Positions 1 to 64,000 of a DNA stretch of 64,000 bases are shown in pieces (the first letter of the stretch is position 1; every line of letters begins with the position of its first letter). The DNA comes from Myxococcota bacterium (GTDB taxonomy: Bacteria > Myxococcota_A > Bradymonadia > UBA7976 > UBA1532), in assembly GCA_963169045.1 (NCBI GenBank), contig CAUJDF010000057.1, forward strand, positions 1-64,000, in the 5' to 3' direction. The translations under genes and the position numbers were made by a program. The notes beneath the pieces are model-generated. The model worked only from the letters and a program-made list of their open reading frames with translations. It did not search any database and was not told where the DNA came from.

Positions 1-24
1 CGACCGAGACGCGGCAAGGAGCGA

Positions 25-76
25 GGCGAATTTCGGTCGAAGGCGTGCTTGACGCACGTCGAGACCGAAATTCGCC
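25..76. repeat. Long inverted repeat (hairpin) near the window start
   Basis: Bases 25-38 are perfectly complementary to bases 63-76, giving a 14-bp stem with a 24-nt loop that contains a smaller GCGT/ACGC pair. The stem is rich in A and T compared with its surroundings. It lies downstream of the leftward gene ending at 202, so it could act as a factor-independent terminator on either strand, although no long T run follows. No gene is seen in bases 1-201. Confidence 0.6.
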
Positions 77-201
77 GAGCGACGCCGCCGCGGCCGGTCG
101 GGGCCGGCCGCAGGCAGCCGAAGATGGCGAAACTCGAGTCAGAGGGTCGACGGAAGGCAGTCAGCGGCGAGCGCAGCAGGCGTCTTCGCGGGAGCACCCT
201 C

Positions 202-1407
202 TCACCGCAGGTACTCGGAGCGCTCGCTCCAGTCGCCATCCGGGTACCAGAACCACAGCAGCGCGCCGCCGGACAGCGCGTCGACGACCTCGGGCGCCAC
301 GCGGTCGTCGACGGCGGGGCAACCCCACGTCGGCCCCGTCTCGCCGTGCGCCTGCGCGTATTCCGGGCGGCTGCCCTCCCAGGGGTGCATGACGATGTCG
401 CGGTCGCGCACGCGGTCGTTGTAGCCGGGCTCGAGGCCGTCGAGCCGGAACGAGACGCCGTAGTCGCCGACGTAGGGCTCGGCGCCGCGCATCAGGCCGA
501 GGCTCGACTGGTGGCTCTCGGGGACGTTCGAGAAGGTGCGCGCCCACGCAGTGTCGCCGTCGGGGCTCGAGCCGCGCCCGTGGGCGACGTGCAGGCGCCA
601 GCGCACGTCGCCGCTGGCGAGATCGAGGATCCACTGCCGCGGCAGCGCCGAGTGCAGCGAGAAGTCGGTGATCGCGTACTCGAAGCGCTCGGTGTCGCCG
701 CGCGCCCAGGCCGCGCCGAATGCGCGCAGCCCGCGCTCGGCGACCAGCGGGTCGAGGTCGGCGGCGGCGGCGAGATCGGGCGCGGTGCTCAGCGCGATCG
801 AGAGCGAGAATTCCCCAGCGAGGACGCGGCCTTCCGAGTCGACCCAGCTGTCGGCGACCAGCCAGTAGCGGCCGGGCTCGACCCACGCGCCGGCCCGCCA
901 GTGGCCGCGATCGAGGCACGCCTCGGGATCGGGCGCGTCGAGCAGGTGCAGGTCGACGTCGACGCCCTCGGGCACGTCGACCTCGGCGGCGAGGAAGCCG
1001 GCCGCCGGCACGTCGATCCGGTAGACGACCTCGGGCCCCGACTCGTCGGTCTCGGGCGCGCAGGCGTAGGCGTCGAATGCGTCGCGCGCCGCGGCCGCGG
1101 TGCTGCCCGTCGCGGAGAACGGCAGCGCCCGCACGCAGACGACGTCGTCCGGGCAGTCGTCCTCGGGCGCCGCCGCGTCGGGCGGGGGAGCCGCCGCGTC
1201 GTCCTCGGGCGCCGCGTCGGGCGCGGGAGCCGCCGCGTCGTCCTCGGGCGCCGCGGCGTCGCCGACCGCCGCCGCGTCGGGCGCCGCGTCGTCCTCGGGC
1301 GCCGCGGCGTCGCCGACCACCGCCGCGTCGGGCGCCGGCGCCTCGTCCTCCGCCGGCGCGCCGCAGCCCGCCAGCACCACCCACCACCACGCGCCGCGAG
1401 CCCCCAT
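202..1407 (-). CDS. L,D-transpeptidase-like lipoprotein (YkuD_2-type catalytic domain)
   Basis: This 401-residue protein is a predicted lipoprotein with lipobox VLAGC. An acidic Asp/Ala/Pro/Glu linker follows (about residues 15-85). The middle part (about 95-210) looks like a beta-rich domain. The C-terminus carries MHPWEG, then HGETGPTWGCPAVDD, which fits the His/Ser-Thr-x-Gly-Cys active site of the L,D-transpeptidase family that includes YkuD_2 proteins. The family cross-links or trims peptidoglycan in the periplasm; a role here is inferred. The ATG at 1407 is chosen because GGGAGGG sits six bases upstream; an in-frame GTG at 1422 is the alternative. It is transcribed alone, away from the cupin gene. 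Confidence 0.85.
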   Translation of the reverse strand: MGARGAWWWVVLAGCGAPAEDEAPAPDAAVVGDAAAPEDDAAPDAAAVGDAAAPEDDAAAPAPDAAPEDDAAAPPPDAAAPEDDCPDDVVCVRALPFSATGSTAAAARDAFDAYACAPETDESGPEVVYRIDVPAAGFLAAEVDVPEGVDVDLHLLDAPDPEACLDRGHWRAGAWVEPGRYWLVADSWVDSEGRVLAGEFSLSIALSTAPDLAAAADLDPLVAERGLRAFGAAWARGDTERFEYAITDFSLHSALPRQWILDLASGDVRWRLHVAHGRGSSPDGDTAWARTFSNVPESHQSSLGLMRGAEPYVGDYGVSFRLDGLEPGYNDRVRDRDIVMHPWEGSRPEYAQAHGETGPTWGCPAVDDRVAPEVVDALSGGALLWFWYPDGDWSERSEYLR

Positions 1408-1575
1408 CGAGCGCCCTCCCACGCCCGCATCGTGGGCCCGCCGCTCGCCGGCTGTCCAGGCTCACGCAACGCGCAGCTCCGCCCCCCTCGCCATCGGCTC
1501 GGCGATGACTGCGGGTTCGCGCCTTGGCCTCGCCTCTCCGGCGCGATCCTTCGTCAACTTGAACGCCCGCCGCCG

Positions 1576-1923
1576 TCAGTCGTCGCGCCCGTGCACGGCC
1601 GCCGGCGGGCTCGTGGCCTCGACGGCGGTGAACGACTCGAGGATGCGGTACGCGTGGCGCGCGCCCCGCGGCACGACCCACGAGTCACCGGACTGGAGCG
1701 TCAGCTTCTGCCCTTCGAGCGTGAGCTCGGCGCGGCCGCGGATCACGTACCCCACGGTCTCGTAGTCGCGCGCGTGCAGCGCCTCGCCTTCGTTCGGGGC
1801 CTCATTCTCCCAGAGGCGCATGCCCATGCGGACGCCCGTGGCCAGGTACTTCTGGCCGAGCTTGCCGCGCGGCGAGTGCGCCGAGTCGATCTTGTGGACC
1901 GAAGTGTCGTGTGAAATGCCCAT
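1576..1923 (-). CDS. Small single-domain cupin protein
   Basis: This 115-residue cytoplasmic protein is a single cupin barrel. The stretch GYVIRGRAELTLEG, followed by SGDSWVVPRGARHAYRIL, is the usual cupin motif 1 / motif 2 layout. A His and a Glu expected as metal ligands are only partly present, so enzyme activity is uncertain. Many small cupins bind sugars, metals or small acids. GGAGG lies five bases upstream of the ATG at 1923, which decides the start over an upstream in-frame codon. No neighbour suggests a pathway. Confidence 0.85.
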   Translation of the reverse strand: MGISHDTSVHKIDSAHSPRGKLGQKYLATGVRMGMRLWENEAPNEGEALHARDYETVGYVIRGRAELTLEGQKLTLQSGDSWVVPRGARHAYRILESFTAVEATSPPAAVHGRDD

Positions 1924-2041
1924 GTGGCCTCCGTTCACGGCACATCGCTTTCAAACGCCGGGCCGACGGCTGCGGGCGCCGCGGTCCGGTGCCGCGGGGC
2001 GCCACGCCCCGAACGCGGCATCCGGCCCCGCGCCGCGCGTT

Positions 2042-2055
2042 GCGCCCGCGGGCGC
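2042..2055. other. 14-bp perfect palindrome before the TonB-like gene
   Basis: The sequence GCGCCCGCGGGCGC reads the same on both strands and is followed by TTTTC at 2056-2060, just eight bases before the ATG at 2064. It could be an operator or a small hairpin affecting translation. In such GC-rich DNA short palindromes also arise by chance. Confidence 0.3.
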
Positions 2056-2063
2056 TTTTCCCA

Positions 2064-3785
2064 ATGATGCGCGCGATGTGGACTCGCTGGACGCTGGCCG
2101 CCGTCGGCTCGCTGCTGCTGCACGCCGCGCTCTATCTGGCGTTGCGGCTGACCGCGATGCCTGCGCTCGAGGTCGATCTGGAGCTCGAGGCGGACCTCGA
2201 GTTCGGGGCCAGCGAGGCGATCATCGCGGTGACGCCGCTCGAGACCGGCCCGCGCCTCGCGCCGCCGCCGCCCCCGTCGATGGCGCCGCCGCCGCCGTCG
2301 CTGGTCGCGCCGATGCCGACCGCGACGGCGGAGACCGGCTTCGAGCCGCCGGTGCCCGGCGAAGCCGCAGACGCTGCGGCGGCCAGCCTCCCCGACGGGG
2401 GGCCGCCCGACGCCGCGCCGCCTCCGTCCGACGCCGCGCCGCCTCCGCCCGACGCCGCGCCGACGGCCGATCGGGAAGACGCGCCCACGTCCGCAGACGC
2501 CGCCTCGTCCGACGCCACGCCGGCGCCCGACGCTGCGCCGCCCACGCCCGCAGACGCCGCCCCGCCCGACGCCGCGCCGCCCCCGGCTGACGCCGCGCCC
2601 CCCCCGCCCGACGCCGCGCCGCCCCCGCCCGACGCCGCGCCGCCCCCGGCCGACGCCGCGCCCCCCCCGCCCGACGCCGCCGGCCCGGTCGCCGCCGCCA
2701 CCGACGGCGGCCCGCCCGCCGACGGGGCCCCCGCCCCCGCGGACGCCGGCCCCACCGGCCTCGCCGCCGCGCCCCCGTCCGGGGCCGTCGCCCTGCCCCC
2801 CGGCGCGCAGATCGCCCTGCGCCTCGACCTCGCCGCCATCCGCATGTCGCCGCTCGCCGAGGACGTCCGCGCCCTCCTCGCCTCCCTCTGGGACTGGCAG
2901 CAGCTCCTCGACGGCTCCGGCGTCGATCCGGTCACCGCCCTCGACCGCGTCCTCATCGCCGCCCCCGGTCTGCGCCGCGACCGCGTCGTGCTCGCCGGCG
3001 CCCTGGCCGGCGGCGACCCGCTCGTCGTGCGGCGCGCCGTCCACAACCTGGCGGCCGCCCGCGGCACGACCGCCGAGTGGACGGTCGTCGATGGCCGGCA
3101 GGTGGCGCCGTGGGCCAATCCCGACGCCACGAAGCGCCACATCGCCCTGCTCGGTCCGCAGCACTTCGCGATCGCCCGCCTCGAGGACCTGCCGGCCGTG
3201 CTCGCCCTCGCCCAGGCCCGCGAGGACGCGCGCCGGCTCGAGCAGGCCGAAGCCGCCGCCGCCCCCGACGCGCGCGGACCCCCCCCGCAGGGCGCGACGG
3301 CGGCGAGCCTGCCGGAGGCGCGCGTCACCGGTCCCGAGACGCTCCTCTGGCTGCCGCCGGGGACCGTCGTCTCCGGGGAGGTCGACGGCGCGCGGCGCCT
3401 CGTCCGCGGCAGCCCGCCCCTCGCGCCGGAGCGCCTGCGCCTCGCGCTCGTGTCGCACCCCGGCGAGCGGCTGCAGCTCGAGGCCGAGGCCGCCTATACG
3501 ACCCGCGAGGAGGCCGCCGCGGCCCTCGCCGCCGTCGACGCGCAGCGCCGCCAGCTCGCGAGCGATCCGCTGACGATGATCACCCTGCGCATGCTCGGCC
3601 TCGGAGACGCCGTCGCCGGCCTCGTCCTCGAGGTGCGCGAGGAGACGCACCTGTACGCCGCCGTCGAGCTGTCGCACGCCCAGGTGCGCGCCCTGCTCGC
3701 CCACGCGCGCACCGCGCTCGCGGATCGCGCCGCCCGCCGCCCGTCCCCGAGGGCCCCCTCCTCCACGCCGGTCGAGCGGCCGTGA
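2064..3785 (+). CDS. TonB-like anchored protein with Pro/Asp/Ala linker and unknown C-terminal domain
   Basis: The protein has 573 residues. One N-terminal membrane helix (about residues 8-32) is followed by an acidic LEVDLELEADLEF segment, then a long Pro/Ala/Asp linker of PDAAPPP-type repeats (about 60-235), as in TonB and AgmX-like envelope proteins. The C-terminal 320 residues begin PPGAQIALRLDLAAIRMSPL and look like a periplasmic domain. I do not recognise it and it lacks an obvious TonB C-terminal motif. The start is uncertain: ATGs at 2064, 2067 and 2076 are in frame and none has a clear Shine-Dalgarno. Its stop overlaps the GTG start of the transporter gene (GTGA at 3782-3785), so the two are probably translationally coupled. 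Confidence 0.75.
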   Translation: MMRAMWTRWTLAAVGSLLLHAALYLALRLTAMPALEVDLELEADLEFGASEAIIAVTPLETGPRLAPPPPPSMAPPPPSLVAPMPTATAETGFEPPVPGEAADAAAASLPDGGPPDAAPPPSDAAPPPPDAAPTADREDAPTSADAASSDATPAPDAAPPTPADAAPPDAAPPPADAAPPPPDAAPPPPDAAPPPADAAPPPPDAAGPVAAATDGGPPADGAPAPADAGPTGLAAAPPSGAVALPPGAQIALRLDLAAIRMSPLAEDVRALLASLWDWQQLLDGSGVDPVTALDRVLIAAPGLRRDRVVLAGALAGGDPLVVRRAVHNLAAARGTTAEWTVVDGRQVAPWANPDATKRHIALLGPQHFAIARLEDLPAVLALAQAREDARRLEQAEAAAAPDARGPPPQGATAASLPEARVTGPETLLWLPPGTVVSGEVDGARRLVRGSPPLAPERLRLALVSHPGERLQLEAEAAYTTREEAAAALAAVDAQRRQLASDPLTMITLRMLGLGDAVAGLVLEVREETHLYAAVELSHAQVRALLAHARTALADRAARRPSPRAPSSTPVERP

Positions 3786-5101
3786 GGCGCGGGCAGCTCG
3801 ACCGCCTCGGGCTCTCGCGCCCCGAGCTCCGCGCCTGGGCCCTCTACGACTGGGCCAACTCCGCCTTCATGACCACCATCGTCGCCGCCGTCTTCCCCAT
3901 CTATTACGGTGCGGTCGCCGCCCGCGACCTGCCCTCCGCGGAGGCCACGTTCCGCTTCGGCATCGCCACGACGATCGCCCTCGCCGTCGTCGCCGTGCTG
4001 TCGCCGGTGCTCGGCGCGCTCGCCGACCACGCCGGCCTCAAGAAGCGCTTCCTGCTGCTCTTCCAGGCCGTCGGCGTGGTCGGCACGGCGCTGCTGTGGT
4101 TCGTCGGCCCGGGCGACTGGGCGCTGGCGCTCGGGCTCTTCGTCGTCGCCAACATCGGCATCTCGGCGGCGTTCACGTTCTACGACTCGCTGCTGCCGCA
4201 CATCGCGACCCCGGACGAGCTCGACCGCGTCTCCACCGCGGGGTACGCGCTCGGATACCTGGGCGGCGGCCTGTTGCTCGTGGTGAACATGCTCTGGATC
4301 GCCAGGCCGCACTGGTTCGGGCTGCCCGACGCCGGGGTCGCGTCACGCCTGAGCTTCGTCTCGGTGGCCATCTGGTGGGCGCTGTTCTCGATCCCGCTCT
4401 TCCGCCGCGTCCGCGAGCCGCCCGCCGAGGCCGCGACCCGGCCGACGGCGGCGCAGCTCGTCCGCGTGCCGTTCGCGCGCCTCGGGCGCACGCTCCGCGA
4501 GCTGGCGCGCTTCCGCCAGGCGCTGCTCATGCTGCTGGCGTTCCTCGTCTACAACGATGGCATCGCCACCATCATCCGCATGGCATCGCTGTATGGCTCC
4601 GAGATCGGCATCGCCCGCGAGCACCTCCTCCTGGCGCTCGTGATCGTGCAGTTCGTCGGCGTGCCCTGCGCGTTCCTGTTCGGCCGCGCCGCGTCTCGCA
4701 TCGGACCGAAGCGCGCGATCTTCGCGGCGCTCGGCGTGTACGTCGTCATCAGCGTGCTGGGTTACTTCATGGAGACGGCGCGCGATTTCTACGTCCTCGC
4801 GCTGCTGGTGGGCATGGTGCAGGGCGGCAGCCAGGCGCTCAGCCGCTCGGTCTTCGCTTCGATGGTCCCGCGGGACCGTTCGTCCGAGTTCTTCGCGTTC
4901 TTCGGGGTCTTCGAGAAGTTCGCGAGCATCCTCGGACCGCTGCTGTTCGCCGCGGCCATCGGCGCCACGGGCTCGAGCCGCGCCGCCATCCTCTCCATCG
5001 TCGCCTTCTTCGTCGTCGGCGCCGTGCTGCTGGCGTTCGTCGACATCGAGGCGGGCCGGCGCGCCGCGCGCGCGGCCGAGGCCGAGGCGCCGCGCACCTG
5101 A
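3782..5101 (+). CDS. MFS transporter of the UMF1 (Atg22-like) family
   Basis: This 439-residue inner-membrane protein opens with LRAWALYDWANSAFMTTIVAAVFPIYY, the signature of the UMF1 branch of the major facilitator superfamily, which is related to yeast Atg22 vacuolar effluxers. About twelve hydrophobic helices can be followed to AAILSIVAFFVVGAVLLAFVD near the end. The substrate is not known for most bacterial members; amino acid or peptide efflux is a guess by family. The GTG at 3782 overlaps the stop of the TonB-like gene, which supports this start. The two genes form an operon. Confidence 0.92.
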   Translation: MRRGQLDRLGLSRPELRAWALYDWANSAFMTTIVAAVFPIYYGAVAARDLPSAEATFRFGIATTIALAVVAVLSPVLGALADHAGLKKRFLLLFQAVGVVGTALLWFVGPGDWALALGLFVVANIGISAAFTFYDSLLPHIATPDELDRVSTAGYALGYLGGGLLLVVNMLWIARPHWFGLPDAGVASRLSFVSVAIWWALFSIPLFRRVREPPAEAATRPTAAQLVRVPFARLGRTLRELARFRQALLMLLAFLVYNDGIATIIRMASLYGSEIGIAREHLLLALVIVQFVGVPCAFLFGRAASRIGPKRAIFAALGVYVVISVLGYFMETARDFYVLALLVGMVQGGSQALSRSVFASMVPRDRSSEFFAFFGVFEKFASILGPLLFAAAIGATGSSRAAILSIVAFFVVGAVLLAFVDIEAGRRAARAAEAEAPRT

Positions 5102-5161
5102 CCCGCGGGGGCGCGCGCCTCGCGGGCGTCCTCGCCGGACGGCCCGCCGACCGCAGGTCGG

Positions 5162-5629
5162 TCAGGGGACGTCGAACACGATCCGCACGGCGTTGTTGTG
5201 GGGCGAGCAGCCGCCCCGCCCCATCACGCCGCTCGTCGGCGGCAGGATGACCGTCCAGGTCCCGTCGTGGCTTTTGTCGCCGTCGCTCGCGTGGGACACG
5301 GCCTCCCAGCCGCGGCCGTCCGCCTGGGTCGACGGCGTGCGCGCGCTGCCCTTGCCCTCCGGATCGCGGACGACGATGGCCGCGGGCTTCCCGTTCGGGC
5401 CCCTGGCGGTCACGCCGGTGAGCGCGAACTTCTTGCCCTCGGACACGCGGAACGTCGCCTTGCACTGGCGGCCGCGCGAGGCGGTCGAGTCCTCGGCGTA
5501 GTTGCCGTAGCCGAGCTCCGAGCCGGTCTCTTCGGCGAACCCGCTGACGATGTAGTTCTTCTTCGGAGCGCTCGCCGCGGCGCTGCCGGCGATGAGACAG
5601 GTGGCGAGCACGGCGATGGAACGTCGCAT
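5162..5629 (-). CDS. Secreted protein of unknown function
   Basis: This 155-residue protein starts with a classical signal peptide (MRRSIAVLATCLIAGSAAAS, cleavage likely after ASA or AAS). The mature part is short, hydrophilic and beta-rich, with two cysteines (CKATFRV and GGCSPHNN) that could form a disulfide. I recognise no family. An upstream run of GAGGGTTCCC gives a plausible Shine-Dalgarno for the ATG at 5629. It lies between the transporter (convergent) and the cyclic-nucleotide-binding gene on the same strand. Confidence 0.75.
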   Translation of the reverse strand: MRRSIAVLATCLIAGSAAASAPKKNYIVSGFAEETGSELGYGNYAEDSTASRGRQCKATFRVSEGKKFALTGVTARGPNGKPAAIVVRDPEGKGSARTPSTQADGRGWEAVSHASDGDKSHDGTWTVILPPTSGVMGRGGCSPHNNAVRIVFDVP

Positions 5630-5713
5630 GGGAACCCTCTCGCGGCGTCTGTTGCCGCATGTGTTCCCGAGGTCGGCCCGCCGGGCGCCTCGCTTCAGCG
5701 CGGGTGTCTCGCG

Positions 5714-6688
5714 CTACTCGGGCAGGTCGAGGACGAAGTTGTCGGCGGCGCCGCGGAAGGCGCGCGCGCGCACGATCGGCGGCGGGGTGTGGCCGCGGCG
5801 CAGGCGCGCGACGGCCGCGATCTCGTCGAGCTGGTCGGGGTGCACCGACATGACCGCGTGGAAGGCGTTCGGCCGGAGGCAGAGCGTCTCGACGCCGCCC
5901 ACGGCGACGACGTCGGCGGTTGCGGGCACGCCCTCGACCACCGAGATCTCGCCGAAGAAGGCGCCGGGCACGAGGCGTACGAGCTCGCTGCCGTCGCGCC
6001 GCACGCTGGCCTCGCCGCCGATGAGGACGAAGAAGCCCTCGGCGCGCTCGCCGCCCTTCACGATGCGGTCGCCGTCGCGGTAGCGGCGCTCCTCGAAGCG
6101 CGCGAGGAGCGAGCGGCGCTGCTCGCCCTGCAGGCCGCCGAGCCAGCCCTCGTTGCAGCCGAGGCCGGCGAGCACGCGCTCGCGGTAGAGCGCGTTGAGG
6201 AGCGTGCGCACGCCGCGGTGGTTCTGCTGCACGGCGGTGATGACCGCCGCGTCGAGCCGCAGCACCGAGGCGCCGCCCTCGCCGGCCACCGCCGTGGCCT
6301 GGCGCGGCGAGGCGCGCACCAGCTCGGCCTCGCCGAAGCTGTCGCCGGACGCCAGCAGCGACACGCGGCCGGTCGTCACGAAGTCGAGGGCCACCTGCCC
6401 GTCGAAGACGACGAAGCAGTTGTCGGCGCGCTCGCCGGCGCGCACGAGGATCTCGCCGGGGGCGAAGTGCAGGTGCTTCGCTTTGCGGGCCAGCGCCACG
6501 AGCCCCGTGCCGGCGGTCGCCTCGAGGCCGAAGCCCGCCGCGCACCGCTTCGCCAGCAGCAGCGCTTCGTCTTCGAGGCCGCCGTTGGCGTACAGGCGCA
6601 GCGCGACGAGCACCGGACCCAGCGCGTAGTGCCGGGCCCGCGCGTCCTCCGCCGCCTGCTGTGCTCCCCGTCGAACCGCGTCGAGCAT
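5714..6688 (-). CDS. Protein with two cyclic-nucleotide-binding domains
   Basis: This 324-residue cytoplasmic protein has no DNA-binding or membrane part. Domain 1 (about residues 74-160) has FAPGEILVRAGERADN and the phosphate-binding cassette SFGEAELVRASPRQATA, with the Arg that normally contacts cAMP or cGMP at about 129. Domain 2 (about 200-285) has YRDGDRIVKGGERAEG but its cassette reads FFGEISVVEGVPATADV, lacking that Arg, so it may not bind nucleotide. Such proteins often act as sensors for partner proteins; no partner is obvious. It lies just downstream of the DsbA-like gene (25-bp gap) on the same strand. Confidence 0.88.
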   Translation of the reverse strand: MLDAVRRGAQQAAEDARARHYALGPVLVALRLYANGGLEDEALLLAKRCAAGFGLEATAGTGLVALARKAKHLHFAPGEILVRAGERADNCFVVFDGQVALDFVTTGRVSLLASGDSFGEAELVRASPRQATAVAGEGGASVLRLDAAVITAVQQNHRGVRTLLNALYRERVLAGLGCNEGWLGGLQGEQRRSLLARFEERRYRDGDRIVKGGERAEGFFVLIGGEASVRRDGSELVRLVPGAFFGEISVVEGVPATADVVAVGGVETLCLRPNAFHAVMSVHPDQLDEIAAVARLRRGHTPPPIVRARAFRGAADNFVLDLPE

Positions 6689-6713
6689 GCGCTGCCTCCC
6701 TGGCGCCGGGCGC

Positions 6714-7787
6714 TCAGCCGCCCTTCTTCGCCAGCTCGCGATCGATGATCTCCTTGAACTTCTCGATCGGCTGGGCGCCGCTGATCATCACGCCGTTGAT
6801 GAAGAACGCCGGCGTGCCGCTGACGCCCACCTTGGAGCCGTCGGCCATGTTCGCCGCGACCTTGGCCGCGTGGCGACCCGAGCTCAGGCACTCGTCGAAC
6901 TTGCCACGGTCGAGGCCCACGGAGGCGGCGCCGTTGCCGAGCGACGCGGGGTCGAGCGAGCGCTGGTTGGCGAACATCCAGTCGTGCATCTCCCAGAACT
7001 TGCCCTGCTCGTCGGCGCAGTGGCCGGCCTCGCCCGCCTTGGCGGCGTGCTGGTGGAACTGCAGCGGGAAGTCGCGGAAGACGAGCCGCACCTTGCCGGG
7101 GTAGGCGGCGAGGACCTGGTCGACCGTCTCCTTGCCGCGCGAGCAGAAGGGGCACTCGAAGTCGGAGAACTCGACGATGGTCACCGGGGCGTCGGCGGGG
7201 CCCTTCGAGGGGCCGATGGCGGCGACCTCGACGCGCGGCGCCTCGAAGGTGACCTTCACCCCCTCCTGCTTCTTGAGCTCCTCGAGGAAGGCGGCGCCGG
7301 CCTCGCGACGCTTCTGCTGCGTGAGGCCCTGGACGAGCTGGTCCTTCACCTCGGCGAAGGACTTCGTCTGGAAGTCGGGGGGCAGCTGCGCCTTGTTCTG
7401 GTTGAAGAAGGCCTCGGCCTCGGCGTCGGAGACGTTCGGCACGCGCGCCTCGAGCGACGTCTGGATGAACTCCTCGACGGGCTTGCCGGCCTTCTTGGCC
7501 GCGCTCTCGAGGACCTTGCGCGTGACGAGCTCGTCGAGCGCCCGCTGGCGAAGCTCGAAGAGCTCGCGGCCGGCGGCCTGGTCGAGATCGGCCATGGTGA
7601 TCTTCTCGTCGCCGATCACCGCGACGACCTCGCCTCCGCCCGCGGCGGGCGCGGGCGCCGCCGCCGCGGGCGCGGTGGAGGCGGGCGCCGCCTTCGTGTC
7701 GCCTTTGGGGGCCGCATTGGCGGACTCGCCGCCGCCGGAGTTGCACGCGGCCAGCGCGAGCACGAGGGGCAGGAAGAAACGGTTCAT
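6714..7787 (-). CDS. Lipoprotein with SurA-like N-domain and DsbA-like thioredoxin domain
   Basis: The protein has 357 residues with lipobox LALAAC (Cys15). After an Ala/Pro linker, residues 53-180 (EVVAVIGDEKITMADLDQ onward) resemble the helical N-terminal domain of SurA/PpiC chaperones. Residues 185-357 are a DsbA-type thioredoxin fold, with active site CPFC at 212-215 and the cis-proline loop GVSGTPAFF near 321-329. It should act in the periplasm on unfolded or reduced proteins. Whether it oxidises or isomerises disulfides cannot be told. The ATG at 7787 puts the signal peptide at the very N-terminus, although the frame is open upstream. Confidence 0.92.
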   Translation of the reverse strand: MNRFFLPLVLALAACNSGGGESANAAPKGDTKAAPASTAPAAAAPAPAAGGGEVVAVIGDEKITMADLDQAAGRELFELRQRALDELVTRKVLESAAKKAGKPVEEFIQTSLEARVPNVSDAEAEAFFNQNKAQLPPDFQTKSFAEVKDQLVQGLTQQKRREAGAAFLEELKKQEGVKVTFEAPRVEVAAIGPSKGPADAPVTIVEFSDFECPFCSRGKETVDQVLAAYPGKVRLVFRDFPLQFHQHAAKAGEAGHCADEQGKFWEMHDWMFANQRSLDPASLGNGAASVGLDRGKFDECLSSGRHAAKVAANMADGSKVGVSGTPAFFINGVMISGAQPIEKFKEIIDRELAKKGG

Positions 7788-7879
7788 TCGGGATTCCTGT
7801 GGGGCGTGGGGTTCGAGGGGGGCATCGTAACGTCGCGCCGGGTGCGCCGCCATGGTTTCAACCGTGCAGTGGGACCGGA

Positions 7880-8374
7880 TCAATTCCCGGGATGGACGAG
7901 CGCGAGCGATGCGACCGTCGCCACGAGAGCGACGGCATATGCAACGAAATACCTCGGCGCGATCTTCCGCCAGTCGGCGCGGCCGAGCCCCTCGACGAAC
8001 GCGGCGACCTCGGCGGCGGTCATGGTCTCGGCCCGGCGCGGGTCGACGTGGCGCGGGGCGAGCAGCAGCAGCTTCGGCACGACCTCGGCGCGCAGGACCT
8101 CGAGCGCGCGCTCCGCGGCGGCGCGCACGGCGGGGTCCGGGTCGCGCAGGGCCGGCACGAAGCGCGGCACCTCGAACCAGCGGACGCGCACGATCTGCGA
8201 CAGACCGGTGATCGCCGGAAAGATGTAGAGCGCCGCGTACTCGGGCTCGACGATCTTGCGCACGATCGCCACCCACGCCCAGGCGGCGGCAAACGCGAGC
8301 TGGATGAAGCGCAGCGTCCACACGAGGACGCGCTCCCGGCGCCGATCGGCGTGGTAGGCGGCGACGAAGTCCAT
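7880..8374 (-). CDS. Small membrane protein of unknown function
   Basis: This 164-residue protein begins MDFVAAYHADRRRERVL. It has two adjacent hydrophobic stretches near residues 17-50 (an N-terminal hairpin in the membrane), a charged cytoplasmic-looking middle with AVRAAAERALEVLRAEVV helices, and a last hydrophobic helix (YFVAYAVALVATVASLALV). I recognise no family. The start at 8374 is 28 bp from the stop of the small helical gene upstream, so they may be co-transcribed. Confidence 0.7.
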   Translation of the reverse strand: MDFVAAYHADRRRERVLVWTLRFIQLAFAAAWAWVAIVRKIVEPEYAALYIFPAITGLSQIVRVRWFEVPRFVPALRDPDPAVRAAAERALEVLRAEVVPKLLLLAPRHVDPRRAETMTAAEVAAFVEGLGRADWRKIAPRYFVAYAVALVATVASLALVHPGN

Positions 8375-8402
8375 CGCGGGCGGGCTTGAGGGGCGGGCGT
8401 CG

Positions 8403-8618
8403 CTACTTCGACTGGGAGAGCGCCACCAGCGCCTGCGCGCGCAGGAAGAACTTGTTGCGCGCCATGTCGCCGATCGTCTTGATGCCGAACGCCTTGGCGA
8501 GCAGCTCGGCGTCGCCGTCACTGACGCCCTTGAGGGCCGCCGGCGACATCTTGAGGATCTCGTCGAGCGGCTTGTCGGCGTTGGCCTTGTCGAGGATCTG
8601 GCTCAGCGTCTCGTTCAT
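8403..8618 (-). CDS. Small helical protein, helix-hairpin-helix-like
   Basis: This 71-residue protein has a good Shine-Dalgarno (AAGGAG eight bases before the ATG). The segment SPAALKGVSDGDAELLAKAF, continuing GIKTIGDMARN, resembles the helix-hairpin-helix layout of DUF4332-type domains, in which 'gi.t..dla' follows the hairpin. DNA or protein binding is possible but unproven. It is the first gene of a short leftward run with the small membrane protein. Confidence 0.7.
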   Translation of the reverse strand: MNETLSQILDKANADKPLDEILKMSPAALKGVSDGDAELLAKAFGIKTIGDMARNKFFLRAQALVALSQSK

Positions 8619-8720
8619 CGTGTGTCTCCTTGAGGGTGGCGTCTGATATCGGTCAGCGCCGTCCCGGAAACAAGCGCATTCTGGTCCGGTCCCCCGTCAG
8701 CCGCGCGGTCGGGGCGGCGA

Positions 8721-9992
8721 TCAGTCCTCCGATTCTTCCTCGTCTTCGCTCACCGGGCGCAGGCCATAGTCGATGGTCTCGCCGCCGGCCAGCGTCAGGA
8801 CGCCGCCGGAGAGGTCCAGGTGGTGGCGGGCGGTCCCCCAGAGGTCCGCGCGGCCCTCGTCGCAGTAGAGCGTGGTCGTGTTCTGGCTGCGGGTCGACAA
8901 GAAGCCGCGCGTGAACAGACGGCCCGTGCGCTCGACGTCGAAGGCCTCGAACCGGGCGGCGTGCGCGCTGGTGTACTCGCCCTCGAACCAGCCATTGCCC
9001 TCTTCGTCCTCGCCGATGGCGAAGTCGCCCGAGGCGAAGGCATCGTCGGTGTGGAAGAAGTCCTGGCCGAGGAAGCGCCAGGTCTGCCGGATGCGCGTGC
9101 CGGCCCACGAGAGGACGAAGCGGCCCTCGTGGAGCGCGTCGACCACGTCGGGCACCGCCAGCGGCGACGAAACCTGGCGGATGTCGAGATCGAAGAGGGT
9201 GCTCAGGAAGCCGGCGGTCTCCCAGACCGGCACCTCGAAGCGCTTCACGCCGTGGCTGTCGATGGCGATGGCCACTGCGTCGGCGAACAGCTTCACGCGG
9301 GCGCTGAGGCTGCGCGGATCGCGGCCGTCGAAGTCGATGTCGCCGTCGACGAGCTCGGCGAGCGGGCCGGGCTCGAAGTCGTACTCGAGGCGCGGATTGG
9401 CGATGGAGCCGCCGACGCTGACGGTCACGTCGCTGACGTAGCTGCGCGGGTCGAACACATTGTGCTCGATGGGATCGCCGGCGCGGTGCCCGTTGAAGTC
9501 GCGGGCCCAGGTCAAGCGGAACCCGACCGAGGAGCGGCCCGTGTCGAAGCTGTAGCGGCCGTCCTCGAAGTCGATCTCGGGATCGTCGAGCGCGCTGAAG
9601 GTGATGCCGCGATAGAGCATCTGCGCGACGACCCGGGCCAGCAGCTCGTAGGCGCTGGTGCCGGCCTCGGCCTGCTCCGCGACGAGCACGACGGTGCCCG
9701 AGAAGAGGAGCGCGATCTCGCCGGGGGTGACGTCGGTGCCGCACATGCGGTGCGCGAGCGGCAGCGCGCAGCTCGCGAGGCACGTGCCGGCGGTGACGGT
9801 GCAGGTGCCGCCGACCCGGCCATCGGCCCCGCAGGCCGCTTCGGCCTCGCCCTCCCCCTCGAACTCGCCGCCTACCGCGCCGCAGCGGTCCGCCGCCGCC
9901 TGCCGCTCCTCGTCGGCGCACGCGGGCTCGCGACCGCCGTCCTCGCCGCACGCCGCCAGCGCCACCGCCATCACCAGCCAGAGCCGCTTCAT
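8721..9992 (-). CDS. Large secreted lipoprotein of unknown function
   Basis: The protein has 423 residues with lipobox VALAACG right after MKRLWLVMA. A short Cys-containing section (residues 25-90, six or more cysteines) precedes a beta-rich region with many acidic residues, ending in an unusual acidic tail (SEDEEESED). I recognise no family. GGGAGG lies nine bases upstream of the ATG at 9992, deciding this start. It is divergent from the sigma-54 activator gene, with a 182-bp gap between them that must hold both promoters. Confidence 0.8.
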   Translation of the reverse strand: MKRLWLVMAVALAACGEDGGREPACADEERQAAADRCGAVGGEFEGEGEAEAACGADGRVGGTCTVTAGTCLASCALPLAHRMCGTDVTPGEIALLFSGTVVLVAEQAEAGTSAYELLARVVAQMLYRGITFSALDDPEIDFEDGRYSFDTGRSSVGFRLTWARDFNGHRAGDPIEHNVFDPRSYVSDVTVSVGGSIANPRLEYDFEPGPLAELVDGDIDFDGRDPRSLSARVKLFADAVAIAIDSHGVKRFEVPVWETAGFLSTLFDLDIRQVSSPLAVPDVVDALHEGRFVLSWAGTRIRQTWRFLGQDFFHTDDAFASGDFAIGEDEEGNGWFEGEYTSAHAARFEAFDVERTGRLFTRGFLSTRSQNTTTLYCDEGRADLWGTARHHLDLSGGVLTLAGGETIDYGLRPVSEDEEESED

Positions 9993-10174
9993 GCCGTCAC
10001 CTCCCGGGGCGCGCCCATGGTGCAGCGGCCGTGCCGTGCGGCGCAAAGCCTGTCGGCGCGCGGTTCGAGAACGCCGGTGGGCGGGCGGCGTGAACGCGCG
10101 TCCGCGCTGACCCACGGCGACGCCGGCGGGGCGCGCGCGCCGATCCAGGGAGACAGCGCGGCTCGCGGTGGTGG

Positions 10175-11847
10175 ATGGAGCGCTCGTACCTCCTCGTCTT
10201 CACGGCCGATTCGGCCCGGCTCGTCCCGCTCCCGGCGGCGGGGGCGGCGCACCTGCGCCGCGCCTCCGGCGGGGGGCTCGAGGTGGGCCCCGATGCCGAA
10301 GGGGCGCTCGCGCGGCTGACGTTCGAGGCCGGAGAGCCGGTGCTGTCGCCGATCGGCGCGCCGCTGGCCCTCAACGACGTCCCGCTCGGGGCGCCGACCC
10401 ACCTGACGTCCGGCGACGTGCTGGCCGTGGACGGCCTGCGCGCCATCTTCCATCGCGATCCGGCGACGCGGCCGCCGCGCCGCGTCCTCGCGGCCGGCGA
10501 TCTCACGGAGCGGCTGCGGCAGGAGGCGGAGCGCGCGCGCCGCTACCGGCGTCCGCTGGGGCTGCTCGTGGTGGCGCTCGGCGAGCCCGCCGACGGCCGC
10601 GCCGTGGCCGCCGCGGCGCTCCAGGCGGTGCGGCTCTCCGACGTCGTGGGGTTCGCGACGCCGGTGGAGCTGGTCGTCGCGCTGCCGGAGTGCGGGGCGT
10701 CGGCGCTCGTGCCCGCGCGGCGCGTCCTCGACGCGGTGCGGCCGTTGGCGCCGGCGGCGCGCGGCGGCCTGGCCCTGCTGCCGGGGGACGGCGACGACGC
10801 CGACGCGCTCCTCACCGGCGCCCGCCGTGCCGCCGAGGCCGCCGCGGCCGGCGCGGTGGCCCGCCTCCACGCCGACCACCTGCGGCTCGCCGACGACCTC
10901 GAGATCGTGGCTGTGGATCCGAAGATGCGCAGCCTCCTCGCGTTCGTGCGGGATCTGGCGCGCAGCGACCTGCCCATCCTCGTCACCGGCGAGACGGGCG
11001 TGGGCAAGGACCTCGTCGCGCGCGCGGCCCACGCCTGGTCGCCGCGGGCCGCGCGCCGCTTCGTCTCGTTCAACTGCGCGGCGCTGCCGGACTCGCTGCT
11101 CGAGAGCGAGCTGTTCGGGCACCGCCAGGGCGCGTTCTCCGGGGCGACGAGCGACCGCGTCGGCCTGCTCGAGAGCGCCGCCGGCGGCACGGTCTTCCTC
11201 GACGAGGTGGGCGAGTGCACGCCGCGCGCGCAGGCGGAGCTGCTGCGCGTGCTGGACGGCGGCGCGGTGCGGCCCGTCGGCGCGACCGCCGAGAAGCGCG
11301 TCGACCTGCGCGTCGTCGCGGCGACGAACCGCGATCTCGACGCGGAGTCGCAGGCGGGGCGCTTCCGGCGCGATCTGTACTTCCGGCTCGGCGCGGCGCG
11401 GGTGGTCGTGCCGCCGCTGCGCGAGCGGCCGCTCGACGTGGCCGTGCTGGCGCGGCACTTCCTCGACGGGGCCTGCGCCGACCTGGGGCGACCGGCGCCG
11501 GCGCTCGCCGACGACGTCATGTTGCGCCTGCAGCGTCACGCGTGGCCGGGGAACGTGCGCGAGCTCCGCAACCTGATGCGCTACCTCGCGGCGGTCGCGG
11601 GCGGGCCCGTCGTCGAGGTCGCGCACCTGCCGGAGGGGGTGAGCGAGTCCGCGGCGCCCTGGCGCGACCGGCGCGACGCGGCGCCTGGGGACCGCTTCCG
11701 ACCGCTCGCCGACGAGATCCGCGACCTCGAGCGCCTGCGGCTCGCCCAGGCGCTCGCCGCCGCCGAGGGCGTTCGCGTGCGCGCCGCGGCGCTCATCGGC
11801 ATGCCGCTGCGCACTTTCGCCAGCAAGATCAAGGAGTACCGGCTCTC

Positions 11848-11851
<4 letters not shown>
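10175..11851 (+). CDS. Sigma-54-dependent activator with degenerate FHA and GGDEF-like N-domains
   Basis: The protein has 558 residues. The N-terminus (1-95) ends with LNDVPLGAPTHLTSGDVLAVDG, the second half of an FHA fold, but without a clear phosphothreonine pocket. Residues 107-235 resemble a degenerate GGDEF domain (RLRQEAERARRYRRPLGLLVV) without the GGDEF motif. The AAA+ domain has Walker A GETGVGKD (about 271), GAFSGA (about 318; GAFTGA in classic activators, needed to contact sigma-54) and Walker B GGTVFLDEVGE. A Fis-type helix-turn-helix (ALIGMPLRTFASKIKEY) ends the protein. It should activate sigma-54 promoters in response to a signal. Its stop overlaps the start of the kinase gene (GTGA at 11848-11851). 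Confidence 0.95.
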
Positions 11852-15672
<3,821 letters not shown>

Positions 15673-15714
15673 ACCGCTCGACATCGCGGCGCCCGCGGCG
15701 TACATCGCCACCCC

Positions 15715-16251
15715 ATGAGCAACACCGAACGATGTGCCCTCTGCGGCGGCGACCGCGACCTCTCGGCCTACGCCGTGCCCCCGCGCGGCGACGCCGTGCC
15801 CACCTGCGGCGTGTGCCGCCCGCAGATCGAGGGGGCCGCGCCCCTCGACGCGAAGCACTGGCACTGCCTGCGGGACGCCGTCTGGAGCGAGGTCCCCGCC
15901 GTCCAGGTCGTCGCGTGGCGGCTGCTGAACCGCCTCGAGGGCGAGGGCTGGGCCCGCGATCTGCTCGACCAGGTCTACCTCGACGAGGCGGTGCTCGAGT
16001 GGGCGCGCGCCGAGCCCGACGCCGCCGCCGAAGCGCAGGTCCGCACGCTCGACAGCCACGGCGCCGAGCTCCTCGACGGCGACTCGGTCACGCTGGTCAA
16101 GGACCTGGACGTGAAGGGCGCGGGCTTCACCGCCAAGCGCGGCACCGTGGTGAAGAACATCCGCCGCACCGACGACCCCGGCCTCGTCGAGGGCAAGGTC
16201 AACGGCGTGGCCATCTACCTGAAGACCGAATTCCTCAAGAAGATCCGGTAG
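15715..16251 (+). CDS. yjdM: PhnA/YjdM-family protein
   Basis: This 178-residue cytoplasmic protein has an N-terminal zinc ribbon (CALCGG, then CGVCR) and a C-terminal domain DSHGAELLDGDSVTLVKDLD continuing VKGAGFTAKRGT, which is the signature of the PhnA-like YjdM family. Despite the name, E. coli YjdM is not needed for phosphonate use and its role is unclear. Its last 17 bases overlap the convergent glycosylase gene (16235-16251), which is unusual but plausible in packed GC-rich DNA. It follows the kinase fusion by 42 bp. Confidence 0.93.
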   Translation: MSNTERCALCGGDRDLSAYAVPPRGDAVPTCGVCRPQIEGAAPLDAKHWHCLRDAVWSEVPAVQVVAWRLLNRLEGEGWARDLLDQVYLDEAVLEWARAEPDAAAEAQVRTLDSHGAELLDGDSVTLVKDLDVKGAGFTAKRGTVVKNIRRTDDPGLVEGKVNGVAIYLKTEFLKKIR

Positions 16252-17020
16252 TTCTGGCGGGCTGACACGCCGGGCACCAGTAGGTGACGCGGCCGTCGTC
16301 GCGCTTGCGGATGGGGGCGCCGCAGCGTCGGCACGGCAGCCCGGCGCGGCCGTAGACCCAGCGCTGGTGCCCGGGACGGCGATCGCCGGTCGTGATCTGG
16401 CAGCCCGTCTCGCGGTTGGCGTTCATCAGCCGGGACGTCAGGTCCACGAGCTTCGGCAGGTCGGGCACCGCGTCGACCGGCGTCCACGGATCGAGGCCGC
16501 GCAGGAAGCAGATCTCGCACTTGTAGACGTTGCCCGGCCCGGCGATGAGGGTCTGGTCGAGCAGGGCCTCCGAGATCGGCACGGCGCCGGCCCCTCGCAG
16601 ACGGCGCAACGCTTCGGCGGCGTCCCAGTCCGCCCGCAGCGGATCGGGCCCGAGATGCCCGACGATCGCGCGCTCCTCGGCGGTCGGCAGCAGCTCGACT
16701 TTCGCCAGCCGGAAGCCGACCGCCACCCACGCCGCGTTCTCGAGCACCACCCGCGCCTCGAAGGCCGGTCCGCGCCACCGCTCGCCGTGCCGGTACAGGT
16801 GCCACGCGCCCTCCATCTTGAAGTGCGTGTGCAGCGTCACGCCGCCGTCGACGCGGAAGAGCAGGTGCTTGCCGTGCGTGTCGACCTCGCGCAGCGCGCG
16901 CCCGCTCAGGTCGACGGTCGCGAGGCGGGGCACCCGGAAGTCGGTGCGCGTGAGCACCCGGCCGGCGAGGGCGGCGCGCAGTCGCGTCGCGGCGAGGAAG
17001 ACGGTGTCGCCCTCGGGCAT
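16235..17020 (-). CDS. nei: Nei-type DNA glycosylase/AP lyase
   Basis: This 261-residue protein starts MPEGDTV, so Pro2 and Glu3 are the expected catalytic N-terminus after Met removal. The conserved Lys of the N-domain is in DTHGKHLLF, and NVYKCEICF is the usual helix-two-turn-helix Asn/Lys region. A C-terminal zinc finger, CRRCG followed by CPAC, is intact. It excises oxidised pyrimidines in base excision repair. It is closest by sight to the actinobacterial Nei2 group. It sits 175 bp downstream of lhr on the same strand, a pairing also known for nei2 in mycobacteria. The ATG at 17020 fixes MPEGD at the N-terminus; the in-frame upstream MPEGT is not needed. Confidence 0.93.
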   Translation of the reverse strand: MPEGDTVFLAATRLRAALAGRVLTRTDFRVPRLATVDLSGRALREVDTHGKHLLFRVDGGVTLHTHFKMEGAWHLYRHGERWRGPAFEARVVLENAAWVAVGFRLAKVELLPTAEERAIVGHLGPDPLRADWDAAEALRRLRGAGAVPISEALLDQTLIAGPGNVYKCEICFLRGLDPWTPVDAVPDLPKLVDLTSRLMNANRETGCQITTGDRRPGHQRWVYGRAGLPCRRCGAPIRKRDDGRVTYWCPACQPARTTGSS

Positions 17021-17195
17021 CTCAGAGGGTCGGCCGAAATGGGTCGCCGTCGCGAGCAGCCCGATGTGCCCGCGTCGCCTCGGTCGGCCAGTCCTCGACG
17101 TGCCTTCGGGCACGCCTGCGGCCGTCCTCGGTCGGCGCCACGGGCTCGCTCGGCCATCCGTCCGCTCGCGGCGACATTTTCATGGGAACACCCTC

Positions 17196-20100
17196 TTACA
17201 ACCCGAAGCCGCGGTAGTCGCGGTGGAAGCCGGCCTTGTGCAGCACGTCGGCGCGCGCGGTGGCGCCGACGCGCTCGCCGTCGACCTTCTCGAGCGCGAG
17301 GCGTCCGACCAGGCCGCTGCGGGCGGCGCCGGCCAGGGCCTCGGCGGCGGCGGCCAGCGCGGCCGGGTCGTCGCTGAACGACAGCACGGTGCGGCCGCCC
17401 TTCTCGAGGTAGAGCACCGGCCGGCCGTCGACGAGGACGACCGCCGCGCCAGCCTTGCGGCCCGGACGGTGGGCCGCGTCGCCGCGCTCCGGCCAGGGCA
17501 GCGCCGCGCCATAGAGCTGGGCCGGGTCGGTGGCCGCCAGCACGTCGGCGTGGCGCTCGCGCGGTTCGGCGAGCGCGCGCATGCGGTCGACGGCGCCCGG
17601 CAGAGCGAACTGCGCGCCGCCGAGCCCCTCGACGAAGTAGCCGCGGCGGCACCGGCCCGCCTCCTCCATCGCCTTGAGCACCGGGTAGACGCCCGCGAAG
17701 CCGCCCTCCACGCGCTCGCCGGCCAGCGCGCCCCGCGTCAGCACACCGTGGCGCACGAGCAGCTGGTCGGCGGTCGCCGCGAGGCGTCGCGTCGGCGCCA
17801 CCGGCTGCCGCTGCACGAGGCTCCAGCGGCCCGCGCCGCCCGGCGGTCCGAGCACCGTCGGCAGCCGCGGCCTCCGCCTCGACGGCTTGTGGCCGATCGT
17901 CGCGCGCAGCGGCGCCAGCGTGTCGTTCGTCACGTGACCGGCCCAGACGAGGTCCCACAGCGAGAGCAGGAGCTGGCGGTCGTTCAGCGAGCCGGTCGCG
18001 TCCGCGATCTGCCGGAAGAAGAGCGCGCCGCGCGCCCGCAGGGCGTCGAGGATGGGGTGCTCGGCCTCGGCAGGGGCGGGCAACATCGTCGCCGCGTGGG
18101 CCGCGAGGGAGAGCACGATCCAGCCATCGTCGGGGCCGAGCGCGCCCGCGCCCGCCCACACCACCTCGCCGCCGGCGCCGAGCTGGTCGAGCAGCGCCGG
18201 CGAGTAGCCGGGCAGGCGCGCGGGCAGGATCTGCGACTCGAGCGCCGACGCCGGGACCGGGACGCCCTGGATCTGCTCGACGACCCGCCACAGCGCGTCG
18301 AGCGTGGCGCGCGCCGGGCCGTGCGGTCCGATGCCGTGCCAGGCCAGCGCGAACCGCGACAGCGCCTCGGGCGGCGCGGGCTCGATCTCGCGCCGCAGCG
18401 CCGCCAGCGAGCGACGCCGCAGCCGCCGCAGCACCTCGACGTCGATCCACTCGCGGCCGCGCCCGCCGGGCCGGAACTCACCCTGCACAACGCGCCCGGC
18501 GGCCTCGAGCGACTGCAGCGCCTGCCGCACCACCGCGATCCCCAAGGAGAATCGCGTCGCCACCTCGCGGGCGTCGAAGGGCCCGTGCGTGCGCGCGTAC
18601 CGGGCCACCAGCTCGTCGAGCGCGTCGGGGGCGGGCGCGAGGAAGGTCTGCGGCAGGCCGGGCGGGAGCGCCACGCCGAGCGCGTCCCGGAGCCGCGCGG
18701 CGTCCTCGATCGCCGCCCAGCGCGCCTCGCCTTGAATGCGCAGCGGCACCGCGCGCCGCGCGCGCTCGAGCTCGGCGAGCCAGACCGCCGCGTCGCCGGT
18801 GACGCGCGCGCGCACGTCCTCGAGCGACAGGTCGCCGAGGTCGCGCAGCAGATCGTGCAACCCGTCGGGATCGCGGGCCTTCCGATCGTCGGTCAGCCGC
18901 TGCAGCTCGAGCTCGAGCGTCGCGAGCGCCGCCTCGTCGAGGAGCTCGCGCAGCTCGGCCTGGCCCATGATCTCGGCGAGCAGTGAGCGGTCGAGCGACA
19001 GCGCCTGCGCCCGGCGCTCCGCCAGCGGCGCGTCGCCCTCGTACATGAACGCGCTCACGTAGCCGAACTGCAGCGACGTCGCGAACGGCGACGGGAACGG
19101 CGTCTCCACTTCGACGACGCGCACCTCGCGGCGCCGCACCGCGGCCATCAGATCGGTCAGCGCGGGCAGGTCGAACACGTCCTGCAGGCACTCGCGGTAG
19201 GTCTCGAGCACGATGGGAAACGAGGGATGCTTCGTCGCGACCTGCAACAGATGCGCGCTCCGTTGGCGCTGCTGCCACAGCGGCGTGCGACCGCCGGGGC
19301 GTCGCCGGGGCAGCAGCAGCGCGCGCGCCGCGCACTCGCGGAAGCGGCTCGCGAAGAGCGCCGACCGCCCGACCTCGGCGACGACCAGGTCCTCGACGGC
19401 GTCGGGCTCGAACAGGAGCGCATCGATCGATGGCAGCACGTCGCCGTCGGGGACGCGCAGCACGATGCCATCGTCCGAATACATCGCCTGCACCTCGACC
19501 CCGAGCCGCTCGCGCAGGCGCGCCTGGATGGCCTGGGACCAGGGCGCGTGCACGCGCGCGCCGAAGAACGAGTGGACGCAGAGGCGCCAGTCGCCGAGCT
19601 CGTCGCGGAAGCGCTCGACGAGCAACGTGCGGTCGTCGGGCAGGACGCCGGTGGCCGCGGTCTGTTCCTCGAGGTAGCGGGCGAGGTTCTCGACGGCGAG
19701 CTCGTCGAGGCCGGCCGCCGAGAGGCGCCCGCGCGCCCCGTCGGGATCGCCGCCGACCTCGCGCACGAAGCGCCCGATGGCGCGGCCGAGCTCCACCTCG
19801 CGGCCGGGCGCGTCGCCGTGCCAGAAGGGCATCTTTCCCGGCTGCCCGGGGGCCGGCGACACGATGACGCGGTCGTGGGTGATGTCTTCGATGCGCCAGC
19901 TCGACGCGCCGAGCAGGAAGACATCGCCGACGCGGCTCTCGTAGACCATCTCCTCGTCGAGCTCGCCGACGTGCGGCGCCTTCTCGCCGGCGAGGAAGAC
20001 GCCGAACAGACCGCGGTCGGGGATGGTGCCGCCCGAGGTGACGGCGAGGCGCTGCGCCTGACTGCGGCCGCCGAGCATGCCGGTGGCGCGGTCCCAGTTG

Positions 20101-21539
20101 AGTCGCGGGCGCAGCTCGGCGAAGGCGTCCGACGGGTAGCGCCCGGCGAGCATGTCGAGCACGCCCTCGAGCGCGGCGCGCGGCAGGTCCGCGAAGGAGG
20201 CGGCGCGGCGGACGAGCGCGTCCAGGGCATCCACGTGCCAGTCGTCGAGCGCCACCATCGCCACGATGTGCTGCGCGAGCACGTCGAGCGGGTTGCGCGG
20301 CGGCCGGATCGCCTCGATGGCGCCCTGCGTCATGCGCTCGACGACGACCGCCGTCTCGAGCAGATCCCCGCGGAACTTCGGGAAGAACACGCCGCGGCTG
20401 ACGGCGCCGACCTGGTGGCCGGCGCGCCCGACGCGCTGGAGGCCGGCGGCGACGGAGGCGGGCGCCTCCACCTGCACGACGAGATCGACGGCGCCCATGT
20501 CGATGCCGAGCTCGAGCGAGCTCGTGGCGACCACGGCGGGCAGCCGCCCCGTCTTGAGGTCGTCTTCGATGACGGCCCGTTGCTCGCGGCTGACGGAGCC
20601 GTGGTGCGCGCGCGCGATCTCGGCCCCGGCGAGCTCGTTGAGGCGCGCACAGAGCCGCTCGGCGAGGCGGCGCGAGTTGGCGAAGACGAGCGTGCTGCGG
20701 TGGGCGCGGACGAGGGCGAGCAGGCGCTCCTCGACGTGCGGCCAGAGGCTTTGCCGCGCGGGCGCGCCGGCCGCGGAGCCACTGGGAATTTCTTCAGTGA
20801 TCTTCCCGATCTCCGCCATGTCCGGCACGGGCACCACCACGCGCAGCTCGAAGCGCTTGTCGCTCGGCGCCTCGACCACCTCGACGGGGTGCCCGCCGCC
20901 GAGAAAGCGGGCGACGACGTCGGTGGGGCGCACGGTGGCGGAGAGGCCGATGCGCTGCGCGGGGGCAGCCCGCAGCGCGTCGAGCCGCTCGAGCGAGAGC
21001 GCGAGGTGCGCGCCGCGCTTGGTGCCGGCGAGGGCGTGCACCTCGTCGACGATCACCGTCTCGACGGTCCGGAGCGTGTCCCGCGCCTTGGACGTGAGCA
21101 GCAGGAAGAGCGACTCGGGCGTCGTGATGAGGATGCCCGGCGCGTCCTTGAGCATGCGCCGGCGCTCCTCGGCGGCGGTGTCGCCGGTGCGGACGCCGAC
21201 CGCCACCTCGCCGACGGCGACGCCGAGGCGCTGCGCGGCGGCGCGGATGCCGGCGAGCGGCGAGCGCAGGTTGCGCTCCACGTCCACCGCGAGCGCCTTG
21301 AGCGGCGACACGTAGAGCACGCGCACGCCCCGCTTCTCGGGCGCGGGCGCGAGCAGCCGGTCGATGGCCCAGAGGAAGGCGGCGAGCGTCTTGCCGGAGC
21401 CGGTGGGCGCGACGACGAGGGCGTTGCCGCCGGCGGCGATCGTGGCCCAGGCGCCGGCCTGCGCCGGGGTGGGCGCGGCGAAGGCCCCCTCGAACCAGGC
21501 GCGGGTGGCGGGGAGGAAGCGCGCGAGCGGCTCCGTCAT
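17196..21539 (-). CDS. lhr: Lhr-type DNA helicase
   Basis: The protein has 1447 residues, close to the full length of the family. Motifs seen: Walker A APTGSGKT (46-51), Walker B DEVH (165-168), motif III-like STLVFANS, and motifs V/VI ATSSLELGIDMG plus GLQRVGRAGHQ. The rest (beyond about 600) is the Lhr C-terminal part with several winged-helix-like segments. Lhr is a 3'-5' single-stranded DNA translocase; in mycobacteria it is induced by DNA damage. The C-terminal half of E. coli Lhr was reported to have uracil-excision activity, but this cannot be judged here. No clear Shine-Dalgarno precedes the ATG at 21539. It is divergent from the HD hydrolase gene with only 49 bp between starts. Confidence 0.95.
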   Translation of the reverse strand: MTEPLARFLPATRAWFEGAFAAPTPAQAGAWATIAAGGNALVVAPTGSGKTLAAFLWAIDRLLAPAPEKRGVRVLYVSPLKALAVDVERNLRSPLAGIRAAAQRLGVAVGEVAVGVRTGDTAAEERRRMLKDAPGILITTPESLFLLLTSKARDTLRTVETVIVDEVHALAGTKRGAHLALSLERLDALRAAPAQRIGLSATVRPTDVVARFLGGGHPVEVVEAPSDKRFELRVVVPVPDMAEIGKITEEIPSGSAAGAPARQSLWPHVEERLLALVRAHRSTLVFANSRRLAERLCARLNELAGAEIARAHHGSVSREQRAVIEDDLKTGRLPAVVATSSLELGIDMGAVDLVVQVEAPASVAAGLQRVGRAGHQVGAVSRGVFFPKFRGDLLETAVVVERMTQGAIEAIRPPRNPLDVLAQHIVAMVALDDWHVDALDALVRRAASFADLPRAALEGVLDMLAGRYPSDAFAELRPRLNWDRATGMLGGRSQAQRLAVTSGGTIPDRGLFGVFLAGEKAPHVGELDEEMVYESRVGDVFLLGASSWRIEDITHDRVIVSPAPGQPGKMPFWHGDAPGREVELGRAIGRFVREVGGDPDGARGRLSAAGLDELAVENLARYLEEQTAATGVLPDDRTLLVERFRDELGDWRLCVHSFFGARVHAPWSQAIQARLRERLGVEVQAMYSDDGIVLRVPDGDVLPSIDALLFEPDAVEDLVVAEVGRSALFASRFRECAARALLLPRRRPGGRTPLWQQRQRSAHLLQVATKHPSFPIVLETYRECLQDVFDLPALTDLMAAVRRREVRVVEVETPFPSPFATSLQFGYVSAFMYEGDAPLAERRAQALSLDRSLLAEIMGQAELRELLDEAALATLELELQRLTDDRKARDPDGLHDLLRDLGDLSLEDVRARVTGDAAVWLAELERARRAVPLRIQGEARWAAIEDAARLRDALGVALPPGLPQTFLAPAPDALDELVARYARTHGPFDAREVATRFSLGIAVVRQALQSLEAAGRVVQGEFRPGGRGREWIDVEVLRRLRRRSLAALRREIEPAPPEALSRFALAWHGIGPHGPARATLDALWRVVEQIQGVPVPASALESQILPARLPGYSPALLDQLGAGGEVVWAGAGALGPDDGWIVLSLAAHAATMLPAPAEAEHPILDALRARGALFFRQIADATGSLNDRQLLLSLWDLVWAGHVTNDTLAPLRATIGHKPSRRRPRLPTVLGPPGGAGRWSLVQRQPVAPTRRLAATADQLLVRHGVLTRGALAGERVEGGFAGVYPVLKAMEEAGRCRRGYFVEGLGGAQFALPGAVDRMRALAEPRERHADVLAATDPAQLYGAALPWPERGDAAHRPGRKAGAAVVLVDGRPVLYLEKGGRTVLSFSDDPAALAAAAEALAGAARSGLVGRLALEKVDGERVGATARADVLHKAGFHRDYRGFGL

Positions 21540-21588
21540 CGAAAAATCGATGCGGGATCGAGCGCTTGCGGTCGCGTATCCTCCGCCC

Positions 21589-22167
21589 ATGACCACGCCC
21601 ACGGCCTGGACGTCACGCTTCGAGGAGGCCCTCGTCTTCGCGGCCCGCCTGCACCGCGGGCAGACGCGCAAGGCGACGGACATCCCCTATGTCACGCACC
21701 TGCTCGCCGTCGCCGCATTCGTCGGCGAGGCCGGCGGCACCGAGGACGAGGCGATCGCGGCGCTGTTGCACGACGCCGTCGAGGACCAGGGCGGACAATC
21801 GACACTCGACGCGATTCGCGCCCGCTTCGGCGACACCGTCGCCGACATCGTGTGGGGCTGCAGCGACACCGACGTCACGCCCAAGCCGCCGTGGCGCGCG
21901 CGCAAGGAGGCGTACATCGCCCACCTCGAGCACGCCTCGCCCTCGGTGCTGCTCGTCTCGTGCGCCGACAAGCTGCACAACGCGCGCAGCCTCGTGACCG
22001 ACGTGCGCGCGCACGGGCCCACGGTGTGGGACCGCTTCACCGGCGGCCGCGACGGCAGCCTCTGGAACCTCGAGGCGCTCGCCGCCGCCTACGACCGCCT
22101 CGGCGCGCCGCGCCGGCTCGTCGACGACCTCCACCGCGCCCTCGAAGAGCTGCGCGCCCTCTCCTGA
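21589..22167 (+). CDS. Small HD-type hydrolase, likely (p)ppGpp hydrolase
   Basis: This 192-residue protein matches the hydrolase domain of RelA/SpoT: RKATDIPYVTHLLAVA with His37, the HD motif LLHDAVED (His61, Asp62) and CADKLHNARSLVTD. No synthetase or TGS domain is present, so it fits a small alarmone hydrolase (MESH1-like), which lowers (p)ppGpp; a related pyrophosphohydrolase activity is also possible. The start ATG at 21589 has no obvious Shine-Dalgarno, and the gap to the divergent lhr start is 49 bp. Confidence 0.88.
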   Translation: MTTPTAWTSRFEEALVFAARLHRGQTRKATDIPYVTHLLAVAAFVGEAGGTEDEAIAALLHDAVEDQGGQSTLDAIRARFGDTVADIVWGCSDTDVTPKPPWRARKEAYIAHLEHASPSVLLVSCADKLHNARSLVTDVRAHGPTVWDRFTGGRDGSLWNLEALAAAYDRLGAPRRLVDDLHRALEELRALS

Positions 22168-22486
22168 GGGACCGTGAGGCGTTCCGCCTCGAGCCGCCGC
22201 GGCGCGCGACGCTCCTCGCACGCCTGACGACTCCGAGTACCGCTCGCGGTCGCCAGCGAAGGCGGCCTCGTCGCGCTGCACTTCGCCGCCGACCTCCTCG
22301 TGTTCGGCCAGCTGCGTACGCCGGACGGCGGGGCCCCGAGCCCCCTCGCCCGCGCCGGCTTCTTCCTCGGTCCCTCCCGGTGAATGCCTCCCGGTGTATC
22401 CCGAGAGCATACGAATTGCGGCCCTCGGTGCCCGTCGGCAGCGGAGAATCCTTCCCTCCGGGCGGCAATGACGCTTTGATTCGGGA
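22168..22486. other. Gene-free stretch with a possible gene remnant
   Basis: No complete gene is seen in these 319 bases. Two frames look coding in part: 22172-22228 reads DREAFRLEPPRRATLLARL, and after a shift, 22228-22383 reads LRVPLAVASEGGLVALHFAA and on to a TGA with strong G/C at third positions. This may be a decayed fragment of a frameshifted gene, or chance. The rest (22384-22486) is the likely promoter region of the redox operon. Confidence 0.35.
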
Positions 22487-23362
22487 ATGCGCAAGACGAC
22501 GCCCGACGCCCTGCCGGTGCTCCCACCGGCGCTCGATCGCCGAGGTTTCCTGAAGACGCTGGGGTGCGCCGCCGGGTGCGCCGCGCTGTCGACGCTGGCG
22601 AAGGGGTGCACCGTCGTCGAGCTCTACGGCGGCGCCGGCGCCGACGTGACGTTCGACCTGGCCGTGGCGCCCTACGACGCGCTGCGGACGGTCGGCGGCG
22701 TCGTGCCCGTCGACACCGGCGCGCGCAAGCTCTTGCTCATCCGCCTCACCGAGACGGAGATGGTCGCGCTCGATCGCATCTGCACTCACGTCGGCTGCGA
22801 CATGACACCCGGCGTGAGCGGCGCCTGGGACGCCCCGTCGAAGCAGCTCATCTGTACCTGTCACGGCTCGGTCTTCGACGAGGGGGGCAAGGTGCTCTCG
22901 GGGCCGGCCTCGAGCGACCTCGCCACCTTCCCCGTCGAGTTCGACGCCGCCGCCGGCACGGGCGTGATCCGCGTCGGCGGCGACGAGGCGCAGCCCGGCG
23001 ATCCCATCGCGCTCGAGGAGGACGACGGCGAGGTGGTCCTGTCGCTCGACACACCCGGCGCCGAGGCGTTGCGGACCGTCGACGGCATGGTCCCCGTCGA
23101 CGTGGGCGACAAGAAGCTGCTGCTGATCCGCACCGCCGACGACACGGTGGTCACGCTCGACCGCATCTGCACCCACGAGGCGTGCGATCTGGCGCCGAAC
23201 CGCGCCGGTGTGTTCGCCAACGGCAAGCTCGGCTGCATGTGCCACTTCTCGGAGTTCGCGACCGACGGCGCGGTGCTCACCGGCCCCGCCGAGCGCCCGC
23301 TCGCCGCGTACGCGACGACCTTCGACGCCGGCGCCGGCGAAGTCACGGTGCGCCTCCGATGA
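22487..23362 (+). CDS. Tat-exported protein with two tandem Rieske iron-sulfur domains
   Basis: The protein has 291 residues. A Tat signal with RRGFLK (18-23) and a Gly/Ala/Cys-rich hydrophobic core suggests export with the cluster already in place; a non-canonical lipobox (LAKGC) is possible. Rieske domain 1 has CTHVGC (99-104) and CTCHGS (123-128); domain 2 has CTHEAC (228-233) and CMCHFS (250-255). Both have all four cluster ligands and the extra disulfide cysteines of bc-type Rieske proteins, which tend to have high redox potential. The two halves are clearly an internal duplication (ALRTVGGVVPVD versus ALRTVDGMVPVD). Its stop overlaps the next start (ATGA at 23359-23362). The partner should be an electron donor or acceptor in the periplasm. 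Confidence 0.93.
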   Translation: MRKTTPDALPVLPPALDRRGFLKTLGCAAGCAALSTLAKGCTVVELYGGAGADVTFDLAVAPYDALRTVGGVVPVDTGARKLLLIRLTETEMVALDRICTHVGCDMTPGVSGAWDAPSKQLICTCHGSVFDEGGKVLSGPASSDLATFPVEFDAAAGTGVIRVGGDEAQPGDPIALEEDDGEVVLSLDTPGAEALRTVDGMVPVDVGDKKLLLIRTADDTVVTLDRICTHEACDLAPNRAGVFANGKLGCMCHFSEFATDGAVLTGPAERPLAAYATTFDAGAGEVTVRLR

Positions 23363-24618
23363 GGGCGCTCGTCACGCTGGGCGTGTGGCTCGTCGCCGCC
23401 ACCGCGGGCGCGGTGCCGCGCATGTCGCTGACCGCCGGCTCGCCCTGCGCCACGTGCCATGTCTCGCCGTCGGGCGCGGGCCTGCGCAACGAGATCGGAT
23501 GGAGCGCGATGAGCCACACCGGCGCGCTCACGTTCGACCAGATCGGGCTCGACTTCCTGCACGATCAGAAGAGCAACGCGCTCTTCGACGGCACGGTGAT
23601 GCTCGGCTTCGACATGCGCCTGCAGTACGTGCGCTTCGGGCGGCCGACGCTCGACGCCGACGGCGACGTCGTCGCGCCCGAGGCGCGCTTCATCCCCATG
23701 CAAGTCCAGCCGTCGATCGCCGTGGTGCCCACCGACGGACTGACGCTGACGGGCACGTGGAGCGCCGGGCCGAACACGCAGGACGGCGAGTGGTGCGACA
23801 CCATCTACCCGGGCCAGAGCTGCTACGAGGCGCAGGCCATCGTGGAGCCGACGGCGGGCCTCGCCCTCCGCGCGGGGGTCATCCAGCCGAGCATCGGCAT
23901 CCGGCACGACGACCACACCATGTACGTGCGCAGCGACGCCTACGAGCGCAGCCGGCCGCTGGTGCCGCCGAACTACGCCGAGCCCGGCCTCGAGGTGAAC
24001 TGGCAGCCGCGCTCGTGGTTCCGGACCGACGCCGGCGGGTTCTACGCCCACAAGCTCGACGAGGTGATGAACGACACGGGCGAGACCGCCGATCTGTGGC
24101 CGGTCTCCTACCTGGCGCGCGTCACCTTCCTGCCGCAGATGCAGTTCCGCAGCGCGCCCGAGGCCTCGACCGAGGTCGACGAGTTCGGCGATCCCATCGC
24201 CACCTCGGGCGAGGCGCGCACCTGGCTGCAGCTCAACACATGGCTCGGCGCGTCGGTGTACGGCAGCGGCGATTACATGATGCAGAACGTGTTCCTCGGC
24301 GTCGGCCGCAGCGGCGGCGGCAGCCTGATGCTCGAGGGATCGCACTCCACGCGCACCGTGGACCACGAGACCTTCGCCGGCATGGTGATGCTCTCGTACG
24401 AGCTCTTCGACTGGTTCGTGTTGTCGGCCCGCGCGGAGCGGGCGATCGGCAAGGTGGACGTGGGGGCGGGCCGCGACGAGGCGCGCGTGTCCCAGTATGT
24501 GGCGACGCTCGAGCTCTTCCCGATCCCCTACGTCGAGATCCGTCCTGAATATCGCGTGATCAAGACCGACGAATATCTGTTGGGGCAGACGACGGTTCAG
24601 CTCCACGTGTTCTACTGA
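23359..24618 (+). CDS. Outer-membrane beta-barrel with N-terminal CxxCH haem site
   Basis: The protein has 419 residues. A signal peptide (MRALVTLGVWLVAATAGAVP) is followed by CATCH (30-34), a c-type haem attachment motif, within SPCATCHVSPSGAGLRNE. The remaining 370 residues alternate polar and hydrophobic residues as in an outer-membrane barrel and end in ...LHVFY, with a C-terminal aromatic as in BAM substrates. This combination suggests a haem in or at the mouth of a barrel. It is translationally coupled to the double-Rieske gene. The closest comparable idea is a porin-cytochrome conduit, but there is only one haem motif and no MtrA-like partner in the window. Confidence 0.85.
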   Translation: MRALVTLGVWLVAATAGAVPRMSLTAGSPCATCHVSPSGAGLRNEIGWSAMSHTGALTFDQIGLDFLHDQKSNALFDGTVMLGFDMRLQYVRFGRPTLDADGDVVAPEARFIPMQVQPSIAVVPTDGLTLTGTWSAGPNTQDGEWCDTIYPGQSCYEAQAIVEPTAGLALRAGVIQPSIGIRHDDHTMYVRSDAYERSRPLVPPNYAEPGLEVNWQPRSWFRTDAGGFYAHKLDEVMNDTGETADLWPVSYLARVTFLPQMQFRSAPEASTEVDEFGDPIATSGEARTWLQLNTWLGASVYGSGDYMMQNVFLGVGRSGGGSLMLEGSHSTRTVDHETFAGMVMLSYELFDWFVLSARAERAIGKVDVGAGRDEARVSQYVATLELFPIPYVEIRPEYRVIKTDEYLLGQTTVQLHVFY

Positions 24619-24631
24619 GGGGAGATGTGAC

Positions 24632-25240
24632 GTGAAGGTACGTTCTCTGTTGCTTGTGGCGAGCCTGGGCCTGGGTGGTGTCGCGAACGCGCAGGAGGCG
24701 GCGCCGGCGGCGGCGCCGGCGGCGGCGACGAAGGCCGTCGAGTTGGGCGGCCAGATGAAGTTCCTCAGCGACGCGCCGGTGGAGAAGATCTTCGGCACCG
24801 TCGACGGCGTCAGCGGCAAGCTGGCCACCGACGCCGCCGATCTCGCGAAGACGACGGGCAAGTTCACGGTGCCCGTCGCCTCGATGAAGACGGGCAACGA
24901 CAAACGCGACGAGCATCTCCGCAACGACGCGTGGCTCGACGCCGCGAAGTTCCCCGAGATCACCTTCGACGTGAAGTCGGTCAAGGTGCTCGAGGACGAC
25001 AAGGCGACGCCCGTCCGCACCGCGAAGCTCGAGGCGACCGGCGATCTGACCGTGCACGGCGTGACCGTGCCCCTGACGGCGCCGGTCGAGATCAAGTGGA
25101 AGGACGACAAGGTGAAGGCGAGCACGAAGTTCACCGTGAAGCTCGCCGACCACAAGATCACGGGCGCCAACGGCGTCATCGGCAAGAAGGTCGGCGAGAC
25201 CATCCAGATCGAAGGCACGCTGCAGGGCACGGCCCGCTGA
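24632..25240 (+). CDS. YceI-family periplasmic protein
   Basis: This 202-residue protein has a signal peptide (MKVRSLLLVASLGLGGVANA), an Ala/Pro linker, and a YceI lipocalin-like barrel: FTVPVASMKTGNDKRDEHLR, then DAAKFPEITFDVKSVK and GDLTVHGVTVPLTAPVEIKW. YceI proteins bind isoprenoid chains such as polyisoprenoids or quinone-like lipids in the periplasm. That is interesting beside a Rieske protein, since a quinol could be an electron source, but this is inference. GTG at 24632 follows GAGGGGAGA and is 13 bp after the barrel gene. Confidence 0.93.
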   Translation: MKVRSLLLVASLGLGGVANAQEAAPAAAPAAATKAVELGGQMKFLSDAPVEKIFGTVDGVSGKLATDAADLAKTTGKFTVPVASMKTGNDKRDEHLRNDAWLDAAKFPEITFDVKSVKVLEDDKATPVRTAKLEATGDLTVHGVTVPLTAPVEIKWKDDKVKASTKFTVKLADHKITGANGVIGKKVGETIQIEGTLQGTAR

Positions 25241-25275
25241 AGCGCCGCCGACACACCGAGCAGGGAGGGCTCGTC

Positions 25276-25575
25276 ATGCGCATCGGAGCGCTGGTCTGTC
25301 TGCTGCTGGCGCTCGCCGCCGGCGGCGTCTGGGTCGCGAGCGGCAAGCACCTCGCGACGCTCACCTCGAAGCCGGTCGAGGTCGTGAAGACGGACGACTT
25401 CGGCGATGAGGTGAAGGAGATCCAGTGGCAGGAGACCTTCGAACCGGGCCTCGACCTCTGCGGTCCGGCGGGCGGGGGCTTCCTCGGCCTCGGGGCGCTG
25501 CTGCTCTTCCTCGACCGCCGCAAGCGCCGCGCCGCCGGGGGCGCGCCTGCCCGCCGCCGCGTCGACGCCGCCTGA
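25276..25575 (+). CDS. Small membrane-anchored protein with C-terminal sorting-like tail
   Basis: This 99-residue protein has an N-terminal hydrophobic segment (MRIGALVCLLLALAAGGVWV), a polar middle of about 45 residues, and a C-terminal hydrophobic helix GGGFLGLGALLLFLD followed by RRKRR. This Gly-rich/hydrophobic/Arg layout with a Cys before it (LCGPAGGG) resembles MYXO-CTERM-like tails, though more residues follow the Arg run. It is 35 bp after the YceI gene with a GGGAGGG ribosome site, so it probably belongs to the redox operon. Confidence 0.7.
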   Translation: MRIGALVCLLLALAAGGVWVASGKHLATLTSKPVEVVKTDDFGDEVKEIQWQETFEPGLDLCGPAGGGFLGLGALLLFLDRRKRRAAGGAPARRRVDAA

Positions 25576-25646
25576 CGCACTTCGAGCGCAACTCCACTCC
25601 CCCGCCGGACATCGATAGCCCGGACCGGCCAGAAGGGGGGACCTCC

Positions 25647-25958
25647 ATGCCGCTCGCTCTCGAACAACTGCTCGCGCCCATCGATGGGCTCACCGACGAG
25701 CCCCACTCCGTCGCGCAGCGCCTGCTGCGCAGCGCGCTCGACTTTCCGCCCGACCGCTATCTCGTGATGGCGGTCGGCCGGTACGACGGCGTGACGACGG
25801 CCCAGGGGCCGTACATGGGTCGTACGCTCGACGAGGCCTGTCGCGAGGCGCTCGCCGCCACGCAGCGCCTCGCGGACGTGCGCCTCGTCGGCCCGGCGCG
25901 CGTCGAGGACCTGCGCCAGCTGCTCTTCGGCGCGCCCGTCGACGAAGACCGCGAATAG
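25647..25958 (+). CDS. Small soluble protein of unknown function
   Basis: This 103-residue protein starts MPLALEQLLAPIDGL at an ATG after AAGGGGGG. It has a helical N-half, a beta-hairpin-like RYLVMAVGRYDGV and a helical C-half ending DEDRE. I recognise no family. The following hairpin at 25998-26031 probably ends its transcript. Confidence 0.65.
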   Translation: MPLALEQLLAPIDGLTDEPHSVAQRLLRSALDFPPDRYLVMAVGRYDGVTTAQGPYMGRTLDEACREALAATQRLADVRLVGPARVEDLRQLLFGAPVDEDRE

Positions 25959-25997
25959 GCGGCCTCGTCGCGCCGCCGGTGTGTGCAGGACCGGCGC

Positions 25998-26031
25998 GGC
26001 GTGCAGTTTCTGCATGCCGAAGCTGCACGCC
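25998..26031 (+). terminator. Hairpin terminator after the 25647 gene
   Basis: Bases 25998-26010 pair with 26019-26031: a 13-bp stem with one G-T wobble and an 8-nt loop (TGCATGCC). It starts 40 bases after the stop at 25958. No long T run follows, so it may need a factor, or it may act as an mRNA 3' stabiliser. Confidence 0.55.
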
Positions 26032-26119
26032 CTCCGCCGAACGCCCAATGCCCGCCGACGCGCCGACGTGGCCCCGTCCTTGCTCTTCGTCGCCCTCCGA
26101 AAGGGAGGGAGGGACCACC

Positions 26120-27055
26120 ATGTCGCGCCACGTCCTCGTCATCGCGCTCGTCATCGCCGCCGCCGGCACGGCCCACGCCGACTGGTACACCGGCTCGAAC
26201 TTCTCCTGGTATGGCCGCATCTTCGGGCCGCGCGTGCCGCTCGCCGGCCGCGACCTCAACGGCATCGCGATGAACGGCCTCGTCCTCGACGGCCGCTCCG
26301 TCTCCCACGTCTCGCTCCGCGGGGGCGCCCTGAACGGCGTGGCGCTCACGGAGCTCGAGCTCGAGGCGACGTCGCTCCGCGGGCGCGCCGGCCGCCGCCG
26401 CGTCTCCGGCGCCGCGCTCGCCGGCGCCGAGCTGGACGCGCCGCTCGTCGGCGGGGGCGCGGTGCGCCTGCGCATCGACGACATCGCCCGCCGCGGTCGC
26501 CAGGACCTGCGCTACCTCGTCTCCTACCGCACGACCGGGGGCTGGGCGCCGCTCTGCGGCACCGACGCATCCGGCGCGCCGGTCGGCGCCCTCCCGCTCG
26601 CGGGGCGCTGGGACGAGCGCGGCGCCCACGTCGACGATGCGGACGCGTTCACCTTCGCCTGCTCCGGCTTCGTGCTCGCCCACTGCGTCGACGCCGGCTA
26701 CGCGCCGTGGCGCGAAGGCATGGTCTGTGCGCGCCGCGGCCGCTGCCAGCGCATCACCCTGGCCGCGCATCACCAGGCCTGCACGCGCATGATGCGCGCC
26801 GACTACTGCGGCGATGGCACGAGCCACACGGTCGATCACACCCCGGTCAACGCCTACGACGCGCTCGGCGTGCGCGTCGACAGCGAGGCGTGGGCGTTCG
26901 AGGCGGAGTGGGACGAGGATGGCGCGCGCTGCCTCGTGAACGAGCGCCTGGCGGGCGTGGTGCCGGCTTGCGCCGCGGCGCTCGTCGACCCGGACTGCGG
27001 CGATCCCGCACGTGCGGCGGACGGGGCGCTGATCTTCTCGGAGGTGGAGCCGTAG
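26120..27055 (+). CDS. Secreted ADYC-domain protein
   Basis: This 311-residue protein has a signal peptide (MSRHVLVIALVIAAAGTAHA) and an N-terminal beta region that resembles pentapeptide-like LNGIAMNGLVLDGRSVSHVS, then VSLRGGALNGVALTEL. The C-terminal half carries MRADYCGDGTSHTVDHTPVN, the diagnostic ADYC motif of a domain found mainly in Myxococcota, with several conserved cysteines (CARRGRC, ACTRMMRADYC). The domain's role is not known; it is exported. GGGAGGGAGG sits close before the ATG. Confidence 0.9.
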   Translation: MSRHVLVIALVIAAAGTAHADWYTGSNFSWYGRIFGPRVPLAGRDLNGIAMNGLVLDGRSVSHVSLRGGALNGVALTELELEATSLRGRAGRRRVSGAALAGAELDAPLVGGGAVRLRIDDIARRGRQDLRYLVSYRTTGGWAPLCGTDASGAPVGALPLAGRWDERGAHVDDADAFTFACSGFVLAHCVDAGYAPWREGMVCARRGRCQRITLAAHHQACTRMMRADYCGDGTSHTVDHTPVNAYDALGVRVDSEAWAFEAEWDEDGARCLVNERLAGVVPACAAALVDPDCGDPARAADGALIFSEVEP

Positions 27056-27058
27056 CGG

Positions 27059-28432
27059 TCAGTCCGGGGGCAGCGGCGTCCACCCGCGCGCGGGCAGCTT
27101 CGGCAGCTTCGAGAAAGCGCGCGCCGCGGCCTTCAGCTCGGCGCCGGCGCGCGCCACGACGACGAACAGCGCCGCGTCCGGCCGCAGCACCGCGGCGCCC
27201 CGGTCGAGCGCCGCGTCGAGCGCGGGCGCGTCCACCCCCAGACGCGCCAGCAGCGCCGGGCGCGCCGCCAGCTCGTCGCGCGTGGCGAGCACCACCCGCG
27301 CCGCCCACGGCGGCAGGCCGCGCCCCGCCGGCACGTCGTCGTGCAGCTCGAGGAACTGCGCGGCGTTGCGGTAGCGGACGGCGCGCAGCAGCGCGTCGCG
27401 CGCCTTGCCGTACACGGTCGCGTACCAGAGGTGGCGGTCCACCGTGCGCTTCTCGGCGGGCACCGCCGCGCGCGCGAGGCGCACGAGATCCGCGGCCAGC
27501 GCCGGCCCGAGCGCCCGCGTCCCCCCCTCGCGCCACGCCCGGTAGAGCGCCCGGCCGAGCGCGTCGACGACCGGGTCGGCGTAGAACTGCGCGTCCTCCC
27601 GGAAGCCCGGGTCGAGGCGTGCCGCCGCGAGGCCGTTGCCGAACGCCGTCGCCACCGCCTCGTCCCAGGCGTTCGCCACGAACAGGCCGTCGTCGCCGAG
27701 CTCGGCGAACGCCGCCTCCATCGAGGCGCGCCACGGGGAGCGCGCGTGCGCCAGGTGCGCCACCTCGTGCATCGCCGCCGCGAGCAGCGGGCCCGGCGCG
27801 TCGCCGCGGCCCACCTCGTGGACCATGTACGGGCCCCACTGGTGTCCGAACCAGTGCCGGGAGTCCGGCTTCGCCACGAGGACCACCCGCACGTCGAGCC
27901 GCGCGTCCTCGGCCAGGCCCGTCGACGCGCGCAGCTCCGCGAGCAGCGCGCGCACGCCATCGCCCCGCAGCGCCGCCTCGAGGGGGGGCACCAGCCGGTC
28001 GACGCGCCGCCTCAGCGCAGGCCACCGCGGCCCGAGGCGCGCCGCCGCCGCGCGGAGGGCCCGCTCGGCCACCTCGGCGTCGCCCGAGGGCAGCGCCTCG
28101 CGGACGCAGGCGACGAAGGGCTCGAGGTCCGCCGACTCCCAGGCGCAGATCTCGTACGAGGGCGCCCCCTCGCGGGCTTGCGGGCCGACGCCGTTCCACA
28201 GCCGCCGCCGGGCCGCATAGGCGCGCAACCACTCGGGATTCTCGTCGCCGTCGACGATCCAGGCGCGGTAGCCGGCGTCGCGGTTGCGCTCGCCGGCGGC
28301 GGCGTCGAGGGCGTACAGCAGCGTGGCGGGGAAGCCGGCCGACACGCGGATCTCGGGCTCGCCGGCGCGCGCCGGCGCGACGAAGCCGATCAGGAGGAGC
28401 AGCATCCAACGCCGGGCGGGCCGATCGCGCAA
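27059..28432 (-). CDS. Secreted HExxH metalloprotease-like protein
   Basis: This 457-residue protein has a signal peptide (WMLLLLIGFVAPARAG). Residues 222-226 are HEVAH and E258 (WDEAVAT) could be the third zinc ligand, as in gluzincin-type metalloproteases. I recognise no named family. The start is a TTG at 28432 because AGAAGGA lies seven bases upstream; the first ATG at 28405 has no ribosome site. It is convergent with the ADYC gene (3-bp gap) and divergent from the histidine kinase. Confidence 0.75.
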   Translation of the reverse strand: MRDRPARRWMLLLLIGFVAPARAGEPEIRVSAGFPATLLYALDAAAGERNRDAGYRAWIVDGDENPEWLRAYAARRRLWNGVGPQAREGAPSYEICAWESADLEPFVACVREALPSGDAEVAERALRAAAARLGPRWPALRRRVDRLVPPLEAALRGDGVRALLAELRASTGLAEDARLDVRVVLVAKPDSRHWFGHQWGPYMVHEVGRGDAPGPLLAAAMHEVAHLAHARSPWRASMEAAFAELGDDGLFVANAWDEAVATAFGNGLAAARLDPGFREDAQFYADPVVDALGRALYRAWREGGTRALGPALAADLVRLARAAVPAEKRTVDRHLWYATVYGKARDALLRAVRYRNAAQFLELHDDVPAGRGLPPWAARVVLATRDELAARPALLARLGVDAPALDAALDRGAAVLRPDAALFVVVARAGAELKAAARAFSKLPKLPARGWTPLPPD

Positions 28433-28558
28433 CGTGGTTCCTTCTGCCCCCGCGGTCGACCTTGCCGATCGGCGCCGCGACGCGCAAGTTCGCGCGGGCG
28501 CGGCGGCATCGGCGCCGGGCCATCCCGCATCGGTCTTCTGGCGTGGACGTCCCGAGGT

Positions 28559-28563
28559 GGAGG
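28559..28563 (+). promoter_or_regulatory. Ribosome binding site deciding the histidine kinase start
   Basis: GGAGG at 28559-28563 is followed six bases later by GTG at 28570. An alternative in-frame GTG at 28543 has no comparable site, so 28570 is preferred. Confidence 0.6.
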
Positions 28564-28569
28564 CGTTCG

Positions 28570-30450
28570 GTGCGGCCGACGAAGCGCGTGACGGCGGGGC
28601 CCGCGGCCGAACGGCTCTCGGCCTGGCGCACGTGGGGGCCGGTGGCGCTGATCCTCGTCTTGGGGGTCGTCCTCTCCGGCCTCGCCTTCTCGATCCTCCG
28701 TGCGCTCGAAACCCAGACGGCGCGGACGGAGTTCGAACCGCGGGCCGCCGTCATCGCCGTGAACCTGCAGCAGCACCTCGACCAGCACTTCGAGGTGCTG
28801 CGCGCGGTCGACGGTCTCTTCGACGCCTCGGAGCGCGTGGAGCGCGACGAGTTCAAGGTCTTCGCGCAGCAGATGGTCCGCGAGCACCGCTCGAGCATCG
28901 CCCTCGGCTGGGCCCCCGCCGTCGAGGCCTCCAACCGGGTCGCGTTCGAAGACGCGATGCGGTCCTCGGGCGCGCCCGGCTTCGTCATCGCCGACCTCGG
29001 CCCCGGGGACGAGCTCGTCAGGGCCCCCGACCGCGAGCGCTGGTTCCCCCTCGCCTACGTCGAGGCGCGGGACCGGGCGTCGAACCTCCTCGGGATCGAC
29101 GTCGGGCCGTTCCTCCCGCAGGGCGCCTGGCCGCCGCGCCGTCCGGCCGAGCGGCGCGCCAGTCGGGTGGGCACGCTGGCGGGCCTGCCCGGCAGTGGAC
29201 GCTGGGCGCTCCTGACGCTGACACGCTCGCTCGACGACGGCGGGCGCGTCGCCGGGTGGGCCGTGCAACGCTCGCCGGGCTTCGTCGTGTCCGTGGTGGA
29301 CGCGGTCACCCTGATCGAGTCGGCGCTCGAGCAGACCGACCTCGCCGGCATGCACGTCGAGGTGGCGGAGTTCTTCGGCGAGGACGTGGGGCAGCCGCTC
29401 TTCGTCGCCGAGGGGCCGCCCGGCGAGGAGCTGGAGCTCGTCTGGATCGATCGCGTCGAGGCGGGCCTGACGACCTGGCGCGTGCGCGTGTTCGCCGCGC
29501 TCGGCGGCGGCGCGATGGGCGCCTCGTGGCACCCGTGGTTCGCCCTCGGCGTCGGCCTGCTGCTGACCGGCGGGCTCGCCGGCTTCCTTGCCAGCTCGCT
29601 CGGCCGCACGCGCTGGATCGAGGCGCAGGTCCGGGAGCGCACCGCGGCCCTCGCCGCCGTCAACGCGGCCCTCGCCGAGGACGTCGAGCGGCGGCGCGCG
29701 GTCGAGGACGAGCTGCGCCGTTTCTCCGTCGAGCTCGAGCGCCGCGTCGAGGAGCGCACGCGCGAGCTCGTCGCCGCCTACGACGAGCTCGAGACCTTCA
29801 GCTACTCGGCGTCCCACGACCTGCGCAGCCCGCTGCGGACGCTGAGCGGCATGAGCGAGCTGCTGCTCGAGGACCACGGCGCGCAGCTCGACGAGGAGGG
29901 GCGCGACTACCTGCGGCGCATCCGCGCCTCCGCCGAGCGCCTCGCTGAGGCCATCGAGGCCATGCTCGAGATGTCGCGCACCGTCCGCGGCGGTCTGCAT
30001 ACCGAGGTCGTCGAGCTCGGCCGCCTCGCGCAGGAGGTCGGCGAGGAGGTCCGCCAGCGCCACCCGGACCGCGAGATCGAGCTGTCGATCGCCGAGGGTC
30101 TCCGCGTGCGCGGCGATCCGCGCCTGCTGCGCGCCCTCTGCGAGAACCTGATCGAGAACGCGGTGAAGTTCACCGCCGGCCGCCGCCCCGCGCGCATCGA
30201 GGTGGGCGGCCACCGCACGAACGGGCAGCTCGAGTGCTTCGTGCGCGACAACGGCGTCGGCTTCGACACCCGTGACGCCACGCGCCTGTTCGAGCCGTTC
30301 CAGCGGCTGCACCGCGGCGCGCAGTTCGAGGGCATGGGCATCGGCCTGGCGATCGTGCGGCGCATCGTGCACCGCCACCTCGGCCGCGTCTGGGCCGAGG
30401 GCGAGCCCGGCCGGGGCGCGACCTTCCGGTTCACGCTCCCGGCCGCCTGA
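28570..30450 (+). CDS. CHASE-domain sensor histidine kinase
   Basis: This 626-residue protein has a first membrane helix (GPVALILVLGVVLSGLAFS) and then a periplasmic CHASE domain. It begins FEPRAAVIAVNLQQHLDQHF and continues VLRAVDGLFDASERVERDEF. CHASE domains bind small ligands, including cytokinins in plants. The second helix (WFALGVGLLLTGGLAGFLAS) leads to a coiled coil and HisKA with SASHDLRSPLRTLSG (phospho-His near residue 415). HATPase motifs are NLIENAVKF, DNGVGFD and GMGIGLAIV. No response regulator is adjacent, so it is an orphan kinase. Confidence 0.93.
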   Translation: MRPTKRVTAGPAAERLSAWRTWGPVALILVLGVVLSGLAFSILRALETQTARTEFEPRAAVIAVNLQQHLDQHFEVLRAVDGLFDASERVERDEFKVFAQQMVREHRSSIALGWAPAVEASNRVAFEDAMRSSGAPGFVIADLGPGDELVRAPDRERWFPLAYVEARDRASNLLGIDVGPFLPQGAWPPRRPAERRASRVGTLAGLPGSGRWALLTLTRSLDDGGRVAGWAVQRSPGFVVSVVDAVTLIESALEQTDLAGMHVEVAEFFGEDVGQPLFVAEGPPGEELELVWIDRVEAGLTTWRVRVFAALGGGAMGASWHPWFALGVGLLLTGGLAGFLASSLGRTRWIEAQVRERTAALAAVNAALAEDVERRRAVEDELRRFSVELERRVEERTRELVAAYDELETFSYSASHDLRSPLRTLSGMSELLLEDHGAQLDEEGRDYLRRIRASAERLAEAIEAMLEMSRTVRGGLHTEVVELGRLAQEVGEEVRQRHPDREIELSIAEGLRVRGDPRLLRALCENLIENAVKFTAGRRPARIEVGGHRTNGQLECFVRDNGVGFDTRDATRLFEPFQRLHRGAQFEGMGIGLAIVRRIVHRHLGRVWAEGEPGRGATFRFTLPAA

Positions 30451-30453
30451 CGC

Positions 30454-31974
30454 TCATCGCTGGAAGATCTGCGCCGCGGGGACGACGCGCACCTGAGGGG
30501 CCTCGACGCCGAACGGGTGCTTCATGATCACCACGTCCTCGTCGAGGATGGCCTGGGGCTTGGGCGACGTGTACTCGATGGGCGTCGCCTCGTTGTTGAG
30601 CACCGTCTCCTGGAACTTCGCCGCGTCGGCGGTCACGACCGCCATGCGCAGCGCGGACGCCGGCGGCAGGTGCTGCTTCAGCGCGGCGTTGACCTGCTCG
30701 GCGGTGATCGACGGCAGCAGCTCGCGGAAGCGCTGCAGGCGCTCGGGCGTGCCGTAGAAGGCGTCGTCGAGGGCGTAGCCGAGGCGGCGCGAGTCGTTCT
30801 TCTCCCAGAGCTGCGTGTAGCCGCCGAGGAAGCTCTTCACCGTCTCGACCTCCTCGGCGGTGAGGCCGTCGCGCAGCAGCTTCTCGTACTCGTAGAGCGC
30901 GAGGCGCAGCGCGAAGTGGGCCTGCGCGGGCTGGACCGGGCGCAGCCAGATCGAGAAGTACTGCCGCGAGCGCGGGATGTTCACCCGCGCGAACGTCGAC
31001 CAGCCCTCCTGCTCGAAGTGCTCCGCGTAGGCGTAGTCGCCGTAGTTGAGGCCGCGCAGCTCGCGCAGGCGCTGCATCAGCCGCCCGTGGAACTGGCGGT
31101 GCTCGCCGAACGCCGAGATGCCGACCATCAGCGCCGCGAAGTCCGCGTGCCGGCGATCGATCTCGATCGGGGCGCCCATGGAGACGGCCACCGCCGGCGC
31201 GTCCTTCTCGACGAGCAGCAGGCGCGTGCCCTCGAGCCCCGCCGCCGCGGGGACGCTCGCCGGGGGCGCGCCCGAGGGGAGCGCCTCCAGCACCTGCGAG
31301 AGCTTCGCCGGCAGGTCCGCGGGCCAGCCGCCGGCCACCCCGATCGTCAGCCGCTCGCGCGTGAAGACCTTCGCCGCCTGCGCCTTGACCTCGTCGAGCG
31401 TGGCCGCGCGCAGGCCCTCGACGGTGCCGACGTCGGGCTGCCCGTAGGGGTGCTCCGCGTAGAGCATCCACTGCAGCGCCTCCTTGCCGAGGCGCTCATC
31501 GTCGTTGCCGCGCAGGTTCTTCTCGAGGTCGTCGACGGCGTCGCGGCGCAGGCGCTCGAACTCCTTCGCGTCCCAGCGCGGGCGCAGCAGCACGTCGCCG
31601 AGCAGCGGCAGGAACGGGTCGAGGTGGTCGCGGTGGACGCGCGCCACGAAGACGGTCATCTCCTTGTCGCCCTCGACGCCGAGCTCGGCGGCCCACGGGA
31701 AGAGCGCCTGCTTGAGCTCGTAGGCGCCGAGCGCCTGCGTGCCGCCCTCGGCCATGAGGCGCGCGGCGAGCGCGGTGAGGCCCTCGCGGCCGGGCGGGTC
31801 GTCGGCGGCCCCGGCGCGGAACGCGATGCGCAGCGTGACGGCGGGGGTCTGCGAGGCGGGCAACGTGACGGCGCGCACGGATTCGGTCCCCTGGGTGGCG
31901 GTGTCGGTGGACGGGGCGCGCGGCGCGCCGCCGCACGCGGCGACGAGGAGCGCGGCGGGCAGCAGGCGCTTCAC
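30454..31974 (-). CDS. M16-family protease-like lipoprotein, inactive partner
   Basis: This 506-residue protein has lipobox LLVAACGG. It is a member of the M16 (insulinase/pitrilysin) family with two repeated M16 lobes, but the HxxEH zinc site is replaced (LAARLMAEGGTQ at the matching place), so it should not be catalytic. In two-subunit M16 enzymes one subunit is active and the other carries Arg/Tyr residues that hold the substrate; NYGDYAYAEHFEQ and RRLGYALDD fit that. GTG at 31974 overlaps the stop of the active subunit gene (GTGA). Substrates are peptides in the periplasm or outside. Confidence 0.9.
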   Translation of the reverse strand: MKRLLPAALLVAACGGAPRAPSTDTATQGTESVRAVTLPASQTPAVTLRIAFRAGAADDPPGREGLTALAARLMAEGGTQALGAYELKQALFPWAAELGVEGDKEMTVFVARVHRDHLDPFLPLLGDVLLRPRWDAKEFERLRRDAVDDLEKNLRGNDDERLGKEALQWMLYAEHPYGQPDVGTVEGLRAATLDEVKAQAAKVFTRERLTIGVAGGWPADLPAKLSQVLEALPSGAPPASVPAAAGLEGTRLLLVEKDAPAVAVSMGAPIEIDRRHADFAALMVGISAFGEHRQFHGRLMQRLRELRGLNYGDYAYAEHFEQEGWSTFARVNIPRSRQYFSIWLRPVQPAQAHFALRLALYEYEKLLRDGLTAEEVETVKSFLGGYTQLWEKNDSRRLGYALDDAFYGTPERLQRFRELLPSITAEQVNAALKQHLPPASALRMAVVTADAAKFQETVLNNEATPIEYTSPKPQAILDEDVVIMKHPFGVEAPQVRVVPAAQIFQR

Positions 31975-33296
31975 GGCGCACCTCCCTTCGCGCCGGTGAG
32001 CGTCACGACCGTCCGCTTCTGGGGCACGAGGTGGGCCTTCGTGAAGGCGACGACGTCCTCGGCGGTGAGGGCGTCGAGCGCCGCCATGAACTTGTCGATG
32101 GCGCCGAGGTCGCCGGCCGGCGACGTGTACACCGCCAGCGTCGACGCCACCTTCTCGGCGTCGTCGAGGCCGAGGATGAGGCCGTAGCGCCGGTTCGACT
32201 TGATCTTCGCGAGGCGGTCCGCGTCGACCTTGCCGGCGGCGATCTCGGCGACGGCCTCGTCGAACGCCTTCTCGATCTTCGGCAGCGCGTCGTCGCTCTT
32301 GCCCGTCCCCACGAACGCCCACAGGAACGGATCGCGGCCCGGCCGCGACCACGACTCGAACGGCTCGGCGATCTGTTCGTCGAGCACGAGGCGCTTGTGC
32401 AGCGGGCTCGTCTCGCCCATCAGGTAGGCATACAGCACGTCGAGCGTGGCCGATGCCTTGTAGTCGGCCGCGGGCGGCGCCTTGTAGCCGATCAGCAGGC
32501 GCGGCAGCGTCTCCTGCGGCCACGACAGGTGTTTGCGGCGCTCCTCCGTCTGTTCGGGCTCGACGGGGGTCTGCGGGATCTCGCCCTTGCCCTGCCATGC
32601 GCCGTAGTGCTGCTTCACCGCCGCCAGCGTCTTCTCGCGGTCGAAGTCGCCGACGACGAAGACCACACAGTTGTCGGGCGTGTAGTACCGCTTCAGGAAG
32701 CGCACCGAATAGTCGTACTTGTCGGGCATCGCCTTGATGTCGGCGAGGAAGCCCATCGTGGTGTGCTGGTAGGTGTGCTTCGTGAACGCCGTCGCGTGGA
32801 GCGTCTCCTCGAGCAACATCCACGGCTGCGACGCGCTCTTGTTGTACTCGCCGAGCACCGCGCCCGTCTCGGTCTGGAAGGCTTCCTTCGTGTACTCGAG
32901 GTTCGCGAAGCGGTCGGCCTCGAGCTCGATGACCTGCGGCAGCGTCGCGGTGGGACCGAAGTCGGTGTAGAGCGTCTCGTCGTTCGACGTCCACGCGTTG
33001 TTGTGCCAGCCGAGCTTCGCCATCGTGTCGTCGAACTGCGGGTTCTTCTTCGTCCCCCGGAACATCATGTGTTCGAACAGATGGGCGAAGCCGCTGTGTC
33101 CCGGCTCGACCTCGTTGCGCGAGCCGACGCGCACCAGCGTGTAGTAGGCCACGAGGCCGGGGGAGTCGAAGGGCACGAAGACGACGCGCAGGCCGTTCGG
33201 GAGCGTCTCTTCGTGCACGGGGAACGGGAAGGCGCCGGCGCGTGCCTGGAGCGGCGCGGCGAACAGCATGGCGATCATCAGGAGTGTCCTCGTCAT
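31971..33296 (-). CDS. M16-family zinc protease, active subunit
   Basis: This 441-residue protein has a signal peptide (MTRTLLMIAMLFAAPLQARA). The inverted zinc motif HLFEH is in SGFAHLFEHMMFRGTKK, and the downstream Glu is in ELEADRFANLE, so all three metal ligands are present. M16 proteins form clamshell peptidases that degrade short peptides. It is followed at once by the inactive partner with a 4-bp overlap, so the two should form a heterodimer. It is the first gene of the pair; the promoter would lie in 33297-33359. Confidence 0.95.
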   Translation of the reverse strand: MTRTLLMIAMLFAAPLQARAGAFPFPVHEETLPNGLRVVFVPFDSPGLVAYYTLVRVGSRNEVEPGHSGFAHLFEHMMFRGTKKNPQFDDTMAKLGWHNNAWTSNDETLYTDFGPTATLPQVIELEADRFANLEYTKEAFQTETGAVLGEYNKSASQPWMLLEETLHATAFTKHTYQHTTMGFLADIKAMPDKYDYSVRFLKRYYTPDNCVVFVVGDFDREKTLAAVKQHYGAWQGKGEIPQTPVEPEQTEERRKHLSWPQETLPRLLIGYKAPPAADYKASATLDVLYAYLMGETSPLHKRLVLDEQIAEPFESWSRPGRDPFLWAFVGTGKSDDALPKIEKAFDEAVAEIAAGKVDADRLAKIKSNRRYGLILGLDDAEKVASTLAVYTSPAGDLGAIDKFMAALDALTAEDVVAFTKAHLVPQKRTVVTLTGAKGGAP

Positions 33297-33359
33297 GGGG
33301 GCGGACCTTACTCCCGCCGGGGCCTCGAGGCCAGCGGGAGACGCCCCGGCGAGGCGACG

Positions 33360-34139
33360 TCAGCGTGCGAGGGTGATGGTGTGGAGCGCTTCGGCGGGGC
33401 CGGCGAAGCCGAAGGTGACCTCGCCGCAGGTGACGTGCGTGCCGCCGCGCAGCATCTCCGTCTTGCACGTCCGCCCCGCCGTGACGTCGGCGGCGCGCGT
33501 GTTCGCGCCGAGCGCCGCCGGCCAGCCGGCCAGGCAGACGCGCCGCGTGCCGACCTCGAGCCGGGCCGGCTTCTCGGTGGCCGGCTTCGCGCCGTCCGCG
33601 TCGGTCGTGGCGTCCCCGTCGAAGTAGACGTCGCACGCCACCGCCGGCGCCTTGCTCGGCGCGTCGCTCTGCATGCGCAGGCGGTGCTCGATGCCCTTGG
33701 CGCCGAGGGTGGTCACGATCGCCACCCCGCCGCACTCGATCCACGTGCCGCCCTCGAGGACCTTCTCGGGACCGCACGTGCCGAGCGCCGCCGCCAGCTG
33801 GCGCGGCGTGGCGTCGCGGAGCGCGCGGGGCGGCGTGCCCGGCACGGTGACGCAGCGCGGCAGCGGCGTGTCGAACGCCACGAGCTTCTTCTGCGCGTCG
33901 AAGCGCAGCCGCGTGTCCTGACCCGCCGGATCGGTGGGCTGGAACCAGCCGTCGAGCGGCGCCGGCGCCACCGCCTCGGGGGCCTTCAGGATCGTCCCGA
34001 GCGAGTAGCGGCCGATCGCCTTGCCGGGCTCGAGCGCGGGGCAGCTCTCGGCGTCGGGCGGGGCGGCGAGCGCCGCGCCGGCGCCGGCGAGGGTGGACAG
34101 CGCGACGGCGGCGGAGCGCAGGGGGCGGGCGAGCGACAT
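33360..34139 (-). CDS. Secreted protein of unknown function
   Basis: This 259-residue protein has a signal peptide (PLRSAAVALSTLAGAGAALA) and a mature domain with several Cys pairs (SCPALEP, PRCVTVPG, TWIECGG, RVCLAG, RTCKTE, HVTCGE). The spacing suggests disulfides in a beta-rich fold. I recognise no family. The ATG at 34139 is preceded by CGGAGGATCCG, a good ribosome site. It is upstream of the M16 pair on the same strand with a 63-bp gap. Confidence 0.75.
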   Translation of the reverse strand: MSLARPLRSAAVALSTLAGAGAALAAPPDAESCPALEPGKAIGRYSLGTILKAPEAVAPAPLDGWFQPTDPAGQDTRLRFDAQKKLVAFDTPLPRCVTVPGTPPRALRDATPRQLAAALGTCGPEKVLEGGTWIECGGVAIVTTLGAKGIEHRLRMQSDAPSKAPAVACDVYFDGDATTDADGAKPATEKPARLEVGTRRVCLAGWPAALGANTRAADVTAGRTCKTEMLRGGTHVTCGEVTFGFAGPAEALHTITLAR

Positions 34140-34218
34140 CGGATCCTCCGGGGTTGCGGGCGTCGTATGCCCTGTCAACGCGCGGCCCGCAATCGGGATC
34201 TGCGCGCCGGTGCCCCGT

Positions 34219-34812
34219 TCAGCGCGCGTAGCCCCAGACCGCCGGTCCGGTGCGCGAACACTCGCAGGCGACCCGCGTCGCGACACACTCGTAGCCCTCC
34301 CCACAGCAGCAACGCATCACCGAGTTGCTGCACTCGTTGACGCAGGCCGCGCCGAGGCCGCCGCCGACGCGCAGCGGCGAGCGCGCCACCCCGGGCTCTC
34401 CGTCGTCCGCCAGCAGCTCGAGGAAGTCTTCGCCGAGCAGCACCGGCACCACGGCCGGGAAGAGCGCGGCGACGTCGTCGTCGCGCAGCGGCTCCACGTC
34501 CGGCGTGGCGCGTACCATCATCCCCGCGGCGTTCATCAGCGTGGCCGCGCCGTCGGCCGCCGTCTCGGCCAGCGCGATCGTCGCGCCGGCCTCGTCGCGC
34601 AGGTCGTGGACCGTCCGGTCCTCGGTCGCCAGCACCTCGAGCTCGTAGCGGGCGCCGCCCGTCTCGAGCGTGTACAGGCCGTCCGCCGCCGCGAGCACCC
34701 GCACCGTCTGCTCGCCGCCGTCGCGCAGCGGCACCCGCAGCTCGCGCGGCCCCTCGGCCTCGGCCCCGCACCCCGCCGCGAACACCGCCATCCCCAGGAA
34801 GAAGCGCTTCAT
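34219..34812 (-). CDS. Cys-rich lipoprotein, paralogue of its upstream neighbour
   Basis: This 197-residue protein has lipobox VFAAGCG. Its body shares long identical stretches with the gene next to it: TLMNA, VRATPDVEPLRD, DVAALFP and ACVNECSNS...CCCGEGYECVAT. The C-terminal six-or-more cysteine knot is conserved in both. Start ATG 34812 has GGAGG seven bases before it. I recognise no family; it is likely a small secreted structural or binding protein. Confidence 0.85.
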   Translation of the reverse strand: MKRFFLGMAVFAAGCGAEAEGPRELRVPLRDGGEQTVRVLAAADGLYTLETGGARYELEVLATEDRTVHDLRDEAGATIALAETAADGAATLMNAAGMMVRATPDVEPLRDDDVAALFPAVVPVLLGEDFLELLADDGEPGVARSPLRVGGGLGAACVNECSNSVMRCCCGEGYECVATRVACECSRTGPAVWGYAR

Positions 34813-34825
34813 CACCCGTCCTCCC

Positions 34826-35452
34826 TCAGTACATCGCCGAGAAGGTGCCGAGGAACGCCGACTCGCTCGGCCGGCACGAGCACTGCGTGGCGGTCACGAT
34901 GCACTCGTAGCCCTTGCCGCAGCAGCACTTCAGGCTCTCGCGCGCGTTCGAGCACTCGTTGACGCACGTGTTGCCGAGGCCGCCGGCGCCGATGCGCAGC
35001 GGACTGCGCGACACACCCCAGGCGCCGTCGAGCGCGTCGAGCTGCTCGAGGAAGTCCCATCCGAGCAGCACCGGGACCGCCTCGGGGAAGAGCGCGGCCA
35101 CGTCCAAGTCGCGCAGCGGCTCGACGTCCGGCGTGGCGCGCACCTGCATGCCACCGGCGTTCATCAGCGTCGACGAGCCGTCGGCCGCCGTCTCGGCGAG
35201 CGCCACCAGCGCCCCGGACGCGTCGCGCAGCTCGTGGATCGTCGCCTCGTCGCCCGCCACGACCTCGAGCTCGAACCGCGCGCCGCGCGTCTCGAGGTCG
35301 TAGCGCCCGCCGGCCCCGCCGAGCACGCGCACCGTCCAGACGTCGCCCTCGGTCCGGTGGACGCGCAGCTCCGCCGGCCGCACCGACGCGCCGTCGGTCT
35401 CCGCCCCGCACCCCGCCGCGCCCAGCGCGGCCAGCACCAGCCACCGCTTCAT
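34826..35452 (-). CDS. Cys-rich lipoprotein, paralogue of its downstream neighbour
   Basis: This 208-residue protein has lipobox LGAAGCG and the same layout as the 34219 gene: a 160-residue body, then CVNECSNARESLKCCCGKGY and CIVTATQCSC. The two genes are 13 bp apart on the same strand and clearly arose by tandem duplication. GGAGGCGGAC precedes the ATG. It faces away from the beta-propeller/phosphoesterase gene, with a 128-bp gap for both promoters. Confidence 0.85.
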   Translation of the reverse strand: MKRWLVLAALGAAGCGAETDGASVRPAELRVHRTEGDVWTVRVLGGAGGRYDLETRGARFELEVVAGDEATIHELRDASGALVALAETAADGSSTLMNAGGMQVRATPDVEPLRDLDVAALFPEAVPVLLGWDFLEQLDALDGAWGVSRSPLRIGAGGLGNTCVNECSNARESLKCCCGKGYECIVTATQCSCRPSESAFLGTFSAMY

Positions 35453-35580
35453 GTCCGCCTCCTCGCGTTCGTCGCGTTCGGACGGGGAGTACCGGCGGCG
35501 GCCCCGGAACTTTTTCGCGCCTCGCCGCTCGGCCGGATGGCGCTTGCGCCCCGCAGCCGCCGCGCGTTCTCATCGCGGTC

Positions 35581-37971
35581 ATGCAGAACACGAAGTGGGT
35601 GCTGGTCTGGGCGGTGCTCGTGGGGTGCGCGACGGGGCCCGACGGGGCCGAGCCGGAGAGCCGCGCGTCCGCGCTCCGGGACGCGGCGCCCTCGCGGCCG
35701 CCGCAGGCCGGCGAAGGCGCGGACGCCGCGGCGCCGCCTGCGCCCGACGCCGCCTGCGCCCCCGGCGCCCCGACCGACGAGGCCTACGCGCCCGGCGGCC
35801 GCATCGACGACCGCTCGGCGATCCTCCCCGGCGGCCGCCGCGTCACGCCCGCCGGCGCGCTCGTGCCGATCCCCGACGCGGCGATGGGCGTCGCGCTCTC
35901 GCCGGACGGCCGCCACGCCTACGTCACGAGCGACGCCACGAACGAGGCGCTGCGCGTCGTCGACCTCGAGACGGCCGAGGTCACGCAGACGCTGACCGGC
36001 TTCCGCGCCTTCCGCGGCGTCGCCGTCACGCCCGACGGCGCGCGCGTCCTCGTCGCCGCCGGCCGCGAAGGCGACCTGCGCGTCTTCGACCGGGCCGCCG
36101 ACGGCCAGCTCACACCGGCCGCGGTCGTCCCGCTCGAGGGCTACCTCGGCGCCGTCGCCGCCGACGACACGACGGCCTACGTCGCCTCGAACACCGCCAG
36201 CCTCGTCTTCGCCGTCGACCTCGCCACGTCGACCGTCCGGCAGACGTACGAGACCGGCAACTACCCGTACGACCTCGTGATCTCGGGCGACCGCCTCTTC
36301 GTCTCCAACTTCGCCGAGGACACCGTCCAGGTCGTCGCCCTCGCCGACGGCGCCACGCTCGCCACGCTCGAGACCGCCAAGGGCCCGAGCGGCCTCGTCG
36401 CCGATCCCGGCGGCGCCCGCCTCTACGTGCCCTGCGTCGACGAGGACGTCGTCGAGGTCGTCGACACCGGCACGCTCGAGGTCGTCGGCAGCTTCGACCT
36501 GTCGCACCACCCCGAGGGCCTGCTCGCCGCCTCGCCCAACGACGTCGCCCTCTCGCCCGACGCGCGCACGCTCTACGTGGTGCAGGCCGACCTCAACCAG
36601 GTGGACCTCATCGACGCCGACACCGGCGCCGTGCGCGGCAGCCTGCCCACGGCCTGGTACCCGGTGGGCGTCCAGGCGGACGACGACCGCCTCGTCGTCC
36701 TGAGCCTGAAGGGCCTCGGCGCCACGCCCGGCCGCCTCGATCCCGACGGGATGTTGCAGGTCGTGCCGCTGCCCGCCGACGTGCCCGCGCTCACCGCGCA
36801 GGTCCGCGACAACAACGCCCGGCCCTCGCGCTTCTACGCGCACGGCTGCGCGCGGCTCGGCGCCGCGGGGCCCGAGAAGATCGAGCACGTGGTGCTCATC
36901 GTCCGCGAGAACAAGACCTACGACATGGTCCTCGGCGACCTCGAGGGCGCCAACGGCGACCCGGCGCTCACGCTCTTCGGCGAGGACGTCACGCCGAACC
37001 TGCACGCGCTCGCCCGCCGCTACGTCAACTTCGACAATTTCTACAGCAATCCGGAGGAGTCCCTTCAGGGACATCTCTGGACGACGCAGGCGGACTGCGG
37101 CGACTTCGTGGAGAAGCTCCGCTACTCGCAGCTGCCCCTCGCCGGCTACGAACACGCCTCGCTCGCCGCCTCACCCAACATCTTCCAGCACTGCCTGAAC
37201 CACGGCGTGTCCTTCCGCAACTACGGGGAGGTCGTGTCGTTCGGCCCCGAGCTGCTGGGGCGCATGCGCGACTTCATCGACCCCAAGTACCCGTTCTTCA
37301 ACATGGACGTGCGCGACGAGGACAAGGCGCGCGAGGTCATCCGCGAGTGGGGGCGCGGCATCTTCCCGAATTTCATCTACATCTCGCTGCCGAACGACCA
37401 CACGTACGGCGCGCGACCCGGCAAACCCACGCCCGAGTCGATGGTGGCCGACAACGACCGCGCCACGGGCATGCTCGTCGACTGGATCAGCCGCAGCCCC
37501 TACTGGCGCCGTACGATCGTCTTCATCATCGAGGACGACCCCCAGTCCCACGCCGGCGACCATGTGGACGCGCACCGCTCGATCGCGCTGGCGATCAGCC
37601 CGTGGGTCAAGCCGGGGTACGTGTCGAGCGTGCACTACGACATCGCCTCGCTGTACCGCACGATCGAGCTGATCCTGGGCCTGCCGCCCATGAACAAGAA
37701 CGACGCGAACGCCGCGCCGATGTACGACATCTTCCGCGAGGGGCCGCCCGGCCCCGACGTCGCGCAGGACGCGGCGCTGACGCCGTTCGAGGCGCTGCCG
37801 CTGGCGGTGCCGCACGCGATCACGCCCGCCGACCACCCGATGGCCGCGGAGAGCGAGGCCCTGCCGTGGCGGGAGGACGTCGACGGCGTGCCGGGGCTCG
37901 GCCGCGTCCTGTGGAAGGTGCGCAAGGGCGACGTGGCGCCGCCGCCCTATGCCAAGGGCATCGACGAGTGA
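35581..37971 (+). CDS. Beta-propeller plus phosphoesterase lipoprotein
   Basis: The protein has 796 residues with lipobox VLVGCA. Residues 90-410 are a YncE/lactonase-like beta-propeller with repeated GVALSPDGRHAYVT and GLVADPGGARLYVP blades. Residues 430-720 are a phosphoesterase of the PF04185 type: IVRENKTYDMVLGD, EDDPQSHAGDHVDAHRSIAL and AISPW, which supply the metal-binding Asp/His/Glu residues. The same two-domain pairing is known in annotated YncE/alkaline-phosphatase family proteins. It should act outside the cell on phosphate esters or phospholipids. Its stop overlaps the next start (GTGA at 37968-37971). Confidence 0.92.
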   Translation: MQNTKWVLVWAVLVGCATGPDGAEPESRASALRDAAPSRPPQAGEGADAAAPPAPDAACAPGAPTDEAYAPGGRIDDRSAILPGGRRVTPAGALVPIPDAAMGVALSPDGRHAYVTSDATNEALRVVDLETAEVTQTLTGFRAFRGVAVTPDGARVLVAAGREGDLRVFDRAADGQLTPAAVVPLEGYLGAVAADDTTAYVASNTASLVFAVDLATSTVRQTYETGNYPYDLVISGDRLFVSNFAEDTVQVVALADGATLATLETAKGPSGLVADPGGARLYVPCVDEDVVEVVDTGTLEVVGSFDLSHHPEGLLAASPNDVALSPDARTLYVVQADLNQVDLIDADTGAVRGSLPTAWYPVGVQADDDRLVVLSLKGLGATPGRLDPDGMLQVVPLPADVPALTAQVRDNNARPSRFYAHGCARLGAAGPEKIEHVVLIVRENKTYDMVLGDLEGANGDPALTLFGEDVTPNLHALARRYVNFDNFYSNPEESLQGHLWTTQADCGDFVEKLRYSQLPLAGYEHASLAASPNIFQHCLNHGVSFRNYGEVVSFGPELLGRMRDFIDPKYPFFNMDVRDEDKAREVIREWGRGIFPNFIYISLPNDHTYGARPGKPTPESMVADNDRATGMLVDWISRSPYWRRTIVFIIEDDPQSHAGDHVDAHRSIALAISPWVKPGYVSSVHYDIASLYRTIELILGLPPMNKNDANAAPMYDIFREGPPGPDVAQDAALTPFEALPLAVPHAITPADHPMAAESEALPWREDVDGVPGLGRVLWKVRKGDVAPPPYAKGIDE

Positions 37972-39629
37972 GGCGCCTCGCGCTGCTGCTCGCGCTCGCC
38001 GGCTGTGCCGACGACGCGGTCACGCGCGGCGCCGACTGGATGCCCGACGGCGGCGCCCCCGACGTCGCCGTCCCCGACGCCGCGCCCGACGCCAGGGCGC
38101 CGGACGCCGCGATACCTGACGCCGCCCCCTCCGACGCCGCGCCCCGCGACGCCGCGCCCCCCGACGCCGCGCCCGACGCCGGCCCGCCCGATTGCACCGC
38201 GGAGATCGACCGCGGCCGAGAGGAGCTGGCCTACGCCGCGCCCCACGAGGCGCTGAAGGCCTTCGAGGCGGCCCTCGCCCGCTGCCCCGACGACCCCGAC
38301 GCGCTCTTCGGCGCCGCCCTCGCCGGCGCCCTCGACAACGTCGAGCTGACCTACATGCTGTTCTCGGTGATCGGCGCGGTGGGCAACCTCGCCATCACCC
38401 GCGACGAGGCCCTCGCCGAGGACGTCCACGGCGAGCTCATGCGCCTGCGCGCCGAGCTGCAGCGCGCCCTCGACCGCGCCAACGCGCTCGATCCGGACGA
38501 CGTCGACTTCGAGGTGGACGCCGCCTGGCTCTACCTCGGCGTCGAGCCGCGCGTCGTCTATCGCGGCGTCTTCGACGGCGGCGACCTGCACCTCGTCCGC
38601 GCCGGCCTCGGCATGATCCTCGGCCTGCTCGACGTGATGTGCGCCCAGGACCTCGCCGGGCCGCTGCTCGACACGGTCAACGACCTGCGCGACGGCTTCT
38701 CGGGCCTCGACTTCGCCGGCATCGGCGGCCTCGTCGCGCGCCTGACCGACGACCGCTTCCTCGGCCTGCACCCGGTCGACGGCGCCCGCGTCTTCGCCGA
38801 GTCGCGCGCCCACCTCGGCGCCGTCGGCCGCGAATTCGTGAGCGCGATCGAGTGGATGCGCGCCGAGGACGACCCGCGCCCCCAGGTCAGCCGCGTCCAG
38901 GACGCCGGCGCCGGCCGCGTCCGCCTCGTCGTCGCGAGCCTCGCCCACCGCGACCCGGACGCGCCCGACGAGCCGCCCGCCGAGTCGCCGTTCGTCGCCA
39001 CCTTCGACGGCGCGGCCCTCGCCGCGCTCGCCCACGCCTCGCTCGCGTTCGAGACGCCCGGCGAGCTCGTGCCCTGGCGGACCGAGGCGATCCCCGTCCT
39101 GGCGACCGTCCTTCAGGCCGGCGCGAAGTTCGGCGCCCTCGACGCCTTCCTCGGGGACGCGCTGCCCGTCGACCTCGGCGCCCTGGACCGCCCCGCGATC
39201 GAGGCGCTCCTCGGCCAGCTGATGCCCCTGCCGATCGCGCTGGACTTCTCGGCCTTCTACGACGACCCGACCGGGCTGCGCTTCGTCCTGCCGCGCACCG
39301 CCGGCGGCGCCCTCGTCGCCGAGTGGGAGTGCCCCGCGGACCTCGACGAGCGCGGCCTGCCGTCGGGCACGCGCGGCATCGTCTGCGGCGGCGACGCCGT
39401 CCTGACCGACGCCGCGCACTTCGAAGGCGCGCTGCCGCCGGACGGCCTCGCCTCGTCCTTCCCCTACCTCGCCTGGGACGATCCCACCTGGAACGGTCTG
39501 TTGTGGGTCGATCTGTCGGGCCTGGGCGTGCCCGGCTGGGACGCGCCCGGCTGGCGGCGCCCCGATCTGTTCGCCCTCGACGCCGCGCTGTCCGTTGGCC
39601 TGTCGCCGCTGCTCGGCCTGCTCGACTGA
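37968..39629 (+). CDS. Large lipoprotein with TPR-like region
   Basis: The protein has 553 residues. VRRLALLLALAGCADD gives a short lipoprotein signal, followed by a PDAAPDA-type linker (about residues 25-70). The region AAPHEALKAFEAALARCPDDPDAL looks like a TPR repeat, and more helices follow to about 200. The C-terminal half is alpha/beta, unrecognised. It is translationally coupled to the propeller/phosphoesterase, so the two may work together at the cell surface. Confidence 0.8.
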   Translation: MRRLALLLALAGCADDAVTRGADWMPDGGAPDVAVPDAAPDARAPDAAIPDAAPSDAAPRDAAPPDAAPDAGPPDCTAEIDRGREELAYAAPHEALKAFEAALARCPDDPDALFGAALAGALDNVELTYMLFSVIGAVGNLAITRDEALAEDVHGELMRLRAELQRALDRANALDPDDVDFEVDAAWLYLGVEPRVVYRGVFDGGDLHLVRAGLGMILGLLDVMCAQDLAGPLLDTVNDLRDGFSGLDFAGIGGLVARLTDDRFLGLHPVDGARVFAESRAHLGAVGREFVSAIEWMRAEDDPRPQVSRVQDAGAGRVRLVVASLAHRDPDAPDEPPAESPFVATFDGAALAALAHASLAFETPGELVPWRTEAIPVLATVLQAGAKFGALDAFLGDALPVDLGALDRPAIEALLGQLMPLPIALDFSAFYDDPTGLRFVLPRTAGGALVAEWECPADLDERGLPSGTRGIVCGGDAVLTDAAHFEGALPPDGLASSFPYLAWDDPTWNGLLWVDLSGLGVPGWDAPGWRRPDLFALDAALSVGLSPLLGLLD

Positions 39630-39649
39630 CGGCGCTCCGCGTGGGCGAC

Positions 39650-39670
39650 GCCCCGATGTCAGATCGGGGC
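39650..39670 (+). terminator. Hairpin after the TPR-like lipoprotein
   Basis: GCCCCGAT (39650-39657) pairs with ATCGGGGC (39663-39670) around a 5-nt loop, 20 bases after the stop at 39629. No T run follows. It probably ends the phosphoesterase operon. Confidence 0.55.
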
Positions 39671-39744
39671 AGGGTGTGGGCGGTCCTCGGCTCCGCCACA
39701 GTCGGGAGCGGGCCGCATGCCTGCGGCCGGCGAGGGAGGATCCC

Positions 39745-39999
39745 ATGAAGACGATCGTGATCGTGTCCGCCGCCCTGATGCTGTCCAACGTCGCGTTCGC
39801 CCGGAACACGGTGGTCAAGGACTCGAGCGGCGCCTGGTCGTGTCAGAACGAGGCGGGCGAGGTGATCAGCTACTACCAGCCGTTCGGGCGCGTCCCGTCG
39901 TCCGAGGAGCAGCTGCAGTGCCAGCAGTCGGGCGGCCGGGTGGTGCAGCCCGCCGGGCCCACGAAGGCGCCCATCCGCAAGGAGAAGGCGCCGAACTGA
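39745..39999 (+). CDS. Small secreted protein of unknown function
   Basis: This 84-residue protein has a signal peptide (MKTIVIVSAALMLSNVAFA), then NTVVKDSSGAWSCQNEAGEV with two Cys residues (40 residues further CQQSGG). It resembles small secreted proteins of unknown role. GGGAGGA seven bases upstream supports the ATG at 39745. Confidence 0.75.
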   Translation: MKTIVIVSAALMLSNVAFARNTVVKDSSGAWSCQNEAGEVISYYQPFGRVPSSEEQLQCQQSGGRVVQPAGPTKAPIRKEKAPN

Positions 40000-40116
40000 C
40001 GTCCGGCGCCCGGCTCGCGAAGCGCTGACCCGAGGCATCCCGCGGCGACGTGACGCGCGGGTGTCGAGATGGCCGCTCCCCCCGCGAAGGGACGGGAGCG
40101 CGGAGGGATTCCGATC

Positions 40117-42354
40117 ATGACTCGCGCCGTGTGGCGACACGCTCTGTTCTGGATGGCGACGGCCGCGCTGGCGGCCTGCGAGGCGGCCGAAGACCCGCCG
40201 GGCGATGCCGGCGTCGGTCCGGCCGTCGACGGCGGTGCCGGCGGCGCTGGTGGTGCCGGCGGCGCTGGTGGAGCTGGCGGCGCTGGCGGCGTCGGCGGCG
40301 CGGGTGGAGCTGGTGGTGCCGGCGGCGTCGGCGGCGCGGGTGGAGCTGGTGGTGCCGGCGGCGTCGGTGGTGCCGGCGGCGCGGGTGGTGCCGGCGGCGT
40401 CGGCGGCGCGGGTGGTGCCGGCGGCGCGGGTGGTGCCGGCGGCGTCGGCGGCGCGGGTGGCGCCGGCGGCGCGGGCGGCGCAGGCGGCTCGGGCGGCGGC
40501 GGCGCCGGTGGCGCAGGCGGCTCGGGCGGCGGCGGCGCCGGTGGCGGCGGCGGCGCCGGTGGCGCAGGTGGCGCAGGCGGCGAGGGCGGCGGTGGCGCGG
40601 GCGGCGCCGGCGGCGAGGGCGGCGGTGGCGCGGGCGGCGCCGGCGGCGAGGGCGGCATGGTCGTCTGCGTCCCCGACTGCGGCGCGCGCGTCTGCGGCGA
40701 CGACGGCTGCGACGGCCAGTGCGGCGAGTGCCCGGCGGGCACCCGGTGCACCGACGAGGGCAGCTGCCGGGGACCGGACAACGAGCTGGTCGTCGGCGAC
40801 GCCCACCGCGTGACCTGGGAGCCCGACGTCGTGACGGTCGAGCGCGCCTACCTCTCGGTGGGACAGGGCTACCTGGCGGTCCACCTCGACGACGGCGGCC
40901 GCCCGGGCGCCCTGCTCGGGAGCACGCGCGTCTCCGCCCTGCGCGAGGCTCCGCTGCGGGTCGAGCTCGAGACCCCGCTGCGCGCGCGGCAGACGGTGCG
41001 CCTCGTCCTGCACGTCGACGAGCCGCGCAACAACCGCTACGACCCCGAGGATCCCGTCGCGCTGAACGTCGACGGCCAGCCGCTGTCGCTGGCCTACGAG
41101 CTCGAGTTCCGCAGCACCACCACCGCGGTCGACTCGCCGTACTACGCCCACTCGTGCGGCCTCGAGCAGTGGCGCGAGGACCGCACCGACCTCGTCGCCG
41201 ACTGCCGCTGCGGCACCAACGTGGTGGCGCTCGACGTCTGCAAGAGCACGGCGCACCCCGCCCAGCGCTCGCGCTTCGGCGCCGGGCCGCGCATCGACGC
41301 CCTGCCGCAGGACCACATCATCCGCGGCGGCTTCGTCGACGCGATGAGCAACACCGTGGTCTTCGGCGTGCGCTGGCAGGACCAGAACCACGTCGATCCC
41401 GGGGTGATCATGGCCGTCGACTACGTCTCCGGCGACCGACGCATCCTCAGCGGCCGCTGGGCCGATCCCAACGAGGGCTACGTAGTCTTCGGCGAGGGGC
41501 CCGAGCTCCACGAGCCGATGCACACGCGGCGCGGCCCCGACGGCAACATCTACGTCTACGCCTGGCGGGACCGCACCACCGATCCGGACGGCGTGCAGAT
41601 CGTCCGCGTCGATCCGGAGACGGGCAACCGCACCCTGGTCTGGGGCTCGAGCAACCCGGCCTTCGGCCAGTGCACCAACGGCGGTCAGCCGCCCCAGACC
41701 ACGGACGTCCAGTTCTGGCGGTACGCCTTCGAGATGGATCCCGACGGCAACTTCTATCTGTCGACGATCGCCAACGGCGCGCCGCGCTCCGGTCGGGGCG
41801 TCCTGCGCATCTCGTTCGACGGCCGGGAATGCCGCTGGGTGACCATGTCGGGCGCGCTCGCGGGCAACCTGTACGAGGATGGCATCGGCGAGGGATACCC
41901 CGTCGATCAGTTCAACTACGAAGGCTTCGGGTGGCACGACGGCGCGCTGTATGCCACCAACAACGCCGATCTCATCCGCATCGATCCCGCCGACGGGCGG
42001 CGCCGCCGGGTGGCCGGCCGGGGCGTCTCGGACAACTCGGGCGCCGTGGTGGCGCGCTTCATCGAGTGGAACCCCCACTGGGAGCTGCTGATGTTCAGCG
42101 GCAAGCTGGGACCGCCCGACGTCGTCGGCGGCGTCGACCTGACGGACGGCACCACCTATCAGTTCGCCCAGTGTCTCAACATCGACGAGGCCAACGGGTT
42201 CGCCACCGACTGCTTCGAGGGGCCGGCGAGCGCCGCCGGGCTCAGCGAGCGCCCGACCTGGGTGCTGCCCGACGGCAACTTCCTCAGCGCGCACGGCGAC
42301 GGCTTCGCCCTGGTGGAGTCGCGCACGGGCAACTCCATCCTCCTGAGCTACTGA
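40117..42354 (+). CDS. Gly-rich, Cys-knot lipoprotein with beta-propeller-like C-half
   Basis: The protein has 745 residues. Lipobox LAACE (Cys21) leads to a Gly/Ala/Val tract (residues 39-180), a short Cys-rich module (CVPDCGARVCGDDGCDGQCG, then CPAGTRCTDEGSC), and a C-terminal half that reads as beta-sheet repeats, for example RGVLRISFDGRECRWV and GALYATNNADLIRI. This last part may be a propeller. It is not a recognised enzyme. GGAGGG nine bases before the ATG supports the start. It is convergent with the FHA gene (6-bp gap). Confidence 0.85.
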   Translation: MTRAVWRHALFWMATAALAACEAAEDPPGDAGVGPAVDGGAGGAGGAGGAGGAGGAGGVGGAGGAGGAGGVGGAGGAGGAGGVGGAGGAGGAGGVGGAGGAGGAGGAGGVGGAGGAGGAGGAGGSGGGGAGGAGGSGGGGAGGGGGAGGAGGAGGEGGGGAGGAGGEGGGGAGGAGGEGGMVVCVPDCGARVCGDDGCDGQCGECPAGTRCTDEGSCRGPDNELVVGDAHRVTWEPDVVTVERAYLSVGQGYLAVHLDDGGRPGALLGSTRVSALREAPLRVELETPLRARQTVRLVLHVDEPRNNRYDPEDPVALNVDGQPLSLAYELEFRSTTTAVDSPYYAHSCGLEQWREDRTDLVADCRCGTNVVALDVCKSTAHPAQRSRFGAGPRIDALPQDHIIRGGFVDAMSNTVVFGVRWQDQNHVDPGVIMAVDYVSGDRRILSGRWADPNEGYVVFGEGPELHEPMHTRRGPDGNIYVYAWRDRTTDPDGVQIVRVDPETGNRTLVWGSSNPAFGQCTNGGQPPQTTDVQFWRYAFEMDPDGNFYLSTIANGAPRSGRGVLRISFDGRECRWVTMSGALAGNLYEDGIGEGYPVDQFNYEGFGWHDGALYATNNADLIRIDPADGRRRRVAGRGVSDNSGAVVARFIEWNPHWELLMFSGKLGPPDVVGGVDLTDGTTYQFAQCLNIDEANGFATDCFEGPASAAGLSERPTWVLPDGNFLSAHGDGFALVESRTGNSILLSY
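40231..40656 (+). repeat. Gly-Gly-Ala coding repeat
   Basis: This stretch encodes residues 39-180 of the lipoprotein as runs of GGAGGAGG, with Val and later Glu or Ser at every third to ninth position. At DNA level it is an imperfect array of GGCGCGGGTGGTGCC-like units, a likely slippage-prone tract. Confidence 0.85.
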
Positions 42355-42360
42355 TCGCGC

Positions 42361-43254
42361 TCAGCCGGTGCGGTCCTCGGCGCGGTCGCCGTCGAGCAGC
42401 AGCAGCTCGACGTGCCCCTGACCGTCGCTGTGGATCAGATCGGTGCGGACGCCCGCCGTCCGCAGCTTCGCCCGCAGGCGCGCCAGCGTCGTGTCGAGCC
42501 GCCGCCGCAGGTCCATGCGATCGAGCGGCCCCCACACCTCCTCGGCCAGCACCGCCCAGCCGACCGGCCCCCCGAAGACGACGAGCTCGCTGACGAGGCG
42601 GGCGGCCACGCCGCTCAACGTCAGGAGCGCCACGCCGCCCTGGCAGATGTGGACGGTGTCGTAGTGGGCGATGACCGTGAGCGGGGCGGCGAGCGCGGCC
42701 TCGAGGTCGGTGGGCGCGGTAGAGCGCACCGGGGCGAGCGTCGCCACGAAGGTGTGTCCCCCGAGCGCGAACGGCTCGCCGACCTCGAGCGGTCGCGCCG
42801 GGGCCGCCCCCACGCGCAGGCGCCAGCTCTCGCCGGTCGTCCACAGCCAGGCGTCGGCGTCGGCGACGTGGCGCGGGTGCAGGGCGGGGCGCGGGTGCAG
42901 CGTCAGCGAGGCGGTCGACGGCAGGATCTGGAGCGGCAGGTGGTCGCCGCGCAGGGCCATGACCTGGGTGGGCAGCACCACCTCCTCGACCCGCAGCTCG
43001 AGGCCGCGCGCCAGGCTCACCACCAGCCCCGGCCGCAGCGTGGCGCGGGCGCGCAGCTCGCCGTCGACGGCGAAGCGGCCGCGCAGACCCAGCAGCACGA
43101 GCTCGCCGCCGCGCAGGCTGACCATCGCATGGGCCTCGCTGATCCGCTCGTCGTCGAGCGGCAGCGCGGCGCTGGCGAGCCGGCCGACCAGGTCGCCCGG
43201 GTGGAGGCTGGCGATCTCGCCGGTCGGCAGGCGGAGTCGGACGAGGGCGGCCAT
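42361..43254 (-). CDS. FHA-domain protein with C-terminal winged helix
   Basis: This 297-residue protein has an N-terminal FHA domain (about 1-90). The signature is GRLASAALPLDDERISEAHAMV, with GR and the SxxH-like pattern that binds phosphothreonine. The C-terminal 100 residues (PLDRMDLRRRLDTTLARLRA, preceded by VSELVVFGGPVGWAVLAEEV) fit an OmpR/SARP-type winged-helix DNA-binding domain. This suggests a transcription factor switched by a Ser/Thr kinase, like mycobacterial EmbR. The divergent gene 69 bp away is a Ser/Thr kinase. Confidence 0.85.
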   Translation of the reverse strand: MAALVRLRLPTGEIASLHPGDLVGRLASAALPLDDERISEAHAMVSLRGGELVLLGLRGRFAVDGELRARATLRPGLVVSLARGLELRVEEVVLPTQVMALRGDHLPLQILPSTASLTLHPRPALHPRHVADADAWLWTTGESWRLRVGAAPARPLEVGEPFALGGHTFVATLAPVRSTAPTDLEAALAAPLTVIAHYDTVHICQGGVALLTLSGVAARLVSELVVFGGPVGWAVLAEEVWGPLDRMDLRRRLDTTLARLRAKLRTAGVRTDLIHSDGQGHVELLLLDGDRAEDRTG

Positions 43255-43280
43255 GCGGCGAGTCTCCCACTTCGGCGGCC

Positions 43281-43291
43281 GCTGTCACAGC
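43281..43291. promoter_or_regulatory. Palindrome in the divergent promoter region
   Basis: GCTGTCACAGC is an 11-bp palindrome near the middle of the 69-bp gap between the FHA regulator and the kinase. It could be an operator for both genes, possibly for the FHA protein itself. A weak TATCGT (-10-like) lies further right at about 43310-43315. Confidence 0.35.
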
Positions 43292-43323
43292 GCGACCCCG
43301 GACGTGTTGTATCGTGACCCTCC

Positions 43324-46300
43324 ATGGCGAGCGACGACGACGGGGACCGCCTCGACAGCGGCGGCGGCTGGTCCCGCGCCGAGAGCGGCGCGCTCGGGCG
43401 CGAGACAGCCGGCGGCGTGCCCCCCGGCACGCACCCGTTCGCGACGGAGCAGGCGGACCGGTACGCCGAGGGCGTCGTCCTCGGCGAGGGCGGCATGGGC
43501 CGGGTCAGCGCGGCGCACGACGCCCGGCTCGGCCGGCCGGTGGCCCTCAAGCGGCTGGCCGAGGCCCGTCGCGGCGAGGGCGCCCGGGCGCGGCTGGCGC
43601 AGGAGGCCTGGATCACCGGCCACCTCGAGCACCCGGGCATCGTGCCGGTGTACGACGCGGGCATCGACGCGTCGGGCGAGCTCTACTACACGATGCGCCT
43701 CATCCGGGGCCGCTCCCTCGCCGCCGACATCGCGGAGCGGCCGGCGCTGGCCGACCGGCTGCCGCTGCTGCGCGCGCTGCGGGACGCCTGCGAGGCGGTG
43801 GGCTACGCGCACGCGCAGGGCGTGGTCCACTGCGACCTGAAGCCCGAGAACATCATGCTGGGCAGCTTCGGCGAGACCCAGGTGGTCGACTGGGGCGTGG
43901 CCTGCGTGGTGGGGGACGCCGGGCAGCCGGCGGCGGGCATGGTCCCCGACGGACACGGCGTGGAGACGGTCGCCGGCGCCGTGACGGGCACCCCGGCGTA
44001 CATGGCCCCCGAGCAGGCGCGGGCGGCGCCGCCGACGCCCCGGAGCGACGTCTACGGCCTCGGCGCGACGCTTCTCGAGCTCCTGAGCGGGCGCCGGCCC
44101 TTCCATGCCCTCGCCGGGTCCGACGTGCTCGAGCGCCTGCGCGCCGGCGAGTTGCTCGATCCCGACGCGGCGGCCCCCGACGCGCCGCCGGCGCTGCTGG
44201 CGGTGGCCCGCCGGGCGCTGCACCCCGCTCCGGCGCAGCGCTATCCCGACGCCAAGGCCATGGCCGACGAGATCACCGCGTGGATGGACGGCCGGCGCGT
44301 CGAGGCCCACGTCTACGGCCTGGGCGAGCTCTGGCGGCGCTTCGCCCGGGCGCATCGCGTGCCGCTCGCGGTGGGGGCGGTGGCCCTCGCGCTGCTGCTG
44401 GCGGTCGGCGTGGTCGCCCACGTCCGCACGACGGCGGAGCGCGACCGCGCGCGGGCCGCCGAGGCCTCCGCCGTCGACGAGAAGACGCGCGCCGATCGCC
44501 ACCTCGCCCGCGCGCTGCTCGAGAAGGCCCGGGTGGCCGCGCAGGTCGAGGCCCGCGCCGAGGCCGAGGTGCTCGCGGCCCACGCGCTGCGCCTGCTCGG
44601 CGAGTCGGCCGCGGCGCGGGGTCTGCTGGCCCGGTTCGCGGCGTCCCCGCGGCCGCGCCGCCTGCGGAGCGCGCCGCGGCCGCCCTGCCCGGTCGCGGTC
44701 CTCGCCCCCGACGGCGCGCGGCTGCTGTGTCTCGGCGACGACGCGGTGGCGCTCTACACCCTGCCGGACGTCGCGCTGCGCTGGCGCATCGAGTCGCCGG
44801 CGCGGTTCGGCGCGTTCGTCGGCGACGACGCGATCCTCCTGCGTCACCGCGAGGCGCACACGCTCCACGACGCCGCCACCGGACGGCCGCGCCGCGCGGT
44901 CGAAGGGTCGCTCGAGTGGGGCAGCGTGCTGGTCGGCGGCCCCGCCGCGCTCAGCGTGTGGACCGGCGCGATCACGGCGGTGAACGCCGACGGCACGACG
45001 TGGCGCACCCCCGCGGACCCGGAGGCGGCGTTCTGCGAGCAGGGCCCCGTCCGGCTGGCCGCGTGGCGTCCGGACGGCTCCTTCGTGGCCAGCTGCGACA
45101 CCGGCCCGCTGGTGGTCGCCTCCCCGGACGGGCGCCGGCGCACCGTGGCCCGTCTGCCGACGCAGGGCGAGCGCGACTGGGTGCACGCGCCGCGCGCCCT
45201 GCCCGAGCGCCCGCCCGAGTGGGCGACCGTCAGCCGGCTCGCGGTGACGCCCGACGGCCGCGTCGCCGTGCTCGGGACGTGGAAGGGCGAGGTCCTCACG
45301 GTCGATCTCGAGACCGGCGCCGTCGGCCACGCGGCGATCGCCGCGGGCGGCCCCGTGCGGGACCTGGACGTCTCACCGGACGGGCGCTGGGCGGTGGTCT
45401 CCACCGAGCGGGGCGGGCCCGGGATCTGGGACCTGCGCGCCGGCGTATGGGCGGGCCGGCTGCCGGCCGACGCCGGCGGCGCCGCGCGTTTCACCGGCAC
45501 GGACGCGCTGGTCACGGTCGGCCCGGAGCGCATCTCCGTCTGGCGACTGCCCGAGGCGCCCGCGCCGGCCGTGCTGCACACGCGGACCGGGCTGGCGAGC
45601 CTCGCGTGGTCCGCCGACGGCGAGCACCTGGCCGCGGGGCAGGCCGCGGGCTGGGTCGACGTGTGGCGCGCGCGCGACGGCGCCCGGCTCGCGAGGCACC
45701 GACTCGGCGACCTGGTCATCAAGGCCGTGGCCTTCTCCGCGGAGCGCACGACCCTCGTCACGTATGGCGGCGGCGAGGCGGACTTCGCCCGGCTCGAGGC
45801 CCCCGACTGGACGCCCGTCCTCGCCGACCGCCCGCTCGTCTACGGCCGCCATCTGGGCCTGCTGCGCGGGGACTGGCTGCTGCGGGCCGACCTGCGCCAC
45901 GCCACCTGGGCGCGCCTCGACGACGCCTTCGGCCTGCGCGGCACGCACCGCTGGGGACGGGACCCGCCGACCGAGGTGATGGGCCTCGGCGTCTCGCCGG
46001 ACCGCAGGCTGGGCGTCTTCGCCTTCCAGGACGGCCTCCTGGCGCGGGTCTCGACCGACTCGCTGCCGGGCGATCCCGCGGCGCTCGGGACGCTGCCGGG
46101 CGTGACGGACGTCGAGATCGGTGACGACGGCGCCCTGCTGGTCCAGCGCGGGGGGCACCTGTCGATCTACGGCCCGACGCCGGACGCGCCGCGCGCGAGC
46201 TTCCCGGTGGATCCGCGGCCGGTCGACGTCGCGTGGTCCCCCGAGCAGCGCTGGATCGCGGCGGGGCTGCTCGACGGCGCCGTGCGCCTCTACGACGCGC

Positions 46301-46521
46301 GCGACGGACGCCTCGTGGCCGAGGCCCAGGGCCACCGCGAGCGCGCGGCGGTGGTGGCGTTCGCGCCCGACGGCCGCTCGCTGGCCTCGGGCGGCTGGGA
46401 CAAGGCGCTGCGCCGCTGGGGCCTCGACGCGCTCGAGCGCGCGCCGGAGGCGCTGCTGGCCGAGGTCGGCGACGCGTGGGGGCTGACGCTCGAGGACGCG
46501 CTCGCCGCCCGCGTCGACTGA
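43324..46521 (+). CDS. Ser/Thr protein kinase with WD40-like C-half
   Basis: The protein has 1065 residues. The kinase domain (about 50-300) has LGEGGMGRVS, Lys76, HCDLKPEN (169-176, where HRD is usual), DWG (189-191, where DFG is usual) and APEQ. The Asp171, Asn176 and Asp189 catalytic residues are present, so activity is plausible despite the variants. A membrane helix is near 346-366. The C-half has repeats such as DLDVSPDGRWAVVSTERGGPG and VVAFAPDGRSLASGGWDKAL, typical of WD40 blades. It is divergent from the FHA gene and likely phosphorylates it. Confidence 0.93.
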   Translation: MASDDDGDRLDSGGGWSRAESGALGRETAGGVPPGTHPFATEQADRYAEGVVLGEGGMGRVSAAHDARLGRPVALKRLAEARRGEGARARLAQEAWITGHLEHPGIVPVYDAGIDASGELYYTMRLIRGRSLAADIAERPALADRLPLLRALRDACEAVGYAHAQGVVHCDLKPENIMLGSFGETQVVDWGVACVVGDAGQPAAGMVPDGHGVETVAGAVTGTPAYMAPEQARAAPPTPRSDVYGLGATLLELLSGRRPFHALAGSDVLERLRAGELLDPDAAAPDAPPALLAVARRALHPAPAQRYPDAKAMADEITAWMDGRRVEAHVYGLGELWRRFARAHRVPLAVGAVALALLLAVGVVAHVRTTAERDRARAAEASAVDEKTRADRHLARALLEKARVAAQVEARAEAEVLAAHALRLLGESAAARGLLARFAASPRPRRLRSAPRPPCPVAVLAPDGARLLCLGDDAVALYTLPDVALRWRIESPARFGAFVGDDAILLRHREAHTLHDAATGRPRRAVEGSLEWGSVLVGGPAALSVWTGAITAVNADGTTWRTPADPEAAFCEQGPVRLAAWRPDGSFVASCDTGPLVVASPDGRRRTVARLPTQGERDWVHAPRALPERPPEWATVSRLAVTPDGRVAVLGTWKGEVLTVDLETGAVGHAAIAAGGPVRDLDVSPDGRWAVVSTERGGPGIWDLRAGVWAGRLPADAGGAARFTGTDALVTVGPERISVWRLPEAPAPAVLHTRTGLASLAWSADGEHLAAGQAAGWVDVWRARDGARLARHRLGDLVIKAVAFSAERTTLVTYGGGEADFARLEAPDWTPVLADRPLVYGRHLGLLRGDWLLRADLRHATWARLDDAFGLRGTHRWGRDPPTEVMGLGVSPDRRLGVFAFQDGLLARVSTDSLPGDPAALGTLPGVTDVEIGDDGALLVQRGGHLSIYGPTPDAPRASFPVDPRPVDVAWSPEQRWIAAGLLDGAVRLYDARDGRLVAEAQGHRERAAVVAFAPDGRSLASGGWDKALRRWGLDALERAPEALLAEVGDAWGLTLEDALAARVD

Positions 46522-46716
46522 TCCGCGGGCGCTTCGGACGCGGCGACGCCGACACACCCGAGGCGCGCGACACCGCGGGTGACGAGGCTGCGGGTGGCAG
46601 ATCAAGATGCCGCCGAGAGCCGGACGGAGCCCTGCCTGGCGATGGTTGGTCGTCCGCATGGCGCCGATCCATTTCCCCTGATACACATCGACAGAGACAC
46701 TCCGCTCGAGGCTCCC

Positions 46717-49700
46717 ATGTCCGATCCGACGCGGCCCGCCGCGTCGCGCGCCTCCGGGCGCCGGCGCTACCCTTCCCGGTCGACGGCGCCGTGCGTGATC
46801 GCCACCCTCGCGGTCTGGGTCTGCGCCGGCAGCGGATGCTCGTCCGAAAGGGCGCCGCCGGCCGCCCCGCCGGCGCCGACAGCCGAGGCGCCGCCGCCGC
46901 CATCCGCGGACGAGGTCGTCGTCGCGGTCGTCGACACCGGCGTGCAGCGCCGGCCCGCGGATCTGGTGCCGCTCCTCGCCGACGCGATCGACCTCGTGGG
47001 CCCCGGCGGCCCCGCGCCGGACGCGGAGCACGGCACCGTCCTCGCGCGCGTCGTCGCGGCGACGGTCGCCGAAGACGACGCCGCGCGAGGGCGCGCGACG
47101 CGGCTTCGCATCCTCCCGGTCCGCGTCGCCGCGGGCGACGAGGGCGCCCCCGCGGAGCGCGTCGCGCGGGGCGTGCGCGCGGCCTGCGACCGCGGCGCGC
47201 GCGTCGTCCTCGTCGGCCTCTCGGGCCTGCGACCGGACGCGCGCATCGACGCGGCGGTCGCCGCGGCCACCGGCGGCGGATGTCTCGTGGTCGCGCCCGT
47301 CGGCAACGAAGGCGCCGACCAGCTCGGCGGCGCGGCGGCGTCGCCCGGCGCCGTCGTCGTCGCGCCGCTCGACTCGCAGGGGCTGGTCTCGGCGCGGTCC
47401 AATCTGGCGCACGGCCGCGTCACCCTCGGCGCCCCCGGCGAGCACCGCTTCGAAGACGGCGCCGCACGGCAGGGCGCCTCGGTCGCGGCGGCGGTCGCGG
47501 CGGGGATCGCCGCCGTCCTGAAGGCGCGCCACCCGGCGGCGTCGCCCGAGACGATCCGAGCGGCGCTGGTCGCCACCGCCCGCCCGATCCCGGGGGTCAC
47601 CGACCGGCTGGACTTCGGCCGCCTCGATGCGGACGCGGCGCTGGCGGCGCTCGAGGCCTCCACGGCGGCGCCTCGCCTGGAGCGTGTGGCCTGCCTCCCC
47701 CTGCGGCCACGGCCGGGCGGAGAGGTCTTCTGTCGTGCCCGCGCCCGCAATGCCTCGGCGAGCGCCGGTGGCGGCGGCGCGTTCGCGCTGTTCGCCGACG
47801 GCCGCGAGCTCGGTCGCGTGGACGTGGCCCCGCTCGGCCCCTGGGAGGCGCGCGACGTCGAGCTCCGGCTGGCCGCCGCCGCCCTGCCGGCGACGCCGAC
47901 CGCGCTCGATGCGCGTCTCGGGTCCGCGCGCGCGCCCGTCCGGCCGTCGCCGGTGCCCTCGGCCGCCGACGACCCCGACCTCGTCCTCGCGCGCCTCGAC
48001 GTGGACGCGGTGCCCGTCCCCGGCGGCGAGGAGGTGCGGGTCCGGGCGACGGTGCAGAACCGGGGCAACGTCGAGGCGCGCGGGGCGGAGGTGGCGTTCG
48101 CGTTCGGCGACGCCGCCCTGCCGGCGCCGGCGCGCATCGCGTCGCTGCCGCCGGGCGGGAGCGCCGAGGTCGAGACCCGGTGGCGCGCGCCGGCCAGCGC
48201 GCAGGGCGCACGCGGGCTCCTCGTGGCCGGCGTCGCGCCCCTGCGCGGCGAGGCCGACCTCGAGAACAACCTCGGCCTCCGCCGCCTGCGCCTCGACGGC
48301 CCGGACGACCCGCAGCGGCTGCAGTACGCCGACACGCAGGAGGAGCTCGAGATCGTCGTCGACGCGCCGCACTCCGTGCGGCGTGGCGGCTACATCCCCG
48401 TCCTGTTCTATCTGCCCGAGGCTTCCCAGGAGTGGACGCTCGCCGCCGGCATGAACACGAAGCTCGTCTTCGGCAGCGGCTTCAGTTTCGACCTGGCCGT
48501 CGCCATGCCGACGCTCTACCGGCTGCGCGTCTGGGACCTGCACGCCCTCGCCCGGGACTTCGCCCACGAGCGCGCCCAGGCGCGCGACGCCGGCATGAAC
48601 ACGGGCGACCTGTACGACGGCGCCTGCCGCACGAACGGGCCGACCCGCCAATCGCTGTCCCGCGCGCGCGATCGCACCCTGCTCGACATCTTCAACCGGT
48701 CGGGGCCGGCGGCGGTGGTCGACGACACCCGGCCGGACAAGTTCGAGCGGTGGGCGCAGCGCCGGTTCACCGTCGAAGGGCTCCGGCCCGCCGACATCGT
48801 CGACGCCCGCGGGCGCTCTTTCGACGGGCGCCTCTTCGATCTGTACCGCACGCTCGTGCGGCCGCGGGAGGGCGACCACGTGGTGGCGAGGTTGCCGGTC
48901 GCCGGCCTCGCGACGGAGGCGCAGGGCGCACGGCGCTTCGCCCACCTCCTCGTCGAGGCCGAGTACTTCGCCCGCCCGTACCTGGCGAGCCTGGCCCTGC
49001 CGACGAACGCCGGCGATCGGGCGGGCCTGGCCGGCCTCCCGCAGGTGATCGCCGACGGCGACACCCACACGCTCGGCCACCGCAGGAACCTGCGCATCCT
49101 GCGGGTCCAGCTGGGCGGCGACCTCCCGCGCCTGCACCGCGACGACCGGTACTTCGACGTGCACTTCCACTCGATCGCCGAGACGCCGGGGAGCCGCTAC
49201 TCGAGCCTCGTCCTGGCGCCGGAGAAGGCGTTCGGCGGCCCGCTGCAGATGCTCGCCGAGTCGGCGGTCGCCGTCGGCCTCGTCGACGACCCCGCGACCT
49301 CGTGGGGCGTGGCGGCGGGGACGACGCCCCCGCCGGTGCGCCCCGGGACGATCTCGCCCGAGCTCCTGACCGACCGCGTCATCGCCACCGATCACAACGT
49401 CTTCTTCTCGCCCGAACGGTGCGCGCCCGGCGACGGCGCGTGCCTCGCGAACCAGCCCCTGTACATGGGCGACGCCGTCCCCGCGCCGTCCGCCGACATG
49501 ATGCGGCCCGGTGAGAGCGAGCGCGGATTCATGGAGCGCCTGCTCGGCCTCACGTGGGCCGAGGAGGTGTCGCTGGCGTCGCGCAACATCGGCGCCCACG
49601 CGCTGTCGTACTGGAACGACCACGTCGAGGGCCCCTGGTACGGGCGCGGCCTGCTCCTGACCACCGCGAGCGACGTCGCCCTCACGTTGGGCCACGCCGC

Positions 49701-51696
49701 CTTCCCGCCCAACCCCAACGGCATCGAGACCTTCCTCGAGGCGTCCCGCGAGGGCGCGTTCGTCTATGCGGCCCATCCCTACCAGGAGGACGCCGAGTGG
49801 CAGAGCCGCGACAGCAACGGGCGACCCACCGACGACCGCTTCCTCGATCTGTCGACCGGGACGTGGGTCGACGTCGGGGGCAAGTCGAGGGTCGATCAGC
49901 GGGGGCGCCGTCGCGACCTCGTCGCGTGGCAGCAGGGGGAGTTCGCCGACTTCCACGTCAAGGGACTGCAGTTCTGGAACGGCAAGCCGGACGAGGCGGT
50001 CACGGCGGCCCACATGCCCTTCCGCGAGTTCATGGTGGCCTTCGCGCCGCCGCGCGCGAACGACCTGCTGACTTGCCTGTGGGACCAGGTCTTCGACGGC
50101 CGGGGCCCTCCCGACGACTGGAAGCAGTTCCTCGCGCGAAAGGCCGACGACTGGATCGACCCGCTCGTGCGCGACCGCGAGGACTGGATGGAGCGCGCGC
50201 GCACCGGGCTCGCGTTCCACTTCGACGACGCGCCCGACGTACGCCTCTACCGGAAGCTGTTCGTCGCCGCGGGGACGGACGCCCACGGCGACTTCAACTT
50301 CGAAGAAGGAATGATGGTGAAGGATTTGGATCGCCTGCCGGCGCTGAACCCCGGCCAGGCGTTCCACCAGTCGGCGACGAGCCGGGCGTTCGGCCGCTCC
50401 CGCACCTACGTCCTGTCCTCGGGGCGCGGCGTCTCCGGGTGGTTCTCCGCCCACGGTCCGCGCGGCCGCGCCGCCGAAGACGTGCGCGCCATGGAGGCGC
50501 TCGCCGAGGGCAACGCCATCCTCACCGACGGCCCCGTGTTCTCCTTCGCGATCGACTCCGACGCCCACTTCGACTCCGAGGCCCTGCACTGGCACTCGAG
50601 CAGGCAGGTGTTCGAGAACGACGACGGGCGCATCGGCGGCACCGGCAACTTCGACGGCGGGCGCACGATGCTCGTCGTGCGCACCTATGACGTGGCGCGC
50701 GCGCCGCACGAGGGCCTCGTGCCGCTCCGCATGACACGCGGCGGCGCCACCTGCGAGTCGCGGACCGGGCCGTCGGACACGGCGATGTACCGCGTCAAGG
50801 CCGAGGACACCGCGGATCTGGGCGGCGCCGGGCTCCACCAGTTCGACGTCTACCGCGTCGGGACGACCACGCGGCGACCCGCCGGTTTCGGCCGGCTCCG
50901 CAGGTTCGAGCGCGGCGGCCTCCGGCACCGCTTCGAGGAGTTCCTCGACCCGGCCGCGGGCGACGCGATCTCCGAGCCCTCGTTCACCTTCATGGAGCTG
51001 GGCGTTCCCGACCAGGGCGCGCCGGCCGGCCTGCGGGCGGTGGCGATGTCGAACCCCGTCTGGTCGGCGCCGGTCGACGTGTCGATCACGCTCGAGGCGC
51101 CGATCGCCCGTGGCATCGTCCCGAGGTGCGGCATGGCGGTCACATACACGTTCCCCATCTCCATGAAGCCCGACGCGTACGACGTCTTCCTGAACCAGCT
51201 CGACGCCACGGGCGACGGCGATCCCGGCCTGCAGTCCGTCCGGTTCCGTCCGCTGCTGCCGGGGTGCGTCGACGCCGGTGGCCCCCCCTGGACATGGACG
51301 GCGCACGGCGGCGTCCGGTACGCGCGCTACGTCGTCCGCAACGAGGTCCCGGTCGACCTGCGGAGCGGTCCCCTCTTCCCGAGCGACGGCGACTGCCGCG
51401 CGAAGCACGGGGACCTGCGCAGCTTCGCCCTCTTCTTCGGCGTCGCGGCCGCCTCCGCCGATCCCGCGGACGACCATCTGCGCGGACCGCTCGACTTCCA
51501 CGGCAACCAGCTCAACAGCGTCGCCGTCCTCGTGGGCACGACGCTCTCGCGCCGGCCCGGAACGCCGCCGCCGCCCAGGGACGCCGGCGTGCCGCCGCCC
51601 GAAGAGACCCCCCCCGGTCGCCCGTGCGCGCGCGACGCCGACTGTCCGCCCGGCCAGACCTGTCTCGAGGGCCGCTGCTTCCGCCGGACGCCCTGA
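46717..51696 (+). CDS. Lipoprotein fusion of subtilisin-like, CARDB and PHP domains
   Basis: The protein has 1659 residues. A lipoprotein-like signal (VWVCAGSGC, Cys41) leads to an S8-like domain (about 64-300). It has catalytic Asp73 (VVDTG), His105 (EHGT), oxyanion Asn197 (GNEG) and Ser255 (GASVAAA). A CARDB domain (about 410-520, VQNRGNVEARGAEV) follows. The region from about 800 has PHP-superfamily motifs: DVHFHS (814-819), TDHN (891-894), AHP (His1020) and GTDAH (1186-1190). PHP proteins are metal-dependent phosphoesterases. A final CARDADCPPGQTCLEG module is near the end. The start at 46717 follows GCTCGAGG; an upstream in-frame ATG is possible. Confidence 0.9.
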   Translation: MSDPTRPAASRASGRRRYPSRSTAPCVIATLAVWVCAGSGCSSERAPPAAPPAPTAEAPPPPSADEVVVAVVDTGVQRRPADLVPLLADAIDLVGPGGPAPDAEHGTVLARVVAATVAEDDAARGRATRLRILPVRVAAGDEGAPAERVARGVRAACDRGARVVLVGLSGLRPDARIDAAVAAATGGGCLVVAPVGNEGADQLGGAAASPGAVVVAPLDSQGLVSARSNLAHGRVTLGAPGEHRFEDGAARQGASVAAAVAAGIAAVLKARHPAASPETIRAALVATARPIPGVTDRLDFGRLDADAALAALEASTAAPRLERVACLPLRPRPGGEVFCRARARNASASAGGGGAFALFADGRELGRVDVAPLGPWEARDVELRLAAAALPATPTALDARLGSARAPVRPSPVPSAADDPDLVLARLDVDAVPVPGGEEVRVRATVQNRGNVEARGAEVAFAFGDAALPAPARIASLPPGGSAEVETRWRAPASAQGARGLLVAGVAPLRGEADLENNLGLRRLRLDGPDDPQRLQYADTQEELEIVVDAPHSVRRGGYIPVLFYLPEASQEWTLAAGMNTKLVFGSGFSFDLAVAMPTLYRLRVWDLHALARDFAHERAQARDAGMNTGDLYDGACRTNGPTRQSLSRARDRTLLDIFNRSGPAAVVDDTRPDKFERWAQRRFTVEGLRPADIVDARGRSFDGRLFDLYRTLVRPREGDHVVARLPVAGLATEAQGARRFAHLLVEAEYFARPYLASLALPTNAGDRAGLAGLPQVIADGDTHTLGHRRNLRILRVQLGGDLPRLHRDDRYFDVHFHSIAETPGSRYSSLVLAPEKAFGGPLQMLAESAVAVGLVDDPATSWGVAAGTTPPPVRPGTISPELLTDRVIATDHNVFFSPERCAPGDGACLANQPLYMGDAVPAPSADMMRPGESERGFMERLLGLTWAEEVSLASRNIGAHALSYWNDHVEGPWYGRGLLLTTASDVALTLGHAAFPPNPNGIETFLEASREGAFVYAAHPYQEDAEWQSRDSNGRPTDDRFLDLSTGTWVDVGGKSRVDQRGRRRDLVAWQQGEFADFHVKGLQFWNGKPDEAVTAAHMPFREFMVAFAPPRANDLLTCLWDQVFDGRGPPDDWKQFLARKADDWIDPLVRDREDWMERARTGLAFHFDDAPDVRLYRKLFVAAGTDAHGDFNFEEGMMVKDLDRLPALNPGQAFHQSATSRAFGRSRTYVLSSGRGVSGWFSAHGPRGRAAEDVRAMEALAEGNAILTDGPVFSFAIDSDAHFDSEALHWHSSRQVFENDDGRIGGTGNFDGGRTMLVVRTYDVARAPHEGLVPLRMTRGGATCESRTGPSDTAMYRVKAEDTADLGGAGLHQFDVYRVGTTTRRPAGFGRLRRFERGGLRHRFEEFLDPAAGDAISEPSFTFMELGVPDQGAPAGLRAVAMSNPVWSAPVDVSITLEAPIARGIVPRCGMAVTYTFPISMKPDAYDVFLNQLDATGDGDPGLQSVRFRPLLPGCVDAGGPPWTWTAHGGVRYARYVVRNEVPVDLRSGPLFPSDGDCRAKHGDLRSFALFFGVAAASADPADDHLRGPLDFHGNQLNSVAVLVGTTLSRRPGTPPPPRDAGVPPPEETPPGRPCARDADCPPGQTCLEGRCFRRTP

Positions 51697-51860
51697 GGCG
51701 CGGGGCGACGAGCGTCCTCGCGAGCCGCGACGCGTCCGGACATCCCGCCGGTGTTCCCGGTCCGGGCGTGGGCGCGCGCCGAGGAGGCCGCGTGACGGAT
51801 TGGTCCGCGGCGCCGGACCGTCGTACCTTCGCCGGCACGCGTGGAGGAGGGCGGGACCGC

Positions 51861-53744
51861 ATGCGCCGATGGACGTTCCTCGCCGGGCTGCTGGCGCTCG
51901 GCTGCGCGCGCGTCGAGACCCCGGACGGCGCCGGCGGCGCGCCCGACGCGGCGACCGCGGACGCCGAGCCCGGCGACGACGTCGACGCGGCACCCGGCGT
52001 CGACGCCGCTGCGCCCGGCGGCGTCGACGCCGCTGCGCCCGGGTGTCCCGCGGCGGCCGCCTGCGGGGCGCGCGAGTGCGGCGCCGATCCCGTCTGCGGG
52101 GTGTCCTGCGGGCGCTGCCCCGAGCAACACCGCTGCGACGACGGCGCCTGCGCCTGCGCCCCCGCGTGCGACGGGCGCGCCTGCGGCGACGACGCCTGCG
52201 GCGGCCGCTGCGGCGAGTGCCTGCCCGGGACGTTCTGCGACGGCGTCCGCTGCCGGGAGGTCCCGTCCCAGTGCCCCGGCGCCGCCGACTGCGGCGGGCG
52301 CGCCTGCGGGCCCGACCCCATCTGCGGCACCGAGTGCGGCGCCTGCCCCGCGGGACACCGCTGCGAGGACGGCCAGTGCCGCTGCGTCGCCGACTGCCGC
52401 GGCCTCGCCTGCGGGTCCGACCCGGTCTGCGGCACCGACTGCGGGGGCTGCCCCGACGGCCAGCGCTGCGACGGCGGGCGCTGCCGCTGCGTGCCGGCGT
52501 GCGACGGCCGCGCGTGCGGCGACGACGGCTGCGGCGGGTCCTGCGGGGCGTGCGCCCCCGGCTTCGCCTGCGGCGCCGACGGCCGGTGCGCCTGCGCCGG
52601 AACGGCGTGCGGCGCGCAGGCCTGCTGCGGCGCCGGCGACCAGTGCGTCGACGGACGCTGCTGCCCGCAGCACTGGCGCCGCGAGGTGGCCGGCGCCGGG
52701 CTGGCGACCCTCCTCGCCGCCCCGGACGGGCGCGTCTACGCCGCCGGCGCGAGCGGGGGCCGCATCCGCGTCACGGCGATCGACGCCTGCGGCGACCCCG
52801 TCGCCGAGACGCCCGTCGTCGTGCACCAGGAGGCCGCCTCCTCGGCGACCTCCCTCGCCTGGGCCGACGGCGACCTGCTCGTCGCCGGCACGCTCGAGGG
52901 CTTCCCCGACGACCCGGCCCAGGGTTTCTTCGCGCGCCTCGGCACGCCGGGCCTGCAGGTCCGTTGGGCGCAGCCGCTCGTGGGCAGCCTGGCCTACGAC
53001 GAGATCTTCGGCATCGCGGCCGTGCCCGGCGGCCCGATCTTCATGAGCGGCGCCGCCGACGCCCGCCAGCCGTCGCGCGGGTTCTGGGTCGTCACCGGCG
53101 ACCTGACAGGCGCGGCGTGCGGCTGGAACGGCGCCCCGGGCCACGCGGGCGCCGGCCGCGGGCTGACGTACGACGCGGCGACGGGGCGCGTCTGGGTGGC
53201 GGGCATGGTCGACGACCGCCTGGCCCTGCGCGGCTTCGACGCCGGCTGCGCGCCCGCGCGGGAGCCGTGCGCCTGTGAGGCGGTGTTCGAGGCGACGGCG
53301 CCGCCGGCGGCGGGCGACGTCTCGGCGGAGGGGCGGCGCGTCGTCCTGCGCGGGGGCGACGCCTACGTCGTCGGCTTCGGTGTGCCGGCGGACGCCGCCA
53401 ACGTCTTCGGCCTGGCCGTGCGCTTCGACCTGCGGACCGGCGAGGCCCGCGAGCGGCTCCGCTGGGACCCCACCGGGCGCACGGACGTCCTCCTGGCGGC
53501 GCTGCCGACCGACGAGGGCCTGCTCCTGGCCGGCGCCCGGGACTGGCCGCAGGGCGAGTCGTTCGAGCGGGCGACGGCGGTCGTCCTGCGCGTCTCGCCG
53601 GACCTGCGCCTGCTCGGCGAGCACGTCGTCGGGCCCGGTACCGTGGCCGACCTCGCCGCGGTGCCCGGCGCCGTGTACGTGGGCTGGACGGGCGACGGCC
53701 GCGCGGGCGTCGCCCGGTGTCGCCCCACCGGCGAGTGCCCCTGA
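51861..53744 (+). CDS. Cys-rich repeat and beta-propeller lipoprotein
   Basis: The protein has 627 residues with lipobox LLALGCA. Residues 62-245 contain about five repeats like CVPACDGRACGDDGCGGSCG, each with about eight cysteines, probably disulfide-knotted. A similar single module occurs in the 40117 protein. Residues 270-627 have repeated beta strands (DGRVYAAGASGGRIRV, LAALPTDEGLLLAGARDW) that suggest a propeller. GGAGGAGGG precedes the ATG. Exposed on the cell surface; role unknown. Confidence 0.88.
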   Translation: MRRWTFLAGLLALGCARVETPDGAGGAPDAATADAEPGDDVDAAPGVDAAAPGGVDAAAPGCPAAAACGARECGADPVCGVSCGRCPEQHRCDDGACACAPACDGRACGDDACGGRCGECLPGTFCDGVRCREVPSQCPGAADCGGRACGPDPICGTECGACPAGHRCEDGQCRCVADCRGLACGSDPVCGTDCGGCPDGQRCDGGRCRCVPACDGRACGDDGCGGSCGACAPGFACGADGRCACAGTACGAQACCGAGDQCVDGRCCPQHWRREVAGAGLATLLAAPDGRVYAAGASGGRIRVTAIDACGDPVAETPVVVHQEAASSATSLAWADGDLLVAGTLEGFPDDPAQGFFARLGTPGLQVRWAQPLVGSLAYDEIFGIAAVPGGPIFMSGAADARQPSRGFWVVTGDLTGAACGWNGAPGHAGAGRGLTYDAATGRVWVAGMVDDRLALRGFDAGCAPAREPCACEAVFEATAPPAAGDVSAEGRRVVLRGGDAYVVGFGVPADAANVFGLAVRFDLRTGEARERLRWDPTGRTDVLLAALPTDEGLLLAGARDWPQGESFERATAVVLRVSPDLRLLGEHVVGPGTVADLAAVPGAVYVGWTGDGRAGVARCRPTGECP

Positions 53745-53772
53745 GAGCCCGCCTGCTGCGCGTGCCGCCCGA

Positions 53773-53809
53773 CACGCCGGCGTCCCGCGCCGGGGGGACG
53801 CCCGGCGTG
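53773..53809 (+). terminator. Hairpin after the Cys-rich lipoprotein
   Basis: Bases 53773-53786 pair with 53795-53809 (14-bp stem with one bulged base, 8-nt loop). It begins 29 bases after the stop at 53744. No T run follows. Confidence 0.55.
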
Positions 53810-53886
53810 CCCGGCGGCGTTGCAGGACCGCCCGCTCGAAGTCGCCGTGCCCCCGCGCGCCCGCTTCTTCGATGTCGCCCCGTGGC

Positions 53887-54220
53887 TCGACTCGCCGGCG
53901 CCTCCACCGTTTCGTAGCCGCCCCCGCCTCGACTCGCCGGCGCCTCCACCGTTTCGTAGCCGCCCCCGCCTCGACTCGCTGGCGCCTCCACCGTTTCGTA
54001 GCCGCCCCCGCCTCGACTCGCCGGCGCCTCTACCGTTTCGTAGCCGCCCCCGGCTCGACTCGCCGGCGCCTCCACTCTTCCGGAAGCGCCCCCGGCTCGA
54101 CTCGCCGGCGCGCCCACTCTTCCGGAAGCGCCCCCGGCTCGACTCGCCGGGCGCCCACTCTTCCGGAGGCGCCCCCGGCTCGACTCGCCGGGCGCGCACT
54201 CTTCCGGAAGCGCCCCCGGC
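53887..54220. repeat. Minisatellite: eight tandem units of 41-42 bp in two types
   Basis: Units start at 53887, 53929, 53971, 54013, 54055, 54097, 54139 and 54180, with a partial ninth from 54221. All start TCGACTCGC. Units 1-4 share CCGTTTCGTAGCCGCCCCC; units 5-8 share CACTCTTCCGGAAGCGCCCC or close variants, with a palindromic CTTCCGGAAG in units 5, 6 and 8. Units 7 and 8 are 41 bp, so they break any reading frame. This is probably non-coding variable DNA between two genes. Confidence 0.9.
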
Positions 54221-54426
54221 TCGACTCGCCGGGCGCCGCGAGCGCCGCCGCGCGCGCTCCCCGCCGCCTGCGGCGCCGCGCGCGCGCCGCCGCCCGCGTC
54301 GCCGCGTCGCCTGCGTCCTCGCGCGACGGCGCCGCGCGCTCGCCGCCGCCCGCGTCGCCCGCGCCCTCGCGGGACGGCGGTGTCCGCCGGGCGAGCGCCT
54401 CGGCACGCGACGCGTCGGGCGCGTCC

Positions 54427-54512
54427 GTCGTGCCGCGTCGCCTACGTGGCCGCGCGCCGCGCGCTCGCCGTCGTGCCGCGTCGCCTACGTGGCCGCGCGC
54501 CGCGCGCTCGCC
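54427..54512. repeat. 43-bp perfect direct repeat
   Basis: Bases 54427-54469 and 54470-54512 are identical, starting GTCGTGCCGCGTCGCCTACG. The second copy holds the stop codon of the J-domain gene (54485-54487). A 43-bp unit is not a multiple of three. Confidence 0.9.
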
Positions 54513-55795
54513 GCCGCCCGCGTCGCCGCGTCGCCCGCTTCCCCCGCGGCCTCGCGCAGCGCCGCCTCGGCCCGTTGCATGGCGACCGGCGGCGCCGTCC
54601 GCTGCGCGCCGCGCGCCGCCTCCGCCGCCGCCTGCGCGCTCGCCGCCGCCTCCGTCGCCGCCGTCGCGTGTCCCTGCACCCGCGCGGTCACGTCGCGGAT
54701 CGACCGGAAGCGGTCCTCGGACGCCGCCAGCGTCGACTCGCCGGTGAGCGCGATGCGCTCGGCCTGCTCCGCCCGATCGAGCGCCGCCGCCGCGCGCTGC
54801 GCCATCGCCGCCAGCGCGGCGGCGACCGACGCGTCGGCCGCGTCGCGCTCCACCCGCGACAGCCCGGCCGCCACCGCGGCGGCCACGAGCGCCGCCTCCG
54901 CCGCCGGCGTCGCGTCGGCCACCGCCGCCTGCAGGCGCGTGCGCGCCGAGCGCGCGTTCTCCACGGCGCTCTTCGCCCGCTGCGCCGCGTTGCCCGCCTC
55001 CATCGACCGCTGCGCCGCGCGCCGCGCCGCGGCCTCGGCCTCCGCCACGCGCGACTGTGCCGCGTCCCACGCTGCCTTCGCCGCGCCGGCGACCCGCGTC
55101 GGTGCCGTCTGCAGCGCTACCTTCGCCACGCGCGCGTGCCGCTCCGCCTCGGAGGCCGCCCGCCGCGCGTCCGCGCCCGGCCGCGCCGCCCGCTGCGCCG
55201 CCTCGCGCGCGTCGGCCGCCGCCAGGCGCGCGTCCCCCGCCAGGCCGTCGACCATCGCGCGCTCCGCGTCGGCCAGCACCGCGTCGCGCGCCCGCGCCGC
55301 GGCCCCCGCCTCGCGCCCGGCCTCCGTCGCGGCCGCCTCCGCCGCCCGCAGCGCCGACGCCGCCGCCCAGAGCGCCGCGCGCACGTTCGTCGCGAACTGC
55401 GCCACGCGCCGCGCCACCTCTTCGGCGTGGCCCACGGCCACCTCGGCGCGCCGCAGCGCGTCCGCCGCCGTCGGTGGCGCCACCGGCTGCCGCGCCCGCT
55501 GCCGCGCCGCCTCCCGGGAGGCGTCCCACGACGGACCCGACGGCCGCGCCTCCCGCGGCGGGCTCGACGGCCGGCGCGGCGCCGTCGCCTCCACCGCCCG
55601 GCGCCGCCGGACCTCGGCGTACGCGGCGTTGAGCGCCTTCGTCTTCTCCTCGGCCGCGGCCACCGCCGACTCGCCCTCGGTGAAGACCCGATCCGGGTGG
55701 GCCTCGCGCACCCGCGCCAGCCAGGCGGCGCGCACCTCGGCGTCGTCGGCGTCCGGCGCGACGCCAAGCAGCGCGAAGGGATCCTTGCCGCTCAT
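54485..55795 (-). CDS. J-domain protein with long Ala-rich helical tail
   Basis: The protein has 436 residues. The N-terminus is a J-domain: DPFALLGVAPDADDAEVRAA and the HPD motif in REAHPDRVF, so it should stimulate an Hsp70. The remaining 340 residues are extremely Ala-rich with charged residues in a helical pattern (coiled coil or long helix) and no recognised fold. The ATG at 55795 follows CAGGGGG. The C-terminus lies in the 43-bp duplication. Confidence 0.85.
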   Translation of the reverse strand: MSGKDPFALLGVAPDADDAEVRAAWLARVREAHPDRVFTEGESAVAAAEEKTKALNAAYAEVRRRRAVEATAPRRPSSPPREARPSGPSWDASREAARQRARQPVAPPTAADALRRAEVAVGHAEEVARRVAQFATNVRAALWAAASALRAAEAAATEAGREAGAAARARDAVLADAERAMVDGLAGDARLAAADAREAAQRAARPGADARRAASEAERHARVAKVALQTAPTRVAGAAKAAWDAAQSRVAEAEAAARRAAQRSMEAGNAAQRAKSAVENARSARTRLQAAVADATPAAEAALVAAAVAAGLSRVERDAADASVAAALAAMAQRAAAALDRAEQAERIALTGESTLAASEDRFRSIRDVTARVQGHATAATEAAASAQAAAEAARGAQRTAPPVAMQRAEAALREAAGEAGDAATRAAASARRAAT

Positions 55796-55860
55796 CCCCC
55801 TGACGGTAGCACGCGCCTTTGACAGGGCGCCCGGCGCGGCCACACCATCGACGCCGGCCC

Positions 55861-56634
55861 ATGCGCACGATCACGGCGATCCTCCTGCTCCTGGCGGCGG
55901 GCTGCACCTCCGACCGCGAGGAGCGCGAGTGGGGCGAGCGCCTCGCCGCCGAGATCCGCCAGCAGGTGACGCTGCTGCCCGAGGACGACCCGTCGACCCT
56001 CTGGGCGCGCGCGGTGCTCGACTCGCTGCTGGTCGCGTCGGCGACCTTCCGCGCGCCTACCGCCGTCGGGGGCTACCGCCTCGACATCATCGACGAGCCC
56101 GGCGTGGCCAACGCCTTCGCGCTGCCCGGCGGCCAGCTCTACCTGACCACGGGCATGCTGCTCGTCTCGAAGGACTGCGCCGAGGTGGCCGGCGTGCTCG
56201 CCCACGAGATCGGCCACGTCGTCGAGCGCCACGCGGTCGAGCAGGCGGAGGCGCAGCGCGCGGGGAACTGGCTCTCGCGCTTGTTTTTCGGCGGCGGCGA
56301 CGAGGGCGGCGCCGCGAGCGCGGTGTTCCAGGTGATGCAGGGCACCGCGTTCAACCGACGCGACGAGTCGGAGGCCGACGCGGTCGCGGTGCGCATCGCC
56401 GGCGACTCCGGCTACGACCCCGAGGGCGTCGTGCGCTTCCTCGAGCGCGCGGCGGGCGGCGGCCAGACCGGCTTCTTCGACAGCCACCCCGCCACCCCCG
56501 AGCGGCGCGCCCACGTGGCCGAGGTGATCGGCGATCTGTACCCCGGCGGCCCCCCGGCGGGCCGCGACTGCCCGACGCTCGCCGGCCCGCTCGAGCCCGT
56601 GCAGGCGCGCCTCGCGGGCAGAAGGCGCCGATGA
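55861..56634 (+). CDS. M48-family zinc metalloprotease lipoprotein
   Basis: This 257-residue protein has lipobox LLAAGC. The zinc motif HEIGH (115-119) is preceded by VLA, and the third ligand Glu171 is in DESEAD, as in the M48 family. The group includes outer-membrane quality-control proteases such as BepA and LoiP. It overlaps the next start (ATGA at 56631-56634), so the two genes are coupled. Confidence 0.93.
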   Translation: MRTITAILLLLAAGCTSDREEREWGERLAAEIRQQVTLLPEDDPSTLWARAVLDSLLVASATFRAPTAVGGYRLDIIDEPGVANAFALPGGQLYLTTGMLLVSKDCAEVAGVLAHEIGHVVERHAVEQAEAQRAGNWLSRLFFGGGDEGGAASAVFQVMQGTAFNRRDESEADAVAVRIAGDSGYDPEGVVRFLERAAGGGQTGFFDSHPATPERRAHVAEVIGDLYPGGPPAGRDCPTLAGPLEPVQARLAGRRRR

Positions 56635-57506
56635 CCCGCCATCCGCCGCCCCGCATCCGCTGCGCCCGGCATCCCGAGGTGTTCGCGGAGATGCGCTGCG
56701 AGACCTGTACGCGGCCCTGGTGCGATCCGTGCGTCGCGCGCCCGCCCCAGCGCGGCGTCGTCCTGCGCATCTGCCCGGTCTGCGACGGCCGCGGCCGCCT
56801 GCGCGCGTTCGAGAAGCCGGAGCGCGTCGGCGACTTCGCCCGCCTGCTGCCCGGCGTCTGGAAGTACCCGGTGCGCGGCCACGGCTGGCTGGCGCTGCTC
56901 GCCGGCGCGATCGTCTTCGGTCTGCTCGCCCTGGCGCTGAAGTGGGGCGGCCGCATGGTGCCGGGCGCGGCGCTCATCGTCGGCGCCTCGTTCGGCTCGT
57001 ATCTGTGGATGTTCTACCTGTCGATCGTCTCGAGCACGGCCGACGGCGCCGACGAGCTGCCCGACTGGCCGGACCTCGGCACCGCCCACGAGCGCGTCCT
57101 GCCCCTGCTGCGGCTCGCCGCCGCCCTCGCGCTGTGCCTGACGCCGGCGGCGGTCGGCTGGTTCGCGTTCCACGTGCCGGCCATGGGTTTCCTCGCCCTG
57201 CTGGTCGCCGGCCTCACCTACCTGCCGATCTGCATCCTGGCGCTGGCGCTCGGCGGCCGCATGGTCGACCTCAGCCCGCACAAGCTCTTGCCGGCGGTCG
57301 CGCGCGCCGGGCCGGCCTACCTCGTGGCCTGCGGGGCCCTCCTGCTGGTCTTCGGCGTCCGCTGGGTCGTGCAGGCGGTGCTCGGCGGCTTCCCGCTGCT
57401 CGAGGCGCTCGCCGGGGGTCTGCTCGGCAGCTACTTCCTGACCGTGCAGATGCGGATCATCGGCCTGCTCTACCGCACGCACGAGAAGCGCATGCGCCTG
57501 CTCTGA
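56631..57506 (+). CDS. B-box-like zinc finger plus multi-helix membrane protein
   Basis: This 291-residue protein has an N-terminal B-box-like finger: C11, H14, C23, C26, C31, C34, C48 and C51. A linker leads to about five or six membrane helices, starting GHGWLALLAGAIVFGLLALAL and ending in YFLTVQMRIIGLLY. Similar bacterial proteins with a B-box finger and a DUF4013/Yip1-like membrane region are known without a role. It is coupled to the M48 protease gene, so it may be its partner or substrate-handling protein. Confidence 0.85.
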   Translation: MTRHPPPRIRCARHPEVFAEMRCETCTRPWCDPCVARPPQRGVVLRICPVCDGRGRLRAFEKPERVGDFARLLPGVWKYPVRGHGWLALLAGAIVFGLLALALKWGGRMVPGAALIVGASFGSYLWMFYLSIVSSTADGADELPDWPDLGTAHERVLPLLRLAAALALCLTPAAVGWFAFHVPAMGFLALLVAGLTYLPICILALALGGRMVDLSPHKLLPAVARAGPAYLVACGALLLVFGVRWVVQAVLGGFPLLEALAGGLLGSYFLTVQMRIIGLLYRTHEKRMRLL

Positions 57507-57511
57507 TCTGA

Positions 57512-58363
57512 TCAGACGGCCAGGACGAGCTCGCCGCGCCCGACGATCACCGCCGCGCCGCCGACCTCGACGCCGGTGACGCGGTCGCCCTCGCCCGCGA
57601 CGCGGGCGTAGAGCACCGACGGGCGCCCGATCGACTCCCCCTGCTCGATGCGCAGCTCGTCGCCGAAGTCGGCGCGACCGTGGCGGACCAGGTGGAGCGC
57701 GAGCGGCCCCGCGGCCGAGCCCGTGGCCGGGTCCTCGACCACGTCGAGCCCAGGGCAGAACACGCGCGTGCGGTACTCCCCCTCGCGGCCGCCGAAGACG
57801 CTGAAGGCGAGCGGCCACTCGGCGAGGCGGCGGATGTCCGGCTTCAGGCGGCTCACCGCGGCGGGCGAGGACACACAGACCATCACGTGCCGCGGGCCGT
57901 TGTCGTAGAGCTCGACCGGCAGCGCCGCCTCGGCGACGCCGAGCGCCTCGAGGAGCGGCGCGACATCGGGGAAGACCGCCACGCCCGGCATGGGCTGCGT
58001 CATCCAGCCGAAGGTCGGCCGCGGGCCCTCTCGCGTGAGGTTCACCGGGACGACGCCGCGCCCCGTCTCGATGCGCACCTGGTCGAGCTGGACCGTCTCG
58101 CCGATCACGAAGGCGGCGCCGAGCACCGGGTGCCCGGCGAACGGCAGCTCGGCGTTCGGCGTGAAGATGCGTGCGACCATGTGGGCCGCCCGCGTCGAGG
58201 GCCCCTTCATGAGGAAGATGGACTCGGAGAGGTTCATCTCCCGGGCGATGGCCTGCATCGTCGCCGGCGCGAGGCCGTCGGCGCCGGTGAAGACGGCCAG
58301 GGCATTGCCGGTGAGGGGGCGGTCGGTGAAGACGTCGCAGAGCACGTAGCGTAGGCGTCGCAT
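57512..58363 (-). CDS. PhzF-family isomerase-like protein
   Basis: This 283-residue protein has the PhzF/DAP-epimerase fold motifs: catalytic Glu47 in NLSESIFL, FAGHPVLGAAF and VVEDPATGSAAGPLA. PhzF acts in phenazine synthesis, but most bacterial homologues have unknown substrates and there are no phenazine genes here. The ATG at 58363 is close to a TATAGA-like box (58371-58376 on the reverse strand), so a nearly leaderless transcript is possible. Confidence 0.93.
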   Translation of the reverse strand: MRRLRYVLCDVFTDRPLTGNALAVFTGADGLAPATMQAIAREMNLSESIFLMKGPSTRAAHMVARIFTPNAELPFAGHPVLGAAFVIGETVQLDQVRIETGRGVVPVNLTREGPRPTFGWMTQPMPGVAVFPDVAPLLEALGVAEAALPVELYDNGPRHVMVCVSSPAAVSRLKPDIRRLAEWPLAFSVFGGREGEYRTRVFCPGLDVVEDPATGSAAGPLALHLVRHGRADFGDELRIEQGESIGRPSVLYARVAGEGDRVTGVEVGGAAVIVGRGELVLAV

Positions 58364-58445
58364 CGCGCTTCTATAGCGGAACGCCCGATGTCCTGGAACG
58401 GCGCTTGCGTCCGCAGTCCACGAACGATCGCGAGGAGTGGACGCG

Positions 58446-59177
58446 ATGATCACGTTCCATCGATGCCTGCTGGCCGTCGCGACCGCGGCGCTGGCGGCCT
58501 GCGGCGCGGATCGGCCCGAGCTGGCGCCCGCGCCCGGCGCCGAGACGCCGGCGACGCCGTCGACGGCGGCGAGCGAGGTCCAGGGCCTCACCGTGGCGGT
58601 GAGCGCCGAGGAGTGGCCGGGCGAGGCGCCCATCCGCGACGAGGTGACGCCGCTGAAGGTCACGTTCCGCAACGAGGGCGACCGGCCGGTGCGGGTGCGC
58701 TACCGCGAGCTCTCGCTCGTCGGCCCCGAGAACCAGCGTTTCGCGGCGCTCCCGGTGGTGCGCGTCGAGCAGGAGGTCGAGGTGCCGCGGCTCGCCGAGG
58801 GCCACCCGGTGGTCCAGCAGCCGCTCTTCCAGGCGAGCCGGTTCGAGGCCGCCCCCTACTACCGGCCGATGTACCCGGGCCTGACCATCTACAACCAGCC
58901 GTTCGCCTTCGACGCCGAGTACAACGACACCTGGTGGGAGTACTGGGCCGACGTCGACGCGCCCTCGCCGGAGATGGTGGCGCGCGCGCTGCCCGAGGGC
59001 GTGATCATGCCCGGCGGCCGCGCCGCGGGCTTCCTGTACTTCGAGCACATCGACCCGGACGACGTGCGCGACGTGACGTTCCGCGCCGAGGTGGTCGACG
59101 CGCGCACGGGCGAGATCCTGGGCGTGGCGACCCTCCCGCTGCAGGTGCGCGAGGCCGAGCCGGCCACCGACTACTGA
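58446..59177 (+). CDS. Lipoprotein of unknown function
   Basis: This 243-residue protein has lipobox ALAACG. The middle is a beta-sandwich-like domain (LKVTFRNEGDRPVRVRYREL), then a Tyr/Trp-rich section (PYYRPMYPGLTIYNQPFAF and NDTWWEYWAD). I recognise no family. GAGGAG eight bases before the ATG at 58446 decides the start over the upstream GTG at 58437. It is divergent from the PhzF-like gene. Confidence 0.75.
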   Translation: MITFHRCLLAVATAALAACGADRPELAPAPGAETPATPSTAASEVQGLTVAVSAEEWPGEAPIRDEVTPLKVTFRNEGDRPVRVRYRELSLVGPENQRFAALPVVRVEQEVEVPRLAEGHPVVQQPLFQASRFEAAPYYRPMYPGLTIYNQPFAFDAEYNDTWWEYWADVDAPSPEMVARALPEGVIMPGGRAAGFLYFEHIDPDDVRDVTFRAEVVDARTGEILGVATLPLQVREAEPATDY

Positions 59178-59186
59178 AGCGCGGCT

Positions 59187-59879
59187 TCAACGCGAGCAGA
59201 AGCTCAGCTGGCCGCCGGCGCGGCAGTGCATGCCGTCGGGGCAGTCGGTCGAGCCGGCGGTGTCGTCGCAGACGAGGGCGCAGTGGGTGGCCTCCATGCC
59301 GTCGCCCACCCGCAGGACGCAGTCGGCCGTGAAGCCGTCGGGCGCCGGGCAGACATCGCCGGCGCAGGGCGGCGCGCACGTCGACGTCGGGTCGCCGCTG
59401 AAGGTGAGGCAGAAGAGGCCGTCGCGGCACCGGACGTTCTCGCCGCACGCGTCGTAGGGGCCGGCGGTGCCTTCGAGCGGCGGCAGGCACGCGCCGAGGA
59501 CGCGGCCGTCGGGGAGGGCGCGCGGCATGCCGGTGTCGCGGTCGTTGATGCGGACGCAGTCGTCGGCCCCCGCGCAGCTCTCGACGCAGGCCCCGGGAAG
59601 GCAGACGCGGTAGCAGCGCGCGCCCTCCTCGCCCTCGACGCGCAGGCAGCGCCCGCCGGGGCCGCAGTCGCCGTCGGCGCTGCACGGCTCGCCGACCTGC
59701 CGCGCCTCGCCGAGCCCGCAGCCGCCCGGGTCGCCGCCGCCCGCGCCGCCCGCGCCGCCCGCGCCGCCCGCGCCGCCCGCGCCGCCACCGGCGCCGCCGC
59801 CGCCCGGGGCTCCGTTCTCGCCGCCGTCGTCGTCACAGCCCGCGACACACAGGAGCGCCGCGACCACCAGCCACTTCAT
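59187..59879 (-). CDS. Cys-rich Gly-linker lipoprotein
   Basis: This 230-residue protein has lipobox CVAGCD, a GGAGGAGG linker (about 26-53), then about 20 cysteines in repeats such as CSADGDCGPGGRCLRVEGEE and CAGADDCVRI. It is likely disulfide-knotted and surface exposed. It is convergent with the 58446 gene. No specific function can be given. Confidence 0.8.
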   Translation of the reverse strand: MKWLVVAALLCVAGCDDDGGENGAPGGGGAGGGAGGAGGAGGAGGAGGGDPGGCGLGEARQVGEPCSADGDCGPGGRCLRVEGEEGARCYRVCLPGACVESCAGADDCVRINDRDTGMPRALPDGRVLGACLPPLEGTAGPYDACGENVRCRDGLFCLTFSGDPTSTCAPPCAGDVCPAPDGFTADCVLRVGDGMEATHCALVCDDTAGSTDCPDGMHCRAGGQLSFCSR

Positions 59880-59942
59880 GCCGTTCCTCCGCGATGGGCC
59901 CATCGTGCGGGACGCCGGCGCGGCGGCGCAATGTCGGCGACG

Positions 59943-60527
59943 TCAGGGGGCGGCTTGGATGACGCCGCACCCCACGCGGCCACCGGCGTTCCCGGTGGGC
60001 TGCGTCGCGAGGTCGTCGGGGTCGGCGTGGATGATGATCGCCTTGCCGATCACGGAGTGGGCGCCCTGGCCCAGCGAGAGCCGGTCGGTGGTCAGCGTCA
60101 GCGTGCCGGTGCCGTCGGCGCCGACCTCCATGTTGCCGAAGTCGCCGGGGTGGCGGTGCTCGGCGTCGGGGCCGCCGTGCGGCGCGCCGGCCGGGTTGAA
60201 GTGCCCGCCGGCGCTCGTCGCGTCGGGCGCGCTGCAGTCGCCCTTCTCGTGGACGTGCACGCCGTGCTTGCCCGGCGTCAGGTTGCGCGCCTCGATGCGC
60301 ACCGCCACCTTGTCGCCCTCCTGCGTGAAGGTCGCGGTGCCCGCCACCGTGCTGCCGCTCGCCGCCGCGATGTCGGCGCGCGCGCTGCCGCCGGCCGCCG
60401 CCGGCGCTTCGGTCGCCGGCGCCGTGGTCGGCTGTGTCGTCGCGCCGCCGCCGTCCGTCTCCTGCCGTGCACCGCCGCACGCGGCCAGCGCCGCCGCCAA
60501 TCCCGCCACGAGAGTCGCTCGCATCAT
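59943..60527 (-). CDS. sodC: Copper/zinc superoxide dismutase lipoprotein
   Basis: This 194-residue protein has lipobox AALAAC. Copper ligands H91, H93, the bridging H109, zinc ligands H117, H126 and D129, and copper H167 are all present, with the C98-C187 disulfide and Arg184 that guides substrate. It converts superoxide to oxygen and peroxide in the periplasm or at the outer membrane. An Ala/Thr/Pro linker separates the anchor from the enzyme. Confidence 0.95.
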   Translation of the reverse strand: MMRATLVAGLAAALAACGGARQETDGGGATTQPTTAPATEAPAAAGGSARADIAAASGSTVAGTATFTQEGDKVAVRIEARNLTPGKHGVHVHEKGDCSAPDATSAGGHFNPAGAPHGGPDAEHRHPGDFGNMEVGADGTGTLTLTTDRLSLGQGAHSVIGKAIIIHADPDDLATQPTGNAGGRVGCGVIQAAP

Positions 60528-60692
60528 GTCGCCGCACTCCTCTCCGAGCCTCCGCGGCTCCGAGACACATCGGGGCGCCGGTGAGACGCCCACCCTGAGA
60601 TGCCCCGGAATGCCACATGGCGTCGCCGAATGCGACCCCGCCACAGCGGCAGCCGTCCGGAGGACCCCGCGGAACGGCGGGTCAGGGCGCTG

Positions 60693-61292
60693 TCAGGCGG
60701 ACGCGCGGCCGCCGGACCAGCCGGTGACCAGGTGCAGGACGGCGGCCCGCGCGACCGCGGCGTCGAGCGCCTCGGTGTCGTCGGCGGCCGCCGAGACACC
60801 GCGCAGGTGCGGCACGTGGACGAAGCCCACGGGCCGGCCGCCGGCCGCGCACAGCAGGTGGAAGAACAGCGCGTTGCACAGGTAGCGCCCGGCGTCGTCG
60901 CTCTCGCCCACCGGGAGGCCGCCCGCGCGGGCCGACGCGACCACCGCGCCGAACGGAGGCCGGTGCAGCACGCCCTCGAGGACGTCGGGCGCCCCCTCGA
61001 CGAGCCGACCGCCGCTCCCCGCCACGCCGGCGGCGTCCGCGTTCGCCGCGCCGGCGAGGTTGTGGGCGAACCGCTCGACCTCGATCGCGCGCCGCCCGCG
61101 CGCCACGCCGAGCGCGACCACGCCGTCGTACTCCGCGGCCTCCGCCGCGAGCCGCGCCGGCACGTCCCAGGTCACCGGCAGCACGCGCCATGGCAGGCCG
61201 AGCGCGCGACCCGCCTCCTCGGCGAGCCAGGCCGTCGGGTTGACCGGGCACCCGGGGAAGGGTCCGAAGCCGGTGACGAGGAGCCTGCGCAC
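60693..61292 (-). CDS. pcp: Pyroglutamyl-peptidase I
   Basis: This 199-residue cytoplasmic protein matches peptidase family C15: N-terminal MRRLLVTGFGPFPGCPVNPT, a catalytic Glu in EVERFAHN, Cys in AGRYLCNALFF (about 139) and His in GFVHVPHLRG (about 163-166). It removes N-terminal pyroglutamate from peptides. The start is a GTG at 61292. It is upstream of sodC on the same strand, with a 165-bp gap. Confidence 0.92.
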   Translation of the reverse strand: MRRLLVTGFGPFPGCPVNPTAWLAEEAGRALGLPWRVLPVTWDVPARLAAEAAEYDGVVALGVARGRRAIEVERFAHNLAGAANADAAGVAGSGGRLVEGAPDVLEGVLHRPPFGAVVASARAGGLPVGESDDAGRYLCNALFFHLLCAAGGRPVGFVHVPHLRGVSAAADDTEALDAAVARAAVLHLVTGWSGGRASA

Positions 61293-61405
61293 GCCGCGAT
61301 CCTACTCCGATTTTCGACACTCGCCGCCGTCAGGGCCGTTCCCGGAGACACGGCGACCGCCCGGAGTATCGTCAGGGTAGGGCGGGTCGACGGTGGCGAG
61401 GTGCC

Positions 61406-63124
61406 ATGCGCGCGCGCGCTCTCCTGTTCCTTGCGCTGGCGCTCGCCGCCTGTGTGGACGACGCGCCCGACCCGGCGCTCGAGCACCCGCCGACCGACGC
61501 CTGCGGTCCCGGCGGGCCGTCCGACGGCGGCTGCGGCCCGCCCCCGGACGCGCGGCCGTCCGACGCGGCGCCGCCCGACGGGGAGCGGCCCGACACGGGG
61601 CTCGTGTGGGCGCCGTGTACCGACGGCGACCGCGGCGACTGCGCCCGCGTCGAGGTGCCGCTCTTCTGGGACCACCCCGACGACGACCGCCGCATCCGCC
61701 TCCGCCTGCGCCGCGTCCGCGCCGCGGCGTCGGCCCGCGGACAGCTCTGGCTGCTCGCCGGCGGACCGGGCGGCACCTCGCGCAGCTTCGAGCCGGTCGA
61801 CACGTTCCGCGCGCTGGCCCCGGACCTCGACGTGTACCTCCTCGACCACCGCGGCGCGGGGCGCTCCACCCGCCTCGGCTGCTCCGAGGGCGAGGACGCG
61901 TTCGGCCCCGGCGGCGCCGCCATCCTCGAGCAGGAGTGGCCCCGCTGCCTCGAGCAGCTCCGCGAGCGCTGGGGCGACGCGCTCGCCGGCTTCTCGACCA
62001 CCCAGGCCGCCTGGGACCTCAGCCGGCTCATCGACGGCGCCGCCGTCCCCGGCCAGCCCGTCTTCATCTACGGCGTCTCCTATGGCACGTGGTGGGCCCA
62101 CCGCTACCTGCAGCTCTTCCCCGCCCAGGCCAGCGGGGTCGTCCTCGACTCGATCTGCCCGCCCGGCGGCTGCGCCGTCTCGCTCTACGACGCCGGCTTC
62201 GACGAGGTGGCGCGCATGCTGCTCGAGGCGTGCTCGCGCGACGCGGACTGCGCGGCCCGCCTCGGCGCGGACGCCGTGGGCCGCGCCGAGCGCCTGTACC
62301 GCCGCCTCGGCGAGGGGCACTGCCCCGCGGTCGCCGCCGACGGCCTCGACCCGGCGACCCTGCGGCGCGCGCTCGCGGCGCTGCTCACCGACTGGTCGTT
62401 GCGCGCCGCCATCCCCGCCGTCGTGTACCGGTTCGACCGCTGCGCCGCCGGCGACGTCGCCGCGCTGCGCGTGTTTCTCGGCCGGCTGCGCGGCGGCGGC
62501 CCGCCCGGCACCGCCATGGCGGAGCCGCTCTTCTCGCTCGTCCTCAACCGGCACATCGGCCTGTCGGAGATGTGGGGCGATCCCGCGCTCGACGCCGCCG
62601 AGCTCGCGCGCTGGGAGGCGCGCCTGCTGGTCTCCACGGGGAGCTCGGTCACGTCCGCCCGCGCCCGCCCGTCCTGGCCGACGTACCCGCCGGACCGCTA
62701 CGCCGGCGCCTGGGCCCACACCGACGTGCCGATGCTGATGATGAACGGCTCGCTCGACCCGCAGACGCCGCTCTCGATCGCGCGCCTCGCCGCGGACCAC
62801 TTCGACGGACCGCGGCAGCGCTTCGTGCGGGTGCCCGGCGCCGCCCACGGCGTCATCCAGCAGGCGCCCACGCGCTCCGGCACGCCGTGCGGCATGTCGT
62901 TGCTCGGCGCCTTCCTGCGCGACCCGGACGCCCCGCCCGACGAGGCCTGCCTCGCCGACCTGCTCCCCGTCGCCTTCACCGCCGAGCCCGCCACCGCCGA
63001 GTTCCTCTTCGGCGTGCCCGACCTCTGGGACACGCCGCGCGAGCGCGCCGGCCGCGACGCCGCCCCCGCGCCGCCCCCGGGCTGGGACGACGTGCGGCGC
63101 GCCTTCTGGGAATCCACGCCGTAG
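61406..63124 (+). CDS. TAP-like alpha/beta-hydrolase lipoprotein
   Basis: This 572-residue protein has lipobox LALAAC and a PDA-rich linker. The alpha/beta hydrolase core has GVSYGTW (Ser225), NGSLDPQTP (Asp451) and PGAAHGV (His481), and the cap has several Cys residues. It resembles S33 tripeptidyl aminopeptidases of actinomycetes and their TAP-like domain, so it should cleave peptides outside the cell. Confidence 0.92.
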   Translation: MRARALLFLALALAACVDDAPDPALEHPPTDACGPGGPSDGGCGPPPDARPSDAAPPDGERPDTGLVWAPCTDGDRGDCARVEVPLFWDHPDDDRRIRLRLRRVRAAASARGQLWLLAGGPGGTSRSFEPVDTFRALAPDLDVYLLDHRGAGRSTRLGCSEGEDAFGPGGAAILEQEWPRCLEQLRERWGDALAGFSTTQAAWDLSRLIDGAAVPGQPVFIYGVSYGTWWAHRYLQLFPAQASGVVLDSICPPGGCAVSLYDAGFDEVARMLLEACSRDADCAARLGADAVGRAERLYRRLGEGHCPAVAADGLDPATLRRALAALLTDWSLRAAIPAVVYRFDRCAAGDVAALRVFLGRLRGGGPPGTAMAEPLFSLVLNRHIGLSEMWGDPALDAAELARWEARLLVSTGSSVTSARARPSWPTYPPDRYAGAWAHTDVPMLMMNGSLDPQTPLSIARLAADHFDGPRQRFVRVPGAAHGVIQQAPTRSGTPCGMSLLGAFLRDPDAPPDEACLADLLPVAFTAEPATAEFLFGVPDLWDTPRERAGRDAAPAPPPGWDDVRRAFWESTP

Positions 63125-63185
63125 CCGCGGACGGATGGCGCCGACGTGGACAGCGTGCCGCGTCTGGCTCACGATGGCCGGCGCG

Positions 63186-64000
63186 ATGTCCCCCGAACCC
63201 TCGCCCGAGCGACGCTGGTGGGTCGCCGCCGCCGTCGTCGGCCTGCTCGCGGCGCTGCCCTACGCCGTGCTGCGCCACCTGCCGCTCGTCGACCTCCCGC
63301 TGCACCAGCTCGCGGTGGCGATCCGCGCTGATTCCGCAGCATTCTCGCAGTATTACGAGAACGCGCCGGCGACGCTCCCCTACTGGCTGCCGACGTGGCT
63401 CGGCGCGCTGGCGGCGCCGGCGATCGGGGCGGAGGCGGGCGCGCGCCTCGTCGTCGCGCTGTACGCGCTGGCGCTGCCGCTCGCCGGCGGCCTCGTGGCG
63501 CGCGCGTCGGGCCGCAGCGGGTGGTGGGGGCTGCTGCTCGCGCCCTTCGTCCTCGAGTTCAACCTCGCGTACGGCTTCGTCGCCTACTGCGTCGGGGGCC
63601 TGCTCGTCCTGCTGGTCGTCGCCGCGGCGCTCCGGGCCGAGCAGGGCAGCGCGGCGGCGCCCGTCGCGCTGGCGTCGCTCGCCGTCGGCTGGACGCACCC
63701 GCAGATGGCCGTCGTGGCCGTGGGCTTCTGCGCCGGCCTGCAGCTGCTGAACCGCGGCGCGCCCGCGAGGCGCCGGCTCGCCATCGTCGCCGCGTCGCTG
63801 CCCGCGCTCTTGCCGTCGGCGCTCTGGTTCGCCGACCCGGAGCGCGCCACCGAGGCGTTCGCCGCGAACGCGCCGGTGTTCGCCGGCTTCGGGGAGCTCC
63901 TGGCCGGCCTCGGCGGCTTCACCGTGGACGTCTTCCCCGGCCCGCTCGAGGAGGCGCTCCTCGGCCTGGCCGTCGTCCTCGTCGCCGCGAGCTGGTGGCG
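63186..64000 (+). CDS. Multi-helix membrane protein, cut by the window end
   Basis: The reading frame stays open to base 64000 (271 codons visible). It has many membrane helices, starting WWVAAAVVGLLAALPYAVL, with HLPLVDLPLHQLAVAIRA in the first loop, which resembles the DxPxH-type loop seen in some large membrane glycosyltransferase-like proteins. Possible starts are 63135, 63174 and 63186; none has a good ribosome site. The family is not certain. Confidence 0.75.
   Translation, partial: MSPEPSPERRWWVAAAVVGLLAALPYAVLRHLPLVDLPLHQLAVAIRADSAAFSQYYENAPATLPYWLPTWLGALAAPAIGAEAGARLVVALYALALPLAGGLVARASGRSGWWGLLLAPFVLEFNLAYGFVAYCVGGLLVLLVVAAALRAEQGSAAAPVALASLAVGWTHPQMAVVAVGFCAGLQLLNRGAPARRRLAIVAASLPALLPSALWFADPERATEAFAANAPVFAGFGELLAGLGGFTVDVFPGPLEEALLGLAVVLVAASWW

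Follow-up and report, generated by a model that had tools for sequence, protein, structure and literature searches.

A candidate outer-membrane electron-transfer module of Myxococcota with a monohaem porin and a Rieske protein

Four consecutive genes on the plus strand of a 64,000-nucleotide stretch of Myxococcota DNA (referred to as the window in the following) encode what we consider, with a probability of roughly 0.6, to be an outer-membrane electron-transfer module, Cyc2-like in its build and with a Rieske protein as periplasmic partner. The original prediction had described a redox set of four genes at 22487–25575, two of them coupled through an ATGA overlap; all four open reading frames were recovered at this place, the Rieske and barrel genes share ATGA at 23359–23362, and the set was found again in many genomes. 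The GC3 value is 0.93–0.95 in each of the four genes, which are real and belong together (table 1). The module would most likely provide a route for electrons between the outer surface and the cell interior, of which we found no earlier description. Genes for cytochrome c assembly are present in the genome from which the window derives.

Table 1. Features of the four-gene locus, in window coordinates
Feature	Positions	Strand	Basis or remark
Rieske protein, two [2Fe-2S] Rieske domains, 291 aa, predicted Tat-exported lipoprotein	22487..23362	+	Pfam PF00355
Tat twin-arginine (22538-22543) to lipobox-like cysteine C41 (22607-22609)	22538..22609	+	
Rieske domain 1 ligand region CTHVGC...CTCH, residues 99-126	22781..22864	+	
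Rieske domain 2 ligand region CTHEAC...CMCH, residues 228-253	23168..23245	+	
Outer-membrane 16-stranded porin (predicted), N-terminal c-haem segment, 419 aa	23359..24618	+	predicted fold and conserved motifs
Haem segment PRMSLTAGSPCATCH	23416..23460	+	conserved motifs; like Cyc2-type proteins over 38 columns
DDHT, residues 184-187	23908..23919	+	identical in 75/75 aligned relatives; long loop between fifth and sixth strands
PEYR and C-terminal QLHVFY	24544..24615	+	P396, E397, R399, Q414, H416 invariant
YceI-family periplasmic lipocalin-like protein, signal peptide, 202 aa, GTG start	24632..25240	+	Pfam PF04264
Small two-helix membrane protein, 99 aa, basic C-terminus	25276..25575	+	co-occurrence with barrel in class

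The Rieske protein matches its Pfam family with 97.8 bits over two stretches, and its closest PDB relatives are the Rieske proteins of the b6f and bc1 complexes. Both domains have complete ligand sets, which are invariant among the relatives, and each carries the two extra cysteines of the bc type; these cysteines are missing in several relatives, and because the cluster type varies in this way, a single fixed redox potential across the family seems unlikely. An exported protein with two bc-type Rieske domains had been predicted, which holds for the window but is not the rule: the majority of relatives have one domain, the two-domain form being a minority variant, and a double Rieske as the defining feature of the system is thereby ruled out. 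Five loci of lake Myxococcota also encode a double Rieske protein, and their 10 domains form one clade (100/99) that excludes those of the window; judged from the sequences, the lake and window duplications are independent, and the double Rieske arose at least twice. Given that its twin arginine and cysteine are invariant (R18, R19, and C41, over 20 relatives), the protein looks like a Tat-exported lipoprotein, and TAT_signal_seq scores 20.5 bits against a cut-off of 16.7.

For the barrel, Pfam returned just a sub-threshold match to BBP2, and no match to solved structures was found with its sequence at E values up to 1. Structure prediction gave a 16-stranded porin (pLDDT 91.8, with 86–92 in the haem segment; pTM 0.86), the nearest fold of which is that of OprP/OprO (OprP Z 25.0). 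An outer-membrane-like barrel with a single CxxCH had been proposed, with its folding as an outer-membrane protein named as a test, and the predicted porin bears this out; there is indeed one CxxCH (23446–23460). This haem motif is conserved across phyla, and it continues as CHVSPSGAG in the window and as CHVNPxGGG in relatives. Conservation across phyla also extends to residues of lumen type (M114, D184, D185, H186, T187, E397, R399, Q414, and H416), which virtually every one of the 65–75 sequences compared retains.

The third protein belongs to the YceI family, as had been suggested (110.5 bits against a cut-off of 23.7), and E. coli YceI (1Y0G) is, together with polyisoprenoid-binding proteins, among its nearest solved chains. 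In other systems, members of this family bind ubiquinone-8 and are linked to redox proteins (PMC9113575, PMC8981238). The small fourth protein, which has no match in Pfam or NCBIfam, is by its sequence a two-helix hairpin, with two hydrophobic helices flanking a conserved D-x-F-G-D loop (25393–25410). Its description as an anchored protein needs correction in this respect, and the cysteine ahead of the second helix is not conserved in relatives. A surface anchor of the MYXO-CTERM type could be ruled out on the grounds of this cysteine, the second hydrophobic helix, and the lack of an NCBIfam match.

A scan of genome contigs with the window barrel as a single query gave no match, and a profile was required to find its relatives; the matches of this barrel profile constitute the 76 loci considered here. 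The set of CxxCH barrel, Rieske protein, YceI protein, and two-helix protein recurs in the Bradymonadia, in other Myxococcota, and in Bacteroidota/Ignavibacteriota, in several gene orders. A Rieske gene adjoins the barrel in 67 of the 76 loci, so that this pairing, which had been set as a test of the original prediction, is widespread. The small-protein gene is found next to the barrel in 60 loci and the YceI gene in 49, and because they are absent beside 16 and 27 barrels, respectively, these two proteins may not be essential. Within the class Bradymonadia, the small protein is encoded in 19 of 22 genomes with the barrel and in none of the 35 others (Fisher p 2e-12), and the Rieske protein in 21/22 versus 0/35 (p 1e-14). 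In the one family whose genes are unlinked, the genomes keep a Rieske–cytochrome c fusion together with a YceI/small-protein pair. Fusions of Rieske and Cytochrome_CBB3 domains were found among the relatives, and cytochromes of the PSCyt1 type adjoin loci of the Bacteroidota; at the Myxococcota loci no fifth conserved gene was found by rough gene calling, which could miss a small gene. Many bacteria have Rieske and YceI genes, and unrelated genes might become neighbors by chance; the counts already refute this reading, which is next to impossible in view of the recurrence across phyla in differing orders, the strict co-occurrence, and the retention of the genes where they are unlinked.

In the electron-transfer module that we favor, the N-terminal segment of the barrel would carry one c-type haem, located either in the lumen or where the pore opens to the periplasm. 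The Rieske protein would be exported folded through Tat and lipid-anchored, probably to the outer membrane since no Asp follows the lipid cysteine, and would exchange electrons with the barrel haem on one side and with a periplasmic cytochrome c on the other; some relatives have this cytochrome as a fusion with the Rieske domain or as the product of a neighboring gene. A quinone-like isoprenoid is probably the cargo that YceI takes across the periplasm, and the two-helix protein is the probable docking site of YceI on the inner membrane, so that the conduit would connect with the quinone pool; a quinol or lipid as substrate is suggested solely by the ligands of other YceI proteins. An electron path from the periplasm to the surface had been put forward, and an electron path at the outer membrane is the best-supported reading, given the Rieske–cytochrome c fusions and a group of cousin porins paired with dihaem cytochromes, but it may run either way: inward flow from an extracellular donor and outward flow seem nearly balanced, with a slight lean to the former because the cousin porins have a Cyc2–Cyc1 arrangement. 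The gene set, its co-occurrence, the porin fold, and the haem and cluster motifs come from computation, whereas haem attachment, lipid anchoring, electron transfer, its direction, and what YceI and the small protein do are inferred. It is possible, though we consider it doubtful, that these genes represent a separate class of trans-outer-membrane conduit in the Myxococcota and Bacteroidota/Ignavibacteriota, made of a soluble YceI quinone carrier, an outer-membrane Rieske lipoprotein, and a monohaem porin without a multihaem cytochrome, and joining the quinone pool or periplasmic cytochromes to the cell exterior.

An outward route can be drawn as the carrier order of bc1 transferred to the outer membrane and lacking cytochrome b: quinol borne by YceI from the inner membrane would reduce the Rieske protein, then the barrel haem, and finally an extracellular acceptor. 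The CTHxxC/CxCH pattern of the window domains and their best PDB relatives fit such a route, as do the ubiquinone-8 held by YceI proteins (PMC9113575) and the two-helix protein, which would be its inner-membrane end; however, YceI is missing beside 27 of the 76 barrels and the cousin porins are paired with dihaem cytochromes, as in the inward Cyc2 route, and we regard this specific order as rather unlikely. The conservation of the lumen-type residues, which goes beyond that of the Cyc2 porin part (PMC8406198), could instead reflect a redox-gated or catalytic porin, in which a small molecule enters the lumen and undergoes oxidation or reduction at the haem, assisted by DDHT, PEYR, and QxH, and the Rieske protein merely feeds the active site. 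The same residues could, however, be haem ligands or propionate partners, and no gene for substrate transport or metabolism is conserved nearby, which makes this quite unlikely. YceI lipocalins together with cytochrome b561 guard membrane lipids from peroxidation (PMC9113575), and a comparable envelope protection would have YceI gather lipid peroxyl radicals or oxidized quinone from the outer membrane while the Rieske–haem pair gives or takes electrons, with nothing crossing the outer membrane. It should be noted that the set lacks a cytochrome b561, that such protection does not need a 16-stranded haem porin, and that the Rieske–barrel pair forms the core whereas YceI is optional; we therefore consider this decidedly improbable.

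If the conduit reading is true, one haem with a Rieske protein as its partner is enough for electrons to reach or cross the outer membrane, and surveys restricted to multihaem cytochromes or Cyc2 overlook this capacity in the predatory Bradymonadia, lake Myxococcota, and Kapabacteria/Ignavibacteria. YceI proteins, whose ligand ubiquinone has so far lacked an accepted function, would gain a testable set of partners. We found no published biochemistry for any member, and the open-access literature yielded no paper on YceI/Rieske at the outer membrane, on Rieske–porin pairs of Ignavibacteria, or on Rieske proteins and extracellular electrons in Kapabacteria. All four genes appear to be present in a cultured type strain, Microvenator marinus V1718T, making knock-outs and spectroscopy possible.

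Compared with the Rieske subunit of bc1/b6f, with which it shares the cluster motifs, the window protein is a predicted Tat lipoprotein without the membrane helix for a bc complex, its relatives are sometimes two-domain or fused to cytochrome c, it scores below all equivalog cut-offs for that subunit, and no cytochrome b was found among the genes conserved near the loci. The BcnA–LcoA operon likewise places a YceI protein among envelope redox proteins (PMC9113575), but with a cytochrome b561 where the present set has a Rieske protein and a haem porin; the small membrane protein, whose relatives show no conserved histidine, does not resemble such a partner. MtrAB, PioAB, and MtoAB also use an outer-membrane barrel for electron passage, and Pio has a small periplasmic Fe-S partner, the HiPIP PioC (PMC10654088), to which the Rieske protein is comparable. 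Their barrels, however, are 26-stranded around a decahaem cytochrome, whereas the present barrel has 16 strands and one haem and is paired with a Rieske protein, and no multihaem cytochrome gene, as would mark an MtrAB-type system, occurs among the four genes or conserved beside them. The original claim of a difference from known porin–cytochrome conduits thus holds for MtrAB but overlooked the closest known system, Cyc2, a fused monohaem cytochrome–porin of the same architecture and with OprP/OprO as nearest fold (PMC8406198).

Like Cyc2 (Mariprofundus, Acidithiobacillus; FeGenie clusters 1–3), the barrel has a signal peptide, one N-terminal CxxCH, a 16-stranded porin, and a length of at least 365 aa, and the A-x-P-x-[FM]...G-x-P-C-x-x-C-H segment is alike. 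The Cyc2 signatures AXPXFAR[Q/K][T/Y] upstream (PMC8406198) and PXL downstream of CxxCH are absent, the window having AVPRMSLTA in the former place, and in an hhalign comparison with a small reference set of five Cyc2-type proteins the haem segment aligned and the barrel part did not. The porin part of Cyc2 is poorly conserved (PMC8406198), and the lumen-type residues of the present barrel are conserved far beyond the level reported for it. A five-member Cyc2-type profile, run without a positive control, gave no match in the genome of the window; some of the Cyc2-like genes described from bins of Ignavibacteriaceae and Bacteroidetes (PMC6344600) may belong to this barrel family. The cousin monohaem porins of Myxococcota (L168–L187) match over the full-length profile (335 columns, E 1e-35, probability 99.9) and share the CxxCH segment, the DDHT region, and the C-terminal His. 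Their genes are directly followed by a dihaem cytochrome c, with a Rieske, YceI, or small-protein gene nearby in 0/20, an arrangement that by analogy is of the Cyc2–Cyc1 type. Whereas the usual partner of Cyc2 is a cytochrome, a Rieske protein takes this place beside the barrel described here, in some cases as a fusion with cytochrome c, and YceI and the two-helix protein are added.

All four genes that the original prediction had placed in a row were recovered there, on the forward strand and with the first two joined by ATGA, and GC at third positions of 0.93-0.95 in each led us to take the four ORFs as coding. In searches against Pfam, the first gene product matched the Rieske family in two stretches and the third the YceI family, both far over the cut-off, and the barrel had a porin match below threshold; the small protein had no Pfam match. 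The window genome comprises 9.0 Mb in 109 contigs; two genomes of its class, the Bradymonadia, are single contigs (5,847,748 and 8,047,206 bases), and the full set was found in a single-contig genome of the class, G001. A coding-like stretch closing in a stop (EGGLVALHFAADLLVFGQLRTPDGG...) lies 5' of the Rieske gene at 22256-22383, perhaps a gene remnant.

Coordinates of the four genes and of a related porin of the window genome
Feature	Position	Strand	Remarks
Rieske gene	22487-23362	+	ORF in window
Barrel gene	23359-24618	+	ORF; ATGA overlap with Rieske gene
YceI gene	24632-25240	+	ORF; 13 bases after barrel
Small-protein gene	25276-25575	+	ORF; 35 bases after YceI
Cousin porin, two CxxCH motifs	G000 (window genome) C52 24227-26566 (L168 4228-6567)	-	

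Strong barrel matches occur in 22 of the 57 genomes of the class, one of them a fragment. A module-type Rieske protein is found in 21 of these 22 versus 0 of the other 35 (Fisher 1e-14) and the small protein in 19 versus 0 (Fisher 2e-12), p-values that treat related genomes as independent and so make the link look stronger than it is. Searching 84,980 species genomes with a barrel profile returned 76 barrel loci from the Myxococcota, Kapabacteria, Ignavibacteria, Chlorobiota, and other Bacteroidota, a few taxon labels (e.g. 'Klebsiella', 'Bradyrhizobiaceae') probably stemming from mislabelled bins. It should be noted that contig content makes the labels of L116, L119, L150, and L160 (Klebsiella pneumoniae, Armatimonadetes, Bradyrhizobiaceae, Ectothiorhodospiraceae) look wrong or doubtful; L150 has flanking genes in common with Kapabacteria loci. 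Counting same-strand neighbours at most 4.5 kb from the barrel, the predicted association with a Rieske gene holds in 67 of the 76 loci, with the small protein in 60, YceI in 49, and all three in 41. Gene order varies from clade to clade (Rieske-barrel-YceI-small in 24 loci, barrel-small-Rieske in 13, barrel-small-YceI-Rieske in 10, YceI-small-Rieske-barrel in 4); membership retained under changing order points to one common function. The Myxococcota loci showed no further conserved neighbour. In family f2 the four genes are no longer linked, but a Rieske-cytochrome c fusion is still encoded in the genomes. Two of the three (G054 C149, G055 C17) also retain YceI with the small protein directly after it. 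The small-protein gene in G055 (C17 101761-102015) has one in-frame TAA; it may be a pseudogene, or the stop may come from an error in sequencing or from a misplaced gene boundary.

The predicted outer-membrane-like barrel was borne out by an AlphaFold2 model from an alignment with 65 relatives (pLDDT 91.8, pTM 0.86), which has the fold of a 16-stranded general porin closest to OprP and OprO (Z 25, rmsd 2.6-2.8 over 281-283 residues); residues 1-68 fall outside the fold match. The haem segment reached pLDDT 86-92 and was disordered in a 17-sequence run. Invariant or near-invariant among 75 sequences are C30, C33, H34, G39, R43, G47, M114, D184-T187, P396, E397, R399, Q414, and H416. The DDHT motif sits in the long loop joining strands five and six of the model; loop 3 of classical porins folds into the lumen, which makes H186 and H416 candidate distal haem ligands. 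An acidic motif, D-[DE]-F-G-D, seen in the window and in L040-L047, lies in a long barrel loop (window 24178-24192) in families f1 and f2 only, in some members as repeats, and is also the motif conserved in the small-protein loop (window 25393-25410).

Two Rieske domains, as originally predicted, are present in the window protein; as a rule this did not stand, most relatives having one. Double forms occur in the window and, through separate duplications, in five lake Myxococcota loci (L121, L122, L124, L125, L126; independent tandem duplication), several of which have both copies of one gene clustering with each other, as would be expected had the domain been duplicated more than once or the copies undergone gene conversion. 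The Tat arginines R18 and R19, the lipobox-position C41, and the four cluster ligands are invariant across 20 relatives from two phyla. No Asp follows the lipobox cysteine, and the E. coli rule, from which the host phyla may differ, favours an outer membrane location for the predicted lipoprotein. Five Bradymonadia genomes encode Rieske proteins of about 270-310 aa of this type. Those of G024, G045, G054, and G055 end in a cytochrome c domain containing CxxCH; the fifth (G056) was assigned by protein length. At many Bacteroidota loci a PSCyt1/CBB3-type cytochrome lipoprotein is encoded close by as a protein of its own. These fusions and neighbours would place the Rieske protein between barrel and periplasmic cytochrome.

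Relatives of the YceI protein with solved structures include E. coli YceI and polyisoprenoid-binding proteins; ubiquinone-8 has been found with YceI proteins (PMC9113575), and Cbp2D fuses a YceI domain to two c-type cytochrome domains (PMC8981238). In the small protein, a helix at the N-terminus closes with a conserved Trp; the loop after it contains D-x-F-G-D in Myxococcota and D-x-x-F-G-T in Bacteroidota and leads into another hydrophobic helix, behind which the chain finishes in basic residues. It is most likely a hairpin in the inner membrane whose loop faces the periplasm, and it contains no haem ligands. From gene order, we would guess that it docks YceI. The G020 small protein (L055 3258-3971) carries a long acidic repeat insert (DPFEDEEDPFGDE...).

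Covalent haem on the barrel, a lipidated Rieske protein, and electron transfer are predicted from these sequences. Electrons would most likely run between lumen or exterior, barrel haem, Rieske lipoprotein, and periplasmic cytochrome c, and the conduit would be tied to quinones through YceI and the small protein; we lean slightly towards inward flow.

Twenty other Myxococcota monohaem porins (L168-L187) match the barrel family full-length (335 columns, E 1e-35), a broad family with the motif AxPRFAxRxGxxCxxCHVNPTGGGxRN. None of the 20 has a Rieske, YceI, or small-protein gene nearby, so that they serve as a built-in negative control on the pairing of barrel and Rieske protein; most have a dihaem cytochrome c directly 3', which shows the general plan of haem porin plus periplasmic electron carrier, the same as in Cyc2-Cyc1. 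The barrel matches the architecture of Cyc2 and by this likeness may work similarly. Membership in Cyc2 was rejected, the published signature (AXPXFAR[QK][TY] and PXL; PMC8406198) being absent, and five Cyc2-type proteins taken from plasmid records have only the haem segment in common with the barrel family and the cousin porins. There are reports of Cyc2-like genes in Ignavibacteriaceae and Bacteroidetes bins (PMC6344600), and some of these genes may be of the barrel family. Also rejected were an MtrAB-type conduit and a BcnA-LcoA system for the four-gene set, and a bc1 subunit for the Rieske protein. The set most likely encodes a monohaem porin conduit of the Cyc2-like kind, with the Rieske protein as partner.
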